In this document: piece by piece, positions 1-64,000 of the stretch
Layout of the letters: each line of letters starts with the position of its first letter
Position numbering within the stretch: the first letter of the stretch is position 1
NCBI GenBank assembly: GCA_018814305.1
Contig: JAHJAA010000061.1
Location: forward strand, 1-64,000
Length of the DNA: 64,000 nucleotides
From: Pseudomonadota bacterium
GTDB lineage: Bacteria > Desulfobacterota > Desulfobulbia > Desulfobulbales > JAGXFP01
Direction: 5' to 3'
The notes under the pieces: generated by a model
The model's database searches: none
What the model saw: only the letters and a program-made list of their open reading frames with translations
What the model was told of the DNA's origin: nothing
Translations under genes and position numbers: made by a program

Positions 1-367
1 ATAAAAAAGGTATTTTGTGATATTCTTAAAAAATATTTATTTTATAATAAAAACAACATGTTACATTTTAATATTTTATTGAATTTTTAAAGCAAATAAA
101 GTAAATTAAACAGCTTACAAAACTCTCTCAAGGTTTATCATAAAAATCACGTATTAAGGATTTTTATCAACTCCTTTTTAAAACTTCTTAATATCCATGA
201 TTAAAACGTGTTGATAACTTTCAACGGCGATCATTCTTTTAATTATATATTTTATCATTCTTAAAAAAAATATACTTATTTCAAATTATTAACCCGGTTA
301 TCAACTTTTAAACAGGGTTAATAACAATAATCTTTTTCATATAAAAAACTTATAAGGAAATACGGCC
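1..367. other. Probable origin-proximal region, AT-rich with DnaA-box-like sites
   Basis: This stretch has no gene and is extremely AT-rich. It contains TTATCAACA-type nonamers: on the minus strand at 209-217 (read as TGTTGATAA) and on the plus strand around 174-181 and 298-305 (TTATCAAC). These are one base from the DnaA consensus TTATCCACA. Runs of A and T resemble a DNA unwinding element. Next to dnaN, this is what the dnaA-dnaN intergenic region or oriC of many bacteria looks like. dnaA itself is not visible, so the origin call is inference. Confidence 0.55.
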
Positions 368-1507
368 ATGGCGTTATCTGTCAATCTTTCCAGAGATGAG
401 TTTCTAGCAGCTTTATCATCAATCCAAAATATAACCGGTAAAAAGGGAACCATAGCCATTCTCTCCAATGTTTTAATTGAAGGAGAAAAGGATAAGGACA
501 AGATTACCTTAACCGCCACCGATCTTGAATTAGGAATACGAATAAATATAGCCGCTGATATAATCGCCGGTGGTTCTATAACGCTTCCGGCCAAAAAACT
601 TTTTGAAATAATCAGAGAAACTTCAGCTGACTCTATTCATATGGAGCTGCATGATAATAATTGGATAAAAATAGATGCAAATTCAAGTAGTTATAATGTA
701 GCGGGGATGTCTGCGGAAGAATTCCCTGAATTCCCTGTTTTTGATAATAATAATATGGTGGAAGTGCCTACCTCATCATTAAAAGATTTAATTGATAAAA
801 CTATTTTTTCTGTATCACAGGAAGGAGAAAGTCAATTTAATTTAAGTTGCCTCCTCTTTGAAAAAGACAAAAACGATTCTGAAATAAATCAATTAAGAAT
901 GGTTTCTTCTGATGGACATCGTCTTTCTTTAATGCAAGTAGAGGTTGATTCTAATATTGATTTATTAAAATTTAATAAAAAAACACTTATTCCTAAAAAA
1001 GGTATTCAAGAAATAAGAAAATTTATTGATCATCATTATTTAGTTAATTTTGGTTTTGATAATAATCAAATAATTATTAAAACTAATAATTCAATTTTGA
1101 TAATAAGATTAATGAATGGAGATTTTCCAGATTATAGAAATATAATTAGTATTATTAATCAGGAAAAATTTATAGAGATAAAAAGGGTAGATCTTATTCA
1201 ATCTATGAAAAGAATGATTTTATTTACTGAAGATCGTTTTAATGCTGTTAAATTTATTTTATCTAATAATAGTTTACTACTTACTTCTGAAAGTATTGAT
1301 ATTGGAAATGCTAAAGATGAAATTAATATTTCATATTCAGACAAATCATTATCATTAGGTTTTAATGGTAAATATTTTATTGAATCATTACAAGTTATGC
1401 ATAGTGAATTAATAAAAATATATATAAATTCAGAAGAAAGTCCTTGTCTTATTAAAGGTGATGAAGATCATGGTTTTTATAGCGTTATTATGCCGATGAA
1501 AATTTGA
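368..1507 (+). CDS. dnaN: DNA polymerase III sliding clamp, beta subunit
   Basis: The product (379 aa) is the ring-shaped processivity clamp that tethers DNA polymerase III and repair proteins to DNA. Length is normal for the family, and the three beta-clamp folds fit residues ~1-125, ~126-250 and ~251-379. Recognisable stretches include the N-terminal strand MALSVNLSRDEFLAAL, the SSDGHRLS segment near residue 180 and the C-terminal VIMPMKI that forms the protein-binding pocket. The ATG at 368 follows an AAGGAAAT ribosome site. The gene is unusually AT-rich, especially its 3' half, compared with genes beyond gyrA. It sits directly upstream of gyrB without the usual recF. Confidence 0.97.
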   Translation: MALSVNLSRDEFLAALSSIQNITGKKGTIAILSNVLIEGEKDKDKITLTATDLELGIRINIAADIIAGGSITLPAKKLFEIIRETSADSIHMELHDNNWIKIDANSSSYNVAGMSAEEFPEFPVFDNNNMVEVPTSSLKDLIDKTIFSVSQEGESQFNLSCLLFEKDKNDSEINQLRMVSSDGHRLSLMQVEVDSNIDLLKFNKKTLIPKKGIQEIRKFIDHHYLVNFGFDNNQIIIKTNNSILIIRLMNGDFPDYRNIISIINQEKFIEIKRVDLIQSMKRMILFTEDRFNAVKFILSNNSLLLTSESIDIGNAKDEINISYSDKSLSLGFNGKYFIESLQVMHSELIKIYINSEESPCLIKGDEDHGFYSVIMPMKI

Positions 1508-1552
1508 ATTTATTTAAAAATATAGATGAGTTTGTTCGAATAAAAAAATTGA

Positions 1553-3976
<2,424 letters not shown>

Positions 3977-4023
3977 GAAATTTAAAGAATAAATAACACA
4001 AGTTTATTGATAGGAAATTATTC

Positions 4024-6531
4024 ATGGTGGAAGAAATAATTGAGAAAAAAGAAGAGCATTTTCCAGGGATTTCCATTGAGCAGGAACTGAAGAAATCCTA
4101 CATGGATTATGCCATGAGTGTAATCATCGGGCGGGCTCTGCCCGATGTCCGGGATGGCTTTAAACCTGTTCATAGACGGGTGCTGTTTGCCATGCGGGAA
4201 CTCAATAATATATATAATCGCCCGTATCTTAAATCAGCACGTATCGTTGGTGATGTTATTGGTAAGTATCATCCCCATGGTGATACAGCTGTTTATGATA
4301 CTTTGGTGCGCATGGCCCAGAATTTTTCCATGCGGTATCAATTGGTGGATGGGCAAGGTAACTTCGGATCGGTGGATGGTGATTCACCGGCAGCGATGCG
4401 GTATACCGAAGCGAGGATGACCAGGATTGACCAGGAGATAATTTCCGATCTGGAGAAAGAAACGGTCGATTTTGTGCCAACCTACGATAATTCAATGGTG
4501 GAACCGGTTGTTTTTCCAACCAAGGTTCCCACTCTCTTGATTAACGGCTCATCCGGTATCGCAGTTGGTATGGCCACCAATATTCCCCCCCACAATATTA
4601 ATGAGGTTATGAATGGGCTGATCGCCCTGATTGATGATCCCAATATTACAGTCCATCAATTGATGGATCATATTACCGGGCCTGATTTTCCAACCGGCGC
4701 CTTTATCTGCGGTAGAGCAGGGATAAGAGAGGCTTATGAAACCGGCAGGGGTTCGATCCTGATGCGGTCAAAAACCCATATTGAAAAAAGTAAAAAGGCC
4801 AATCGTGAATCAATCATTATCACGGAGATACCATATCAGCAAAATAAGGCTTATTTGATCGAGAAGATTGCCATCTTGATTAAAGATAAGAAGATTGAAG
4901 GTATCTCTGAGGTTCGTGATGAGTCGGATCGCCATGGAATGCGGATCGTCCTCGAGTTGAAAAAGGATGAAATAGCCGAGGTGATCATCAATCAGCTCTA
5001 TAAGATGACACCGTTGCAGAAAAGTTTCGGAGTTATCTTGCTGAGTATTGTCAACGGTCGACCGCAGGTCCTTAATATTAGGCAAATTTTACTTCACTTC
5101 CTGCTCCACAGAAAAACCATTGTCTATCGACGGACGGCGTATGACTTAAGAAAAACTGAGGAAAAAGCCCATATATTAGAAGGATTGAAGATAGCGATCA
5201 CCAATCTGGATGAAGTTGTGGAACTGATCAAACGGTCACCTGGTCCCAAGGAGGCCAAACAAGGTCTCATCGAGACCTATGAACTTTCCGACATCCAGGC
5301 CCAAGCTATCCTTGATATGCGGTTACAGCGCCTTACCGGGCTGGAGCGGGATAAGATTATCGCTGAATATGAAGAGTTGATGAAGCAGATCGCCAGATTC
5401 AAGGAGATTCTTGGAGATGAAACACTGGTGATGAAAATTATCCGTGATGAATTTTTAGATATCATTGAAAAATACGGAGATGAACGGCGTACGGAAATTA
5501 TCGAAGCACCGGATGAAATATTACCGGAAGATATGATTGCCCAGGAAGAGATGGTAATCACTGTAACCCATGAAGGATATATCAAACGGAATCAGGTTGA
5601 ACTCTACCGGGCGCAACGACGTGGCGGCAAGGGAGTCAAAGGGATTCAGACCAATGAAGAGGATTTTGTCACCAGTCTTTATGTGGCGATAACCCACGAC
5701 ACCTTCCTGTTCTTTACCAATTACGGGAAGGTCTTCTGGCGGCGGGTCTTTGAAATACCGCAGGCCAGCCGGATCGCCCGAGGCAAGGCCCTGGTTAACC
5801 TGCTTGACCTGACCCCAGGCGAAAAAGTTGCAGCCATCATGCCGGTGAAGAGTTTTGTTCTGGAGGAAGGGGAAGAATGTTACATCATGATGGTCACCAA
5901 GAAAGGGATTGTTAAGAAAACGGATCTGCGCGAATTTTCTCGACCCATGCGGCGTGGCAAGATCGCCTTGAATATTCGAGAGGACGATGAGATTATTTCT
6001 GCTGTACTGACCAATGGCAAGAACGATATCATGTTCTTTTCCAGTAATGGGATGTCGGTTCGTTTTAATGAAAAAAATGTCCGCTGTATGGGGCGCCAGG
6101 CCACTGGTGTCCGGGGAATGACCTTGAATCCTGGTGATACCGTAGTTGGGGTGGTAGTAGTCGATGAAACGACCGAATCCATTTTATCGGTAACCGAAAA
6201 CGGTTTTGGCAAACGGACAGCGGTTGATGATTATCCAATAAGAAATCGAGGTGGTAAGGGGGTTTTCACCATCAAGACCAGTGAACGTAATGGCAAGGCC
6301 ATTGGCGCCTTACAGGTCACCGATGAAGACGAGATCATGATGATCACTGACGGCGGAAAGATAATCCGGACCAGAATGGAAACTGTTCGGGTTATCGGAC
6401 GGAATACCCAGGGGGTCAATCTCTTTAAACTTGGGGAAGGCGAGACCGTGGTCGGCATGGGGCGTTTGGCTGAACCAAGCGCAGAAGAAGAGTTGGACGA
6501 AGATGATGAGACGGCCACCGATGAAGAATAA
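4024..6531 (+). CDS. gyrA: DNA gyrase subunit A
   Basis: DNA breakage-reunion subunit of gyrase (835 aa). The catalytic tyrosine is Y127 in AAMRYTEARM. The quinolone-resistance region reads HPHGDTAVYDTLVRM, with Thr at the E. coli Ser83 position and Asp at the Asp87 position. The GyrA box QRRGGKG near residue 531 distinguishes it from ParC, because that motif wraps DNA for supercoiling. Six blade-like repeats follow, then a very acidic tail (EEELDEDDETATDEE). It begins 47 bases after gyrB stops, so the two are probably co-transcribed. Confidence 0.98.
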   Translation: MVEEIIEKKEEHFPGISIEQELKKSYMDYAMSVIIGRALPDVRDGFKPVHRRVLFAMRELNNIYNRPYLKSARIVGDVIGKYHPHGDTAVYDTLVRMAQNFSMRYQLVDGQGNFGSVDGDSPAAMRYTEARMTRIDQEIISDLEKETVDFVPTYDNSMVEPVVFPTKVPTLLINGSSGIAVGMATNIPPHNINEVMNGLIALIDDPNITVHQLMDHITGPDFPTGAFICGRAGIREAYETGRGSILMRSKTHIEKSKKANRESIIITEIPYQQNKAYLIEKIAILIKDKKIEGISEVRDESDRHGMRIVLELKKDEIAEVIINQLYKMTPLQKSFGVILLSIVNGRPQVLNIRQILLHFLLHRKTIVYRRTAYDLRKTEEKAHILEGLKIAITNLDEVVELIKRSPGPKEAKQGLIETYELSDIQAQAILDMRLQRLTGLERDKIIAEYEELMKQIARFKEILGDETLVMKIIRDEFLDIIEKYGDERRTEIIEAPDEILPEDMIAQEEMVITVTHEGYIKRNQVELYRAQRRGGKGVKGIQTNEEDFVTSLYVAITHDTFLFFTNYGKVFWRRVFEIPQASRIARGKALVNLLDLTPGEKVAAIMPVKSFVLEEGEECYIMMVTKKGIVKKTDLREFSRPMRRGKIALNIREDDEIISAVLTNGKNDIMFFSSNGMSVRFNEKNVRCMGRQATGVRGMTLNPGDTVVGVVVVDETTESILSVTENGFGKRTAVDDYPIRNRGGKGVFTIKTSERNGKAIGALQVTDEDEIMMITDGGKIIRTRMETVRVIGRNTQGVNLFKLGEGETVVGMGRLAEPSAEEELDEDDETATDEE

Positions 6532-6639
6532 GCGATGATAGTCGTATATAAAAGTTCCATCACAAAGTATATTTATCAGATAAGTGGTTTGGTCAGAAAA
6601 ACTGTTTACGGTCCGCTTGTATAGGAAGGGAGAATTTTA

Positions 6640-7662
6640 ATGCCCGTTCAATCAGGAGCGGTGATCGGTGCCGGCAGTTGGGGCACGGCTCTTGCTAAAC
6701 TATTAAGTGACAAAGGGTATCGAATTACTCTCTGGGGCCACCGTCAGGAACATGTTGATGAGATCATTGCCAACCAGGAAAACAAAACCTATCTCCCTGG
6801 TTTTGAATTAGGTGAACGGCTTTTCGCCACCTCTGATTTAAAAACGGCAGTTAAGGGTCAATCTCTTGTCGTGATGGTTGTTCCTTCCCATGGGTTTCGC
6901 GAGGTGTTTCGACGCCTTCTGCCCCATCTCAGCCCCGGGACCCACGTGGTTTCCGCCGTCAAAGGGATTGAAAACGATACCCTGATGACCATGGATCAAG
7001 TCATGGCGGATGAAATGGCCGTCCTTGAATCCTCACCAGCCCTTCATCTCGGAGTGTTGGCCGGACCGAGTTTTGCTAAGGAAGTTGCGGCTGGGGTTCC
7101 CACCGCCGTGACGGTGGCGGCTGACACTCTCGCTAACGCTAAATTCTTTCAACAGAGCTTCAATACCCCGTTGTTTAGGGTTTATGCATCCACAGACACG
7201 ATAGGCCTTGAATTATGCGGGGCCTTGAAAAATGTCGTGGCCATCGGTGCTGGAATTTGTGATGGTCTGGGTTTTGGGACCAACACCAGGGCTGCTCTGA
7301 TCACCCGCGGGTTGGCAGAAATTACCAGGTTGGGGGTAAAGATGGGGGCCAATCCGTTAACCTTTTCCGGCCTAGCCGGACTTGGTGATCTGGTGTTAAC
7401 CTGTACCGGCGATCTCTCCCGAAATCGGCAGGTAGGATTGAAGCTGGGACAAGGAATGGGTATCGGAGAAATTGTCGATTCCATGGCAATGGTCGCCGAA
7501 GGGGTTAAAACAACCCAATCAGCCTGGAACCTGGCCCTGCGTGAAGGGGTGGAGATGCCTATTCTTGACCAGGTCCATCAGGTTATCTATGAAGGCATTG
7601 ATTGTAGGACAGCCGTAAAGACATTGCTCGCCCGAAGTCTTAAGGAAGAGATCGTCTTCTGA
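6640..7662 (+). CDS. gpsA: Glycerol-3-phosphate dehydrogenase [NAD(P)+]
   Basis: Cytosolic enzyme (340 aa) reducing dihydroxyacetone phosphate to sn-glycerol-3-phosphate, the first step of phospholipid backbone synthesis. The Rossmann motif GAGSWGTA occupies residues ~10-17. The catalytic-lysine segment GALKNVVAIGAG is near 195, with the family signature GLAGLGDLVLTC in the 240s. The ATG at 6640 has a good ribosome site (GGAAGGGAG). It follows gyrA after 108 bases and ends upstream of a 15-bp inverted repeat that could terminate it. Confidence 0.96.
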   Translation: MPVQSGAVIGAGSWGTALAKLLSDKGYRITLWGHRQEHVDEIIANQENKTYLPGFELGERLFATSDLKTAVKGQSLVVMVVPSHGFREVFRRLLPHLSPGTHVVSAVKGIENDTLMTMDQVMADEMAVLESSPALHLGVLAGPSFAKEVAAGVPTAVTVAADTLANAKFFQQSFNTPLFRVYASTDTIGLELCGALKNVVAIGAGICDGLGFGTNTRAALITRGLAEITRLGVKMGANPLTFSGLAGLGDLVLTCTGDLSRNRQVGLKLGQGMGIGEIVDSMAMVAEGVKTTQSAWNLALREGVEMPILDQVHQVIYEGIDCRTAVKTLLARSLKEEIVF

Positions 7663-7765
7663 CCTCCACCGCAATTCTGTGGTCGCATTAAATCACTAAG
7701 CAAATCCCCGGTAGATCAAATATTCGTGCCATTATGGCAAGAAGGTATGCCAGAGTGGCATTATT

Positions 7766-7807
7766 AAACCAAGTAAAAACTATTAACTAATTGTTTTTAC
7801 TTGGTTT
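7766..7807 (+). terminator. Perfect 15-bp inverted repeat downstream of gpsA
   Basis: AAACCAAGTAAAAAC (7766-7780) is followed 12 bases later by its exact reverse complement (7793-7807), then TTGTTGTG. The arms are AT-rich and the right side is T-rich, so it can serve as an intrinsic terminator for gpsA. It also lies 9 bases upstream of a sigma-54 promoter, too close for a typical enhancer site but compatible with a regulator site. Which role applies cannot be decided from sequence. Confidence 0.55.
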
Positions 7808-7815
7808 TGTTGTGT

Positions 7816-7831
7816 TGGCACGGATGTAGCA
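7816..7831 (+). promoter_or_regulatory. Sigma-54 (-24/-12) promoter for the small membrane protein pair
   Basis: TGGCACGGATGTAGCA matches the consensus TGGCAC-N5-TTGCA with a single mismatch and exact GG-to-GC spacing. Transcription should begin about 12 bases beyond the GC, near 7842, some 55 bases ahead of the ATG at 7898. A sigma-54 promoter implies control by an AAA+ activator; one such gene lies at 12639-14366, but no direct link is shown. Confidence 0.75.
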
Positions 7832-7897
7832 TTAAATAAAAGACAAAGGAAACAAAACTCTTTTCGAGATAACTTTATAAATACAAGGGGAATAGAG

Positions 7898-8107
7898 ATG
7901 AACACAGCTACCAATAATACCAGCAAAGCAACCACCAACCAGAACGTTAAAACCTCTTCAAGTGTTGCCCAGATGACCATCAGCTTGATTGGAGGGGCTT
8001 CTCTCCTGATCGGTTTGTGGGCTGTGGCCTGTTTTATTGGTGCATTGGCTGGAAATGGTCCGATGGCTATGATTAAGGGATTTATTTCCGCTGTCACTGG
8101 AATGTGA
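7898..8107 (+). CDS. Small membrane protein, twin 1 (unknown function)
   Basis: A 69-aa protein I cannot assign to a named family. The N-terminal 25 residues are Thr/Ser/Asn-rich and polar. A hydrophobic segment follows (residues ~28-52), then a short amphipathic tail. It shares the pattern GLWAxACFxGAxxxNGPxA with the next gene, so the two are paralogues. The ATG at 7898 has a ribosome site (AAGGGGA). The gene sits ~55 bases downstream of the predicted start of a sigma-54 promoter and 49 bases before its twin. Small size, tandem duplication and a regulated promoter suggest a membrane peptide made in quantity under one condition; the function is not known. Confidence 0.8.
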   Translation: MNTATNNTSKATTNQNVKTSSSVAQMTISLIGGASLLIGLWAVACFIGALAGNGPMAMIKGFISAVTGM

Positions 8108-8156
8108 TGAATTGAATCAATGATAAAAAAATTATAAAAAGACGAGGAGAAAGATA

Positions 8157-8357
8157 ATGGTTACCACCGCCACCAGAACAAACATCGATGTCCGTGATAC
8201 TGATAGTTATGATGTCTTGACCAAGGTAAGTTTGTTTACCATGGCAGCCTTCTCAGGCATGGTTGGTTTATGGGCTGGAGCCTGTTTTGTGGGTGCGGTT
8301 GTCAGTAATGGTCCAGGGGCCTTAGCCCAGGGATTGGTAGCTGCGCTGATCGGCTGA
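8157..8357 (+). CDS. Small membrane protein, twin 2 (unknown function)
   Basis: A 66-aa paralogue of the preceding gene. It has a polar N-terminus of ~20 residues, a hydrophobic helix (~24-50) containing GLWAGACFVGA, then NGPGALAQGLVAALIG. The Gly/Ala spacing would allow tight helix packing, so hetero-oligomers of the two are plausible (inference). The ribosome site is GAGGAGA. A strong terminator follows 26 bases after the stop, closing a two-gene unit that begins at the sigma-54 promoter. Confidence 0.8.
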   Translation: MVTTATRTNIDVRDTDSYDVLTKVSLFTMAAFSGMVGLWAGACFVGAVVSNGPGALAQGLVAALIG

Positions 8358-8383
8358 TATAATACGTATTTTGGTTTTATTAG

Positions 8384-8413
8384 GCCCTCCCGAGATTCAG
8401 GGGGGGCTTTTTT
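8384..8413 (+). terminator. Intrinsic terminator after the twin small genes
   Basis: GCCCTCCC (8384-8391) pairs with GGGGGGGC (8400-8407) through one T-G wobble, across an 8-base loop, and is followed by six T residues. It lies between the twin-gene unit and the convergent hydrolase gene. Confidence 0.85.
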
Positions 8414-9224
8414 ATTGCTGATATTGAATGGCCCCAACCAATGAGTCAAAAATGAGCTCCCGATGGGTCGTCAGGATACTGACATGGTCATCGTTTTGCG
8501 CCTCAAAATAGGTGATTTTTGAACTATCCACTCCAGCCAGAGTGCGACCCATCTCAACCGGCAAGGTCGTATCTAGAGCGCCGTGGAGAATGGTTACTTC
8601 AGGCGGTTGAGAATGAAGTAAAATTTTTTGGAGCAGGGTCTGATTATCAATTTGGGCAGGCATGATAATCGACAATATAAATGATTTCTGGGCAACGGCC
8701 CGTCGCAGGGTGTCAAACGGAGCCACCAGAACGATTCGATCAACCTGGTGGCGGGCGGCAAACTGGAGAACCGCACCGCTCCCGAAGGAGTGGCCCAGGA
8801 GAAGAATTTTCGCTGGCAAGGGGTCAATCTTATAATGGGTGGAGAGGGCGGCAATCGCCCCTTCCGGATTCAGGATAAGGTCGGCAGGATTCATGGTCCC
8901 CTGGCATTCGCCTCGACCGGGATAGTCGATAAGCAACCATCCTACATCTGGGGCGGTTGCCTGGCGGATCAGATCAAGCCACCCCAGGGTCTGGGTAGAA
9001 ATACCGGGAAAAAGGAGAGCCAGACGTGCGGGGGGAAGGTCGGAGTTTTTTAAAGGAGGCAGGTAGTAAGCGACCTGTTGGCCTTGGTTGGTAGAAAATG
9101 TAAGACGAAAATTTGCCGACCTTTGTTCAAAACGAATCAGTTGGGACTGATCCATGGGGATTCTGGCCATGCAACCGGTACACAAAATATAGAGAAAAAG
9201 GGTAATCTGAATTTTATGGGGCAT
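8412..9224 (-). CDS. Alpha/beta-hydrolase lipoprotein
   Basis: Predicted serine hydrolase (270 aa) anchored as a lipoprotein. The signal ends in a lipobox (LCTGC near residue 16). The core has the fold's landmarks: an oxyanion segment LLFPG, the DYPGRGE loop, the nucleophile elbow GHSFGSG, an acid-bearing HGALDTTLP and a catalytic histidine in NDDHVS. The substrate is not predictable. The ATG at 9224 gives a normal signal peptide; a TTG six codons upstream is less likely. It starts ~30 bases after the TPM-domain gene, so it is probably the last gene of the lemA unit. Confidence 0.75.
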   Translation of the reverse strand: MPHKIQITLFLYILCTGCMARIPMDQSQLIRFEQRSANFRLTFSTNQGQQVAYYLPPLKNSDLPPARLALLFPGISTQTLGWLDLIRQATAPDVGWLLIDYPGRGECQGTMNPADLILNPEGAIAALSTHYKIDPLPAKILLLGHSFGSGAVLQFAARHQVDRIVLVAPFDTLRRAVAQKSFILSIIMPAQIDNQTLLQKILLHSQPPEVTILHGALDTTLPVEMGRTLAGVDSSKITYFEAQNDDHVSILTTHRELIFDSLVGAIQYQQ

Positions 9225-9253
9225 TGGTCTGTACCGGAACAAGAAAGTAGAAT

Positions 9254-9889
9254 TTATCCGATAATAACCTCATTACTCAATTCATTGGTATCATCATTTT
9301 TAATCGGAAAATGAAGGGCAAGAAGAGAACCCGCTTCGCCAATCATTTCAACGATGGTTTGGGCCGCATGGCCCTGCCGAATTCCCCGGCCAATTCGTGA
9401 AGCAAAGCCCTGCAATTCGTCACGGTCGATTTTTTCATAGATTCCACGGTCGGCCAGAACCCAAATTTTTCGTTCGAAGAGGGAGAGAAAAAAGAGAACC
9501 CCGGTTTCATCTCGGGTTTTATAAAGGCCTTGATCGTAAAAGGCCTTTTCAGCCCGGGTCCGGACCAGAGCCTCCAGGCGGGGAGTTGGAATAAAAAATC
9601 TTTTTAAGGGCGGCACACCCTCGGTCAAAAAACCAAATAAAATACCGAGGCCGATGGACCCGGCAAGAAAAATCCAGAGAGAGTCCGGGGCCAATGCTTC
9701 AGTAATGGCAAGAGAAAGGGTCGTACCGATAATAAGTCCAGCCAGGAGGCGACTTTCAGGGTATGAATCGCTTTCATCAACTACCATTACCGCAACCTCC
9801 CCCGAGGTCCGCTGTTCAACCTGGTGGACGGCGTCACTGATCATTTGCTTTTCTTCAGGACTGAAGAAGGTTTCTGCTCGATAACTCAT
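9254..9889 (-). CDS. TPM-domain membrane protein (second copy)
   Basis: A 211-aa protein with an N-terminal TPM-type segment (ISDAVHQVEQRTSGEVAVMV, residues ~15-35). Two hydrophobic helices follow (~50-90), then a second conserved part (FYDQGLYKTRDETGVLFFLS ... WVLADRGIYEKI) typical of the Psb32/TPM family. The ATG at 9889 lies one base after the stop of the upstream TPM gene, indicating translational coupling. A longer reading into a Gly-rich overlap with that gene is not credible. TPM proteins commonly travel with LemA; their biochemical role in bacteria is poorly defined. Confidence 0.8.
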   Translation of the reverse strand: MSYRAETFFSPEEKQMISDAVHQVEQRTSGEVAVMVVDESDSYPESRLLAGLIIGTTLSLAITEALAPDSLWIFLAGSIGLGILFGFLTEGVPPLKRFFIPTPRLEALVRTRAEKAFYDQGLYKTRDETGVLFFLSLFERKIWVLADRGIYEKIDRDELQGFASRIGRGIRQGHAAQTIVEMIGEAGSLLALHFPIKNDDTNELSNEVIIG

Positions 9890-9890
9890 T

Positions 9891-10808
9891 TTACCATCCC
9901 CCAGAGGCACCACCGCCCCCAAAACCACCGCCCCCGAACCCCCCAAAACCACCTCCACCTCTGAAGCCTCCGCCCCCCCCAAAGCCTCCGCCATAATAAC
10001 CACCAGTCCGATGGTGAACCAGCATATTACCGACCATCAGTGGTAATAACCAGCCGGCAAAGCCGCCCAGGGGAATCAGCAGAAGCAACATGAAGAACGG
10101 GAGCGCACTGGTCAGACCAAAAAAGAAGGCCAACGGCAGCAGTAGGGCGCCGACACCAATACCAAGGGGCTTCGAGGCCCGGCCAAGAAAGGCGGTGATG
10201 ATCAAAAGAAAAAAGATCAGTTTAAAAAGGAGTGGTGGGTCTTGCCCTCCTTTGCGGGATCGGCGCGCGAGAGTCTCTGCGGTATATTCTCCCCGGGTGA
10301 CTTTGATCATGGCGTCGACCCCGGCAGTAATTCCCTGATCGAAATTTCCTTCTTTGAAGTGGGGAGAGATAATATTGTCGATAATCCTCCCGGAGGCCAG
10401 ATCGGTCATAACCCCTTCCAGGCCGCGGCCGACTTCAATCCTGATTTTGCGGTCCTCTTTAGCAATCAGGAGAAGGGCGCCATTGTCCCTGCCCTTGTGG
10501 CCGATTTTCCAGGAATCGGCGACCCGGATACTGAATTCTTCCAGGGAATCTCCAGTCAGGGAATTGATGGTGAGGACGGCGATCTGGGTTGAATCCGTTC
10601 CGTCAAAAGACTGGAGAGCCTGGTTTAAGGATTTTTCAGTCTCCGGTGAGAGCATTCCGGCGTAATCATTTACATAGCCATGATAGGCTGGAACATCCAG
10701 AGCCAAAACCGGGGGAACCAGACCGCAGAGCATTAAAAGGATCACAAAGGTAGTGATCCTGTGAGTAAAGCGCTGTGGGGTGGATTGGTTTGTGGTGGAT
10801 ATGTTCAT
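9891..10808 (-). CDS. YgcG-family TPM-domain protein with Gly-rich tail
   Basis: A 305-aa membrane-associated protein. A signal peptide (residues ~13-36, ending near VLALDVP) precedes a TPM domain (~40-165: VNDYAGMLSPETEKSLNQ, IAVLTINSLTGDSLEEF, IEVGRGLEGVMTD). Two or three transmembrane helices (~190-255) follow, then a glycine-rich tail ending FGGGGASGGW. That layout is the classic YgcG form. I chose the ATG at 10808 because the longest frame would begin at a TTG without a ribosome site. It lies between lemA and a second TPM gene. Confidence 0.88.
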   Translation of the reverse strand: MNISTTNQSTPQRFTHRITTFVILLMLCGLVPPVLALDVPAYHGYVNDYAGMLSPETEKSLNQALQSFDGTDSTQIAVLTINSLTGDSLEEFSIRVADSWKIGHKGRDNGALLLIAKEDRKIRIEVGRGLEGVMTDLASGRIIDNIISPHFKEGNFDQGITAGVDAMIKVTRGEYTAETLARRSRKGGQDPPLLFKLIFFLLIITAFLGRASKPLGIGVGALLLPLAFFFGLTSALPFFMLLLLIPLGGFAGWLLPLMVGNMLVHHRTGGYYGGGFGGGGGFRGGGGFGGFGGGGFGGGGASGGW

Positions 10809-10892
10809 ATATAAATCACCAAAAGGCTTCCCTTTATACATAAAAAGGAGACGAGGGAACTCCGACAATGCCGGTTGGCCCGGGATGGATCA

Positions 10893-11477
10893 TCAGAATT
10901 TGACCTGGGGTGCCTTCTCCGCTCCGGACTCCGCTTTGAATGGTTCGCGACGGGGTAATTTCAGCAGAAAATTATTGGTCAAGTTCCCTGGGAAGGTTCG
11001 GATGGAGGTATTGAATATTCGCACGGCATCATTAAAGCGAACCCGGGCCACATTGATTCTGTTTTCTGTACCCTCCAACTGATGTTGCAGGTCTAGGAAG
11101 TTTTGGTTGGCCTTGAGATCCGGGTAGCGTTCCACCACCACCATGAGTCGGGAGAGGGCGGAACTTAGGGATCCCTGGGCCTGCTGAAACTGGTTCAAGG
11201 CCTCGGGATTATTGAGTACATCACTACCGACTTGCAGAGTTCCAACCTTAGCTCTGGCTTCGGTTACTTCGGTCAGGGTGTCTTTTTCGTGGGAGGTATA
11301 ACCCTTGACTGTTTCCACCAGATTGGGGATCAAGTCGGTCCTCCGTTGGTAAGACGCCTCCACATCACCCCAGGCGGCGATGACTTTTTCGTCATTTTGT
11401 TGGATGGTATTATAACCGCAACCACCGGTAGATAAACCGACCATCAATAAAAGAATGAACAGCCCGAACCGTTTCAT
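10893..11477 (-). CDS. lemA: LemA family lipoprotein
   Basis: A 194-aa envelope protein. The signal peptide ends in a lipobox (STGGC near residue 19). The LemA core follows: an N-terminal helix then AAWGDVEASYQRRTDLIPNL, a signature of the family, and long alpha-helices with TENRINVARVRFNDAV. LemA forms a helical bundle, but its physiological role is unclear. It heads the unit lemA, TPM gene, TPM gene, hydrolase, with a good GGGAG ribosome site before the ATG at 11477. Confidence 0.92.
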   Translation of the reverse strand: MKRFGLFILLLMVGLSTGGCGYNTIQQNDEKVIAAWGDVEASYQRRTDLIPNLVETVKGYTSHEKDTLTEVTEARAKVGTLQVGSDVLNNPEALNQFQQAQGSLSSALSRLMVVVERYPDLKANQNFLDLQHQLEGTENRINVARVRFNDAVRIFNTSIRTFPGNLTNNFLLKLPRREPFKAESGAEKAPQVKF

Positions 11478-11613
11478 TGTTTTCTCCCAAAGGTAATAAT
11501 CAGATAGTTAAGATAAAATTGAGTCGAGAAGATAATCATCCGGGCAGATCTGTCAAACAAGCAATCGTTTCGGCCGGAGTAAGAGAAAGGAGGTTTACCT
11601 GATTGGAAAAAGG

Positions 11614-11663
11614 CCTCGGTCGGATCTCCAGGTGGTTTTATGGCACGTTGGGTCCGACCGAGG
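11614..11663 (-). terminator. Intrinsic terminator downstream of the Spy-like gene
   Basis: An 11-bp perfect stem, CCTCGGTCGGA (11614-11624) with TCCGACCGAGG (11653-11663), separated by 28 bases. Read on the minus strand the second arm is followed by CCTTTTTCC, so it terminates transcription leaving the gene at 11705-12325. Confidence 0.8.
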
Positions 11664-11704
11664 TCATACTCCGCGTTATTTTGGGTAATAGGCGCAGAGC
11701 CGTT

Positions 11705-12325
11705 TTATTGGAAAGGCCACTGGTAACGGGGGGCCTTGTCATAAACCTGCTGGCGCAGGCCCATAATTTTATTTTCGATGTTGACCCGTTCCTTGGAATC
11801 GGCTTTGGGATCTCGGAGCATTTCACTGTAATCGAACATCAGGGTATTCAATTCTCTCCGCAGATCCTTGGTCTCGTCAAAGAACTTTTGAAAGGCCTCG
11901 GTGGAGATATATCCCATGACCCCGATGCCACGGATCATACCCGGCCCCATGCCATACTGGAGCATGCCCTGACCCATCATTACGCCTGGACCGTTATAAA
12001 AATAACCCTGTCCGGTGGGGGATTGCTGTTGGGGGCTCCAACCAAAGCCAGGGGCGGCACCACCCGGAGCTCCGCCACCCATGGCACTGTATCCGGGATT
12101 CATGTTCCCTTGAAATCCGGGTCCGCCCACGCCGGGGCCACGGCTCATCCAAGGGGCCATCTGGTTGGGAGGCAAGTTGTTGGGCATTGTCGGAGATGGA
12201 TTCATCTGTGCTCCATAACCTGGTTGAGGAGGTGACATGCCCGTTGGAGGGGCAGGGTTTTCATCGGCCATGGCGGGTTGAGCGATCAATAATAAAGCCA
12301 GCGTCAGTACTATTCGTTTTTTCAT
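11705..12325 (-). CDS. Periplasmic Spy/CpxP-like metal-stress protein
   Basis: A 206-aa secreted protein. The signal peptide is ~1-20 (MKKRIVLTLALLLIAQPAMA). Residues ~25-130 are rich in Pro, Gly and Met, including clusters such as GPGVMMGQGM, and are probably disordered or metal-binding. A helical C-terminal third (~140-206: FFDETKDLRRELNTL, then KERVNIENKIMGLRQQ) resembles the Spy/CpxP/ZraP chaperone-like fold. The likely role is a periplasmic chaperone or metal binder. The ribosome site AGGAGGATCAA precedes the ATG. It has its own terminator, so it is probably monocistronic. Confidence 0.65.
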   Translation of the reverse strand: MKKRIVLTLALLLIAQPAMADENPAPPTGMSPPQPGYGAQMNPSPTMPNNLPPNQMAPWMSRGPGVGGPGFQGNMNPGYSAMGGGAPGGAAPGFGWSPQQQSPTGQGYFYNGPGVMMGQGMLQYGMGPGMIRGIGVMGYISTEAFQKFFDETKDLRRELNTLMFDYSEMLRDPKADSKERVNIENKIMGLRQQVYDKAPRYQWPFQ

Positions 12326-12638
12326 TTGATCCTCCTTTAGGAACTAAGGAACCTGGGTGTTTTTCGAGTCGCTAAAATTTTACAATAACTCGCTAAATCC
12401 ATCGGAATCCTGGGTAAAAGATAAAGATTTACGTTCTTTTTATCAGGCTGTCACATCCGATCGACTTTGTAAATATTTAATTTGGGGATGATTTTTTTGA
12501 TATCAGGCAAAAGAGAAGAATTGCTCTTCCCTCATGTTCTGGATCACTCTCCACCAATTGACAACCAGGCGGATGAAGGATATTACTTGGAGAATGCTTT
12601 CCTCACTAAAAGACTCTCGAAACGGATTGTGAACGCAA
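12326..12638. other. Divergent intergenic region, no gene seen
   Basis: This ~310-base spacer lies between the Spy-like gene (minus) and the sigma-54 activator (plus). It contains an AT-rich stretch and, on the minus strand, two near-identical TTAGCGAGT/TTAGCGACT words ~25 bases apart that could be an operator. I see no sigma-54 element or convincing small gene; a 64-codon frame at 12482-12676 overlaps the activator start and lacks a ribosome site. Confidence 0.4.
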
Positions 12639-14366
12639 ATGACCAGCCTTCTGTTTTATTCCTCAAAGCATATTGAGCTTCCCTTGTTGGCTGCCGCCTG
12701 TCTGAAGGTTCGTGGTCAGGTGGGGCTGCTGGCCTCGGCGGCTTTTCCTGGAGACCCTCAGAGAGCCTTGGAACAGTTTGACCGGACCACAACGGGCCAA
12801 AAACTTCCCCGGCCCGACGGGGTTTTCGACCTAGGGGGGATTGATATTTTTTCGTATGATCTAATCGTGCTCCTGGGAGAGGAGGACAATCCCTTTCCAC
12901 CATTACCTGGCATACCTCCCGTTTTGATCTGGCAGTTTCCAGAAGAGATGATCCAGAAACTCGACCGGGCTCTGCTGGCGGATCTTACCGGGAAGGTGGG
13001 AGCACTTCTTGATCAAGGCTATCTCGACTCACTCCTTCGAACCAGACTCAATGCCGAACTGGTTCTCGATAGCCTGCATGAAGGGATTATCGCCCATGAC
13101 CGCCATCGGCGGATCTTCTATTTCAATAAGGCTGCCGAGACCATCACTGGTTTCAGGCGCCATGAACTCCTAGGGCACGATTGTCATGAGGTCTTTCCAG
13201 GGACCTTTTGTGGGGGCAATTGTTCCTTCTGTGGAGAAGGGGAGTTGGATTTACCGGTTGACCCCTATCATTTGCTATTTCGGACCAAAGACGGGGCAGA
13301 GCGCCGCCTGGAGATGAGCATAACCCCCATGGGGCATGGCGATGGATCTGTTCAGGGGGTAGTGGCCTCTTTTCGAGATTTGACCCGGGAACTTGAGTTG
13401 GCGGAACGCCTGGTGGATCAGGATCGATATGCCGGAATTATCGGACGTTCTCCGGCTATTCGCCAGGTTTTTCAATCAATCCGGGAACTGGCCGACAGCA
13501 ATGTCCCAGTTCTGATTTCGGGGGAATCTGGAACCGGGAAGGAACTTGTCGCCGCTGCCATCCATCATGAGGGGCGGCGTGTCGCAAAACTATTTGTCCC
13601 GGTCAACTGCGGGGCCTTGCCGGAAAATTTGTTGGAGAGTGAGCTCTTTGGTCATGTTCGGGGAGCCTTTACCGGGGCTATCCGTGATAAAAAGGGACGC
13701 TTTGAGCTGGCTGATGGCGGGTCCATCTTTCTCGATGAAATAGGAGATATTACCCAGGCCATGCAGGTGAAGCTGCTCAGGGTTCTCCAGAACGGTACTT
13801 TTCAGCGGGTCGGGGGCGAAGAGACGGTTACGGTGGACGTTCGGGTGATTTCGGCGACCCATAAGGATCTCATGGCGGAAATTGCTGCCGGCCGCTTCAG
13901 GGAGGATCTTTTTTACCGACTCTGTGTGGTACCACTTGATTTACCCCCCCTACGGGAACGAAAGAGTGACCTATCGTTGTTGATCTCCCATTTTATCAAG
14001 CAGATTGCCGCCGATGAAGGTCGAGATGAGGTGGTGCTTTCCCCTGAAGCCCTTGAGGTGCTGATGACCTGGGATTGGCCCGGTAATGTCCGAGAACTGC
14101 AGAACATTATTCGATATATCATGGTTCGGTGCCGAGAGGAAATTGTTCGGCCCCATCATTTACCGGAAAATCTTCTGGTTGGGGCCGGGAAGAGAATGTC
14201 GGTGGTGGGAGGGGCGGCTCGAAAACGGCGACAAAAACTCTCGGTCGACCAGGTTCGCCGGGCTTTGCTGGAAACGGGGGGGAATCGTTTACAGGCGGCA
14301 CGTCTCTTGGAGGTAGGGAGGGCGACCCTGTATCGTTTTCTTGATAATCATCCGGAAATCAATTGA
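12639..14366 (+). CDS. Sigma-54 activator with phosphatase-like N-terminus, PAS and AAA+ domains
   Basis: Enhancer-binding protein (575 aa) that opens sigma-54 promoters by ATP hydrolysis. Residues ~1-110 resemble a low-molecular-weight phosphatase/arsenate-reductase fold (LLFYSSKH at the P-loop position, GGIDIFSYDLIVLL, then PGIPPVLIWQFPE), but the catalytic Cys and Arg are absent. A PAS domain follows (~140-250) with a cysteine cluster (FCGGNCSFCG). The AAA+ core has Walker A GESGTGKE (~297), the sigma-54 contact loop GAFTGA (~342) and Walker B FLDEIGD. The C-terminus is a Fis-type helix-turn-helix (~545-570). The signal may be redox or a metal, judging by the cysteines. Confidence 0.9.
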   Translation: MTSLLFYSSKHIELPLLAAACLKVRGQVGLLASAAFPGDPQRALEQFDRTTTGQKLPRPDGVFDLGGIDIFSYDLIVLLGEEDNPFPPLPGIPPVLIWQFPEEMIQKLDRALLADLTGKVGALLDQGYLDSLLRTRLNAELVLDSLHEGIIAHDRHRRIFYFNKAAETITGFRRHELLGHDCHEVFPGTFCGGNCSFCGEGELDLPVDPYHLLFRTKDGAERRLEMSITPMGHGDGSVQGVVASFRDLTRELELAERLVDQDRYAGIIGRSPAIRQVFQSIRELADSNVPVLISGESGTGKELVAAAIHHEGRRVAKLFVPVNCGALPENLLESELFGHVRGAFTGAIRDKKGRFELADGGSIFLDEIGDITQAMQVKLLRVLQNGTFQRVGGEETVTVDVRVISATHKDLMAEIAAGRFREDLFYRLCVVPLDLPPLRERKSDLSLLISHFIKQIAADEGRDEVVLSPEALEVLMTWDWPGNVRELQNIIRYIMVRCREEIVRPHHLPENLLVGAGKRMSVVGGAARKRRQKLSVDQVRRALLETGGNRLQAARLLEVGRATLYRFLDNHPEIN

Positions 14367-14446
14367 TTGTGGTTTTACTCAATCGCCCCAACCCATCCAG
14401 GCCCAAATTCGGGGGCGAGCCAGGTACCTCAGTATTTTCCGAGCCC

Positions 14447-15034
14447 TTAGTCCTTCTGGTGTTCATCTAATTTCTTCATGGTCTCATTGAAGCAATCGGG
14501 ACAGAGACCATGGGAAACCTTGACTCGAGTCTTTTTATTAAGATACTCATCCGCCTCCAGCCAATCTCCCGAGCCCGGCTCCTGGCCCTGACCATCGTTT
14601 CTGATTTTCTTGCAGCTGACACAGACCGGCAGGATATTTTCATACAATTTGATTTTTCGACGCAATTCCTGTTTTTCCAGGACACTGTTGATGCGGATAA
14701 GCAGTTCATCAAGGCTACAGGGTTTCAGCAGATAGTCGTCGGCCCCTAAGCGCAGGGCTTCAATGGCGGTGTTCATATCGCCGAAACCGGTCAGAATGAT
14801 AACCGACAGATCCGGGTTCACCTGACGGGCCTCTTTCGCCAGAGCCAGACCATCCATCCCTTCCATCATCAGATCGGTGATCAACAGATCCACAGGGACT
14901 TCCCTGATCAGCGGCAAAGCTTCCTCACCACTGGTCGCGACCTGAACATCAAAGCCTTCTTCGGTAAGATCATTGGCCATGGTGTTCAAGATGACCGCCT
15001 CATCATCAACCAGCAGAATCGTTTTAGGTTTCAT
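14447..15034 (-). CDS. Response regulator with C-terminal zinc-ribbon-like Cys motif
   Basis: A 195-aa protein. The receiver domain (~1-120) has DD at 10-11, phospho-acceptor Asp in LLITDLMMEGMDG (~56), Thr in IILTGFG and Lys in LLKPCS. There is no DNA-binding domain. Instead the last ~65 residues carry CVSCKKIRND and, ~30 residues later, HGLCPDC, a four-cysteine arrangement that recurs at the ends of signalling proteins and probably binds zinc. Its start overlaps the end of the histidine kinase gene by 11 bases, so this is a cognate pair. Confidence 0.88.
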   Translation of the reverse strand: MKPKTILLVDDEAVILNTMANDLTEEGFDVQVATSGEEALPLIREVPVDLLITDLMMEGMDGLALAKEARQVNPDLSVIILTGFGDMNTAIEALRLGADDYLLKPCSLDELLIRINSVLEKQELRRKIKLYENILPVCVSCKKIRNDGQGQEPGSGDWLEADEYLNKKTRVKVSHGLCPDCFNETMKKLDEHQKD

Positions 15035-17156
15035 TATTTTTTCCCCTGTTTACTGGGAGGGTGACGGTAAAGGTGGCACCCTGGTTTTCTATAGATCGTA
15101 CAGTGATTTCGCCACCGAGACGATGGATGATGCCGTAACTGACCGGGAGTCCCAGGCCGGTACCCTTGACCGTCGGCTTGGTGGAAAAAAATGGCTCAAA
15201 AATATGATTCATGTCTTCCGGCTTGATTCCCTTGCCATTATCGATGAGATCCAGGGCCATGGTCGAAGGGTTTTCAAATCGGGTTCGGATCGTGATCGTC
15301 CCCTCTCCATCACAGGCATCAACGGCGTTGTTTAAGAGGTTCAGGATGACCTGTTTGAGCTGATCGGCCACGGTCCTCACGGGCGGGAGCATTGGATCAA
15401 ATTCCTTTATAATCTGAATCCCCTTGGTTTTCAGTTCTTTTTTAGCCATCAGTAGAATACTTTCAATGGCTGAATGGAAGTTGATCTCCTCAATTTTGTC
15501 CGATGATACCCGGTTAAAGTTTTGAAGATCCCGGATCAGATTTTTGATCCGGTTGCATTCGGTAAGGGCCATTTCCACAAATTCCAAATTTTTTGGCTCC
15601 AAAATAGTGGTGCGCTGGATTCGATTGAGCACCGACATGATCCCTTGGAGAGGGTTGTTGAATTCGTGGGCGATGGAACCTGAAAGACGGCCAACCGCAC
15701 TGAGCTTTTCAGCATGCATCAGTTGTTCATAGGTGGTTTTCAGCTGCATGGTGCGTTCCTTGATTAGATCCTCCAAATGATCCCGATGGCGGCGAAGTTC
15801 AATTTCATTACGCCGTTGTTGGGTCAGGTCGCGGATCATCATCAACACCCCGAGCAATGAGTCTTCGGTGGTGGAGCGGATCATCTTAACGGTCACTTCG
15901 ATGGGGCTGGAGGTTGGGTTATCCGGATGATCCGCTTCCAGGATGATCCGGGCGTCTCTCCGTTCACGACGGGCCAGACAAACCGGGCAGGGCTCGAGTT
16001 CTCCTTCCGGGTGAAGGATCTCGGTAATATCCTGCCCCAAGGCCTGTTCCGGGGTCAGTCCGGTCATCCGGTAAAAGGCGCTGTTGGCCTTGTAGACCTT
16101 ATCATCGAGATCCACCAGATAGATGGCCTCTTCAAAAAACTCCATGGCCTGATCCCATTCCCGATAGGATTTTTCCAGGGCCTGTTCCGCTTTTTTCTGT
16201 TCGGTGATATCCAGGAAAAGGCAATGGACTTGAAGAAACCGTCCAGTTGAATCATAGGTTGCCTGGCTGGTGAAGGAGGCTAAAATGGTTGTCCCGTCTT
16301 TCTTCAGCAGGGGGACCACCTCGGTGTGAGAACTCTGTTCGGCAAAGACCTCCGGGAAAATCCGGTGAAATTGTTCCTGGCTTTCAGGCAGGAGAAAATC
16401 AGTAAAGGGACGATTGATCACTTCTTCCCGACTGTACCCGGTGCTGGTGAGCCAGGTGGTATTGACCCCGATGAGACACCCCTTGTTATCTAGTGATTGG
16501 TATGGTAAAGGGGCGTTTTCATAAAGGGCCCGGAATCGCTCCTCACTCTCTTTAAGTTGTTGCTCCGCCTGTTTCCGCTCGGAAATATCAAGGGCGATCC
16601 CACGGATGCCGATGACCTTTTTGTCCCGGAGAATGCTGGTGGCATAGATCATCACTGGAATCAAGGAACCGTCCCGGTGGACGATGGTGTGCTCTTCACC
16701 CGACAGTTCATTTCCTCGAAGGATTCGGTTGATATCGTCCCTGGTCTTTTTATGTTGGTTCGGATGTAACAGGGAGCCCAGGGTGAGTCCGTTGGTGAGA
16801 TCATCCTGGGTGTAGCCGGTGCGGGTGAAGGCGTAACGGTTGGCAAAGGTCAGGTTCCCCTGGAGATCCAGTTCAAAAACCAACTGAGGAAAGAGCTCGG
16901 CGAACTCCTTAAAGTTTTTTTCGGATTCGGTGATTTTTTCCTGGGCCAGTAGATCACGCCGGGCAAGATATTTTAGTAGTAGAAGTCCTGCGCCGTTTAC
17001 CAGCAGCAGGATCAACAAGGTAAATAGAGCAGCTTTTTGAAAATTTTGATGAAATAATCCAATCAGCAATACGGTCAACAAAACCGAAGCACTGTATAAG
17101 AGAAAAATGTGAGTTTTAGAGCTCTGCCGGAAAAATTTAAAGATCATCAGCATCAA
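15024..17156 (-). CDS. Membrane PAS sensor histidine kinase
   Basis: A 710-aa kinase. Two transmembrane helices (~18-35 and ~42-62) are joined by a very short loop, so sensing is probably intracellular or in the membrane. Three PAS domains, possibly with a fourth, fill ~75-460; the third contains a CPVC cysteine pair and TGLTPEQALG. The H-box GSIAHEFNNPLQG, a HATPase N-box (NLLNNAVDAC), DNGKG and GTGLGLPVS complete the kinase. Its stop overlaps the start of the response regulator, with which it should exchange phosphate. Confidence 0.92.
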   Translation of the reverse strand: MMLMIFKFFRQSSKTHIFLLYSASVLLTVLLIGLFHQNFQKAALFTLLILLLVNGAGLLLLKYLARRDLLAQEKITESEKNFKEFAELFPQLVFELDLQGNLTFANRYAFTRTGYTQDDLTNGLTLGSLLHPNQHKKTRDDINRILRGNELSGEEHTIVHRDGSLIPVMIYATSILRDKKVIGIRGIALDISERKQAEQQLKESEERFRALYENAPLPYQSLDNKGCLIGVNTTWLTSTGYSREEVINRPFTDFLLPESQEQFHRIFPEVFAEQSSHTEVVPLLKKDGTTILASFTSQATYDSTGRFLQVHCLFLDITEQKKAEQALEKSYREWDQAMEFFEEAIYLVDLDDKVYKANSAFYRMTGLTPEQALGQDITEILHPEGELEPCPVCLARRERRDARIILEADHPDNPTSSPIEVTVKMIRSTTEDSLLGVLMMIRDLTQQRRNEIELRRHRDHLEDLIKERTMQLKTTYEQLMHAEKLSAVGRLSGSIAHEFNNPLQGIMSVLNRIQRTTILEPKNLEFVEMALTECNRIKNLIRDLQNFNRVSSDKIEEINFHSAIESILLMAKKELKTKGIQIIKEFDPMLPPVRTVADQLKQVILNLLNNAVDACDGEGTITIRTRFENPSTMALDLIDNGKGIKPEDMNHIFEPFFSTKPTVKGTGLGLPVSYGIIHRLGGEITVRSIENQGATFTVTLPVNRGKNNET

Positions 17157-17363
17157 ACCGTGTGGGGTTGTTTTTTGAAACTCCTTATTTGACTATGGCG
17201 AAATTATCCAAGAATGTCAAAAACAGGATTTTTTTCGCTTTTGGCGAGAGGGGGGTAAGCACTTTCGCTAGACGAACGGGACAGGCGGAATATCGGTAGC
17301 ACCCGCTCTCGGGGGCTTTATTAGAGGCAGTTGATTAAGGCGTTTGGGATGGTTCTCAGGCGG

Positions 17364-18923
17364 TTATGCGGGAAAATTCAGGATGAATTTTGCACCGGCC
17401 CCCTCAATACTGGTCACGCCGATGGTCCCACCGTGCATTTCCATAATTTTTCGGCAGAGGGCCAGGCCCATCCCGGTCCCCTGGGAGTGTGTATCGTTCT
17501 GCAGTTTCTCGAAGATCGTGAAGATTCGTTCGGCGTACTTTTGATCAAAACCACGACCGTTATCGGCAATGGTGATGGTATGAAAGTTTGGAGTGGAATC
17601 ATCAGCGGAGACATTGACCTGGATTCCGACTCCGTTACGACTGAATTTATAGGCGTTGTCAAATAGATGGAAGAGAAGGAGGCGGATCAATCCGGGGTCT
17701 CCTTTAATCGTAGGGAGGGAGGTATAGTTTATTTCACCCTCGAGCCCCTCCATTTCATGAAAGCCCTTGCTGACCCGTTGGACCATGATGGTGAGATCGA
17801 TTTGTTCAACGACTAGAGTATGGCGGATCAGGTTGCTGTACTCCAGGAGATCATCAAGCAGGCGACGCATGCGATCGGCGGTGGCGATTAATTTATTGAG
17901 GTATTCCGGATCAGCCGGAACCGTTCCGTCGGTGTTCTTATACTTGAGGCGTTCGCAGAAGGTCATAACCTTGCGCAGAGGTTCCTGCAGATCATGGGAG
18001 GCGACATAGACGACCTCTTGCAACTCCCGGCTGTTTTTTTCGAGCTGGTCGGCATAATGCTCCAGCTCGGTCCGGGCCAAACCCCTTTCCGTTTCCGTCT
18101 GTTTGAGATCCTCGGTCATTTTATTGAAGGCGGTAGCCAGTTCGGCCAGTTCATCCGAGGTGTCCACCTCCACTGGTTGCCCCAGGTTACCCTGACCAAT
18201 CTGCTGGGCTTTTTGGGTCAGGCGGGAGAGATTGGCGGCGATGGTTCGGGCCTGAAGAATTCCGAACATGAAGCCCACCAACAGGGCCAAAGAGCCGAAA
18301 AAAACGATCAAGCTCAAGGCCTGGTCGGTGGCGGCGATGTTTCTGGCCAGACTCTTTTCCAGCTCATTATTCCGGATGGATAACAGGGTATCAATATGCT
18401 GGAGGTAGGCAGCTTCCCTTTGCTCGAAGATCTCCTTGGCCTCAGTGACCTCCGTCCCGAGCAGATTCATTCTTTTGTTAACGATCAGCTGGAAGGACGC
18501 CTCTAGCAAAGCCTTGGTCAATCGTTCGATGGGCTCTATTTCGCTGAGTTCATTCGGGTCATATTTTTCCGCCCGGACTGCATATTCCCCCAAGGCTCGG
18601 TAGAAGTTGGCCTTGCCTTCGTCGATCAGTTTCAGTTCACCGATCAGCTGTTGGTGGTCTCCATCCTCAAGGGTGATCCATTCGTGTTCACTTTGTTGGT
18701 GTTTTTCACCAAGGAGAACCACCGCTTCCGAGGTGGAAGCGACGATCCGTAAACCGGCAATTTTAAGTTCGTTGAGGGCTCGCTGGATGGGAAGGTTGCC
18801 CAGCGCCAGTTGTTCGTAGCGCCCGGCCAGTTTTTTGGCGGTATGGATACCGATGGTGCCGGTAATCACCGTGATAATGCCGATGACCACATAGCCGGCG
18901 ATCAGCTTATGGGAAAGTTTCAT
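17364..18923 (-). CDS. HAMP-domain sensor histidine kinase
   Basis: A 519-aa kinase. An N-terminal transmembrane helix (~8-28), a periplasmic four-helix-bundle-like region (~30-195) and a second helix (~200-222) precede a HAMP linker (~222-275). A coiled-coil follows, then an H-box of the phytochrome/HisKA type (VASHDLQEPLRKV, His ~314). The HATPase has LFHLFDNAYKFSRNG, DNGRGFD and GTGMGLALC. No partner regulator is adjacent. The gene sits between the PAS kinase pair and a DAHP synthase, transcribed alone after a palindromic repeat. Confidence 0.9.
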   Translation of the reverse strand: MKLSHKLIAGYVVIGIITVITGTIGIHTAKKLAGRYEQLALGNLPIQRALNELKIAGLRIVASTSEAVVLLGEKHQQSEHEWITLEDGDHQQLIGELKLIDEGKANFYRALGEYAVRAEKYDPNELSEIEPIERLTKALLEASFQLIVNKRMNLLGTEVTEAKEIFEQREAAYLQHIDTLLSIRNNELEKSLARNIAATDQALSLIVFFGSLALLVGFMFGILQARTIAANLSRLTQKAQQIGQGNLGQPVEVDTSDELAELATAFNKMTEDLKQTETERGLARTELEHYADQLEKNSRELQEVVYVASHDLQEPLRKVMTFCERLKYKNTDGTVPADPEYLNKLIATADRMRRLLDDLLEYSNLIRHTLVVEQIDLTIMVQRVSKGFHEMEGLEGEINYTSLPTIKGDPGLIRLLLFHLFDNAYKFSRNGVGIQVNVSADDSTPNFHTITIADNGRGFDQKYAERIFTIFEKLQNDTHSQGTGMGLALCRKIMEMHGGTIGVTSIEGAGAKFILNFPA

Positions 18924-18935
18924 AGGATACCCGCT

Positions 18936-18979
18936 TTAAGCGTTCAAACGTTCAAACAATCAAACGCTTGAACGCTTAA
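18936..18979. repeat. 12-bp perfect inverted repeat with internal TTCAAAC direct repeats
   Basis: TTAAGCGTTCAA (18936-18947) and TTGAACGCTTAA (18968-18979) are exact reverse complements around a 20-base loop that itself contains TTCAAAC words. It sits between the DAHP synthase stop and the kinase start on the minus strand. A related TTCAA-based tandem occurs near 34473. It could act as a weak attenuator or be a dispersed palindromic element; there is no T-run. Confidence 0.6.
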
Positions 18980-18986
18980 TCTGTTT

Positions 18987-20327
18987 TTACCGCAGCATCT
19001 CGGCGAGCTGGAAGGCCAGTTCCAGGCTTTGTTCCGCATTCAAGCGAGGATCGCAGTTGGTCAGATAGTTGTTGACCAGTTGCTCGTCCAGGATATTACG
19101 GCCACCGCCGGTGCACTCCGTCACATTTTCGCCGGTGAGTTCGAAATGGACCCCTCCCGGTTGAGTCCCTTCGCTCCAGTGGATCTCAAAAAAGGCGCGA
19201 ATCTCCTGGAGGATAAGATCAAAATTTCGGGTTTTGTAGCCACTGGCAGCGGTATAGGTGTTGCCGTGCATGGGGTCGCAACTCCAGACCAGATTAAAGC
19301 CTTCCTGGCGCATCTCCCTGGCCAGGCGCGGCAGGTAATCGCTGATTTTCTTCGCCCCGAAACGGGTGATCAGGGTCAGCCGTCCCGCTTCGTTGTCAGG
19401 ATTCAATGTGACGATGATTTTTTTCAGCTCATCGATATCATGTCCCGGCCCAACCTTCATTCCGATGGGATTCAAAACGCCGCGGAGAAATTCGATATGG
19501 GCCCCATCTAATTGGCGGGTCCGATCACCGATCCAGACCATGTGGGCGCTGCAGTCGTACCAGTCGCCGGTGGTCGAGTCCTGTCGGGTCAGGGCCTCTT
19601 CATAGCCTAAGAGCAGGGCCTCATGGGAGGTAAAGAAACTGGCCTGTTTGATCTGGGGGATTTCGGTATCAAGGCCGATCAACTGCATGAAGTTGATGGC
19701 CTGGTCGATATTCTTGGCCAGCTTTTCATACATCTGGCCCTGGGGTGAATTCTTGACAAATTCGTTATTCCAGGCATGGACCCGATCGAGAGAGGCAAAG
19801 CCGCCCCGGGTGAAGGCCCGGAGGATGTTCATGGTGGAACAGGCCCGGAAATATCCTTCGCGCATCCGGGCTGGGTCAGGTTTCCGGGCCTCGGGGGTGG
19901 GATCGATCCGATTGACCATGTCACCCCGGTAACTGGGCATTTCCACTCCATTGACGATTTCGGTATCAGCCGAGCGGGGTTTGGCATATTGCCCGGCGAT
20001 TCGGCCCACCTTGACCACCGGCTTGCCACCGGCATAACTGATGATCACCGCCATCTGGAGGATAACCTTGAGTAGTTCGCGGATCCCCGGGGCCGTGCAC
20101 ATGGCGAATTCTTCGGCACAGTCGCCGCCCTGAAGCAGAAAAGCATTGCCTTGGGAGACTTGGGCCAACTGCTTTTTCAGGTCCCGGATCTCTCCGGCAA
20201 AGACCAGGGGCGGGAGGGTGGCAATCTCCTCGACCACCTCTTTATAGGCGGTCTGGTCAGGCCAGTTGGGTTGTTGAAGGGCAGTGAAATTCTGCCAGCT
20301 TTTTTTATTCCAGGGGGGATTGCTCAT
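18987..20327 (-). CDS. Class II 3-deoxy-7-phosphoheptulonate (DAHP) synthase
   Basis: First enzyme of the shikimate pathway (446 aa), condensing phosphoenolpyruvate with erythrose-4-phosphate. The class II (plant/mycobacterial-type) signature is clear: N-terminal SWQNFTALQQPNWPD, QGGDCAEEF (~62), KVGRIAGQYAKPRS, CDPMHGNT and HFELTGENVTECTGG, with the metal-binding Cys, His, Glu and Asp in these blocks. The length is typical for the class. It is not clustered with other aromatic genes here. Confidence 0.95.
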   Translation of the reverse strand: MSNPPWNKKSWQNFTALQQPNWPDQTAYKEVVEEIATLPPLVFAGEIRDLKKQLAQVSQGNAFLLQGGDCAEEFAMCTAPGIRELLKVILQMAVIISYAGGKPVVKVGRIAGQYAKPRSADTEIVNGVEMPSYRGDMVNRIDPTPEARKPDPARMREGYFRACSTMNILRAFTRGGFASLDRVHAWNNEFVKNSPQGQMYEKLAKNIDQAINFMQLIGLDTEIPQIKQASFFTSHEALLLGYEEALTRQDSTTGDWYDCSAHMVWIGDRTRQLDGAHIEFLRGVLNPIGMKVGPGHDIDELKKIIVTLNPDNEAGRLTLITRFGAKKISDYLPRLAREMRQEGFNLVWSCDPMHGNTYTAASGYKTRNFDLILQEIRAFFEIHWSEGTQPGGVHFELTGENVTECTGGGRNILDEQLVNNYLTNCDPRLNAEQSLELAFQLAEMLR

Positions 20328-20448
20328 TTTTTTATCTCCGAAAATCCGATCATATCATGTTGCGGATAGGTTGTAAAATTGATGTGGAGTCCAGGGTTCC
20401 GCGGCCCCGGTTTGGTCCAGCTTCAAGGAATGCGGTCGATCTATTGGC

Positions 20449-21021
20449 TTAGCCTTCTTCTGCTCCCGGCAGGGCACAAGGGCCGCCAGCGCAGCAGATC
20501 TCGACATCATAGGCATTTAAAATTCGTAATTCCTTCTCCCGCCGCCCTTCGGTAAGCGCTGTAAGGGGGGCCAGGGTCAGGGTGGCCAATTCGGCTCGGT
20601 CGGGGATCCCGGCCAGGCCGGTGGCAATCACTTTTCCCGAACCGGTATCAAGGATTTCGGCGTCACGACCGTTGGTGATCACCGCCCGGGGGATGATTCG
20701 GTCGGGTTCCAGGACCCGAGCCGCCGCCAGGGTCGGGCGCTCCCGGGTGACCAGCGAACCCGGACCATATCGGATGATCATCAGCGGCAAACCATCAATC
20801 CGGGCTACCAACTCGATTTTCGAGACCACAAATACCTTTGCGAACAGGGTCTCGATTTTACGGCGGGGTTCCAGATCCTCTTTGGAATACCCCTTCTCTT
20901 CGACCAGAAATCGGGACAACTTCTGCCGAATGCGCTCATCATCGGTATCCACCAGGGATTCGCCGGTGAGATAATCGGTGAGGGTCCCGTGGATCAGGTG
21001 ATGGGAAGGAATATCGGGCAT
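20449..21021 (-). CDS. HsdR N-terminal-like domain protein (PD-D/ExK relic?)
   Basis: A 190-aa soluble protein resembling the stand-alone type I restriction HsdR N-terminal family (HSDR_N_2): LTGESLVDTDDERIRQ, a helix with KGYSKEDLEPR, then the beta-rich core. The expected acidic/ExK catalytic stretch appears as LPLMIIRYGPG, so nuclease activity is doubtful. The C-terminus carries CCAGGPC, which may bind metal. There are no HsdM or HsdS genes nearby. It lies between the DAHP synthase and a repeat element. Confidence 0.65.
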   Translation of the reverse strand: MPDIPSHHLIHGTLTDYLTGESLVDTDDERIRQKLSRFLVEEKGYSKEDLEPRRKIETLFAKVFVVSKIELVARIDGLPLMIIRYGPGSLVTRERPTLAAARVLEPDRIIPRAVITNGRDAEILDTGSGKVIATGLAGIPDRAELATLTLAPLTALTEGRREKELRILNAYDVEICCAGGPCALPGAEEG

Positions 21022-21090
21022 GGGATCTCAGGGGAGATGGCCGTTTCAATAAAAAATGGGGGCCGTTTTCAGCCCCCAGGTAAACCTAAA

Positions 21091-21239
21091 GAAAGTGCCT
21101 AAAGTGCCTTGAGTTGAAAGTACCTAAAGTTGCGGAAGTTTACGTATCGGAAATAAGGGTGAAGTACGTAATAGCCTCCATCCGATGAGTATCCTTCATT
21201 AACTTTAGGCACTTATAACTTTAAACTTTAGGCACTTTC
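21091..21239. repeat. GTGCCTAAAG inverted-repeat element, copy 1
   Basis: A ~150-bp intergenic element. The left arm (21091-21131) holds AAGTGCCTAAAG words in tandem, including degenerate forms (GTGCCTTGAG, GTACCTAAAG). The right arm (21201-21239) holds the reverse complement CTTTAGGCACTT twice. The ~70-base centre is unrelated to the arms. A second copy with the same organisation is at 24551-24693; the two bracket the AcsE-like, glycosyltransferase and pyruvate kinase genes. Confidence 0.8.
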
Positions 21240-21241
21240 TT

Positions 21242-22138
21242 TTATAGGGTCAGCCAGGACTCGGAGAAGACGTTCTGTCCGGACAAGACCTTGTAGGTTT
21301 TGTAATGCTCCAGGGAGCGCTGGTCCAGGGTTGAGGGATCCGGATCATTGCCGTCCATCATGGCATGAACCATATCCACCACCACCTGACGTTCGCCCCG
21401 GCAGATCGCGATCAATTCAGAATCATAGGAGTTGACAATAGCGGTGGTCAGACCGTATTTCATCAGCATGATCAGGTAGGTGCGATCAAGATAGCCCCGC
21501 AGTTTATCGGCCACCCCGTTGGAGACGTTGGAGAGACCCACCGTGGTTCTGGAGCCTGGGGCGATTTCCGGCAGCATGCTCAAAAATTCCAGGCCGGAGG
21601 CGATCTGATCGGCCCCCAGGGTGATGGGGGTGGCAATGGGATCGAAGATCATCTTCTCGTTGGGGATCCCAGCCTCGTTCATGGCCATCATCAGGTCGAC
21701 GGACATGGCGGCGCGTTCGTTGGAATCGCGGGGCATGCCGTCCGGTCCCCAGAGCAGGGCGATAACATGACAACCGGCCTCGGCGGCCACCGGGATCAGT
21801 TTTTCCATCCGCTCGGGCTGGGCGGAGATCGAATTCATGATCGCCCCGGTTTTGTTTTTGATCGACTTGAAACCAGCAGCCATGGCCGCGGTATTGGTGG
21901 TGTCGAGGCAGAGCGGGGTGGCAGTGACCGCTTCCACCGTTTCCACAACCCAGGGCAACAGCTCGGTTCCGTCCTTACGGGCCGGGCCGATGTTCAGGTC
22001 AAGAAAGGCGGCGCCGGCGCCGGTTTCTTCGCGGGCCATCTCCTGGATCGGGCCCGGAATTCGTTCCTTCATGGCGGTTCCACTGCGGGTTCCCATGATG
22101 TTGATACTTTCGGCAATACCTAAAACTAAATTCGCCAT
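21242..22138 (-). CDS. AcsE-like methyltetrahydrofolate methyltransferase
   Basis: A 298-aa pterin-binding TIM-barrel protein. It resembles methyltetrahydrofolate:corrinoid/iron-sulfur protein methyltransferase of the Wood-Ljungdahl pathway. Landmarks are FLDLNIGPARKDG (~45), LCLDTTNTAAM (~75), MNSISAQPERM, FDPIATPITLG and GLSNVSNG, which line the folate pocket. It would move the methyl group from CH3-tetrahydrofolate to a corrinoid protein. No other acs gene is adjacent, so the exact acceptor is uncertain. A dihydropteroate synthase is less likely given GLSNVSNG. Confidence 0.82.
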   Translation of the reverse strand: MANLVLGIAESINIMGTRSGTAMKERIPGPIQEMAREETGAGAAFLDLNIGPARKDGTELLPWVVETVEAVTATPLCLDTTNTAAMAAGFKSIKNKTGAIMNSISAQPERMEKLIPVAAEAGCHVIALLWGPDGMPRDSNERAAMSVDLMMAMNEAGIPNEKMIFDPIATPITLGADQIASGLEFLSMLPEIAPGSRTTVGLSNVSNGVADKLRGYLDRTYLIMLMKYGLTTAIVNSYDSELIAICRGERQVVVDMVHAMMDGNDPDPSTLDQRSLEHYKTYKVLSGQNVFSESWLTL

Positions 22139-22265
22139 TTTGTTTCTCCTGTCAGATATTTTATGTAAAGGTTTGGTATTTGAATCAGTTACAGCCGGAA
22201 TCCGGCTAAAAACGTAAACAATCTAATTAGCGGCAAAAAAGCCGGATGTCAACCTTGATGTGCGG

Positions 22266-23009
22266 TCATGGGGAGGGTGATGGTCTGAAAAGCGGCGGAT
22301 TGCCATGGAATCCGGCCAACAGGAAGCGAAGACGATCTCCCAGGGGTATTGGTTTCAGGTCAAGCTGTCCAGCTGGTCGCGGACAGCTGGCCCTGGCCAG
22401 GGACTCTCGGCGGATCCACCAGCCTGTTTGCCCGGCCCTTCGGCACAGCTCAAGATCGTACAGGCAAGTAAATTCCTCATCCAGCAGGCCAATTTCCTGG
22501 AGCAGTTCGGCTCGGATCACCATGGCATCGCCGCTGATCCGTTTAGGGGGGCGGTGCCCAACCTCTCTAGGTAAGCGGCCTGAAAAGAGCAACGAGATGG
22601 GGAAAGGAAGGGGACCTGCGCTGGGCAAAGGATTTCCTGTGGAATCGAAGATAGTCGGTCCGCAAATCCCCAGTTCGGGGGTTTCGTCCATGACGCTGAT
22701 CAGGGTTTCAAGGCAGTCGGAGTCGGGAAGGATGCCGGGGGTCCATAACCCGTAATAGCGGGAGGAGGTGATGGTGACGGCCCGATTGAATAGAACGGGC
22801 AGGGATGCCGGGGTGGTGTGATCGTAGATGATCAGTTCGGGCAGGACCTCATTGACCTTGGTTGGAATCGGTTCTCCTCTGCGATTTAAGGCAATGATCT
22901 TCAGGTCAATTTTTCCTGCTGCTGCAAAGAGGTCAGTCAGAAATTTTTGGTATTCCCCGGTCCAGCGCGTTATCGGCAGGCAGAGGGTGAGATCGGCTTG
23001 GATTTCCAC
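22266..23009 (-). CDS. Family 2-type glycosyltransferase
   Basis: A 247-aa GT-A fold protein. It opens with a beta strand (TLCLPITRW), has a donor-site YGLWTPGILPDSDCLETL near the middle (an acidic pair in place of the usual DDD), then GICGPTIFD and SGDAMVIRAELLQEIGLLDEEF, the acceptor/base segment of rhamnosyl-type GT2 enzymes. I chose the GTG at 23009, one base after the pyruvate kinase stop, because the longer frame opens with TTG inside pyk without a ribosome site. Coupling to pyk is likely. Confidence 0.7.
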   Translation of the reverse strand: MEIQADLTLCLPITRWTGEYQKFLTDLFAAAGKIDLKIIALNRRGEPIPTKVNEVLPELIIYDHTTPASLPVLFNRAVTITSSRYYGLWTPGILPDSDCLETLISVMDETPELGICGPTIFDSTGNPLPSAGPLPFPISLLFSGRLPREVGHRPPKRISGDAMVIRAELLQEIGLLDEEFTCLYDLELCRRAGQTGWWIRRESLARASCPRPAGQLDLKPIPLGDRLRFLLAGFHGNPPLFRPSPSP

Positions 23010-23010
23010 G

Positions 23011-24468
23011 TCAGGTTGGATCTCCCTGAACCGGTTCAACCAGTTCGCCGACCCTGACGATCTTCAACGAGTTGGTGCTCCCCTGGATCCCCACCAGATC
23101 GCCCTTGGTAATCACTACCAGATCCCCGTTTTCCACCACCCCTCGTCGCAGGAGTTCCGCCACCGCCTCTTTGTTCACGACGGTATGGTCGGATGATTTG
23201 ATCTTGAAGTTGGCCGGATAGACCCCGCGGTAAAGGGTGACTCTGCGGCGAACCGCTGCGTGTTCGGTCAGGGCGTAAATAGGGATCCCCGAACTGATCC
23301 GCGACATCCATAAAGGGGTTGAGCCGGTTTCCGTCAAAGCGGCGATGGCCTTGACTCCGAGATGGTTGGCAATGTACATGGTGGCCAGTGAGATCGCCTC
23401 GTCGATTCTGTTGAACCGGGTGTTGATCCGGTGTTCCGAGGTTTGCGCCGAATCCTGATTTTCAGTCTCGGCGCAGATCCGGGCCATGGCCCGAATCACT
23501 ACGTCCGGGTGGTGGCCGACTGCGGTTTCAGCTGAAAGCATTACCGCATCGGTTCCTTCCAGCACGGCATTGGCCACATCAAAGACCTCGGCCCTGGTGG
23601 GGATGGGGTTGACGATCATCGATTCCATCATCTGGGTGGCGGTGATCACCGCCCGGTTCATGGCCCGGGATAATTTAATGATCTTTTTCTGGGCCGGTGG
23701 TAAGGCTGCATCACCGATCTCAACCCCGAGATCACCCCTGGCAATCATCACAACATCGGCCGCTTCGATGATCTCCTCGATATTGGCCATGGCCTCGGCC
23801 CGTTCGATTTTGGCGACGATCCTGCCGGTGCCGCCCGCCTCGACAAAAAGTTTACGGGCCAGATTGATATCAACCGCCGAGCGGGGAAAAGAGACCGCCA
23901 GATAGTCGGCCTTAAGCTCGGCGGCGGTTTTGATATCCTGCCGGTCCTTGTCAGTAAGGGCCGGGACCGAGAGACCGCCGCCCTGGAGGTTGATCCCCTT
24001 GCCGTTGGACAATTCACCGCCGGTTCTCACCTGGCAGAGGATTTTGCCCTTTTGTACCCCCATGGCCTCAAGGACGATTCTCCCGTCGTCAAGCAACAGA
24101 ACCGCCCCTGGAACGATATCTTCAGCCAGCAGCGGATAGGTGATCCCGACCCGGCTTTGGTCGCCGTCTTCAGGGGGGCAGGAGGGGTCAAGGGTAAATT
24201 CATCACCCTCGGCCAAGAGGATCTTGCCGTTCCGGAAGTGGGTGATCCTGATCTTGGGGCCCTGCAGGTCCATGAGAATCCCGATCCACCGGTCCAGGGC
24301 GCGGGCTCGATCACGGACCAGATGGGCGCGCCGGATCTGACTTTCTCGAGAATTGTGAGAAAAATTCAGCCGAGCCACGTCCATCCCGGCCAGGATAATG
24401 GCATCCAGCATGGCCGGATTGTCGGTGGCGGGTCCCAGGGTGGCAACGATTTTGGTTCTGCGCAACAT
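23011..24468 (-). CDS. pyk: Pyruvate kinase
   Basis: Glycolytic enzyme (485 aa) transferring phosphate from phosphoenolpyruvate to ADP. It shows KIVATLGPAT at the N-terminus, LMDLQGPKIRI, the signature AKIERAEAMANIEEI with the active-site Lys, MIARGDLGVEIG, TATQMMESM and AETAVGHHPD. The B-domain and C-terminal regulatory domain are both present. Upstream on the minus strand lies a short palindrome with TCATGAAA, then a GTGCCTAAAG element; downstream is a closely spaced glycosyltransferase. Confidence 0.96.
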   Translation of the reverse strand: MLRRTKIVATLGPATDNPAMLDAIILAGMDVARLNFSHNSRESQIRRAHLVRDRARALDRWIGILMDLQGPKIRITHFRNGKILLAEGDEFTLDPSCPPEDGDQSRVGITYPLLAEDIVPGAVLLLDDGRIVLEAMGVQKGKILCQVRTGGELSNGKGINLQGGGLSVPALTDKDRQDIKTAAELKADYLAVSFPRSAVDINLARKLFVEAGGTGRIVAKIERAEAMANIEEIIEAADVVMIARGDLGVEIGDAALPPAQKKIIKLSRAMNRAVITATQMMESMIVNPIPTRAEVFDVANAVLEGTDAVMLSAETAVGHHPDVVIRAMARICAETENQDSAQTSEHRINTRFNRIDEAISLATMYIANHLGVKAIAALTETGSTPLWMSRISSGIPIYALTEHAAVRRRVTLYRGVYPANFKIKSSDHTVVNKEAVAELLRRGVVENGDLVVITKGDLVGIQGSTNSLKIVRVGELVEPVQGDPT

Positions 24469-24550
24469 GGTTCATACTCCCTCATGAAAGTTTTTTTCAT
24501 GATCCCTTGCGCGAGGTGGTTTGTCAATCGAAGGGTTTGTAAAAAGGGGT

Positions 24551-24693
24551 GTGCCTAAAGTTAAAAGTGCCTAAAGTGCCTAAAGATTCCGAATTTTTGA
24601 CGATCGGATAACGGCCATCTCCAGGTTGTGGCGGTTTTGAGCAGTTCTTCCAATAACTTTAGGCACTTTTAACTTTACACTTTAGGCACTTTC
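24551..24693. repeat. GTGCCTAAAG inverted-repeat element, copy 2
   Basis: A ~143-bp element between pyk and the nth-xthA fusion, two divergent genes. The left arm has three GTGCCTAAAG words (24551-24585). The right arm has the reverse complement CTTTAGGCACTT twice with the same spacing as copy 1 (24655-24693). The centre differs in sequence from copy 1 but is of similar length. It may be a REP/BIME-type or MITE-like dispersed element. Confidence 0.8.
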
Positions 24694-24756
24694 CCTTTTG
24701 AGGTATTCTCAGGTAAGGCGCTCTGCTTGATCGGATAATACTGTTAAGGACGACCA

Positions 24757-26217
24757 ATGCCCATTGATATAGCTCATTTTCTTGACAATCTGAAGCAGGA
24801 GGTCACCACCTATCAGGTGCCCGTGGTTGATCTGATCGCCGTCCAGACTAAAGATCCATATAAGGTTCTCACCGCAACCATCCTCTCGGCCCGGACCCGG
24901 GATGAGGTCACGGCCGCCGCTGCCGAGAGGTTGTTCCGAAAGGCCCCGGATGTGGCGACCCTGGATCGTTTGTCCGAGGCGGAGATCAGTGCCTTGATCC
25001 GGCCGGTGGGGTTTTTCAATAATAAGGCTTCCTATCTCAAGGCCCTGCCGGGGGCCCTGGCTGAGAAGTTCGATGGGATGATTCCCCGGCTGGTGGATGA
25101 ACTGGTCACCCTGCCCGGGGTGGGCCGTAAAACAGCCAATCTGGTCTCGGCGGTGGCCTTTGGTGAACCGGCCATCTGTGTCGATACCCATGTCCACCGG
25201 ATCATGAATATCTGGGGATATGTCGCCACCAAAACCCCCCTTGAAACCGAGATGGCCCTGCGGAAAAAATTGCCGGCCCAATACTGGATCATGGTAAATG
25301 GGGTGCTGGTAGCCTTTGGTCAGGGGACCTGCAAGCCGGTCCGGCCCCACTGTGATCGGTGCGTCCTCAAAAATGAGTGCCCGCAAATCGGGATAATTCC
25401 CCGGAAGGTGCCTGGGGCCACCAGATCACCGGCGTTCGTGCAGCCCCTGAAACTGGTCTCCTGGAATGTGAACGGTCTTAGGGCTGTGGAAAAGAAAGGT
25501 TTTCTTGATCTGGTCAACGATTTTGACGCCGATCTTCTGGCCCTGCAGGAGATCAAGGCTCAACCCGAGCAACTATCGGATGCCCTGCTGGAGATACCAG
25601 GCTATACCGCCTACTGGCTTCCCGCCGAACGGAAAGGGTATTCAGGGGTCTGTACCTACAGCCGGGTGACGCCGCTCTCGGTCACCAAAGGCCTGGGCAA
25701 TGATGACTTTGACCGGGAAGGTCGGGTTCTGTGCCTGGAATTTGCTGATTTTTATTGTATCAACGCCTATTTTCCCAATGCCCAGCACGGCCTGGCCCGT
25801 CTTGATTTCAAATTGGCCTTTGACAAGGCCCTGCAGGCCTATTGTGAAAAACTTGCCGAAGATAAAACCGTGGTGATCACCGGCGATTTCAATGTGGCCC
25901 ACCGGGCCATCGACCTGACCAATCCGGAAAGTAATGGCGGAAATCCAGGATTTACCCCGGAGGAGCGGGCCTGGATGGATCGTTTCCAGGCGGCAGGTTT
26001 TGTCGATACCTTTCGGATCTTTTACCCGGATGAACCGGGCCATTATTCCTGGTGGAGCTATCGGTTCAACGCCCGGGCCAGGAATATCGGGTGGCGGATC
26101 GATTATTTCTGGGTTGATCAAAAGAGTCGTTCTCGGGTGGTTTCGGCCGGAATCAGGAGCGACATCATGGGTTCAGATCATTGTCCGGTGGAGTTGGTAT
26201 TAAAGGGGAAATTATGA
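24757..26217 (+). CDS. Natural fusion: endonuclease III (Nth) + exonuclease III (XthA)
   Basis: A 486-aa base-excision-repair fusion. Residues 1-~220 are Nth: the HhH motif LPGVGRKTANLV with catalytic Lys, VDTHVHRI with catalytic Asp, and an intact C-x6-C-x2-C-x5-C iron-sulfur site (~195-215). After a linker of about ten residues the rest is XthA: LVSWNVNGLRA, LLALQEIKA (catalytic Glu), VVITGDFNVAHR (Asp/Asn), WRIDYFWVD and GSDHCPVEL (Asp/His). Both halves look full length and active, so one polypeptide could remove oxidised pyrimidines and process the abasic site. The next gene overlaps its stop as ATGA. Confidence 0.95.
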   Translation: MPIDIAHFLDNLKQEVTTYQVPVVDLIAVQTKDPYKVLTATILSARTRDEVTAAAAERLFRKAPDVATLDRLSEAEISALIRPVGFFNNKASYLKALPGALAEKFDGMIPRLVDELVTLPGVGRKTANLVSAVAFGEPAICVDTHVHRIMNIWGYVATKTPLETEMALRKKLPAQYWIMVNGVLVAFGQGTCKPVRPHCDRCVLKNECPQIGIIPRKVPGATRSPAFVQPLKLVSWNVNGLRAVEKKGFLDLVNDFDADLLALQEIKAQPEQLSDALLEIPGYTAYWLPAERKGYSGVCTYSRVTPLSVTKGLGNDDFDREGRVLCLEFADFYCINAYFPNAQHGLARLDFKLAFDKALQAYCEKLAEDKTVVITGDFNVAHRAIDLTNPESNGGNPGFTPEERAWMDRFQAAGFVDTFRIFYPDEPGHYSWWSYRFNARARNIGWRIDYFWVDQKSRSRVVSAGIRSDIMGSDHCPVELVLKGKL

Positions 26218-27983
26218 CGCTGCACCAATCGTTGACCGGGTTTTATCAGTCCCATCTTCCCGACGGGGTGATCGAGGGATCAACCTTGAAGGCGACCTGT
26301 CCGTTCTGTACCGGGCGAGATCGGAAAGAGCCCGGAAAGATCGTCGTTTCACTGAACTCCCAAGGCTATTTTGCCGGGTATTTCCGGTGCCTGAATCGCT
26401 GTGTGTCGGGCGGTTTTGCCCCCCATTTCGGGCGGCTCCTGGGCCTTGATCCCGCCCTGATCCCGGGGCATGATCCGGATCGGGAACCCCTTGTCCCCAT
26501 GGAGAACTGGTCCCTGGAGAATATCAACCAGGAGATCTATAAATACCAGGCGAGCCTGACCGCAGAAATTGTTACCTCGTTTGCCGATCGAGGGATCAGT
26601 CGGGCTATCCTGGCGGAGATGAAGATCGGTTTTAACGGGCGCTACATAGTCTATCCCTATTATCGGGAAAACAGCTGTTGTTACGCTGCTCATTGTCTGT
26701 CGCCGGTCCGTTCCGGCGAGCAGTTCTGGCTTGGTGATCAAAAATATGCGTCCGGCGGGCTCCAGATCTTTAACGTGAAGGATATCGATCATTGTGAGGA
26801 TGGGGCGCTGTTTGTGGTGGAGGGCGAGGCCAATCTGCTTTGCCTTCGGGAGCTGGGATTCCCAGGGGTTGCTGTGCCTGCAGCCGCTGATCTTGAGTCC
26901 GTTGATGTGCGGCGTTTTGAGCTGATCAAGACAATTTTTCTGGTGGTGGGCAATACCCTGGAAGCGGACGGCGCCGCCCGGGCCTTTGCCGCTCGGTTGG
27001 GCTTCAAGGTCCGCCTTTTTCAATGGGCGGCCCATCGGAAAAGGGGCTTCGACCTGAGCCAGCTGGCCCTGGAGGATGTGGCGGGTTTCAAGGCGGCGGT
27101 GTTCGAGATGATGGGGCAGGCCAAGGCCTTTTCACCCTTCCGGCCACCGGCCCGGGAGTACGCGCTCTTTCGAGAGAACCTGCAAATGCAGCACTCGGAG
27201 AGTTATACCGCCTTGAAGACTGGTCTGCCGCGATTTGATGACGCCTTGGGCGGAGTGCATGGCATCAATATCATTGGTGGGCCACCCAAGTCCGGCAAAT
27301 CATGCCTGGGGATTCAACTCGCCACCGGGATCGCCGCCCGGAGGATGCCGGTCATCTATTATGATTTTGAAAACGGCCGACAGAAGGTCTACCAAAGGAC
27401 CCTGGCCCGGTTGAGTCGGTTGGCGGTGGAGCGCTTGGTGGCGGCAAAATTTCAAGGGGAAGAAAAGCAGCGCTATGAGGCGGCCTCGATCTCCCTCCAA
27501 AAGATTCTGGCCACCTTCAGGGTGGTCAATGACCGGAAACTCACCCCGGAACTCATGCGGCGCCATATCGATTTTCTGCGCCATGAGACCGGTCGCGACG
27601 ATGCGGTGGTGGTGATCGATAGCCTGCATAAGCTGCCATTCAAGGATTTTTCCGAAAGACGCACCGGTATCGATGCCTGGCTCCGGGAGATGGAGTCGAT
27701 CCGGGACGAACTGCGGGTCGCTTTTCTGGTCCTCTCTGAGTTGACCCGTCAGGAGGGTGGGCGTTATGACGGGGAGCCCCACATGGGTCTCTTCAAAGGT
27801 TCCGGTGATATCGAATACACTGCGGATAACGCTTTGATCTTTCTCCCCGACCAGCAGGTTGCCGAGGCGAATGGTGGTGCCCGCTCCAACTCCCTCTGGC
27901 TGGTGGCCAGCCGTGAACACAGTCCCGGGCTGATCGCCCGGTATCAATTGGATTATCCCTTCTGGGGTTTTGTTGAGGAGTAG
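26214..27983 (+). CDS. T7 gp4-like protein: zinc finger, TOPRIM and RecA/DnaB-type ATPase
   Basis: A 589-aa protein with a primase-helicase layout. The N-terminal zinc-binding part has CPFC and, ~30 residues on, CLNRC. A TOPRIM-like part is in the middle (LFVVEGEANLLCL, ~200). Its second acidic motif reads LVVGNTLEADG rather than a DxD, so primase chemistry may be lost. The C-terminal RecA/DnaB-like ATPase has Walker A GGPPKSGKS (~355) and Walker B VVVIDSLH. The ATG at 26214 overlaps the fusion gene's TGA by four bases, an in-frame start 11 codons upstream being less likely. This suggests a role in DNA repair or replication with Nth-XthA; a captured phage or plasmid gene is the alternative. 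Confidence 0.85.
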   Translation: MTLHQSLTGFYQSHLPDGVIEGSTLKATCPFCTGRDRKEPGKIVVSLNSQGYFAGYFRCLNRCVSGGFAPHFGRLLGLDPALIPGHDPDREPLVPMENWSLENINQEIYKYQASLTAEIVTSFADRGISRAILAEMKIGFNGRYIVYPYYRENSCCYAAHCLSPVRSGEQFWLGDQKYASGGLQIFNVKDIDHCEDGALFVVEGEANLLCLRELGFPGVAVPAAADLESVDVRRFELIKTIFLVVGNTLEADGAARAFAARLGFKVRLFQWAAHRKRGFDLSQLALEDVAGFKAAVFEMMGQAKAFSPFRPPAREYALFRENLQMQHSESYTALKTGLPRFDDALGGVHGINIIGGPPKSGKSCLGIQLATGIAARRMPVIYYDFENGRQKVYQRTLARLSRLAVERLVAAKFQGEEKQRYEAASISLQKILATFRVVNDRKLTPELMRRHIDFLRHETGRDDAVVVIDSLHKLPFKDFSERRTGIDAWLREMESIRDELRVAFLVLSELTRQEGGRYDGEPHMGLFKGSGDIEYTADNALIFLPDQQVAEANGGARSNSLWLVASREHSPGLIARYQLDYPFWGFVEE

Positions 27984-28038
27984 AACACTCCGGTTCCCTT
28001 GGTTATTGATGACCTCTCCAGCCAAACCCCAATATTTC

Positions 28039-28067
28039 TTGACACTCATTCAAACGTTTGTTTTAAA
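28039..28067 (+). promoter_or_regulatory. Promoter with palindromic operator for the TetR/RND unit
   Basis: TTGACA (28039-28044) and TTTAAA (28062-28067) are spaced by 17 bases. The spacer contains the perfect palindrome CAAACGTTTG (28051-28060). A 10-bp palindrome between the -35 and -10 elements, just ahead of a TetR gene, is the usual place for an autorepressor operator. Binding by this regulator is inferred. Confidence 0.6.
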
Positions 28068-28123
28068 TGGGGGTTGGTTCCCAGTTTTTTTTTTCAATAA
28101 ACTTCTTACTGTAATCAGCGACC

Positions 28124-28753
28124 ATGACCCAGCACGAGACCAAGAATAAAATTCTGGATGTGGCGGAAAAACTCTTCGCCGAGGCGGGGTATAAAGCGAC
28201 TTCGTTGCGCGCCATTACCTCCATGGCCGGGGTAAATCTGGCGGCGGTCAACTATCATTTCGGTTCCAAAGAAGGGTTGATCAGCGCGGTGATTGAGCGG
28301 CGGCTGGTTCCTTTGAACAAGAGTCGGCTGGAGCAACTTCATCGGGTCCTTGTCGAAGCGGCCGATCAGTCACTCCAAGCCAACGTCGTAATCCGGGCCT
28401 TTGTCGAGCCGACCCTGATGTTTACTGAAACCCTGCCCAGCGGTAAAAACTTTTTGACCCTGGTTGGTCGGGCTCTGGCTGAACCCGATGAAACGGTGCG
28501 GAAGATTTTTATTCACAATATGCAGGAGGTTATGACTGTGATGCGTGAGGCCTTGGGCCGTTCCCTGCCGGATCTGCCCAGCGATGTTCTTTTCTGGCGG
28601 CTGAATTTTCTGATCGGCGCCTTGAGTCATACCATGCGGTGCATTGAGAAATGTCCCATGGCCCTGGAAGGCGGGGTTGCCCGGGATGCTGCCTCTCTGG
28701 CTGCCCTGATTGTTCCCTTTTTAACCGCCGGCATGGAGGCGCCCCATGCGTAA
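28124..28753 (+). CDS. TetR/AcrR family repressor of the efflux operon
   Basis: A 209-aa regulator. The N-terminal helix-turn-helix is textbook: ILDVAEKLFAEAGYKATSLRAIT then AGVNLAAVNYHFGSKEGLI (residues ~10-50). The C-terminal ligand-binding helices (~60-205) resemble the family with a C-terminal domain seen in envelope-stress/efflux regulators. It is the first gene of the operon and overlaps the outer-membrane factor gene by 8 bases. The palindrome in its promoter suggests autoregulation, relieved by a drug or toxic ligand exported by the pump. Confidence 0.92.
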   Translation: MTQHETKNKILDVAEKLFAEAGYKATSLRAITSMAGVNLAAVNYHFGSKEGLISAVIERRLVPLNKSRLEQLHRVLVEAADQSLQANVVIRAFVEPTLMFTETLPSGKNFLTLVGRALAEPDETVRKIFIHNMQEVMTVMREALGRSLPDLPSDVLFWRLNFLIGALSHTMRCIEKCPMALEGGVARDAASLAALIVPFLTAGMEAPHA

Positions 28754-30143
28754 TTTCGCAACCTTTCTTCTCGTTTTCTCATTGCTCACCGGCTGTGCGG
28801 CTCTTGGTCCTTCCCATCAACCCCTTGATTCAAACATTCCGGTGCCGGGTCATTTTGTGGAGACCGGTGATGATACTCCGGCCGAGCCGGGCCGTTTCTG
28901 GGAACATTTTCAGGATCGCCACTTAAACGACCTGGTTGCCCAGGCCTTGAATGGTAATCTCTCAATCAAACAGGCCCTGGCCCGCCGGGCCCAATTCGAT
29001 GCCCTGGAGCGGATTAGCCAGGCCTCGCGTCTCCCCATGGTGAATCTTGCCGGCCAACTGGGACGGGACCAATCGTTTACCTCCATGGGGAGCGGGACTG
29101 CTGGAAACAGTCTGCGTCTTTCAGCCGTTGCCGCCTATGAGGTCGATCTCTGGGGTAAACTGGCCCATCAGCGGGATGGGGCAACCTTTGGCGCCCAGGC
29201 CTCGGTCGCCGAGCTGAAGGCGGCCTATATCAGTGTGGCGGCGCAAACCAGTGAGCTCTATTTCCTGATTCGGGAACAACAGGCCCAACTTTTACTCAAT
29301 GAGCGGATTGTGGCCAGTCTGGACGATACCCTGGAGCGGATGGAAAACCGGTATGCCGCCGGCCTGGTCCCCACCCTGGATGTCTATCAGGCACGCCAGA
29401 ATATTTTAGCGGCCAAGTCCCAGCGCCCCGGATATGAGGCTGCCCGGGCCAAGGGTGAACATGCCCTGGCCGTGTTGCTTGGCCGAGCCCCGGAACAACC
29501 GGTGGTCGATGGTGAGGGAACCCTGCCGATGCTGGGTGCAGCAATTCCGGCCGGACTGCCCTCCGGCCTGTTGCAGCGGCGACCGGATCTGGAGGCGGCC
29601 CTGTTACGGATTAAAGCGGTTGATGCTAATCTTGCCGCGGCTGTGGCCGACCGTTTTCCCTCGCTCAATCTCGCCGGGGTGCTGGGTTTTGCCTCCCTGG
29701 ATTATGCAACATCGCTTTCGGGAACCTTCTGGAGTCTCCTGGTGGAAGCGGTTCAGCCAGTGTTCGACAATGGTCGTCGCCAGGCAGAAATAGAGCGGCA
29801 GGAAGCGGTTCTTGATGAGGCCCTGGCCGGGTATCACCAGGTGGTGCTCCAGGCCATCCGCGAAGTGGAAGATGCGCTGGTCTCCTGTCGAACCGGGGGC
29901 CGTCTGCTTGCTCTTTTGGATGAGCGGCAGCAGGCCACCGCCGACACCCTTCGCCTGGCCGAAGATCAGTACTTTTCCGGTCTGACCGATTATCTCTCGG
30001 TTCTGACCGCCCAGAAAAATTATTTTGATGTTCAGAGTCAACTGCTCACAGCCCGTCGCCGGTTGATCAGCGATCAGATCGGTCTGATGCGGGCCTTGGG
30101 TGGTGACCTGACCACGAACGATAAACCAGAGGAGAAATCATGA
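28746..30143 (+). CDS. RND efflux outer-membrane factor, NodT/OprM-type lipoprotein
   Basis: Outer-membrane channel of a tripartite pump (465 aa). The signal ends in a lipobox (LTGCAAL, ~17). Two OEP/TolC repeats follow, with the NodT hallmarks WEHFQDRHLNDLV, YEVDLWGK (~135), GLVPTLDVYQAR and LLQRRPDLEAA (~280), and a C-terminal ALGG. It overlaps both neighbours by a few bases, so it is translated with the adaptor and permease. Confidence 0.94.
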   Translation: MRNFATFLLVFSLLTGCAALGPSHQPLDSNIPVPGHFVETGDDTPAEPGRFWEHFQDRHLNDLVAQALNGNLSIKQALARRAQFDALERISQASRLPMVNLAGQLGRDQSFTSMGSGTAGNSLRLSAVAAYEVDLWGKLAHQRDGATFGAQASVAELKAAYISVAAQTSELYFLIREQQAQLLLNERIVASLDDTLERMENRYAAGLVPTLDVYQARQNILAAKSQRPGYEAARAKGEHALAVLLGRAPEQPVVDGEGTLPMLGAAIPAGLPSGLLQRRPDLEAALLRIKAVDANLAAAVADRFPSLNLAGVLGFASLDYATSLSGTFWSLLVEAVQPVFDNGRRQAEIERQEAVLDEALAGYHQVVLQAIREVEDALVSCRTGGRLLALLDERQQATADTLRLAEDQYFSGLTDYLSVLTAQKNYFDVQSQLLTARRRLISDQIGLMRALGGDLTTNDKPEEKS

Positions 30144-31327
30144 GCGCCGGAAGGACCAGCACCCTCGTTAAAATTATTCTGCCCCTGTTGATCCTGGCCG
30201 TGGCGGTTGCCGGGACCAGGGCGATGATCAAGAGCCGCAAGCCGCCGGTGAAAGAGGTCCGGATTGACCGGGGAGCCCTGGTTGAGACCATGACCGCTCG
30301 TCAGGAAAAGCATCGGATTGAGGTTGTGGTTACCGGCACGGTCCAGCCCAGCCAGGAAATTACGGTGACCCCCCAGGTCAGCGGTCTTACGACCACCCTC
30401 TCCCTCAACCTGAAGGCCGGTGGTTTTTTCAAGCAGGGTGAAGAGCTTTTTGCCATCGAAGGGGTTGACTATGAGTTGGCCCTGGAACGAGCGCGGGCCG
30501 CGTTGGCCAAGCAGGAATTCGAGATGGAATCCATGGAATCCAAGGCCCGGGTTGCCCGGGCCGAATGGGATCGCATGAAAGATAAAGGGGGGGTGCCGCC
30601 CTCCGGGCTGGTGCTCTATGAGCCTCAATTGAAAGAGGCCCGGGCCAATCTGGCCTCGGCCCAGGCCGCGCTCCGGCAGGCGCAAATCGATCTGGACCGG
30701 ATCCGGGTGACGGCCCCCTTTAACTGTGTGATTCGTTCCGAAAATCTCGATCAGGGCCAGTATGTCCGGGCCGGAACCGGGGTGGCGGTCATCACCGGTA
30801 CCGATCAGGCCGAGGTCTTGGTGGCGATCGATCGAACCGATCTTCAATGGCTGACTCTGGGTCAGGAGCAAGATCGTCTCTCTCCGGCGACGGTCACTCT
30901 GCGCAGCGGGACCGGCGCCTACCGGTGGTCGGCTCTGGTTGATCGAGTCCTGCCCGAGGTTGATCCCCGGGGGCGGATGGTCCGCCTGGCCCTGACCGTG
31001 GATGATCCCTTCATGCGGAACACCCACCGGGCCGAGGGGCAGCCTGACCTGGCCCTCGGTAGTTTTGTCGAGGTTGCAATCCAGGGGCGTGAACTCGATG
31101 GTGTTTTTGCCCTGCCCCGGGGAGCTTTGCGCGATAATGACACGATCTGGATCATGGATGGGGAAAAGACCCTCCGTATTCGTTCGGTGCACGTGGTCCG
31201 GGTCGATGCCCAACGGATTTATATTGACCAGGGCCTGGTCGATGGGGATACCGTGATCTTAACCACCATCACCGGCGCCGCCCCAGGTACCAAGCTGCGC
31301 CAGGCGGGGGAAGAGGCGTCATCATGA
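30140..31327 (+). CDS. RND efflux periplasmic adaptor (membrane fusion protein)
   Basis: HlyD/AcrA-type adaptor (395 aa). An N-terminal hydrophobic anchor (~8-25) is followed by a barrel-sandwich strand (VVVTGTVQPSQEITVTPQVSG). A coiled-coil hairpin (~115-190, AQAALRQAQIDLDRIRVTAPF) links to the second lipoyl half (GQYVRAGTGVAVITG), then beta-barrel and membrane-proximal parts. It bridges the inner-membrane permease and the channel. Start and stop overlap the flanking genes by four bases (ATGA). Confidence 0.93.
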   Translation: MSAGRTSTLVKIILPLLILAVAVAGTRAMIKSRKPPVKEVRIDRGALVETMTARQEKHRIEVVVTGTVQPSQEITVTPQVSGLTTTLSLNLKAGGFFKQGEELFAIEGVDYELALERARAALAKQEFEMESMESKARVARAEWDRMKDKGGVPPSGLVLYEPQLKEARANLASAQAALRQAQIDLDRIRVTAPFNCVIRSENLDQGQYVRAGTGVAVITGTDQAEVLVAIDRTDLQWLTLGQEQDRLSPATVTLRSGTGAYRWSALVDRVLPEVDPRGRMVRLALTVDDPFMRNTHRAEGQPDLALGSFVEVAIQGRELDGVFALPRGALRDNDTIWIMDGEKTLRIRSVHVVRVDAQRIYIDQGLVDGDTVILTTITGAAPGTKLRQAGEEASS

Positions 31328-34300
31328 ACGGACCCTTGGACTGGATGGCCAAGAATCATGTGGCCGCGAATCTCTTGATGATGGTTTTTATCATCGGCGG
31401 CCTGGTGCTTGGACCGAAGATCAAACAGGAGGTTTTTCCTGAAATCAGCCTTGATCAGGTGACGGTAACGGTGGCGTATCCCGGGGCCAGTCCCGACGAA
31501 GTTGAGGAGGGGATTATTCTTCAGATCGAAGAGGCGATCAGCAGCATTGATGGGATTGACCAGATCAACTCCACCGCCTCAGAGGGTGCAGGCACCGTTT
31601 CCGCCAAGATTCGAACCGGTGAAGATCCTGATCTGGTGCTCCAGGATATTAAGGCCGAGGTGGACCGGATCACCACCTTTCCGGAAGATGCCGAAAAACC
31701 GGTGGTGGCCAAACAGGTTCGCCGCCAGGAGGTGATCTCGGTGGTGGTCTCCGGCGACCTCTCCGAGCGGACCTTGCGGGAGCAGGCCGAGGCGGTTCGG
31801 GATGATCTCCTGGCCTTGCCCAAGATCACTCAGGCTGAACTCTCCGGGGTTCGGCCCTATGAGATCTCCATTGAAATCGGAGAAAATAATCTGCGGCGCT
31901 ATAACCTGACCCTTGATCAGGTGGCCGGGGTCATCCGCCGGTCTTCACTAGACTTGCCTGGCGGTTCGATCAAGGCCGGGGGCGGCGAAATTTTGGTCAG
32001 GACCAAGGAAAAGCGCTATACCGGCGTGGGCTACGGTGATCTCCCCATCCTGGTCGATGGCGATGGTTCCACGGTCTATCTTCGTGAAATCGCCGAGATC
32101 CGCGATGGATTTGCCGAAACCGACGAGTTTGCCCGGTTCGATGGGATGCCTGCTGCCATGGTCAAGGTCTTTCGGGTGGGGGACCAGAAACCAACCGAGA
32201 TCTCGGAGCTGGTGGCGGACTATGTCGCAAGCAAAGGCGCTGAACTCCCGGAATCGATTCGGATCGGGACCTGGTATGATACCTCTGAACTCTTTGCCAG
32301 CAGGCTCCATCTCCTGATCAAGAATGCCATGTTCGGATTGGTCATGGTCTTTCTGGTCCTCACCCTCTTTCTTCAGATGCGGCTTGCCCTCTGGGTGATG
32401 CTGGGGATCCCCATCTCCTTTTTGGGCGCGCTTTTTCTGATGCCGGCCACCGATGTTTCGATCAATATGATTTCGCTGTTTGCCTTTATCATGGCCCTGG
32501 GTATCGTGGTGGATGACGCCATCGTCATCGGGGAGAATATCTTCGAGCACCGACAGCGTGGCAAGAGCTATGCCCAGGCGGCCATTGACGGGGTCAGAGA
32601 GGTAGCCGGGCCGGTGGTCTTTTCGATCTTGACCTCGGTGGCGGCCTTTGTCCCGCTGTTGACGGTTTCCGGGACCATGGGGAAATTCATCAAGGTGATC
32701 CCCATGGTGGTGATCTCGATCCTGATCATTTCCCTGGTGGAGTCACTGTTCATCCTGCCGGCTCACCTCTCCCTCGGCGAAAAGAACCGGGATAAAAATA
32801 GCCATAAACCCCCCTCTTTTTTCAGGGCCAGGTTCGGGATCTTTCTCGACTGGCTGATCAACCGTCATTATCGGGGTTTGCTGACCCTGTGTATCCGTTA
32901 CCGGTATGCCACGGTGGCGGCAGCCATCGGCATGCTGCTCCTTTCGGTGGGGGTGGTCCGCGGGGGATTGATCCGTTTTAACTTTATGCCGGTGGTGGAT
33001 GGGGATCGGATTACCGTGTCCATTGAAATGCCCCGCGGCACCCTGGTGGAACAGACCGCCCAGGTCCAGAAGAAGTTGCTCGATGCTGCCAGTGTGGTGG
33101 TTGCCGACTATGATCAGGGACGACCTGAGGGTGATTCGATTCTCCGCCATATTTACGCTGTGGCCGGCGGGACCATCGCCGGTAGTGGTCCGGCCCCCGG
33201 GGGTACCTCTTCGGCCCCCCACCTGGCCAGTATCGTTATGCTGCTGCAGCCTTCCGAGACCCGTGGAGTATTGGCCGAAGATATCAGTCGGACCTGGCGG
33301 GAGCTGGTCGGTGAAATACCCGGGGTGGATCTGCTCTCCTTTCAGTCCAATCTGGTTCATATGGGGGCCAATATCGATGTTCAGTTCGCCCATGAGGATT
33401 ATACGGTGCTGACCCGGGCCAGTGAGCGGCTGAAAGAGGTGCTGGCCGAGTACCCCGGGGTGGAAGAGATCAGCGATAATTATCCCACCGGCAAGAAGGA
33501 GTTGAAGTTCCGGCTGACCCCCGAGGCCCGGACCCAGGGAATCACCCAGGAGGATCTGGCCCGGCAGCTGCGGTCAGCGTATTACGGGGCTGAGGCACTG
33601 CGTCTCCAGCGGGGGCGGAATGAGGTCAAGGTGATGGTCCGGTATCCGGAGAACGATCGCCGGAGGCTCTGGTCTCTTGAAAACATGAGGATTCGAACCC
33701 CCCAGGGCGGTGAGTTACCCTTGGCCCGGGCTGCCGTCGTTGATGAAGGGCGGGGATTCAGCGTGGTCAACCGCACCGACCGGAAACGGGTGCTGGACGT
33801 CACCGCCAGTGTTGATGCCAAACGGGCCAACGCCGAGGAGATCCTGGGTGATCTTGAGGCCACCATCCTGCCGGAGTTACAGGCCGATTATCCGGGGCTG
33901 ACCTATAATCTTGAGGGTGAGGCCAAGGAGCGGAAAGATTCCATGAAGAGCATGGGCCAGGGGTTTCTGTTGGCCCTTTTTGTGATTTACGCCCTGCTGG
34001 CCATTCCCTTCAAAAGTTACAGCCAGCCATTATTGATCATGGTGGCCATACCCTTTGGGGTGGTCGGGGCCATCATCGGTCACCTGGTCACCGGCTATGA
34101 CCTGAGCATGTTGAGTCTATTCGGCATCGTCGCCCTCTCCGGGGTGGTGGTCAATGACTCCCTGCTTTTAATCGACCGGATCAATCAGAGCAGGCGGGAA
34201 GGAGAAGAGGCCCACGAAGCGATCCTGCGGGCGGGGCAGCGCCGGTTCCGGCCGATCCTGCTCACCTCGTTGACCACCTTCTTCGGTCTGGCCCCGATGA

Positions 34301-34467
34301 TTTTAGAGACCAGTACCCAGGCCCAGTTTCTGATCCCCATGGCCATCAGCCTCGGTTTCGGTATCCTCTTTGCCACCGGCATCACCTTGCTTCTGATCCC
34401 GGTTATCTATTATGTCCTGGAGGATTTCCGCAATCTGCTGGGGTTGCGACCGGTCCACCACCGCTGA
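31324..34467 (+). CDS. RND efflux permease
   Basis: Inner-membrane proton-driven antiporter (1047 aa, normal length). Twelve membrane helices are visible in two halves: the first after residue 12 (NLLMMVFIIGGLVLG), with cores near 335-490 and 865-1035. The intramembrane relay is seen as ALGIVVDDAIVIGE (~395-408) in TM4. The porter domain has AYPGASPDEVEEGI. The C-half shows SLFGIVALSGVVVNDSLLL. The sequence is nearer the heavy-metal-independent, small-molecule type of RND pump than CusA; the substrate is unknown. It ends the operon. Confidence 0.94.
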   Translation: MNGPLDWMAKNHVAANLLMMVFIIGGLVLGPKIKQEVFPEISLDQVTVTVAYPGASPDEVEEGIILQIEEAISSIDGIDQINSTASEGAGTVSAKIRTGEDPDLVLQDIKAEVDRITTFPEDAEKPVVAKQVRRQEVISVVVSGDLSERTLREQAEAVRDDLLALPKITQAELSGVRPYEISIEIGENNLRRYNLTLDQVAGVIRRSSLDLPGGSIKAGGGEILVRTKEKRYTGVGYGDLPILVDGDGSTVYLREIAEIRDGFAETDEFARFDGMPAAMVKVFRVGDQKPTEISELVADYVASKGAELPESIRIGTWYDTSELFASRLHLLIKNAMFGLVMVFLVLTLFLQMRLALWVMLGIPISFLGALFLMPATDVSINMISLFAFIMALGIVVDDAIVIGENIFEHRQRGKSYAQAAIDGVREVAGPVVFSILTSVAAFVPLLTVSGTMGKFIKVIPMVVISILIISLVESLFILPAHLSLGEKNRDKNSHKPPSFFRARFGIFLDWLINRHYRGLLTLCIRYRYATVAAAIGMLLLSVGVVRGGLIRFNFMPVVDGDRITVSIEMPRGTLVEQTAQVQKKLLDAASVVVADYDQGRPEGDSILRHIYAVAGGTIAGSGPAPGGTSSAPHLASIVMLLQPSETRGVLAEDISRTWRELVGEIPGVDLLSFQSNLVHMGANIDVQFAHEDYTVLTRASERLKEVLAEYPGVEEISDNYPTGKKELKFRLTPEARTQGITQEDLARQLRSAYYGAEALRLQRGRNEVKVMVRYPENDRRRLWSLENMRIRTPQGGELPLARAAVVDEGRGFSVVNRTDRKRVLDVTASVDAKRANAEEILGDLEATILPELQADYPGLTYNLEGEAKERKDSMKSMGQGFLLALFVIYALLAIPFKSYSQPLLIMVAIPFGVVGAIIGHLVTGYDLSMLSLFGIVALSGVVVNDSLLLIDRINQSRREGEEAHEAILRAGQRRFRPILLTSLTTFFGLAPMILETSTQAQFLIPMAISLGFGILFATGITLLLIPVIYYVLEDFRNLLGLRPVHHR

Positions 34468-34472
34468 AAAAA

Positions 34473-34499
34473 CGGTTCAAGCGGTTCGAGTGGTTCAAA
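34473..34499. repeat. Three tandem 9-bp CGGTTCAAG-like units
   Basis: CGGTTCAAG, CGGTTCGAG and TGGTTCAAA follow each other immediately after the RND permease stop. The word resembles the TTCAA motif of the inverted repeat at 18936-18979, so it may be a degraded member of a dispersed repeat. Confidence 0.45.
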
Positions 34500-34607
34500 C
34501 GGTCTTTTAAGTGACTGGCAAAAGAAATTTCTTTCCAGTATGATAGAGGTCGCAATGACATAAAGATTCGAACACCTGTAAATAAAACAATATCGAGGTG
34601 ATTCGCC

Positions 34608-35252
34608 ATGACCGTGACAATCCGACCTGCCAATAATGATGACGCCCTTTTTCTGGCCAAAATGATGTTAGCCTCAGGCCGGGGCCATGTTTCCCGTTCC
34701 ATCTGGGAGCATATTCTGGGCTGTACCGAACAGGAGGCCTTGGTCTTTCTTCAGTTGCTGGCGATTACCGCCACGCCTCATCTTCTGCACCATTCCTGTT
34801 ATCTCATCGCCGAGCAGGATGGGAAACCGGCCGCCTCCCTTTGTGGGTACGATCCCAAAACCATGGGTTTCGACGCCTTTAAAAAGGCGATGCCTGAAGT
34901 CGTGCCGATCCTGGGTTGGTCCGACTCCGAGCATCAGGTAGCCCTCTCCCGGGCCGACAAGATCCTGCCGAGCCTCCCTGTCTATCAGGATGGAGCCTGG
35001 CTGATGGATAATGGCGCCACCCAGGCCGAGTATCGTAGGCAAGGCGTTTTTGGTCAACTTATCGAGGCCATCTGTCAACTGGGGCGTGATCGAGGCTATC
35101 CCAAGGCCCAGGTCAATCTCTTTTTAGGCAATGAGCCTGCCATTCACGCCTATCAAAAATCAGGATTTGTCGTGCTGGAAGAAAAACCCGATGAATTTTT
35201 TGAAAAGATGATCTGCGCCCCCGGTATGTTGAGTCTGGTTAAGGATCTCTAA
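34608..35252 (+). CDS. GNAT family N-acetyltransferase
   Basis: A 214-aa acetyl-CoA-dependent transferase. The N-terminus TIRPANNDDALFLAKMM starts the fold. A long insertion (residues ~45-115) precedes the acetyl-CoA loop at YRRQGVFGQLIEA (~143-156), and the C-terminal strand is NLFLGNEPAIHAYQKSGFVV. The substrate cannot be told. The ribosome site GAGGTG is 7 bases before the ATG. The gene stands alone after the efflux operon. Confidence 0.85.
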   Translation: MTVTIRPANNDDALFLAKMMLASGRGHVSRSIWEHILGCTEQEALVFLQLLAITATPHLLHHSCYLIAEQDGKPAASLCGYDPKTMGFDAFKKAMPEVVPILGWSDSEHQVALSRADKILPSLPVYQDGAWLMDNGATQAEYRRQGVFGQLIEAICQLGRDRGYPKAQVNLFLGNEPAIHAYQKSGFVVLEEKPDEFFEKMICAPGMLSLVKDL

Positions 35253-35469
35253 CCCAGATATTTCGTGCCATCAGTTTCTCTTTTGCTGCGCTCCCAGGAG
35301 GTCCGGATACCTGGGCAGCGAGATGTTCTCCGATCATTTACCGCCCCCCTTCTTTTCAGTTTTTTTTCGTTTGTTTCCTGTGATACGATAAGTCACCCGC
35401 GGTTACCGTGGCCTTGGCTGCGGTCCCGTATTGCTGCTTTTTCCCAGATTTTCCAAGAGGTTAGTGGCC

Positions 35470-36426
35470 GTGAAGATATTAAGCCTGATCTATCCGAAAA
35501 ACGGGGCGTCCAAGACCTTGAGCTCCGAGACCGGCAAGGATGTTGCTCTCAGCCTCAAAGACGTTTTGCAGGTGATGGAGAACTTCCCGATCGGTAGCCG
35601 CACTCAATATTTTCCGGAATATCGCAAGGAGATTAAGATCGACACAATCATTGTTGCATATGTGTTAAACGATTATGTAATCTATAGTAATAAGGATATT
35701 CTGATCTCAGAGGCAGGTAAGCAAGCAGAGTCCGTCGAGATTCTCCAGAAAGGGACGTCGGTTCCTCTGGGACGAATATTTGGATTTCATCTCCTGATTC
35801 CATACATCGCCCGGCAGGAGCTCGACTTGCAGATCGATCGCGGGAAAAAGGAGATGAAAGCGGAGCAGCCCAAGGAAAAAGACGCCCGCGACTTTAGACG
35901 CGGCAACTCCATTACCCTCTTTTGCCGCAATGCCAAGGCCCAAGGCATCTTCAACCTCGATACCGAGGTGAAAAAAAACATAGTCTTTAATTCCGGTCTT
36001 TACGCAAAACGGAAACTGGTCGTTCTCGGGCCCCTGTTGGACAGTTTCGAGTGTATCGATATCCGTCGCTTTAACCGGATCAATACCGAGATTCCGGCCG
36101 ATATCATTCTGGAAAAGAACAAAGTGAAGGGAGAATGCCTGATTCAGGACTTCTCGGATCGTTTCGTTCGGGTCGAATTACCTCAGGAGAATCGGATCAT
36201 GAAGCATGCTGCCAAAGAAGGCGACAGTGTGATGTTCCGCATCGCCTGCAACGGCGGAACAGAGGTGATGGTCCTCAAAGGCAGCATCTTTCGGACGCGG
36301 GAGAATTTTCTGGTCGTTGCCCTGGAAAACATCATGGCAAATGGCCGTTTCAAGTCCATTGAAGAGCTTGATGAACTCTATATCAAGGCTACTATGCTGG
36401 CTCACCCGAATACGGACCGGACGTGA
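35470..36426 (+). CDS. PilZ-like c-di-GMP-binding protein
   Basis: A 318-aa cytoplasmic protein of unknown first part and a PilZ-like C-terminus. The C-terminal ~120 residues have RRFNRINTEIPADI (~199) corresponding to the RxxxR motif, and LIQDFSDRFVRVELP in place of D/NxSxxG, then the beta-barrel GDSVMFRIA and GTEVMVLKG. The glycine of the second motif is missing, so binding of c-di-GMP is uncertain. I chose the GTG at 35470, which has an AAGAGG site nine bases upstream; 13 codons further upstream an ATG also exists. Confidence 0.6.
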   Translation: MKILSLIYPKNGASKTLSSETGKDVALSLKDVLQVMENFPIGSRTQYFPEYRKEIKIDTIIVAYVLNDYVIYSNKDILISEAGKQAESVEILQKGTSVPLGRIFGFHLLIPYIARQELDLQIDRGKKEMKAEQPKEKDARDFRRGNSITLFCRNAKAQGIFNLDTEVKKNIVFNSGLYAKRKLVVLGPLLDSFECIDIRRFNRINTEIPADIILEKNKVKGECLIQDFSDRFVRVELPQENRIMKHAAKEGDSVMFRIACNGGTEVMVLKGSIFRTRENFLVVALENIMANGRFKSIEELDELYIKATMLAHPNTDRT

Positions 36427-36558
36427 TGGTGGAGAGGACAGACGGAACAGCACACCAGAAGGCCTGAACATCACCGAAGTCCTTCCTCGGCTTTGCTGGT
36501 TGAGGAACCTTTTTTCCGAAGTGAAGCGATTATGGGTAAGAGCCGGCTGACCGTCGTG

Positions 36559-36579
36559 GGACCGAGGCTCTGGTCCCGG
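36559..36579 (+). terminator. Hairpin after the PilZ-like gene
   Basis: GGGACC (36559-36564) pairs with GGTCCC (36574-36579) around a 9-base loop, with a modest T-rich tail (GATTCTTTG). It lies between convergent genes and is a weak terminator at best. Confidence 0.4.
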
Positions 36580-36639
36580 TGATTCTTTGTTATATTTTGC
36601 GAACAAACCGAATTGTGCTTTTTTTATTCTGAATTGGTT

Positions 36640-38790
36640 CTACCTGCCCGGGGCATGGATCAAGATAGTGGTCCGGCCGCTTTGGCGGGCGACGCTTTCG
36701 GCCAGCGAGCCGAGGAGCAAGCGTTTGAGGCCATGGGCGACCTTGGCGTCCATGATCAGCAGATCATGAAAGGCGGCTTCGGTCACAATGGTCTCCAGCC
36801 GGGACTCGGTCGACTCGGCCCGGCAGACCACCTCGGAGGTAATTCCTGCTTTGCCGATCCAGGCCGCCAGTCGTTGTCTGTTTTTTTCCCGTTCAGCCTC
36901 AGATGATTCCGGAGGTAACAGATATAAAAGGGTGATCTTGTGCTGGCCCACCGTCGAAAGCGCGATGATCATGTCCTGCAGGACATTGAGTTCACGGATA
37001 CTGGTCAGGGGCACAAGAATCCTTTCGGTATGGAGAACTCCGGTAAATTTCACCACCAGCACCGGGCATGGGGCCTCGGCGGCAACATGCTCCACCACCT
37101 TTTGAAAGTCCTGGTTGGTGTCGGTCAGGGCATGACCCAGGAGAATCGCCCTGGTTTTATTAAGTGACGCCGTCTCGAGCAGTCCGGCACTCACCGTGGC
37201 GGCATGGGTGGTGGCGGTTTCCAGCCAATAGCCCAGGCTAAATGATTCATCCATGGCGGAGCGAAACAGGCCTTGGGTTGCCTCGATCCGGGCGATATGA
37301 TCTGCTGACGGCCCAGCGGGCAGAACATTGACTGCCACCGGCATGGCGTGATAATGATGGGCCAGGATAGTGGCCATCCGGGTGAGCCCTCCTACGGTTT
37401 TGGCGTGGGACAGGCCGAAAATGACTGCGCCTTCCGGGCGATGGTCCGCCCGTAAACGTTCCCAGGTCCAGGGAATCAGTTGCAGGTCCTCGCCGGAGTG
37501 GGGTACCGGGCAGATATCCCGGGGGTGGATCCTTTGGTGATTTGGTGGTTGCAGGTCCGAAAGGCCCTCTGCCTCCCCCGATTTTTCCAGTGCATATTTT
37601 GTGCAGACCGGCCCAGCCAATTCCGAAAGAAAGACCCCGGTCAGCACCACGGTGGTGATCAGAGAAGAGAACCGGGATAATCCCGGATATTCGCTGATCA
37701 GGAAGACCAGACCGATGGCTATACCCGCCTGGGGAAAGAGGGCCAGACCGATGGCCCGGCGGACACTGTCGGTGGTTGCCGCAAGCCGGGCGCCCAAGTT
37801 GGCGCCCAAAAATTTACCGGCGGCCCGGAAGATAAAATAACTGATCCCGAGCCAACCGGCGGTGAAGAGCGACGAAAACTCGATATGGGCCCCGGCCAGG
37901 GCGAAGAAGAGGACCAGCAACGGAGGTTCAAAGGTGTTGAGGACCCGGAAGAGTCGAACATCTCGTTGGGAGCGGTTGACAATGGTGAATCCGGTGGCCA
38001 TCCCGGCCAGGAGCGGTGAGTAATGAAGCATCCGGGCCAGTTCCCCGCAGAGCAGCAGCAGGGAAAGACCGACCACCAGCATCTCCGAGCGCTGGCGGAG
38101 GCGGTTGACCAGAAAGTCCAACAGTAGACCGGTCACCACCCCCATCAAAAGGGACCCGCCGATCTCGCCGATACTGGCCAGCACCGAGGCCACCATCGGT
38201 GCCAGCAGGGTCCCGGTCGGTTCGGTGAGCAGATGACTGACCACCGAAACCATCACCCCGAACACCATCACCGCCATACCGTTATTGATGGCCACGATAT
38301 GAAGCAGGGTGGTGGACACTGGCCCCGAGGCGCGAATTTCCCGCATGACATGCAGGGTGCTGGCCGGGGCGGTGGCCACCGCGATGGCCCCTAAGAGGAG
38401 GGCGACAGCCATCCCGTCAATGATGGTCAGGATCGGTTCCCCTTTCACGGTTGCCATGATGACCAGGAAGGTCCCGATCGCCACCAGGAGAAAGGAAAGG
38501 ATGCCTTCACACATCCCGATCAGGCCCACATTCCGGAAGGTATGACGGAGTTTTTTATATTCCAGATGTTCGCCGATCCCAAAGGCAATGAGCATCAGGG
38601 CGATCTGGGTGAAATGGCCCAACCGTCCTTCGATGGTCTCGCGGCTGATTAATCCCAGGCCGCTGGGGCCTAAGGCAAGGCCTGCGCAGATATACCCGGT
38701 AACCGCCGGCAACCGGAGGAGCCCGGCCAGCTTGGCTGCGGCAAAGCCAAGCCCCAGAACCAGGGCCATGGCAAAGGTGATATCTTCCAT
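36640..38790 (-). CDS. Kef-type cation/proton antiporter with tandem USP domains
   Basis: A 716-aa CPA2 transporter. About twelve membrane helices fill ~1-400 (LPAVTGYICAGLALGPSG near the start, PASTLHVMREIR, ALAGAHIEF). The cytoplasmic tail (~420-716) contains two universal-stress-protein-like units; the second has ILVPLTSIRELN, DLLIMDAK and GSLAESVARQSGRTTILI. There is no TrkA-N/RCK domain, the usual regulator of KefB/KefC. The tandem USP unit may replace it as an ATP or nucleotide sensor (inference). It is transcribed alone. Confidence 0.9.
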   Translation of the reverse strand: MEDITFAMALVLGLGFAAAKLAGLLRLPAVTGYICAGLALGPSGLGLISRETIEGRLGHFTQIALMLIAFGIGEHLEYKKLRHTFRNVGLIGMCEGILSFLLVAIGTFLVIMATVKGEPILTIIDGMAVALLLGAIAVATAPASTLHVMREIRASGPVSTTLLHIVAINNGMAVMVFGVMVSVVSHLLTEPTGTLLAPMVASVLASIGEIGGSLLMGVVTGLLLDFLVNRLRQRSEMLVVGLSLLLLCGELARMLHYSPLLAGMATGFTIVNRSQRDVRLFRVLNTFEPPLLVLFFALAGAHIEFSSLFTAGWLGISYFIFRAAGKFLGANLGARLAATTDSVRRAIGLALFPQAGIAIGLVFLISEYPGLSRFSSLITTVVLTGVFLSELAGPVCTKYALEKSGEAEGLSDLQPPNHQRIHPRDICPVPHSGEDLQLIPWTWERLRADHRPEGAVIFGLSHAKTVGGLTRMATILAHHYHAMPVAVNVLPAGPSADHIARIEATQGLFRSAMDESFSLGYWLETATTHAATVSAGLLETASLNKTRAILLGHALTDTNQDFQKVVEHVAAEAPCPVLVVKFTGVLHTERILVPLTSIRELNVLQDMIIALSTVGQHKITLLYLLPPESSEAEREKNRQRLAAWIGKAGITSEVVCRAESTESRLETIVTEAAFHDLLIMDAKVAHGLKRLLLGSLAESVARQSGRTTILIHAPGR

Positions 38791-38995
38791 GGGGAGTAAC
38801 CTTTATTTAATAAAACTGGATCGATTTGTTTCCTGCTGCCATCAATAGTGTAGCAACCTTTGCTGGTCAATCTCCACGGAAAGAACGTGGAGGGAGAAAA
38901 AATCTTGCCATCCAGGCCGGTTTGTTTTCTGTTGGATGAAATAACTGTAGGTCGGGAGAAAATTTTCATCTGGGCTCCCGATTGGAGAAGAGCGG

Positions 38996-39493
38996 ATGAC
39001 CATTGAAACGCCCCCGGAAACGAACCCGAGCCTCACCATATACTTTGCCGGCGCCATTCGGGGAGGTCGGGACGATGCCTTGTTGTATGCCGAGTTCATC
39101 GGGTATCTGCAACGTTACGGCAGGGTTTTGACCGAGCATGTGGGTGATCCGCGACTCCTGGCGGAAGAAAAATCCATGGGTGAGGCGGCGATTTTTCAAC
39201 GGGATCTGGCCTGGCTTACGAAGGCGGATCTGGTGGTAGCCGAAGTGACCACCCCATCGCTGGGGGTGGGCTATGAGATTGGACTCGCCCAGGCCATGGG
39301 CAAAGAGATTATCTGCCTGTTCAGGTTGGACAGCGGCAGGAGCCTCTCGGCCATGATCGCCGGGAATCAAGAGGTTCGGCTGATTACCTATCGGACCCTG
39401 ACCGAGGCCCAGGCTCATCTTGAGCGGATTATCGGTGAAAGAGCTTCGCGGGCGGAGCGACCAGCGACCGCCTTGAGCGAGAGGGCCGGATGA
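38996..39493 (+). CDS. DNPH1/Rcl-like 2'-deoxynucleoside 5'-phosphate N-hydrolase
   Basis: A 165-aa enzyme of the nucleoside 2-deoxyribosyltransferase superfamily that cleaves the glycosidic bond of deoxynucleotides. Recognised from IYFAGAIRGGRDD (~15), VLTEHVGDPRL, the nucleophile region VVAEVTTPSLGVGYEIGLA with catalytic Glu (~97), and CLFRLDSGRSLSAMI. These are the blocks of mammalian DNPH1, which removes damaged hydroxymethyl-dUMP from the nucleotide pool. A sanitising role fits but is inferred. Confidence 0.88.
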   Translation: MTIETPPETNPSLTIYFAGAIRGGRDDALLYAEFIGYLQRYGRVLTEHVGDPRLLAEEKSMGEAAIFQRDLAWLTKADLVVAEVTTPSLGVGYEIGLAQAMGKEIICLFRLDSGRSLSAMIAGNQEVRLITYRTLTEAQAHLERIIGERASRAERPATALSERAG

Positions 39494-39650
39494 TCCGGGG
39501 TTCGTTGCGAAGGAACCTTGGAACAACACGATCTCTATCGGGGGTTTTAAGTTCACAGGCCGGGGAGAGTGGTTTTCTCTATGAAATAAATTTTCAGGGA
39601 TGGAGCGGGTTTGAAAAACACTTCTCCTCCCTTTTCTTTTCGAGGTGACC

Positions 39651-40475
39651 ATGGGCAGTAACTATTATCATGACAAAATTACTGTGGTGACCGGAGGTGC
39701 TTCCGGGCTGGGGAGATCCCTATGCGAAGAACTTGGTCGACAGGGGGCGGTGGTGGTCGCAGTCGATGTGGATCAGGAGGGGGTTGAGGCGGTAAGTGCG
39801 GCTATTCTTGCGGCGGGTGGCCGGGCCCTGCCGGCCTATCTTGATGTGACGATTTATGAAAATGCCTGCCGGATCGTCACCGATGTGGTCAAGAAGTATG
39901 GCAGGCTCGACCTGATCTTCAATAATGCCGGCACCGCCCTCCATGGCGAGACCCGTGATCTGGGGATCGAGCACTGGCGGACTGTGTTGGACGTGAATCT
40001 TTTGGGAGTGATCCACGGGGCGATCAGTGCCTATATGGTGATGGTCAAACAGGGGGAGGGACAGATCGTCAATATCGGATCTTTAGCTGGGTTGATTCCA
40101 GTTCCCAAGGAGATTCCCTACTGCACCAGTAAATGGGCGGTGGTCGGTTTTACCAACTCCCTGCGGTTGGAGGGGGCAGCGCTGGGGGTCAAGGTCAATC
40201 TGGTCTGTCCGGGAATCATGCGGACCCCGATCCATGAGAAGGTGGACTATGTTCATGTTGACCAGCAGCGTCTCAAACGCCCCAAGAGCAATCATTTCTG
40301 TGCCCCGGAAGCCGCCGCCAAGCTCATTCTTGACCGGGTGGCACGCAACCGACCATTGATCATCTTTCCCTTTTATGCTCGATTGGTTTGGTGGCTTTAC
40401 CGCTTCAATCCCTCGATCTTCAATCTGCTCTTCCGTAAGATCCTCCGGGATTTCCGCAAAGTACGTTTGCCTTGA
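39651..40475 (+). CDS. Short-chain dehydrogenase/reductase
   Basis: An NAD(P)-dependent oxidoreductase (274 aa). It has the glycine motif TGGASGLG (~13), NNAGTALHG (~85), the catalytic Ser in NIGSLAGL (~140) and YCTSKWAVVG as YxxxK (~155). The C-terminal helix (KLILDRVARNRPLIIFP) is of the type seen in lipid- or steroid-acting SDRs. The ATG at 39651 follows a GAGGTG site; a GTG two codons earlier would be part of that site. The substrate is unknown. Confidence 0.88.
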   Translation: MGSNYYHDKITVVTGGASGLGRSLCEELGRQGAVVVAVDVDQEGVEAVSAAILAAGGRALPAYLDVTIYENACRIVTDVVKKYGRLDLIFNNAGTALHGETRDLGIEHWRTVLDVNLLGVIHGAISAYMVMVKQGEGQIVNIGSLAGLIPVPKEIPYCTSKWAVVGFTNSLRLEGAALGVKVNLVCPGIMRTPIHEKVDYVHVDQQRLKRPKSNHFCAPEAAAKLILDRVARNRPLIIFPFYARLVWWLYRFNPSIFNLLFRKILRDFRKVRLP

Positions 40476-40587
40476 GTAGACGAGGTGATCTTGGTTCTGG
40501 GCGCTTGGTATTTTTTCTCCTTAACGTAGAGGAGCTTGATGGTATTCTTTGTGAAGACCATGAAGGATTCGGAGGGAAATTGAAACA

Positions 40588-41322
40588 ATGAAAAAGACCA
40601 ATTTTTCCTGCAGCCAGTGCAGCACGAGCTGGCAGAAATGTGGGGCCACCAATTGCTGGAGTAAAGGGCCGGAAGCCATGCCTGCCAAACCAGGCAATTG
40701 CCCGTCCAAAGAGCATTTGGAGGTGATTGAGGAATGCTTTGAGTTATATAAGGGTGACAGTGAAGAAGCAAAAATGGCCCAGGTGGCGGCCCGAGTGGAA
40801 GGCCTCTGCTATCAACCGATTCCGGGCAGCGAGGCCGTGAATGCCAGGTGGACCAGAGTTGAGGATACCATCGCCTTTGCCAAGCTCATGGGCTATAAGA
40901 AGATTGGTATCGCCACCTGTATCGGTTTGTTGGATGAAACCAATCGGCTGGCCTCGATTCTCACGGCCCAGGGATTCACCCCGATCAGTGTCTGTTGCAA
41001 GGCTGGCAGTATCGATAAGCTTCAACTGGGGCTCAAAGAGTCCGACAAGGTCCGCCCGGACACCTTTGAACCGGCCTGCAATCCGGTGGCCCAGGCCAAG
41101 CTCTTGAACCGGGCTGCAACCGAGATGAATATTATTGTCGGTCTCTGTGTCGGTCACGATATGCTCTTCAATAAACACTCGGATGCCCCAGTCACCACCC
41201 TGGTGGTCAAGGACCGGGTCACCGGCCATAATCCGGTGAGTGTGCTCTACGGGCAGAATTTCTATTACAAAAGGCTCCAGGTGCAATCGTTGGAGGTGGG
41301 GGAGAGTCCGGTGGAAAAGTAA
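40588..41322 (+). CDS. DUF1847 family cysteine-rich protein
   Basis: A 244-aa protein of the DUF1847 (metal-binding) family. The N-terminal ~50 residues have CSQC, KCGATNCW and NCPSKEH, which could hold a metal or iron-sulfur cluster. A globular part follows with KKIGIATCIGLLDE (~105), FTPISVCCKAGS, CNPVAQAKLLN and GLCVGHDMLF. The many conserved cysteines suggest redox or metal use. The function is unassigned in the literature I know. It stands alone after the SDR gene. Confidence 0.88.
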   Translation: MKKTNFSCSQCSTSWQKCGATNCWSKGPEAMPAKPGNCPSKEHLEVIEECFELYKGDSEEAKMAQVAARVEGLCYQPIPGSEAVNARWTRVEDTIAFAKLMGYKKIGIATCIGLLDETNRLASILTAQGFTPISVCCKAGSIDKLQLGLKESDKVRPDTFEPACNPVAQAKLLNRAATEMNIIVGLCVGHDMLFNKHSDAPVTTLVVKDRVTGHNPVSVLYGQNFYYKRLQVQSLEVGESPVEK

Positions 41323-41484
41323 AACACCGGTGATTTTTGTTGCGTTTTCGTCTCTTGCCGGCCCCATGGTCGCATCGTCCCAGACGGGGGGGCAAGAGCT
41401 TAACGTGGCTCCGGTCTTTAGGGCATAGGAAGCGGGTTCTGGCTCGGTGGTGGATAAAAAAGACGAGCGTTGTCATTGTCCGTT

Positions 41485-42146
41485 TTACATGGGACCTAAG
41501 GCTTGGCCCTGGCCCATACCGGAAGAATCCCCGTGCATTGTCTGGTCACCCTGGCCGGTGGAATCGGGGTAAGACAGGCCGTATTGCTGCATGGTGGTCT
41601 GCATGTGACTCCAGGCCTGTTCTGTTGATATCGGGGTGTGGGTCATGTGATTAGAAAATATTCCGTTTTGCTTCAAACTGTCCATATATTCAATCCAATT
41701 TGCATCGGTCGTGAATTGGTTCTGATCCTGGGAAAAGTCCAGATGGACACCCATGGCATCCTGTTGCATTCCCGGAGTGATCAGAATACCGTTGGTGGGA
41801 TCGCCGTCCGCATCCAGGGTCTGAAGAAAGACCAGCATATTGCCGGCCGTGGGATTATTTTGATCCATGACGCCGTCAGCCAGGTGCATGGGGGTGATAA
41901 TCTCCTGGCCATTTGTTTGACCAAGATCAATATCACCGACATGAAAATGAATTACTTCACCCTCATGGTAGGAGAAGTGTCCCTGGCTATCGGTGGTTCC
42001 CTGAATGGTTGGGGTTTCATACTGAAGGCCTTCAACTGGACTATCGAGAAAAATACCGCTCATGGCAGTTGTTGATCCCCCCCGCCTCCGCAAGCTGATA
42101 ACAACAGTGAGGAGAGAAGAGTTATTGGGATGGAATACTTATACAT
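41485..42146 (-). pseudogene. Secreted lipoprotein gene interrupted by a frameshift in a G7 run
   Basis: The minus strand from the ATG at 42146 encodes a signal peptide and lipobox (LLSSLLLSACGGGG). The frame then breaks within a run of seven G (42077-42083, C on the plus strand). Adding one G joins it to SGIFLDSPVEGLQY, then GHFSYHEGEVIHFHVGDIDLG, a domain common in secreted bacterial lipoproteins, and a tail rich in Met/Gln (QQDAMGVHL ... GDQTMHGDSSGMGQGQA). The domain continues to the stop at 41485. It could be a sequencing error, a dead gene or a phase-variable one. Confidence 0.7.
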
Positions 42147-42329
42147 TGTGATACCTCTTGTCGGTTAAGGATGTAACTTTGAAGAGAATGTCTTGGGATT
42201 GAATTACAGACCCCAGATCTTTAGATACAAACTCCCACCCGCTTTCCCAGAGCCACGGAATTCACCAGGAAAAACAGATGCATTTCCTTGTGATTCCGTG
42301 ACGAGGGGCAACGTTGGATCGGTCAGGGA

Positions 42330-42944
42330 TTACCGATCCATCATATTACGATCACCCTGATTCCATTCCTGTCCGTTCATCATGCCGGGGCCGTACCCTT
42401 GGCGGTAGTTACCCATCATACCACGATCATATCCCTGACCATAGTCATCCATCATACCGGGGCCATGACTTCGGCCATAGGTACTCATCATACCGGGACC
42501 GTACCCTTGACCATAGGTACCCATCATACCATGACCATATCCCCAGCCATTGTGCATCCCCAGGCGATCACCGGAGCCTCTCGTGAATCCGGCTTCCTCG
42601 GCTTTCTTATCGAGGGACTCCTGGAGATCATAGATTTCACCGGTGAGGGTGGCAACACGCTTGGCGTCCGGGTTGTTCTGGCGGTTGATGGCACCGAGTT
42701 CACTGTTCTTGACCAAGAGATCCTTGCGGATGGGGCTGGTCTCATCACGATATTGCTTATAGGCCTTGGCATCCTTGTCGGAGAGATTCCGGCCCTGATA
42801 CCCTGAGTTGCCGCAGTAGCCATACCCAGTTCCACCGTTTGGACCAAAGGTATCATTCGCCGAAGCGAAGGGAACGCAGGTAAGTCCAATCATGCTAATA
42901 AGTGCTGTGCTAACAACTGTTTTGTTCAATGTCGTCTTTTTCAT
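42330..42944 (-). CDS. ZraP-like periplasmic metal-binding protein with 12-aa repeats
   Basis: A 204-aa secreted protein. The signal peptide (~1-29, ending ASAND) is followed by the zinc-resistance-associated core (LSDKDAKAYKQYRDETSPIRKDL, then a long helix ~75-120). The C-terminal ~70 residues are five tandem 12-residue units (GYGPGMMSTYGR type), rich in Met, Gly, Tyr and His. These probably bind metal such as copper or zinc. A sigma-54 promoter lies upstream, as it does for E. coli zraP. The ribosome site is AGGAGG. Confidence 0.75.
   Translation of the reverse strand: MKKTTLNKTVVSTALISMIGLTCVPFASANDTFGPNGGTGYGYCGNSGYQGRNLSDKDAKAYKQYRDETSPIRKDLLVKNSELGAINRQNNPDAKRVATLTGEIYDLQESLDKKAEEAGFTRGSGDRLGMHNGWGYGHGMMGTYGQGYGPGMMSTYGRSHGPGMMDDYGQGYDRGMMGNYRQGYGPGMMNGQEWNQGDRNMMDR
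42363..42542 (-). repeat. Five 36-bp tandem repeats inside the ZraP-like gene
   Basis: Five in-frame units of 36 bases encode a 12-residue repeat (consensus GYGPGMMxxYGQ; variants begin SHGPGMM and GYDRGMM). The repeat number could change by recombination or slippage, altering metal-binding capacity. Confidence 0.75.
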
Positions 42945-43040
42945 CTTTCATACCTCCTGGAGGATTGAAGTATTTACCGGAGCCTGCTGTTTCGGTGTTT
43001 TCATAGTGAGCGATTGTTTCTCGCTTTACCTCTTAACTGA

Positions 43041-43056
43041 AGCATAAAGAGTGCCA
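43041..43056 (-). promoter_or_regulatory. Sigma-54 promoter upstream of the ZraP-like gene
   Basis: On the minus strand TGGCACTCTTTATGCT matches TGGCAC-N5-TTGCW with correct spacing and one mismatch in the -12 box. Transcription would start ~43030 and reach the ATG at 42944 after an ~85-base leader. Sigma-54 control of zraP by the ZraS/ZraR system is established in E. coli, so this supports the family assignment. Confidence 0.65.
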
Positions 43057-43137
43057 GACTTTATTTTATTTCTGACCGATATGGTTTTTCTTGTATTTTC
43101 AATAGGTTGGTCTTGGCTGTTGGAAGGAGGGAGCATC

Positions 43138-43326
43138 GTGCCACCTGGGCAGGATGAGTTAAAAGGATCCGGATCCTGTGTTGAATTGAAGAATATTCTC
43201 CATATCCCCAGGGCAAATACCCTTACTTGGCGTTATTTTAGAGATCTCATGATCAACGACCGTATCAACGACCGTGCCTATGCAAATGAGATACTCGCTT
43301 TTCTACGGGATTCGCGGGGCGAATAG
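43138..43326 (+). CDS. Small hypothetical protein
   Basis: A 62-aa frame starting at the GTG 43138, which follows a strong AAGGAGG site by seven bases. The product (PPGQDELKGSGSC ... NDRAYANEILAFLRDSRGE) is polar and helical with one Cys. I recognise no family. A longer reading from upstream would overlap the sigma-54 promoter of the divergent gene. It could be a non-coding accident. Confidence 0.35.
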   Translation: MPPGQDELKGSGSCVELKNILHIPRANTLTWRYFRDLMINDRINDRAYANEILAFLRDSRGE

Positions 43327-43429
43327 AGTGGGAGATAATAATTTTCGCCAGCCCTTGACCCTGTAGTATGGTCCAATGTTTATATTCATAATAAGGGATT
43401 CAAAGAAACCTTGGAATAAGGAGCATTCG

Positions 43430-43891
43430 ATGCATTTGACCATTGGAAAAATTGCCGACCGGGCGGGACTTGGTATCGAGACCATCCGCTTTTACGAGAA
43501 AGAAGGGTTGTTGGCCAAACCGAGACGTTCCGGCAGTAACTATCGACTCTATCCCGAAGGGGACATTTTTCGGCTCCGGTTCATCAGGAGGGCCAAGGAG
43601 CTGGGCTTTTCATTAGGGGAGATTAGGGAGCTGTTGCAGCTTCATGATGATACCCTGGCGACCAAGGGAGCCGTCAGAACCAAGGCTGAAGTCAAGATCG
43701 CAGATATTCGCGGCAGGATCAAGGACCTGTCCCGGATGCTGGCGGCACTCACGGTCCTCGTTGATGCCTGTGATGGACAAGGCCCGATTCAGGATTGTCC
43801 TATCCTGCATGCCCTGGAAGATCCGCCTTTTGATAATTCCGAACATATCCACTCAAATTCCACCACGGAGGTGAACCATGATCACCGGTAA
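43430..43891 (+). CDS. MerR family heavy-metal regulator
   Basis: A 153-aa metal-responsive activator/repressor. The N-terminal winged helix is typical (LTIGKIADRAGLGIETIRFYEKEGLL, residues 2-28), followed by YRLYPEGDIFRLRFI and a dimerisation helix. The effector part ends with VDACDGQGPIQDCPIL (~110-125), a cysteine pair in the pattern of ZntR/CadR relatives. The ATG at 43430 has an AAGGAG site. The gene overlaps the YHS-protein gene by 14 bases, pairing regulator and metal-handling protein. Confidence 0.9.
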   Translation: MHLTIGKIADRAGLGIETIRFYEKEGLLAKPRRSGSNYRLYPEGDIFRLRFIRRAKELGFSLGEIRELLQLHDDTLATKGAVRTKAEVKIADIRGRIKDLSRMLAALTVLVDACDGQGPIQDCPILHALEDPPFDNSEHIHSNSTTEVNHDHR

Positions 43892-44225
43892 TATCGTATG
43901 GCTTGTGGCAATAGGCGTTTTTATTTACTTCATGATGCGAAAGGGCGGCGGGTGTTGCGGTGGTCACGGCGGCCATGACGGACACGGCAGGCATGATCAC
44001 GGGGAACATAATCATGACCACGGCGCCACCCGGAACCTGGAGGGCGACACCCTGCGCCGTGAAGGGATAACTCCCGCGGCGACCTTCCGCGATCCGGTCT
44101 GCGGTATGACGGTTGGCGAAGACTCTCCGGTCCCGATCCGCGACCATGATGGGCGAACGTATCGGTTCTGTTCTGAAAAGTGTCATAAACTCTTTGACGT
44201 GGATCCGAACAAATATATACGCTGA
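43878..44225 (+). CDS. Membrane protein with His-rich linker and YHS domain
   Basis: A 115-aa protein. One membrane helix (~5-20), then a Cys/His-rich stretch ([10 protein letters not shown], followed by repeated [11 protein letters not shown]) and a C-terminal YHS domain (DPVCGMTV ~71 to [14 protein letters not shown]). YHS domains bind metal and often sit at the N-terminus of copper ATPases. The overlap with the MerR gene and the CopA remnant directly downstream point to copper handling. The stop TGA (44223-44225) falls just inside the ATPase remnant frame. Confidence 0.82.
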
Positions 44226-44518
44226 AGGCCGAGGGGAGAATGGTGGCCATGGAATCGGCCGGGATTACCCTGGTCAAGGGAGACCTGACCGGCATTGTCC
44301 GAGCCCGACAACTCTCCCGCGCTACCATGGCCAACATCAAGCAGAACCTCTTTTTTGCCTTTATCTACAATGCACTGGGCGTACCGGTGGCAGCCGGGGT
44401 GCTCTATCCCTTCTTCGGGATACTGCTCTCCCCGATTATCGCGGCGGCGGCCATGAGTCTCTCCTCCGTCTCCGTGGTCACTAACGCCTTGCGGCTGAGG
44501 AAGATCAGGATTCTTTAA
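44222..44518 (+). pseudogene. Remnant of a CopA-type copper P-ATPase (C-terminal end)
   Basis: Reading on from [10 protein letters not shown] at 44222, the frame continues [20 protein letters not shown] and two last membrane helices ([39 protein letters not shown]). In intact CopA, LRAEGRVVAM is followed by the GDGINDAPALA hinge and only later by [11 protein letters not shown]. The join at VAM therefore removed the hinge; upstream parts with DKTG are gone as well. It cannot be a working pump. An ATG at 44240 may still express a 92-aa fragment. Confidence 0.85.
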
Positions 44519-44526
44519 GGTGAGAT

Positions 44527-44560
44527 ATCCGGTTGGGTCGGGCGTCTGCTCCAACCGGAT
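44527..44560 (+). terminator. 10-bp perfect hairpin after the CopA remnant
   Basis: ATCCGGTTGG (44527-44536) pairs with CCAACCGGAT (44551-44560) around 14 bases. It begins 8 bases past the remnant's stop. No T-run follows, so it may be an old terminator without its tail or a processing hairpin. Confidence 0.5.
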
Positions 44561-44584
44561 CATAACAACCAAGGAGGTGATAGC

Positions 44585-44659
44585 ATGGCACGATTCAGCA
44601 TCCCCCGAGTTGCTCATTGCAGCGGAGGGCACACACTCCAGTCCTGGGTACGACGTTAA
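44585..44659 (+). CDS. Very short frame with a strong ribosome site (24 codons)
   Basis: An AAGGAGGTGATAGC site precedes an ATG at 44585 and a 24-codon frame (MARFSIPRVAHCSGGHTL...). It recalls the first strand and metal loop of a heavy-metal-associated (HMA) domain but lacks the CxxC. It may be a frayed remnant of a copper-chaperone gene or a leader peptide for the next gene. Confidence 0.25.
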   Translation: MARFSIPRVAHCSGGHTLQSWVRR

Positions 44660-44698
44660 AAGGCCCATTCTGCCTTCAACGATTTTGTGAGGTGCCTT

Positions 44699-44944
44699 AT
44701 GAACGAAAAACTACATTCATTCTCATTTGGAGCTGCCGCAGCCATCGTATCTGCCCTTGGCATGTTGATCCTTGGGATTCTGGGCAATCTTGGCCTCTAT
44801 ACCGGTGCCGTGAACATGATGATTCAGTGGCACCAGTTTTTTAATCTGACCCCGGTGGGGATTGTCACCGGTATGCTTGAGGCCGCGGTGATTTCTTTTC
44901 TGTTCCTCTATGGCTTTGCTGCGTTCTATAATAAGCTGACATAG
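44699..44944 (+). CDS. DUF5676-like small membrane protein
   Basis: An 81-aa protein with two membrane helices (~12-33 and ~55-77) and a short polar loop (NMMIQWHQFFNLTP). The pattern fits the small membrane family DUF5676, frequent in metal- or copper-resistance neighbourhoods. I chose the ATG at 44699, with AGGTG upstream, over an in-frame start four codons earlier. The function is unknown. Confidence 0.65.
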   Translation: MNEKLHSFSFGAAAAIVSALGMLILGILGNLGLYTGAVNMMIQWHQFFNLTPVGIVTGMLEAAVISFLFLYGFAAFYNKLT

Positions 44945-45010
44945 ATGGATTTCCCCTAGGTTTCCTCCAGCATTGGCACTCCGGCAGGATCGCGGGGTGA
45001 GGGTTTTATT

Positions 45011-45589
45011 ATGATGAAAATCAGTCGTCTCATCACGATCATTGTTACTGTTTTGCTCCTGGTGATAATCGCTGGCTGCGATCGAAACAGCGATCTTGCC
45101 CAGGCGACCTTCGGTACTGGCAACGGTGGTGGCATTTTAGTCTCCTCGGTCGATCGCCGGGCGATGCCGAAATTTATTCTTTCCTCAGGGAAGGATAAGG
45201 CCCCGGTTGAGAGTCATACTCTCCAGGGACGGGTTCTTCTGGTGGCTTTTTTTACCCCTTGGTGCAGTTCGTGTGTCGATGAGATGGTCATGCTGCAAAA
45301 ATTCCAGCTGGATTATGACCCGTCGGACCTAGCGGTGATCGGCATGGCGGTGGTCAGTAATGCAGACGATCCCACCCTGGATCGGTACGTTGCCCGGCTT
45401 GGACTGACTTTTCCGGTGGTGGTGGCCGATGATGCGGTGAAGAAGGGGTTCGGTGGCATTGCCGTGGTCCCCACCGTTTTTCTGGTTGATCGAGCCGGTC
45501 GTATTGCCGCCCGATACTTCAACCACCTGGAGAAGGAGGCGTTGATCGCTGCTGTCCACCGGGTACTCGCTGAGTCTTCTGGGGAATAA
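45011..45589 (+). CDS. TlpA-like thioredoxin-fold lipoprotein
   Basis: A 192-aa periplasmic-side redox protein. The signal peptide has a lipobox (IIAGC, ~22). The thioredoxin fold carries WCSSC as active site (~85) after LLVAFFTP, and a cis-Pro loop (VVPTVFLVDRAGRIAARY, ~155). It may reduce cytochrome or metalloprotein disulfides. It is three bases from the histidine kinase gene, so lipoprotein, kinase and the following redoxin form one unit. Confidence 0.88.
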   Translation: MMKISRLITIIVTVLLLVIIAGCDRNSDLAQATFGTGNGGGILVSSVDRRAMPKFILSSGKDKAPVESHTLQGRVLLVAFFTPWCSSCVDEMVMLQKFQLDYDPSDLAVIGMAVVSNADDPTLDRYVARLGLTFPVVVADDAVKKGFGGIAVVPTVFLVDRAGRIAARYFNHLEKEALIAAVHRVLAESSGE

Positions 45590-45592
45590 GGT

Positions 45593-46651
45593 ATGGGTGG
45601 TTTCAAGATAAAGAAAAACTTTGGAGAGGGATTACTTGTTGCTACTCTGGTGATCGGGATCACCATCCTCCATTACCGGATTAACCATCTGGAGATCTCC
45701 AACCACATTATTTTCCGGGAATTATACTTTCTGCCGATTATCCTGGCCGGGTTCCGGGGAGGGATGGTTGGCGGACTGGCCACCTCTTTTTCAATTACCA
45801 TTCTCTATCTCCCCTACATCCTTTCCCAGCCGGAAGGTCTCTCCGGCCATAATTTCGGGAATGTCCTGCAGGTTGTTCTTTTCAATATCATCGGGATGGT
45901 GGTCGGTTGGCTGCGGGATCGGGAACAGGAGCAGCAAAAAAAGAGGATGGAGTCGGAGAATCTGGCTGCTATGGGTCAGGCTGTCTCCTGCATCGCCCAT
46001 GATATGAAGACCCCGCTCATGGCCATTGGCGGCTTTGTCCGTCAGGTCCGGCGGAAGATAACCGATGAACGCCTGGCCGAAAAACTCGATATTGCCTTTG
46101 CCCAGGTCCGGCGATTGGAGATTATGGTAGGAGATATGTTGGCCTTTGCCAGGCCATTAACCTTACAGTACCAGCAAGGGCCGATCTTGCCGCTGCTGGA
46201 CGAAATAATCACAATTACCGAGGAAAAGGCCGGTCAACGCGGGGTGATGATTAAAGCGGAGCTGGCTGAGAACCTGCCGACCCTTGCCTTTGACTCCCAT
46301 CGTTTGCACCAGGCCTTGCTGAATCTGGTCAATAATGCCGTGGAAGCTGGTCCCGTCGGCAGCGCGGTCCTGATCCACGGTCGTCGGCAGAACTCCCGGC
46401 TGGTTCTTGAGATTACCGATGCTGGAGAGGGGATCCCGGTAGAGCGTCACGGGGAAGTATTCAAGCCTTTTGTAACCTCCAAAAAGGATGGGACCGGGCT
46501 TGGCCTCCCAATTACCAAGAAGATCATTGAAGCCCACGGGGGAACGATCCTGATCCTCGCTAACCGAGCTTCAGGAACGACCTTTCGTATCACCTTGCCG
46601 TTGGCTGGTGAGGGTCGGGGTGAAACCGCTCAGTACGAGGAGACACTATGA
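45593..46651 (+). CDS. Membrane sensor histidine kinase
   Basis: A 352-aa kinase with a compact membrane sensor (about four helices, ~13-110; FRELYFLPIILAGFRGGMVGG) of the 5TM/MASE-like type. An H-box with CIAHDMKTPLMAIGG (~140) follows, then N-box NLVNNAVEAG, DAGEGIP and GTGLGLPITKK. No response regulator is adjacent. Its stop overlaps the start of the selenocysteine redoxin (ATGA), suggesting a link between thiol redox state and signalling, or simply co-expression. Confidence 0.87.
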   Translation: MGGFKIKKNFGEGLLVATLVIGITILHYRINHLEISNHIIFRELYFLPIILAGFRGGMVGGLATSFSITILYLPYILSQPEGLSGHNFGNVLQVVLFNIIGMVVGWLRDREQEQQKKRMESENLAAMGQAVSCIAHDMKTPLMAIGGFVRQVRRKITDERLAEKLDIAFAQVRRLEIMVGDMLAFARPLTLQYQQGPILPLLDEIITITEEKAGQRGVMIKAELAENLPTLAFDSHRLHQALLNLVNNAVEAGPVGSAVLIHGRRQNSRLVLEITDAGEGIPVERHGEVFKPFVTSKKDGTGLGLPITKKIIEAHGGTILILANRASGTTFRITLPLAGEGRGETAQYEETL

Positions 46652-47174
46652 ACCTGAAAAATCAACCGGCAATCCCTTTTGAACTGAAGGATGCCAAGGG
46701 TTTTTCGCACCGGCTGGCCGACTATCAAGGGGGTTGGTTGCTTATGGTTTTTCATCGCCACCTTGGTTGATTGCCCTGCCGGGCGCATCTCTCGCAGTTG
46801 CGGGAGCGACAGGTTTATTTGGCCGGCAAGAATATCAAGGTTGTGGTGGTGAGTTTTGAGGCCGGTTTTACTGCAGTTCGTTATATTGAGGATACTGGAA
46901 TTGACTGGCCGTTGCTGGTCGATGAAACGCGCGAGCTTTATCGCTCCTATGGGATGCTTCAGGCGGGGTTTTGGGACATCTGGGGTGTGCCACCTGGGAG
47001 GCCTATGCCAAAGAACTCATGCGAGGTCAATGGCCGAAAAAATTCTCGGGGGATATTCACCAGCGCGGCGGTGATGTTTTGATCGACCCGGCAGGGATTG
47101 TCCGTATCCATCCTGGGGGGGCAGGTCCGGCCGATCGACCGTTGGTCGATCGGCTCCTCTGGGAGGTTCCTTAA
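46648..47174 (+). pseudogene. AhpC/TSA-type redoxin with UGA (selenocysteine) and one frameshift
   Basis: The ATG at 46648 overlaps the kinase stop. Forty codons on, an in-frame TGA (46768-46770) lies in RHLG-U-LPCRAH. In relatives this is a FGCxxCR redox motif, so the TGA is at the active Cys and very likely encodes selenocysteine (UxxC). A SECIS-like hairpin follows. The redoxin fold continues (VVVVSFE, LVDETRELYRSYGM, FWDIWG). Near 46989 one base is missing: the frame changes, and WEAYAKELMRG ... GGDVLIDPAGIVRIHP resumes in another frame to the stop at 47174. The gene is broken in this sequence unless the deletion is an error. Confidence 0.82.
46768..46806 (+). promoter_or_regulatory. UGA codon with SECIS-like hairpin
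   Basis: Downstream of the TGA (46768-46770) a 7-bp stem forms from CTCTCGC (46789-46795) and GCGGGAG (46800-46806), with one G-U pair and loop AGUU. The loop G is 27 bases past the UGA. Bacterial SECIS elements usually have the apical loop 16-37 bases downstream with a G in its first two positions, and this one fits. SelB binding is inferred; the window shows no sel genes. Confidence 0.7.
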
Positions 47175-47195
47175 AATCAATGAAGGAGAAAGCGA

Positions 47196-47444
47196 ATGAT
47201 GACGAATTGGATGTTCGGTGATTACGGGATGGGTTTTGGGAGCGGGATGGGGCTCTTTATGCTTTTATTCTGGTTGTTGATCGTTTTGGGAATATTCATG
47301 TTGGTGAAAGCTTTGCTGGGGGCTGGTAAGAAAGAGGATGGGCTAGGCACCCCCGAAACAGCCGAGGAGATCCTAAAAAAACGGTATGCCAGGGGAGAAA
47401 TTAAAGAGGATGAATTCCGAAAGATGCTGGATAACCTGCGTTAA
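47196..47444 (+). CDS. Small SHOCT-domain membrane protein
   Basis: An 82-aa protein. One membrane helix (~15-42) follows a Gly/Met/Phe-rich N-terminus (MFGDYGMGFGSGMG). The C-terminal SHOCT motif is clear (EEILKKRYARGEIKEDEFRKML, in two overlapping parts). Such proteins are common near copper-resistance genes and oligomerise. The ribosome site is GAAGGAG. Confidence 0.8.
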   Translation: MMTNWMFGDYGMGFGSGMGLFMLLFWLLIVLGIFMLVKALLGAGKKEDGLGTPETAEEILKKRYARGEIKEDEFRKMLDNLR

Positions 47445-47549
47445 GGGTGGCAAACGATTACGGGCAAGGCAGGTTTCGTCGGTCGTCGGAAAAGGTCCTC
47501 GGATTTGATCGTGGTTGACAATTTTTAAATGGTATCGATTTCTCGATGT

Positions 47550-47719
47550 GCACCAATCATCCTCCTCGCTTCCTGCCTTAATCCACCCCAGGTGGACTTT
47601 GAGACTGAACTGGTGGTGGTGATAGGGCGGGCTGCAAGAATGTTTCCGTAGCCCAGGCCCTGGACTTTGTGCTGGGGTATACCATCGGCACCCTCACCAA
47701 TCCGGTGGCTGCTGCCTGA
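47550..47719 (+). pseudogene. Remnant of a fumarylacetoacetate hydrolase-family gene
   Basis: The translated frame reads APIILLASCLNPPQVD, FETELVVVIGRAA, then after a one-base shift KNVSVAQALDFVLGYTIG. These match the metal-binding region of the FAH family (xxVDYExELAVVIG ... ALDYVLGYT), with frameshift and no surrounding gene. About 170 bases survive at the 3' side of the metal/redox region, just before the U32 gene. Confidence 0.75.
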
Positions 47720-47720
47720 A

Positions 47721-50096
47721 TTACTCCAGGCCCCGCTCGTAGTTGAAGAGTGAAGTGCCGGAGAGCACTCGGTCTTCGCGGATTGCCGTGAGAATTGTAG
47801 GGATGCGCTCTCGGTTCCCATTTGTCCCGGATAGATCAATCAGAAAGCTCCGGCACCCCAGGCCGTTCAGTTCCTGGAGGTGGCCGGTCAAGGAGAAATC
47901 CTCTATCGCCCGGATCATGGTCAGGCCGGCGACCCGGTCAAGGTGCAGTCGTTCTCCGCTGTCAGCGGTCAGTTCCGGGCCTGGTGATGGAGTCGGCAGG
48001 GGGATCCGTGAGGTCATCAGGGTGATCGGGCTGTATACGATTACGGTCATGGTGATCCCCAAGGGGCGACCCAGGAGGTCCCGGAGGTTGGCGCGGTCAT
48101 CTTCAGGGGAGAGGGTAACCTCGGAAAGGCCGGATTCTTTCAGGGCAAGCGCGGCCTGGCTGTTGAGAACCGGCAGGGTAAAACCGCCGATGAGGGTTAG
48201 GGTGGCGGGATCGGGAAAGAATTCGAAATGACTGGGGTTATTAAGGCGAAACCCCTGAAAGCCATTCTCCCGGAGGCGGGTGATCTGTTCTCTGACGGTA
48301 GACCAGTCGCCGGGAAAGATCATTCCCGGCAGATCCCAGATCAATTTATCCTTACGATCCGTTAAAGTGTCCTCGGCGACGACTGCTGCAATATTCTCTG
48401 CGGTCAGGGGGAGGATGAGTCGTTCGACACCTTCTTTATCAAGCAGAAAGAGATCGTCGAGATTTTGCCCGATCAGGCTTAGCATTGGCCGTTCTTTGGG
48501 GGGCGGTGTCTGGGGTTGGATCAGTGAATTTTGAACCGTGCGGATCCGGGCCTGGCGGAGCTCATGCTGTTCTTTTTCAACCAGAGGAGCAAGTTCGGCG
48601 TAAAAACTGCGGCGGATCTCATTCAAGTGACTCGGCTTGATCACCACCTGCGGGAGGTCCTCGGCGGTCAGTCGGGTAAGAGTCAGGTGATCATGGCCGG
48701 TCTTGGCAAAGGTCTTCTCAAGGATCACCGGGGAAAGCGGTGAACGTTCGGCTGCAACCATGACTACCGGGTAGCTGCGGTGCAAGGTGATGTCCATGAC
48801 CGTGGCGGTTACTTCCAGGTGGTCCTGACCGCAGACGATCTGCAGATCAACCGGCAGTGGTGGTGGGTTTGTCGCTGCCAGTCTTCGGCGGCAGGCCTCT
48901 TCGCTCATGGTGAAACTCCGGCCGGAGGCCACCTGATAGATCTGATCTCCGGATGAAAATCGACCGACAAACGGGGTCGGGATTCGCACCAGGGTACCTT
49001 TGCCCGCTCGTTTGACTGAACGGTTCCCCACAGTGATCTCCCGAATAGTAAAGGCATCCCCGGACTGATCGTCCCCCGGCTGAATTCGGAGCCGATCACC
49101 CACGTGGATCTCTGTAGCGGTGGAGAAGGAGATCATCTTCCCGGTTACCAGCTCAACTCGGCCGACCGGCCGACCGATCCCGCCCTTTTGTTGCGGTAAC
49201 ACCACGCCGAGTGGAGCAGGGTTGGTCAAAAAACCGGTGGTGGTCGGTCGTCCCCATGATTCGGCTAGCAGTTCCCGCGCCTCGGCCACTGCCTGGCCCT
49301 GGGATTCCGGCGGGGCATCGATGACCTTTCGATAGGCCCGGACCACGGCAAAGACATATTCGGCGTTTTTCATCCTCCCCTCGATCTTGAAGCTCATCAC
49401 CCCGGCCGCTGCCAGTTGAGGGATATATTCCAGGGCGGCCAGGTCACAGGTGGAGAAATGAAATCCTGGTTTCTCCTGATCATGATAGCGACGGCGGCAG
49501 GGTTGCTGGCATCGGCCCCGATTGCCACTTTTGCCGGATAGCCATGATGAGAATAGGCAGTGACCGGAAATGGAATAGCAGAGGGCGCCGTGGATGAAAT
49601 GTTCCAGTTCGATCGAGGTCTCCCTGGAGATGGTGGCGATCTCCTCAATGGTGAGTTCCCGGGCCAGAACGGCCCTGGTAAAACCCATGGACTCAAGCAG
49701 CCGGACCCCGGACCCGTTGTGGATGGTCATCTGGGTGGAGGCATGGAGGGGGAGTTCCGGAAAATGGGTATGGGCCAAGCGCCAGAGACCGGGATCCTGA
49801 ATGATCAGACCGTCCACCCGGCTGGCGGAAAGTTTTGCCAGGAGCTCGATGAGCCTGGGTAACTCCGCCTCCTTGATCAGGGTATTGAGTGTGACGTAGA
49901 TGCGGCGACCTTCTCCATGGGCCAGGGCGGCCATGCGGGTCAGTTCTGAGGTGGTGAAGTTCTTGGCCTTGGCCCGGGCTGAGAACTCTTTGAGTCCGCA
50001 ATACACGGCATCGGCCCCAGCTTCCAGAGCGGCAAAAAAGGTCTCAATGGAACCGGCCGGGGCCAGGAGTTCTGTGGTCTTTGTTTTATGAATCAA
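47721..50096 (-). CDS. U32 peptidase-family protein (DUF3656-bearing)
   Basis: A 791-aa member of the U32 family, which includes RlhA/TrhP-like RNA hydroxylation factors. N-terminal LLAPAGSIETFFAALEAGADAVYCG and YVTLNTLIKE precede the TIM-like core. The family signature ELEHFIHGALCYSISGHC with RGRCQQPCRRRY provides four Cys (~165-200) that hold an iron-sulfur cluster. The C-terminal half (~330-790) is the DUF3656/extended region. It is the last gene of the amn unit. Confidence 0.88.
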   Translation of the reverse strand: MIHKTKTTELLAPAGSIETFFAALEAGADAVYCGLKEFSARAKAKNFTTSELTRMAALAHGEGRRIYVTLNTLIKEAELPRLIELLAKLSASRVDGLIIQDPGLWRLAHTHFPELPLHASTQMTIHNGSGVRLLESMGFTRAVLARELTIEEIATISRETSIELEHFIHGALCYSISGHCLFSSWLSGKSGNRGRCQQPCRRRYHDQEKPGFHFSTCDLAALEYIPQLAAAGVMSFKIEGRMKNAEYVFAVVRAYRKVIDAPPESQGQAVAEARELLAESWGRPTTTGFLTNPAPLGVVLPQQKGGIGRPVGRVELVTGKMISFSTATEIHVGDRLRIQPGDDQSGDAFTIREITVGNRSVKRAGKGTLVRIPTPFVGRFSSGDQIYQVASGRSFTMSEEACRRRLAATNPPPLPVDLQIVCGQDHLEVTATVMDITLHRSYPVVMVAAERSPLSPVILEKTFAKTGHDHLTLTRLTAEDLPQVVIKPSHLNEIRRSFYAELAPLVEKEQHELRQARIRTVQNSLIQPQTPPPKERPMLSLIGQNLDDLFLLDKEGVERLILPLTAENIAAVVAEDTLTDRKDKLIWDLPGMIFPGDWSTVREQITRLRENGFQGFRLNNPSHFEFFPDPATLTLIGGFTLPVLNSQAALALKESGLSEVTLSPEDDRANLRDLLGRPLGITMTVIVYSPITLMTSRIPLPTPSPGPELTADSGERLHLDRVAGLTMIRAIEDFSLTGHLQELNGLGCRSFLIDLSGTNGNRERIPTILTAIREDRVLSGTSLFNYERGLE

Positions 50097-50119
50097 TGGG
50101 GTTCGCTCATTTTGGTGGC

Positions 50120-51010
50120 TTACGGCAGGAGGTCGGTCAGGGCCGGAGTCAAATTGGGGTGAATAAATTCATAGCCCGCCTTTTGCAACCGGGCCGGGAT
50201 CACCCGGCAGCTGGCCAGGAGAAGTTCATCGGCCATCTCGCCGAAAACCAGTCGAGCCACCAGGCCAGGCAAGGGCAGTAGGGTGGGGCGGCATAGAATC
50301 CGGCCCAGGGTTCGGGTGAACTCCCGGTTGGTCACCGGAGTGGGCGCGACCACATTTACCGGTCCAGAGAGTTCGGGATGGTCAACGAGAAAGCCCATGA
50401 TCGCAACCAGATCATCAATGGTAATCCAGCTCATGAACTGTCGGCCATTACCGATAATTCCACCAAGCCCCATCCGAAAAGGAGTTACCATCGTAGTAAG
50501 CGATCCGCCTTGGGCGGAAAGCACCATCCCGAACCGGGCAAGAACGACCCGGATGCCGGCTTCCGCCGCCGGGCCAGTTGCCTGTTCCCATTCACGGCAG
50601 ACCCCGGCCAGAAACCCGGAGCCGGTGCTGCTTGCTTCGGTAAGAATTTCATCGGCGCGGGAGCCATAAAAGCCCACCGCCGAGGTGGAAATCATTAAGC
50701 GTGGTTTTTCCGCCAGCCCGGCCAGGCACTCTGCCAGTAAGCGGGTTCCCATCACCCGGCTTGAGCGGATGCGATCTTTTTTTGTCGGGGTCCAGCGACC
50801 CTTGGCGATGGAATCACCGGCCAGATTGATCACCACCTCAAAGGGGGGGCCGGAGCCCAGTTCAATAACCCCTCGACTTGGATTCCACCGGGGGGTTATG
50901 GCGGGATCATCAGTTCGTTTAAGGCTAAGTACCTGATGACCGTTGCCTTCAAAATATTCGGTCAAGGCCGTGCCGACCAGGCCGGAGGCCCCGCTGAGCA
51001 GAATTTTCAT
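50120..51010 (-). CDS. TIGR01777 family NAD(P)-binding epimerase-like protein
   Basis: A 296-aa extended-SDR protein. The Rossmann motif GASGLVGTAL occupies ~7-16. VVINLAGDSIAKGRW (~57-71) and STSAVGFYG (~108) are hallmarks of TIGR01777 (YfcH). The C-terminal DUF1731 part ends with RVIPARLQKAGYEF. The biochemical role is unknown. It begins 16 bases after the small membrane gene and ends 23 bases before the U32 gene. Confidence 0.9.
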   Translation of the reverse strand: MKILLSGASGLVGTALTEYFEGNGHQVLSLKRTDDPAITPRWNPSRGVIELGSGPPFEVVINLAGDSIAKGRWTPTKKDRIRSSRVMGTRLLAECLAGLAEKPRLMISTSAVGFYGSRADEILTEASSTGSGFLAGVCREWEQATGPAAEAGIRVVLARFGMVLSAQGGSLTTMVTPFRMGLGGIIGNGRQFMSWITIDDLVAIMGFLVDHPELSGPVNVVAPTPVTNREFTRTLGRILCRPTLLPLPGLVARLVFGEMADELLLASCRVIPARLQKAGYEFIHPNLTPALTDLLP

Positions 51011-51026
51011 GGTATGGCCCCCAGAG

Positions 51027-51233
51027 CTAAAGCTTGATAAAGAAAGGCAGAACCGTGATCAGCAGGCAAACCGGAACCATGATCAAGGGATTGGTGATCA
51101 GGTAAGGAACTATCATGAGAGCCAGGCCACAGGCCAGGGGCATCCCGGCCTTCTGTTTGCGGCCATACATCAAAAAGCCGAAACCGATGGCCCCGAACAG
51201 GACTCCCCACAGAAGTTGAGCCGGATTATCCAT
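51027..51233 (-). CDS. Small two-helix membrane protein
   Basis: A 68-aa protein (MDNPAQLLWGVLFGAIGF...). It has two or three hydrophobic segments (~5-22, ~31-47 and ~50-66) around a short GRKQKAG loop, the pattern of a common bacterial hypothetical membrane family. The ATG at 51233 lies one base after the AMP nucleosidase stop, so translation is coupled. The function is unknown. Confidence 0.78.
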   Translation of the reverse strand: MDNPAQLLWGVLFGAIGFGFLMYGRKQKAGMPLACGLALMIVPYLITNPLIMVPVCLLITVLPFFIKL

Positions 51234-51234
51234 G

Positions 51235-52023
51235 TTACCATTCACTGGAAAGGGTTTTTTCCAGTTCCTTCCAGTTGACCTGAATATTATGGACCGCATC
51301 CATGGCCAGGTCGATATGCTGGGCCATATGTTGCTCAAAAACCTGCTCGGACATCTTGCGGTCCTTGACCCCTTTTTTCTGTAAGGGCATATCCGAGACC
51401 AGCATGATGGAACCGATGGGGACCTCATAATGATAGGCCACGGAAAAAAGGGTGGCCAGTTCCATGTCGATGGCCAGGATTCTGAGGCGACGCAGGTAAT
51501 CGACAAACTCATCGTCAAATTCCCAGAGGCGGCGATCCGTGGTATAGACGATCCCGCAGCGGAGACTCAAAGCATTAATTTTTCTGACCGCACCGATACA
51601 GTAGAGATTGATTGATGAAGCCGGGATGGCTGGAAACTCAGGGGGCAGGTAATGCCGACTAGTGCCCTCTCCCCGGATGGCGGCAGATGGGACCACGTAG
51701 TCGCCAAACTCAAGGGTATCATCAATGCCGCCGCACATCCCCAGCATGATCACCGATTTCAAGTTGTCCAAATAGGCCAGGCAGTTGATGATCAGGGCCG
51801 CCTGGGGGGAGCCGATGCCGAAATCAATCATGGTGCAGTTGAGCTCCGGGGCATTGACCAGACGGAAGTTTCCCTCACAGTATTCGCCGCCGGTTTTTTC
51901 CCGGAAGGCATTGAGGTACTGACGAAAATTGGTGATCAGAATGTGGTCACAGAAATTTTCCAGACGGCAGTTGGTGTATCGTTCCAAGGTCTGCAGGATA
52001 TACTCATGTTCTTTCAGGCTCAT
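51235..52023 (-). CDS. AMP nucleosidase, short form
   Basis: A 262-aa purine-nucleoside-phosphorylase-fold enzyme that hydrolyses AMP to adenine and ribose-5-phosphate. It shows MIDFGIGSPQAALI (~65), SVIMLGMCGGIDDTLEFGDYVVP (~90-112), ELATLFSVAYH and MLVSDMPL. E. coli Amn is 484 aa with an N-terminal regulatory domain that is absent here. It heads an operon of four minus-strand genes. Confidence 0.88.
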   Translation of the reverse strand: MSLKEHEYILQTLERYTNCRLENFCDHILITNFRQYLNAFREKTGGEYCEGNFRLVNAPELNCTMIDFGIGSPQAALIINCLAYLDNLKSVIMLGMCGGIDDTLEFGDYVVPSAAIRGEGTSRHYLPPEFPAIPASSINLYCIGAVRKINALSLRCGIVYTTDRRLWEFDDEFVDYLRRLRILAIDMELATLFSVAYHYEVPIGSIMLVSDMPLQKKGVKDRKMSEQVFEQHMAQHIDLAMDAVHNIQVNWKELEKTLSSEW

Positions 52024-52222
52024 CGTCTACCTCGTGCTTCGGGTTTAGGGATGCAGACCGGGATTATAGCACTGCGTTAAGGCAAAGTCGATAACCACAC
52101 TTCCGTTAAGGAATACGGTGGCTATATTCTATGCCTCCTGATATTCTTAACAACGGATTAAGGTATTTAGGGACGGGGATGGCGTCCATGATGGTAATAA
52201 TCTTTGGCTTGAGCCGACTGAA

Positions 52223-53233
52223 ATGAACCGACGGCAAGAAATAGATCCAACGACCGTTTTTTCGTCATTGACCCCAGAGGTGGTGATCAACGCCGTGGAA
52301 AAGGGGCTTGGCATCCGCTGCACTAACCTCTGTCGCCCGTTGAACAGTTATATTAATCGGGTGTATGAATTGCAAACCGATGACGGCAAAGGGGTGATCG
52401 TTAAATTCTATCGGCCTGGCCGCTGGACCCCGGCCGCCTTGAAGGATGAGCACGATTTCCTGACCGAACTGGCGGAACTGGAAATCCCGGTGATTGCCCC
52501 CTATGACTTCAAGGACGGTCGGACCCTGCAGCGTCTGGGCGACATTTCGTTTGCGGTCTTCCCAAAGAAGGGCGGCCGCAGCTTTGATGAGTACAACGAG
52601 GATCAGTGGTTGGAGTTGGGGCGACTCCTGGCTCGGGTTCATTCGGTGGGCGAGGGCCGTCGGGCCAAGGCCCGGCTTACCTTGTTGCCGGATCGGGCCA
52701 CCCGAACCCATCTTGATTATATCCTGCAGGGTGATTTTATCCCGGCCGGACTGACCAAAAAATTTAAGCAGTTGACCGATGAACTGTTGATCGAGATTAC
52801 CCCGCGGTTTCAGGGGATTGAAATGATCAGGATCCACGGCGACTGCCATTTTTCCAATCTGATCCATCGGCCCGGTGAATCGTTTTATCTGATCGATTTC
52901 GATGACATGGTCATGGGCCCGCCGATCCATGACCTCTGGATGCTGCTGCCGGGTTATCTCTCCGAGTCATTTACTGAGGTGGAGAACTTTTTGGAAGGGT
53001 ATGAAACCTTCCGCCGGTTTGACCGAAGGACCCTGAAGTTGATCGAGCCCCTGCGGGCCATGCGCTATATTCATTTCATGGCCTGGTGCGCCCATCAGGT
53101 GGTCGATGACGGGATCACCAGGGTGACCACGGATTTTGGATCATATGAGTACTGGGAGCGGGAGATCCGTGATCTTGAAGAGCAACTGGACCGTATTCGC
53201 AATCCGCCGGAGCTGAATGGGAATATTTTGTAG
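52223..53233 (+). CDS. srkA: SrkA/YihE-like serine/threonine kinase
   Basis: A 336-aa stress-response kinase of the aminoglycoside phosphotransferase fold. N-terminal RPLNSYINRVYEL (~38) and VIVKFYRPGRW contain the ATP Lys. The catalytic loop is IHGDCHFSNLI (~201), and the metal motif is LIDFDDMVMGPP (~221). The C-terminal helices (MRYIHFMAWCAHQV) are typical. In E. coli it protects against stress-induced death. It is followed 27 bases later by a small gene. Confidence 0.88.
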   Translation: MNRRQEIDPTTVFSSLTPEVVINAVEKGLGIRCTNLCRPLNSYINRVYELQTDDGKGVIVKFYRPGRWTPAALKDEHDFLTELAELEIPVIAPYDFKDGRTLQRLGDISFAVFPKKGGRSFDEYNEDQWLELGRLLARVHSVGEGRRAKARLTLLPDRATRTHLDYILQGDFIPAGLTKKFKQLTDELLIEITPRFQGIEMIRIHGDCHFSNLIHRPGESFYLIDFDDMVMGPPIHDLWMLLPGYLSESFTEVENFLEGYETFRRFDRRTLKLIEPLRAMRYIHFMAWCAHQVVDDGITRVTTDFGSYEYWEREIRDLEEQLDRIRNPPELNGNIL

Positions 53234-53260
53234 GCCGGCGCTGAAACAGGGGAGAGAACT

Positions 53261-53473
53261 ATGCCTCGGGTCATTCATTTTAAACCGTATCCTCTTAAGG
53301 TTGGGGATAAGATCTGCATCGATGAAGGTCCCCGCCGGGGGGACTGGCTGGTAATCGGTGTGGAAGAGGGGACAGTCCGTCTTCGCTGCCCGGTGAGTGG
53401 CCGGGAGGTCGCCTGGAAAGAATTCTGCTATGAGGTAAAAATCACCGAACAGGAAGAATGGCCGGTGGGGTAA
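53261..53473 (+). CDS. Small hypothetical protein
   Basis: A 70-aa, beta-rich protein (FKPYPLKVGDKICIDEGPRR, then VRLRCPVSGREVAWKEFCYEV). It resembles small proteins with a KOW/SH3-like barrel, but I cannot assign a family. It follows the kinase gene by 27 bases and has a GGGGAGAG ribosome site, so it is probably co-transcribed. Confidence 0.65.
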   Translation: MPRVIHFKPYPLKVGDKICIDEGPRRGDWLVIGVEEGTVRLRCPVSGREVAWKEFCYEVKITEQEEWPVG

Positions 53474-53805
53474 AGCAAAAGACTACGAGTAGATAGACAA
53501 AGGTCTTCCGGTAGAAAGCTGGAAGACCTTTGTCGTTGTTGGTGTTAGACCAGGAATCAAGCCAGCTCTCTCTATCGCGTTGAGGAGGTCTGACTCGTCT
53601 TTTTAACTCGAATACTTCGTCATATATCCCTATAAAAAACAGTAATCGAGGTCACTTGGATTTTCATTGTTTCATGGATTGATGCTTGACGGAATGGATG
53701 ATTTTCAAAAGATATGTTGACCTGACTAATGTTCACCAGAAACCACTTCGACCTTTAATTTAGCATATTCGGGGTCTGCTGAGCCAGGGGGAGATCTGAA
53801 CGATG
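53474..53805. other. Intergenic region with hairpin and T-arm-like motif
   Basis: The ~330 bases hold a long hairpin (53496-53534), and beyond it on the minus strand a TTGATTCCTGGTCT motif (~53550-53563) that resembles a tRNA T-arm and ends TCTAACACCA. The rest shows no gene. A near-identical motif is at ~60169. Confidence 0.5.
53496..53534. terminator. Strong hairpin downstream of the small gene
   Basis: GACAAAGGTCTTCC (53496-53509) pairs perfectly with GGAAGACCTTTGTC (53521-53534) around an 11-base loop. It suits termination of the srkA unit, although the following T content is low (GTTGTT). It could also be the end of a minus-strand transcript. Confidence 0.65.
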
Positions 53806-55245
53806 TCATGGGGCAGCCTTGTCCTTTATCTGATCGCGGGAAACCGAGTCCAGGCAGGTTGCGAGCAGTTTTTTCAACGCCGCAGTAGTTTTTTCCTGTT
53901 CCAACTCCGTATCCTGCTGGAGTGCTTTGAAAAAGGATTCACAGGTCTGTCGCGCCGACCGGTCCCAATCCTTGGTGTAGACCAGGTTCATGGCTCGTTC
54001 ATCATGGGTGGACTGGCCCTCAGCATAGTCACGACGGCCGTGGGCCCAGTTGATGATCTGGCTGTAGAAAATTTGAGCCCGATCCAAGAGGATGTAAAGC
54101 AGCTGGATATTTTTCACCGGCCCGATTTGCAGATCTTGATGATCTAACTTCATCCCCAGCAGGCGAGCCCCAGACAGGTATCCCTTTCCTTTCAAGGCGG
54201 CTCCGGCAGCTCCGATAGCACCACCCGCAGCGGAAAATACCCCAAAGGTGATGCCGGCGGCGGCCACATCAACCCCAGCGCCAATGGCTGCCCCGCCCAG
54301 CGCTCCGGCCATCACCAGTTGGGATCTGCTCAAACCAAGAATCTTCCACGTTCTCTGGCTGAAGAGATCTTCTTGCAGGATGGAATGAACCGGAAGGTCA
54401 TACGTGAAAATATTATGTTTAAAATAGGAGCGGATCTGCTGATGGGTTTTCTGCTCCTCCCGGTGAACGGAACTGAGGAATTTCTTATACAGATCTTCCC
54501 GAATGGCCTTCTCGTCAGAGTCCTCCGGGCATGGTTGAATCATCCGGTGGGATAAAATCTTTATAAGCATGGTGACAATGGCATCGGCGGTCATTTGATT
54601 CCGGGCAGCCCAGTCCTTCCGGAAGGCCGATATCACCATCTCCAAGACTCCCTGTAACTCCTGGTCGATGGCTTTCAGGCTCTCGAGGAGCTCGATCCGT
54701 TCGGCATAGGTGGCCCGATTGGAATTGAAGATACGGATCGAGTTGAAATTCTTTCTGAATTCGTTGCGCCACTGGGCAAGATAGGCCGTGTCGTCTCCCT
54801 TGCTGTTGATGATGGCCATACGTGGCCGGCCGGTGAGTCGCAAGATCTCCATTTCCGCCCGGTCCACGTTGCGCAGCGGCCGGGAGGCATCTACTACGAA
54901 AATGATGCCCGCCCCGCGGAGCAACGGCGACATCAGCTCGCAATCATCACGGTAGACCGGATCCTGCTCATGGGCCCGGATGAACTCCTGTACCAAGTCT
55001 TCGGCCGCTCCCTGGTAGTGCTGCATCCAACGCAAGGTGTTACGTGGGTTCTGGAAACCGGGTGTGTCGATGAAGCGGATGATTTCGCGGCCATCAATGA
55101 CCACGGGAAAATCACGGCACTCGATGGTTTCGCCAGGCACAGGGCTGACGCGCACTGAATCGTCTTCCGCTAAAGTGGAGAGCACCGAAGATTTGCCCTC
55201 ATTGGGATGGCCGACCACGGCAAAACAGGGAACCACGGATTTCAT
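53806..55245 (-). CDS. GTPase with DUF3482 domain
   Basis: A 479-aa protein. The N-terminal Era/TrmE-type GTPase has G1 GHPNEGKSS (~12), switch-2 FIDTPGFQN (~60) and a G4-like NSKGD (~150). The C-terminal DUF3482 region has a glycine-zipper stretch (~305-345: GAAIGAGVDVAAAG, AAGGAIGAAGAAL) that could insert in or contact a membrane. It overlaps the DUF2868 gene by four bases. The pair recurs in other bacteria, and its function is not known to me. A membrane remodelling or stress role is possible (inference). Confidence 0.82.
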   Translation of the reverse strand: MKSVVPCFAVVGHPNEGKSSVLSTLAEDDSVRVSPVPGETIECRDFPVVIDGREIIRFIDTPGFQNPRNTLRWMQHYQGAAEDLVQEFIRAHEQDPVYRDDCELMSPLLRGAGIIFVVDASRPLRNVDRAEMEILRLTGRPRMAIINSKGDDTAYLAQWRNEFRKNFNSIRIFNSNRATYAERIELLESLKAIDQELQGVLEMVISAFRKDWAARNQMTADAIVTMLIKILSHRMIQPCPEDSDEKAIREDLYKKFLSSVHREEQKTHQQIRSYFKHNIFTYDLPVHSILQEDLFSQRTWKILGLSRSQLVMAGALGGAAIGAGVDVAAAGITFGVFSAAGGAIGAAGAALKGKGYLSGARLLGMKLDHQDLQIGPVKNIQLLYILLDRAQIFYSQIINWAHGRRDYAEGQSTHDERAMNLVYTKDWDRSARQTCESFFKALQQDTELEQEKTTAALKKLLATCLDSVSRDQIKDKAAP

Positions 55246-56849
55246 GATGCCACCACCAACTCAAGGGCCTGAAGATCAGGCTCGCCCATGGCCCGGATTC
55301 TTGCCCGCCAGATAGTAATATCGCCCTGTTCTGCCGGCGTGAATATGGAAGCAACATCTGGTTTTCCAACCAAGGCCACAAAGATTGGCACTGTCGCCCC
55401 CAGTCTGCCCCGCAAACGCATTATTAAGGAAAAGAATTCGCCAATGGGCGGTAGCCAGGCCTCCTGCAGGAGAATAATGTTTTCTATCTTCTCTGTGCGA
55501 TTTTGTTCGCCGAGGAGGTTCACGACGACGCCATCATCCGCGTCCGTGGCACCGATGCGTATGGTTTTGGATGTCATCATACCGAGCCGCTCCCGCACCA
55601 ATACCTGCAGTGCTTCCAGCGGGCATTGCCCATACAGCTCGTCTGGAATAAGAGTGACAGCGGTACGCAGCCCTCTCTGACCTTCGGAAGTGGCCAGCCG
55701 GGACGGATAGACCTCTCTTGGCGGCAACTCAAGGTTCCCTGGCTGAGAAATATGTTCCGGAATGGGGGCCTGGGTGGAGAGCAGCGGGGAGGTCAGCCTT
55801 CGTATGAGCTGGCCATAGGCCGCCCCAGTGAATTGCTGCCGGGCCAAGCTGTACCTCTCGCCAGCTAGACAAAACACGAGCAGCAGCAGGCGGGGCAATA
55901 GCCCATAACATAAAACGGCCAAGCAGAGAAATGGCCACCAGGATACTAAGTCCTCGGTGGCCAGATGATAGATACCTTCCTTCAGGACCATCTTACTGCC
56001 TTCAATGTGCTCAAGATTTGGGTAGGCGAGAGTTGTAGGGATCACCCAGGACCAAGGAAGGGCAATCCAAAGCACTAACTTGAAGACCATCTGCTGGCTG
56101 ATCTGCAGAGTAGATTGCCAGCCAAAGGCAATATCTGAGGAAATGACTTTGAGAACGGTGGCTCCGAGGACGCCTAGGTTGAAGCCAATTGCCATCATCT
56201 GGAGCAGGCCCAAAACCGGCCAAAGAAAAAGCGCCCCATGGGAGCGAGTTTTCTCAAGTACGACTCCCTTAACTGACGAGGCCCGCAAACGCTGCCGACC
56301 GCTCATCTTGCTGCCGGCGAATCTGTTGAGCATCAGCATGCCACGGACCATCAGCCCAATCAGCACGTTGTAGAGTAGAGATTCCCGGAGACCGCGCCTT
56401 TGCACGAGACGAAGCAGGGACAACACTCCCATCAGACCAAGCAGCAGGAACTGGGTCCCAACGAATAGTCCCAGGTACACAGTTACATTGACCGGCTCAG
56501 CACCGGAATAAGCAAGAAAGGAAAAGGCCAGCCCTGCTCCACTGAGCAAGCCGAACAGGAACAAACCCCACCAGGAAAGCTGATACAGTTCACTCCAGAA
56601 CCTCCCCGGCAGTATGATCCCGTTGGCTTGCTCTGCTTCCTGCTGCTGACGTGCCCTAAGCCACCGAAGGAGAAGTATAGTCGGAGGCAACTCCTCCTGC
56701 CCTTCCCCCTCCTGCGCAATCTGCTGGAGATAGATGTCCCTGTCGCGTTGCCCGAGCGCCTCCTGCCCTTCTTCCTCCAGAAGATTCTCATCCCGGAGGA
56801 GCAGATATTCAAGATCAATGATGTCTTCAAGACGCCATAGGGGTTTCAT
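55242..56849 (-). CDS. DUF2868 membrane protein
   Basis: A 535-aa membrane protein, partner of the GTPase. The N-terminus has WRLEDIIDLEYLLLRDE, then helices at ~85-110, ~120-145 and several between 170 and 340. The soluble C-terminal half (~370-535) has LPPREVYPSRLATSE and ends with a P-loop-less domain (VPIFVALVGKPDVASIF). I chose the ATG at 56849, the usual family start; a TTG 20 codons upstream is the longest frame. The ATGA overlap couples it to the GTPase. Confidence 0.75.
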   Translation of the reverse strand: MKPLWRLEDIIDLEYLLLRDENLLEEEGQEALGQRDRDIYLQQIAQEGEGQEELPPTILLLRWLRARQQQEAEQANGIILPGRFWSELYQLSWWGLFLFGLLSGAGLAFSFLAYSGAEPVNVTVYLGLFVGTQFLLLGLMGVLSLLRLVQRRGLRESLLYNVLIGLMVRGMLMLNRFAGSKMSGRQRLRASSVKGVVLEKTRSHGALFLWPVLGLLQMMAIGFNLGVLGATVLKVISSDIAFGWQSTLQISQQMVFKLVLWIALPWSWVIPTTLAYPNLEHIEGSKMVLKEGIYHLATEDLVSWWPFLCLAVLCYGLLPRLLLLVFCLAGERYSLARQQFTGAAYGQLIRRLTSPLLSTQAPIPEHISQPGNLELPPREVYPSRLATSEGQRGLRTAVTLIPDELYGQCPLEALQVLVRERLGMMTSKTIRIGATDADDGVVVNLLGEQNRTEKIENIILLQEAWLPPIGEFFSLIMRLRGRLGATVPIFVALVGKPDVASIFTPAEQGDITIWRARIRAMGEPDLQALELVVAS

Positions 56850-57035
56850 GGATACATTGTTGCCTGCATGAGGTTGTAACTTTGATTCAAAATGTTTCAC
56901 AATTTTCAAGAGATAGGTTGGCTTTTGCTGTTTTGTCAGGCTGAGAAAAATTGGTTATTATAAATTGAACGAGATTAAAGCCTCTGGCAAGTATGGTTGA
57001 AACCCAAGTTTTTCCAATCTACTAAAAAATGCACA

Positions 57036-59738
57036 TCAATTTGAATCCAGTACCTTCCGGACCATCCTTGAAAGCTCCTTGGTGTCGACGGGCTTAATTA
57101 TGAAAGCTCTGATTCCAATCGAATTTGCCTTATCTGCATCTATTTTAGAGCTATATCCAGTACACATAATAATTGGAATGTCAGGTCGAAGGTTAAGTAG
57201 TTCTTTGGCTAGTTGTTCGCCTGTCATAGTAGGCATTGTTTGATCCGTGATAACAAGGTTGTAGTCATTTGATTCAGCCCTGAAAAGTTCAAGAGCTTCT
57301 GTGCTGCTTGTCATGGCCGTTGTTTTATACCCAAGCATTTCTAACCGCTTTTGAGTAAGGGTAGCAAGGCTGACATCGTCATCAACAATAAGGATTTTTT
57401 CATTGCCTCCTGGATAAGGACTCGTCTCGGAAACCTCCAGGTCCTCTGTTTCCTCCTCAATTTTGGGAAAATACGTTTTAAATGTTGTGCCTTGGCCAAG
57501 GGAACTCTCGACGGTAATCATTCCTCCGTGGTTGTTAATAATTCCATGGACTACGGCTAACCCCATTCCAGAACCTTTTCCAAATTCTTTTGTTGTGAAA
57601 TAGGGGTCAAAAATTCGAGCAAGATGTTCTTTCTCAATGCCAACGCCAGTATCGCTGACAACTAATAATATGTATGGCCCTGGTTTTAAGGTTGATTTCG
57701 CATCAAAAGCATCATTTTTTATATCAACGGTACTTAGATTGATGCTTAAAACGCCCCCATCTTCTTCCATGGCTTGAGCGGCGTTCGTACAGAGGTTCAT
57801 GAGGACTTGATGGAGTTGGGTTGGATCAGCCAAGGTGTTTCCACAGGAAGAAGCGATGTTCAGTTTTATGTCAATCGTTGTGGGGATTGAGGCTCTAAGA
57901 AAATTCAGGACCTCCTTGATTACCGAATCAAATTGCACCGGCACTCGTTTATGTTCTGCTTTGCGACTGAAAGCTAATATTTGTTTCACGAGTTCCTTCG
58001 CACGGTTTCCTGCTTTTAACACCTCTTCAATTTGATGTTTAGCGGGACTCCAGTCTGGGATGTCATCCTTTGCCATGTCAGCGTAGCCAAGGATAGCCGC
58101 TAGGATATTATTAAAATCATGCGCTATCCCTCCCGACAGTGTTCCGATGGCTTCCATCTTTTGAGTGTGAAGAAGTTGAGCCTGAAGGATATCTTTTTCT
58201 TCCTCTGCTTTTTTACGGTCTGTAATGTCCAGTGTAAATCCGGCAAGCATATTGGGCTTGTTATCGAGGGATATTAAAAATTTTGTAGTTTCATAGGTTC
58301 TTCCATCAAATTCCTCTACAACAGTTATATTTTTCCCCTTTCGAAGTATTTGCTTGTCAGCCTCAATCATGCTTTTTGCCAGGTCCGAAGGAAACAGGTC
58401 ATCCATCGTTCTGCCAAGGATGCTCTCAAGTGGCATCCCAAGCAATTGTTCATAGTTTTTGCTCAACATCAAGGAGCGAATTTCATGATCTTTAAAGAAA
58501 ATATATACCGGACTATTTTCAAGAAATGCTTGGAAAATGATTTGGTTTTCACGCAAAGCATCTTCAGCTTGTTTTCGTTCAGCAATTTCAGCAGTAAGAT
58601 GCTTGGTTCTGCTCAGGACCTTTGTTTTTAACTTTCGGTTAAAAACAAACAAAATAATCGCACTTATAGTTATGAGCGATATTACACTCAGCAAAAGCCA
58701 AATTATTCTTATATCCTTTGTGTTGTCAGGTTGAGGGACTGGATCATAAATAAATCCATCCAAAGAATAATCCTGGCTTAACATCCCAAGCTTCACGAAG
58801 GTATCGCCTATGTGCTTCCACCTTCCTGGATTCATATGGCCGATTTCAACGAGTTTGGGGAGCATCAGTTGATTTAAGTGTTCAAATTCGTGCTGCATAA
58901 ACTCCAATGTGCGTTTGGTATGGTATTTTCCTTTTATAAGATCCATCAATTCTTCCGGGTGTTTCATCGCGTAATCCCAACCACGCAAGGATGCCTCACG
59001 AAAAACTTTTACTCTTTCTGGATGTCCGCCTAATTCATTTTCCGACGTAAAGAGACAGTCACCATAGAAATCAATTCCGTAATTTATGGGGGAGATGACC
59101 GTGCTCTCAACACCTGCTTGCTCAAGGATAAAAGGCTGGGCGGTGACATACGCATGAATTGCATCAACTTTCCCATCGATAAGATCGTTAATATCCCATG
59201 ATAATTCCCAAAAATTGATTTGATCGAGAGAAACACCTTCTTTTATAAGCATTGCCTGCAGTTCAGCTGCACTATCAAATCGCCACATAACTTTTTTGCC
59301 AATCAGATTATGTGGGGATTTAATATCAGAATCAGCACGTACTAGGATAATCTGTGGCGAGTGTTGGAATATTGCGGCCAGGACGACAACGGGTTTCCCC
59401 ATATTTCGTGCTATCAAGAGTTCAGGCATCTCTATTCCATAATGAGCACGACCAGAAACAACCTCTTCTATGAAGTCCATGCCGGACTGTCCTTCTTTGA
59501 TAGTCACATCAAGGCCAACCTCTTTGTAGAAACCTTTTTCAAGTGCGGCATAATAGCCAGCAAACTGAAATTGATGAAACCATTTGAGTTGAAGAGTAAC
59601 CGGATCTAATTGGGGGGAAAGAGCATTGCTTTTAGCTCCAAGGGAAGAACTATAAGAAAATGAAATAAGCAGAAATAGGCATAAAAAAAACAGGAACCTG
59701 TTAGGGAAAGTATTTTTTATGAAATTAATCATTGTCAT
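57036..59738 (-). CDS. Hybrid histidine kinase with NMT1-like periplasmic sensor
   Basis: A 900-aa hybrid kinase. The signal helix (~13-30) is followed by a substrate-binding-protein-like sensor of the NMT1/THI5 family (~45-300: LQLKWFHQFQFAGYYAAL, YGIEMPELLIARNMGKPV). A transmembrane helix (~343-366) and coiled-coil link to a PAS domain (~400-515), H-box GGIAHDFNNILAAILGY and HATPase (GVGIEKEHLARIF, GSGMGLAVVHGI). A receiver follows (ILIVDDDVSLATL, Asp in LVITDQTMP, KPVDTKEL). The gene is AT-richer than its neighbours, suggesting transfer. The ligand is unknown. Confidence 0.93.
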   Translation of the reverse strand: MTMINFIKNTFPNRFLFFLCLFLLISFSYSSSLGAKSNALSPQLDPVTLQLKWFHQFQFAGYYAALEKGFYKEVGLDVTIKEGQSGMDFIEEVVSGRAHYGIEMPELLIARNMGKPVVVLAAIFQHSPQIILVRADSDIKSPHNLIGKKVMWRFDSAAELQAMLIKEGVSLDQINFWELSWDINDLIDGKVDAIHAYVTAQPFILEQAGVESTVISPINYGIDFYGDCLFTSENELGGHPERVKVFREASLRGWDYAMKHPEELMDLIKGKYHTKRTLEFMQHEFEHLNQLMLPKLVEIGHMNPGRWKHIGDTFVKLGMLSQDYSLDGFIYDPVPQPDNTKDIRIIWLLLSVISLITISAIILFVFNRKLKTKVLSRTKHLTAEIAERKQAEDALRENQIIFQAFLENSPVYIFFKDHEIRSLMLSKNYEQLLGMPLESILGRTMDDLFPSDLAKSMIEADKQILRKGKNITVVEEFDGRTYETTKFLISLDNKPNMLAGFTLDITDRKKAEEEKDILQAQLLHTQKMEAIGTLSGGIAHDFNNILAAILGYADMAKDDIPDWSPAKHQIEEVLKAGNRAKELVKQILAFSRKAEHKRVPVQFDSVIKEVLNFLRASIPTTIDIKLNIASSCGNTLADPTQLHQVLMNLCTNAAQAMEEDGGVLSINLSTVDIKNDAFDAKSTLKPGPYILLVVSDTGVGIEKEHLARIFDPYFTTKEFGKGSGMGLAVVHGIINNHGGMITVESSLGQGTTFKTYFPKIEEETEDLEVSETSPYPGGNEKILIVDDDVSLATLTQKRLEMLGYKTTAMTSSTEALELFRAESNDYNLVITDQTMPTMTGEQLAKELLNLRPDIPIIMCTGYSSKIDADKANSIGIRAFIIKPVDTKELSRMVRKVLDSN

Positions 59739-60125
59739 GATCAGACGTTTTCTTTTTCAATGAGTCCGCGAGAAATAGACATTCTGTTGGTAAGAAAAAC
59801 CAAGCTTTATGCTAAATATATGGAAGATTTCAACCATGACCATTAAGACATCAACGTCCGAAATTATTACCTACCCGAAAGATTATCTTTAGACTATCAC
59901 AAAAATAAAGAGTTGAAGAAACGATATTTCCCCGCCTCAAAATTTTTACACCTGCAGGTTTGCTATCTGGACTTCCCTCAATTTCGTATAAATTTACAAT
60001 CTCTCCAGAACCAAGTTCCTCAGAGGAGTGACAACCTGAACTCCGTCCAGATTATGGCCTTCCCGACCGCCTAGAGATGTGGTTGGGCGAAACATTTCAA
60101 AACGACCAGAGGAGGACTAAAGATG

Positions 60126-60161
60126 AAAAAAGGGCTTCTATCTATACCGGCGAAAGCCCTT
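60126..60161 (-). terminator. Minus-strand intrinsic terminator
   Basis: On the minus strand AAGGGCTT (60161-60154) pairs with AAGCCCTT (60137-60130) and is followed by TTTTTTC. It is a good intrinsic terminator and lies right after the tRNA-like sequence. Confidence 0.7.
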
Positions 60162-60163
60162 CT

Positions 60164-60211
60164 TATTGTGAGACCAGGAATCAAACCAGGGACAAACGGA
60201 TTTTCAGTTCT
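60164..60211 (-). pseudogene. tRNA 3'-half-like fragment
   Basis: On the minus strand the sequence contains ACTGAAAATCC, like an anticodon stem-loop with GAA (Phe), then a T-arm-like CCTGG-TTTGATT-CCTGG (4 of 5 pairs, one T-T mismatch) and TCTCACA as an acceptor strand. No 5' half pairs with it. It may be a decayed tRNA gene or an integration-site remnant. The assignment is tentative. Confidence 0.35.
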
Positions 60212-60360
60212 ATGTCCCAGAGAAAATATGAGTTGGGTGGAGTTGGTAAAATTGACTTTATTACAGTATGTTAAGCCCATAAAAGGGAGAGATAATAATG
60301 GCTTGATTTTGCATATGGGTCTAATGGTAGTATAAAGCTAGCCGTATTTGATAACGATTG

Positions 60361-60389
60361 TTGACAAAAAAAAATTACGGCCATATTAT
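60361..60389 (+). promoter_or_regulatory. Sigma-70 promoter of the OmpA-like gene
   Basis: TTGACA (60361-60366) and TATTAT (60384-60389) are separated by exactly 17 bases. The leader of ~85 bases includes CTCCG-TAT-CGGAG and CCTGT...ACAGG hairpins before a GGAGAAAA ribosome site. Confidence 0.8.
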
Positions 60390-60482
60390 CGCGAAATCGG
60401 TAGCTCCGTATCGGAGTTTGCCGGGGACCTGTCGTATAACAGGTAATAGTCTGATTTTGAGTATTTTCTCAGGAGAAAAACA

Positions 60483-62231
60483 ATGGAAAACATCAAGAGT
60501 TTTACGAACATTCTCGTCCAATTAACCCTTGTGGTTTCGATAATGCTGTTGTCCGGCTGTTCCGGGACTCAGTTGAAGCTTGAACCGCTTGTTGTTTCCG
60601 ATAGGCCTACCGAGGCCATTACCACTCTAGAAACCGATCTGGCCGCCGCAGTTCAAGAGCAACTCAACGTTCTTTCCCCGGAATGGTTTGGCAAAGCGGA
60701 ACGTTCTTTAGCTGAAGCCCAAACTATCATGAAAGAGAAAGGTGAGCTTGGCAAACTCGGCCAGAGTGTTGCCAAGGGCCACGCAGAACTTAAAAAGGCC
60801 AAGGAATTTGCCCGAACTGCGCGCGTCGCTATTGCCGATGCTATTAAAGCTCGCGATATGGCGAGAACAGCTGGGGCAACAAGTTTTGGTGAAGAATATG
60901 CGGATATCGAAGATGATTTTCTTGAGCTAACCCGGAAGATTGAAGACAACAATCTTGGCTATGCCCAAAAAAACCAGCAGAAGGTTGCCACGCTCTTTCA
61001 TGCCATTGAAGTCAAAGCTATCAAGGAGCATACCCTCGGAGAAGTCCGCAATCTTATTCGAGAGGCTGAAGAGGCCGGTGCTATTAAAGTGGCCTCCGGG
61101 ATGCTTAAAGATGTAAAGGCAGAACTTATGGCGGTGGATGCTTTCATTACGACCAATCCGTATGCCAAGGAAGATATGCGCACGAAGGCCGCCGCTTCCC
61201 GCTTCAACGCTGCCCGATTGGTGCAACTTGTCAAGCAGGCACGGGTTGTTGAGAAAATGGCCCCGATAGAGGTCAGCCTCTGGGTGGAAAAGATTCTAAA
61301 GGATGCGGGTGATAAACTTGGTGTATCGGACATGCGGGATCGTAGCTTTGACACCCAGAGTGCGAATGTCCTTGAATCTATCTCTTCTGTTGGCTCAGAT
61401 AGAAATTTCCTGGCTGAGCAGGCCAAAGTTCAGAAAGCCGAGATTACTACCATGCTAGAGAAACATCCTGCTGAAATCGCGCAATTGAAGGAACAGTGCG
61501 ATAGTGAGGTCTCTCAGATAAAAATACAGAACGATAGTGATCGGGCAGCTCTCCAGGATCGCTATGAAGTGGAAATCTCCGCCTTGGTTAAGCAGGTGGC
61601 GACCCTGGAGGGGAAAAATCGGGCCGAGGCGGAAAAGTTTGAGAAATTGATGGCTGAAAAACGGGCGGAGCGAGAGCGTTTGGAAGCTGAAAAACGGTCA
61701 GAGCAAGTACGCCAGGAAGCTGAAAACCGGGCGGAGCAGGGACGTCTGGAAGCTGAACGACTTGCTGTTGAAAACAAGCTCGAGTTAGAAAGACGCTTCT
61801 CCAAGCAATATCAGGACGCCAGCAGCTTGTTCAGCCCGGATGAGGCGGAATGTTACAAACAGGGTCAGCAGATGGTGATTCGCTTGCGATCCATGAATTT
61901 CCCGGTTGGGCAGGCTGTAATCATGCCAAACAATTATCCTCTTCTGAGCAAGGTCCAGCGGGCGGTTCGAATTTTTGCTGAGCCCGGGGTGGTGATTGAG
62001 GGTCATACCGACAGTACCGGTTCTCCCGAAACCAACAATCTCCTCTCTCAGCAGCGAGCAGAGGCAGTTCGTCAGTATCTGCTGGCCAACGCTGTGGCCA
62101 AGGAGGAGCAAGTAGTGGCTGCCGGGTTTGGAGCCACCCGGCCGCTTTCCCCTAACACTACAGCGGAAGGGCGGGCGGTGAACCGGAGAATCGATGTGGT
62201 GATCACGCCTATTTCAATAGCTACACCCTGA
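60483..62231 (+). CDS. OmpA-family lipoprotein with long helical linker
   Basis: A 582-aa envelope protein. The lipobox is LLSGCSG (~24). A DUF4398-like helical region with alternating Ala/Lys (residues ~45-140) is followed by helical and coiled-coil parts. The Glu/Lys/Arg-rich run (~385-440, AEKRAERERLEAEKRS...) is a long charged helix. The C-terminal OmpA/MotB domain (~470-580: VIEGHTDSTGSPETNN, LSQQRAEAVRQYL) binds peptidoglycan. It probably tethers the outer membrane to the cell wall. A strong terminator follows. Confidence 0.9.
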   Translation: MENIKSFTNILVQLTLVVSIMLLSGCSGTQLKLEPLVVSDRPTEAITTLETDLAAAVQEQLNVLSPEWFGKAERSLAEAQTIMKEKGELGKLGQSVAKGHAELKKAKEFARTARVAIADAIKARDMARTAGATSFGEEYADIEDDFLELTRKIEDNNLGYAQKNQQKVATLFHAIEVKAIKEHTLGEVRNLIREAEEAGAIKVASGMLKDVKAELMAVDAFITTNPYAKEDMRTKAAASRFNAARLVQLVKQARVVEKMAPIEVSLWVEKILKDAGDKLGVSDMRDRSFDTQSANVLESISSVGSDRNFLAEQAKVQKAEITTMLEKHPAEIAQLKEQCDSEVSQIKIQNDSDRAALQDRYEVEISALVKQVATLEGKNRAEAEKFEKLMAEKRAERERLEAEKRSEQVRQEAENRAEQGRLEAERLAVENKLELERRFSKQYQDASSLFSPDEAECYKQGQQMVIRLRSMNFPVGQAVIMPNNYPLLSKVQRAVRIFAEPGVVIEGHTDSTGSPETNNLLSQQRAEAVRQYLLANAVAKEEQVVAAGFGATRPLSPNTTAEGRAVNRRIDVVITPISIATP

Positions 62232-62718
62232 TATATAAATTCAGCTGATGTAACCTAAGCCCTTGCCCCGATATTTCGGGGCAAGGGCTTTTTGTTCATT
62301 CCCTCTGTTTGGCCCACTTCGACTACGACCGGAGCCTTGCCTTTTGGTCTCGTCGAGCAACTCGACCAGGGCTGTTTAGGTTATGGCATCAATCATCGAC
62401 TTAGGTCTTTTTCGCCTGAATATCGTTAGTTGACGCCAAGGTGCCACGGTCATATCCCAGGAGAGGCCTTCGGTTTTATGGGGATATAGTGTATATTCCA
62501 CAGATGCATTCGAAGGCTTGTCGTGTCCATGTTTGATGTGAGCTCGTCATTTTTCCGGTTTCCTTTGTATGAGTATCTCTGTCGACCTGCATCATTAAGC
62601 GTCTTATACCTATGACAGAAAGGTGGAATTTTCAGCTCAGATCGCCCGGTGCTGTTGAACAATCGGACAGAACGAATACGCCAAGATTGGGGCATGGACT
62701 ATAAATTTAGGAGGTGCC
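62232..62718. other. Intergenic region with terminator only
   Basis: After the terminator at 62257-62294, about 420 bases show no gene. The best frame, 81 codons on the minus strand at 62450-62695, lacks a ribosome site and familiar features. The ribosome site AGGAGGTG just before 62719 belongs to the next gene. Confidence 0.4.
62257..62294 (+). terminator. Strong intrinsic terminator after the OmpA-like gene
   Basis: AAGCCCTTGCCCCGA (62257-62271) pairs perfectly with TCGGGGCAAGGGCTT (62276-62290) around a 4-base loop, followed by a run of T. Confidence 0.93.
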
Positions 62719-64000
62719 ATGGACAAGGATATTGTTGCACATAAACTCGAGATCAGAAATTTGACGATTTCCGACTATGATGATATTGAGGCCATTATGC
62801 AACAGGCCTATTCAGGAATGGGCGGCGCCTGGAGTAAAGAGGAAATATCGAGGCTCCTGACCCTTTTTCCTGCGGGACAGATTTGTATTGAGGATAATGG
62901 TCGGGTCGTTTGTGCGGCATTGACCCTGATCGTTGATTACTCAAAAATCGAGGATAACCACTCGTACGAAGATATTGTTGATGACGGGAAGTTCAGCAAA
63001 AATGATTCTGATGGTGATTATCTGTACGGCATTGATGTTTTTGTCGACAAAGACTACCGCGGGATGCGACTGGGCCGGAGAATCTACGACGCCCGCAAGG
63101 AATTATGCGAAAATTTAAATTTGAAAGGGATAATTGTTGGTGGTCGGATTCCAGGATACGCCAAGTACTCCCATGAACTGTCTCCCGACCAGTACATCGA
63201 AAAAGTCAAAAACAGAGAGATTGTTGATCAGGTCTTAACCTTTCAACTTTCCAATGATTTTCACCCCAAAAGAGCGATTAGAAACTACATCCCCGAGGAC
63301 AGTCGTTCAAAAAGCTATGCCGTTTTACTGGAATGGAACAATATATTTTATGAAAGTAAGAAAAAGATTATCTGGGGAAGAAAGTCCAATGCCCGAATAG
63401 CGACGGTCCAGTGGCAGATGCGTTCTTTTAAGGGCATTGATGACCTTCTGCAACAGATAGAATTCTTTGTCGATGCCGTTTCCGGATACCAAGCAGATCT
63501 TCTTCTGTTTCCAGAGATGTTTAATGCCCCTCTGCTGGCCAATTATGACCAAAAAAAGCCCGCTGTGGCCATGCGTTTACTGGCTGACGAAACCGAAGTC
63601 CTGCGCGAATCGATGTTACAAATGGCCATGAAATACAACATCAACATTGTCACCGGAAGCCTGCCGGTATACCAGGAAGAAAAGCTGTTCAACGTATCGT
63701 TCCTTTGCCGGCGGGACGGCACCTGGGATTCCCAGTACAAACTTCATATTACTCCGGACGAATCGGAATGGTGGGGATTTCAGGGAGGAGATGATCTGAA
63801 GGTATTCGACACGGATATTGGTAAGATCGGGATTCTTGTCTGTTTCGATGTGGAATTCCCGGAACTTTCCAGGATTCTTGCCGATAAAGGCATGAAAATA
63901 TTAGTTGTCCCCTACTGGACCGATACCAAAAACGCCTATCTGAGAGTCAGGCGCTGCGCCCAGGCCAGGGCCATTGAGAACGAATGTTATGTCGTGATCA
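62719..64000 (+). CDS. GNAT acetyltransferase-nitrilase fusion (partial at window end)
   Basis: At least 427 codons, open at the window end. Residues ~10-190 form a GNAT domain (LTISDYDDIEAIMQQAY, acetyl-CoA loop VDKDYRGMRLGRRI, ~112-124). From ~225 a carbon-nitrogen hydrolase follows. Its triad is visible: Glu in LLLFPEMFNAP, Lys in YKLHITPDE and Cys in ILVCFDVEFPEL. The fusion is known in databases as a bifunctional GNAT/nitrilase type. The AGGAGGTG site and ATG at 62719 are good. The substrate is not predictable. Confidence 0.9.
   Translation, partial: MDKDIVAHKLEIRNLTISDYDDIEAIMQQAYSGMGGAWSKEEISRLLTLFPAGQICIEDNGRVVCAALTLIVDYSKIEDNHSYEDIVDDGKFSKNDSDGDYLYGIDVFVDKDYRGMRLGRRIYDARKELCENLNLKGIIVGGRIPGYAKYSHELSPDQYIEKVKNREIVDQVLTFQLSNDFHPKRAIRNYIPEDSRSKSYAVLLEWNNIFYESKKKIIWGRKSNARIATVQWQMRSFKGIDDLLQQIEFFVDAVSGYQADLLLFPEMFNAPLLANYDQKKPAVAMRLLADETEVLRESMLQMAMKYNINIVTGSLPVYQEEKLFNVSFLCRRDGTWDSQYKLHITPDESEWWGFQGGDDLKVFDTDIGKIGILVCFDVEFPELSRILADKGMKILVVPYWTDTKNAYLRVRRCAQARAIENECYVVI

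Follow-up and report, generated by a model that had tools for sequence, protein, structure and literature searches.

A predicted selenocysteine codon and a covarying SECIS hairpin in a frameshifted, SelL-related redoxin gene of a Desulfobulbales-type bacterium

Introduction

When the reading frame of a redox protein is interrupted by TGA exactly at its active site, the question is whether the codon ends the protein or is read as selenocysteine (Sec). Such a case lies in the window, the whole stretch of 64,000 nucleotides analysed here. A sequence-only reading of this DNA had described a redoxin gene at 46648-47174 as one frame, with Sec at the in-frame TGA and a SECIS-like hairpin behind it, and had expected a plain annotation to give two fragments. 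Codon and gene family have held up, and the Sec assignment is supported by homologues, SECIS and machinery. However, the full-length redoxin cannot be read from the assembled copy, as a frameshift at 46984-46991 had been missed, and three pieces are expected from a plain annotation (UGA plus frameshift). The locus is very probably a selenoprotein gene encoding a SelL-related, Prx-like UxxC redoxin of the Desulfobulbales type, with UGA codon 41 translated as Sec. Its parts are as follows.

46648..46986, + strand: N-terminal two thirds of the SelL-related redoxin, residues 1-113, in the frame of the ATG
46768..46770, + strand: in-frame TGA, predicted Sec codon 41, in the UxxC motif (HLG-U-LPC)
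46789..46806, + strand: predicted bacterial SECIS hairpin, starting 18 bases after the UGA, with arms 46789-46795 (5') and 46800-46806 (3') around the apical loop AGUU (46796-46799)
46984..46991, + strand: frameshift, with one base too few for the family, where reading passes to the -1 frame
46992..47174, + strand: C-terminal third of the redoxin (TWEAY...GGDVLIDP...), in the -1 frame

An active-site TGA kept across the family

The motif around the TGA is HRHLG-U-LPCR. In all 7 close orthologues the TGA is kept and the gene is otherwise open throughout apart from TGA codons, and the TGA stands at the active site in 36/36 genomes of the class whose match covers the site. Genome contigs of bacteria and archaea were scanned with peptide patterns that leave out the Sec position, and the matches were combined with the class loci; the resulting 108 orthologous loci come from MAGs of Desulfobacterota type, Acidobacteria, Planctomycetes and other groups. 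TGA occupies the active site (LG-U-LPCR) in 107 of these, and the lone exception has Cys; by motif there are 106 UxxC, one UxxU and one CxxC. In a phylum-wide survey with the NF040769 profile, TGA was found in 7 of 8 members over the cut-off, and distant members without TGA whose site is readable show GCxxC at the same place. Sec and Cys are thus exchanged exactly at the position of the in-frame TGA, both among the 108 loci (107 Sec, 1 Cys) and towards the distant Cys relatives. The profile match and the 106 UxxC loci also agree with the earlier suggestion of a UxxC redoxin, known in some anaerobes. The apparent near-complete use of Sec in the clade is partly by construction, because the query came from the same clade. 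At the level of the family, the comparison of homologues identifies the TGA at 46768-46770 as a selenocysteine codon.

Several relatives depart from the common motif. The UxxU member of the clade (L027, G049 C1:1444836-1445333) has two in-frame TGA codons and a SelL-like motif. Four distant relatives (L184, L185, L188 and L196) carry UxxA or UxxS (HFGUMFAR-type) with different downstream hairpins; they form a Sec subfamily of their own that has no second redox Cys. Members of another Sec subfamily (L198 and L199, GFIUPFCR-type) share the same AGUU-loop hairpin sequence, GCGCAGTTGC.

Evidence for a SECIS element

In bacterial SECIS elements (bSECIS) the loop has 3-9 nt and begins 16-37 nt after the UGA, the stem has 4-16 bp, and a G lies within the first two loop positions (PMC13188914). 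The hairpin at 46789-46806 fits this published geometry, with a 7-bp stem, a loop of 4 nt that begins 25 nt after the UGA, and a G second in the loop. As in the sequence-only reading, the stem (arms 46789-46795/46800-46806) has 7 bp and the G of the loop stands at +27 relative to the UGA. The folding energy of the hairpin is unexceptional (z = -0.53; 50 of 200 shuffles fold as well), and since energy alone did not support a SECIS, covariation was needed.

Covariation and synonymous codon use were tested on 89 distinct Sec genes, with duplicates removed, and although the folding energy is ordinary, both tests show the behaviour of a SECIS. Across the loop, Gln and Leu are encoded as CAG TTG in 89/89 genes, whereas TTG is in the minority among Leu codons in the other Leu columns of the redoxin gene. 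The stem is paired in 95% of cells, compared with 20-68% when it is slid. Five of its seven pairs vary, and their pairing was reached by 0 of 2000 shuffles, which ignore sequence relatedness. At pair +21/+34, GC occurs 41 times and CG 37 times, and pair +22/+33 takes all six standard types (UG, AU, CG, GC, GU, UA). Neither ancestry nor the protein code accounts for two-sided flips of such extent. The loop motif is absent from the single Cys orthologue and from six Cys relatives. Judged by these sequence patterns, the hairpin is a real bacterial SECIS.

Selenocysteine machinery of the genome

The genome is a draft of 4.15 Mb in 92 contigs, 96.7% complete. Of the genes proposed earlier as a check, selA, selB, selC and selD are all found in it, the tRNA-Sec having the anticodon TCA (read as UCA), and the organism is thus expected to decode Sec. 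Two strong selD genes are present. One of them (L016, G000 C18:28023-28952) carries TGA in frame where its own active site lies (TCGUAAK) and is itself a selenoprotein candidate; the other, on contig C19, has Cys. The same genome (G000) also has two selB-type genes, at C10:58563-58700 (L010, L051) and C19:1970-2101 (L011, L050). The latter adjoins the only tRNA-Sec found and lies near one selD; its contig is small and also bears an HdrA-like gene. Whether C19 is a foreign member of the bin was considered and rejected, since its tetranucleotide correlation with the window (r 0.88) falls inside the spread of the window's own parts (0.86-0.96); this gives no reason to discard the contig, but does not prove that it belongs.

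Under the standard code the redoxin TGA would be an ordinary stop or a nonsense mutation, the part downstream would be a separate or dead gene, and the fragments could be annotated apart. Such a reading is hardly credible given that the TGA is kept in 107 of the 108 orthologous loci, which come from several phyla, that the SECIS covaries and that the genome has the Sec machinery.

Gene neighbourhood

The redoxin gene lies in a copper-type locus, with the following genes on the same strand.

43376..43891, + strand: MerR-family regulator
43878..44225, + strand: small membrane-anchored YHS (metal-binding) protein
44228..44518, + strand: remnant of a copper-type P1B ATPase, last ~95 residues
44687..44944, + strand: 2-TM protein, weakly DUF5676-like, found beside the ATPase in one relative (L057)
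45011..45589, + strand: TlpA/ResA-like thioredoxin-fold protein (CSSC) with a signal- or lipoprotein-like N-terminus
45593..46651, + strand: sensor histidine kinase (DUF4118, HisKA, HATPase_c)
47196..47444, + strand: small membrane protein with a SHOCT domain

The overlap with the histidine kinase and the TlpA-like thioredoxin upstream had both been pointed out before. The redoxin ATG at 46648 overlaps the stop of the kinase gene as ATGA (46648-46651), and the kinase is probably translationally coupled to the redoxin. The TlpA-like gene lies two genes upstream of the redoxin; its product could be functionally linked to it, with a putative role as partner. A SHOCT-type gene similar to the one downstream adjoins the redoxin in several relatives.

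The stretch holding the ATPase remnant (44226-44518) stands directly behind the YHS gene. In relatives such as L057, L058 and L117 a whole ATPase of 843-893 residues is found near the redoxin; the window lacks some 800 residues of it between the YHS gene and the remnant. A divergent, whole copper-type ATPase occurs elsewhere in the genome (842 aa, 60% identity to the orthologue). On the opposite strand, 42330-42944 (-) encodes a Metal_resist-like protein whose repeats are rich in Gly, Tyr and Met, as would suit a heavy-metal locus. Gene clustering around 80 redoxin orthologues gave no universal neighbour; the commonest neighbours clearly distinct from the redoxin locus were the P1B ATPase and a reductase-like cluster, each at 8 of the 80 loci.

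A second interruption in the last third of the gene

The frame that starts at 46648 fits the redoxin family only to residue ~113 (46986) and then runs to a TGA at 47080-47082. The C-terminal third is found in the -1 frame, inside an ORF at 46971-47174. Membership of NF040769 is defined by a whole-protein HMM score over the curated cut-off of 120 bits. The first piece scores 114.2 bits (profile 2-110) and the second 42.7 bits (about 43; profile 110-170), each below the cut-off; only the two frames joined by an X spacer pass it, with 169.5 bits. The gene is thus interrupted twice, by the UGA and by a frameshift of one base, and only in this copy does it fail to form one open frame once the Sec codon is set aside. 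A real recoding event and an unrelated frameshift share the gene, and the two can be taken for a single signal.

None of the full-length relatives examined shares the frameshift; all are open at the site. Deviations at conserved sites number 1/36 before the break and 1/21 after it, compared with 6% in other members. Substitutions relative to the closest orthologue, by codon position, are 24/14/61 before the break and 14/15/33 after it, so that third-position changes dominate on both sides. Decay of the C-terminal part was rejected on these grounds, as neither conserved-site deviation nor codon-position bias shows relaxation. Both halves being equally conserved, the frameshift is either very recent or a sequence error.

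There is close to an even chance that the break is a sequencing or assembly error and that the organism has an unbroken gene. An error is favoured by the equal constraint before and after the break, with the same-frame codon-position bias, by the open frame of every full-length relative examined and by the draft state of the genome in 92 contigs. However, the break lies outside any long homopolymer (no run at the site exceeds GGGG), the ATPase nearby is also truncated, and most of the long ORFs elsewhere in the window seem intact, which makes a generally error-rich assembly unlikely. These intact frames also count for a real frameshift in a locus that is decaying in this lineage, which would make the window copy a very young selenoprotein pseudogene; such an event has a probability somewhat short of even. 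It would account for two independent lesions within 3 kb, an ATPase without about its first 800 residues and a frameshifted redoxin, and would accord with the whole but divergent copper-type ATPase elsewhere in the genome, but it has to contend with the lack of relaxed constraint after the break (1/21 versus 1/36) and with third-position changes that still dominate there. Programmed -1 frameshifting that joins the halves after Sec insertion would supply the shift that is needed and fit the constraint on both; it is nevertheless very improbable, with no in-frame X-XXY-YYZ slippery heptamer seen at the site and no such shift needed by any of the relatives examined.

The closeness of the ATPase truncation to the redoxin frameshift suggests either that the locus is decaying or that the assembly is poorly resolved over this stretch. 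The full product is made only if the frameshift is a sequence error; otherwise this copy may make no functional protein. Strands 142-146 and 151-157, together with the last helix, would be lost through the frameshift. A wider proposal, that a nearly obligate Sec redoxin clade serves copper or heavy-metal handling together with the P1B ATPase, YHS and MerR proteins and that this genome has been caught losing both pump and redoxin, is speculative and rather unlikely.

Predicted fold and proposed mechanism

The fold was predicted with AlphaFold2 for the closest orthologue, using an alignment of 31 loci (pLDDT 89.6). In the model, residue 41 stands directly before helix 42-53, the redox motif U41-L-P-C44 is present at the start of this first helix, and residue 41 would take the active-site position of the thioredoxin fold. 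The best PDB match to the model is human prostamide/PGF synthase (9usa; E 3.9e-11, TM 0.78), with further matches to Bcp4, a Geobacter thioredoxin-family protein and ResA.

In the proposed mechanism, SelB carrying Sec-tRNA(UCA) would bind the hairpin 18 bases downstream of the UGA, with its AGUU loop, and deliver Sec at the UGA. The product would be a thiol(selenol)-disulfide oxidoreductase of thioredoxin/peroxiredoxin fold, with U41-xx-C44 opening the first active-site helix. By analogy with UxxC thiol-disulfide oxidoreductases, Sec41 would attack the substrate as nucleophile, Cys44 would resolve the selenenyl-sulfide, and a thioredoxin-like partner would then reduce it. The redoxin may be coupled to the sensor kinase and the TlpA-like partner in a locus for copper or heavy-metal response. 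We infer its chemistry, redox partner and copper link, as well as its predicted fold.

Relation to known selenoprotein families

The analysis confirms a Sec codon at a point where an annotation pipeline may end the gene. The covariation-based SECIS with its invariant AGUU loop is a usable search model for further members of the redoxin family, and the repeated presence of a copper ATPase nearby gives a hint to function that can be tested; the general picture of selenocysteine biology stays as it was. The redoxin family with its UxxC/UxxU Sec forms and the NCBIfam model were already known. Added here are the covariation proof of the SECIS, the use of Sec almost throughout the clade as far as homologues indicate, the copper-locus context and the frameshift. 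A literature search on the NCBIfam name of NF040769 found nothing useful.

UxxC/UxxU Sec forms have been reported as Prx-like thiol:disulfide oxidoreductases (reviewed in PMC9312934 and PMC13188914), and Prx-like UxxC proteins in PMC1088965 and PMC2398784. The present redoxin shares with these the Pfam domain PF00578 (67.8 bits) and the UxxC motif, with L027 as its one UxxU relative; equivalence to the Prx-like oxidoreductase (reference WP_010940744.1) is suggested by domain and motif. SelL, a Prx-like protein with a UxxU diselenide, belongs to the same superfamily by NCBIfam naming and likewise has Sec at the first motif position. However, the second redox residue is Sec in SelL but Cys (TGC) in the redoxin, and UxxU appears among its relatives only in L027.

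Human prostamide/PGF synthase is a CxxC protein (Prx-like 2, C44/C47 per the entry title) with Cys where the redoxin has Sec; its identity to the redoxin model is 21%, and different substrates are expected. ResA/TlpA and the Bcp/AhpE peroxiredoxins are similar in sequence and fold over the first ~100 residues, but form a separate family; the redoxin is without the peroxidatic TxxC/TxxU motif, and HRHLG-U-LPC lacks the T at -3 of a Sec peroxiredoxin (TxxU). The closest likeness is to the SelL-related redox proteins of NF040769, with the same full-length profile match once the frames are joined and the same UxxC active site, from which the present copy differs by its frameshift. The redoxin is a new member of this known selenoprotein family, not new in kind.
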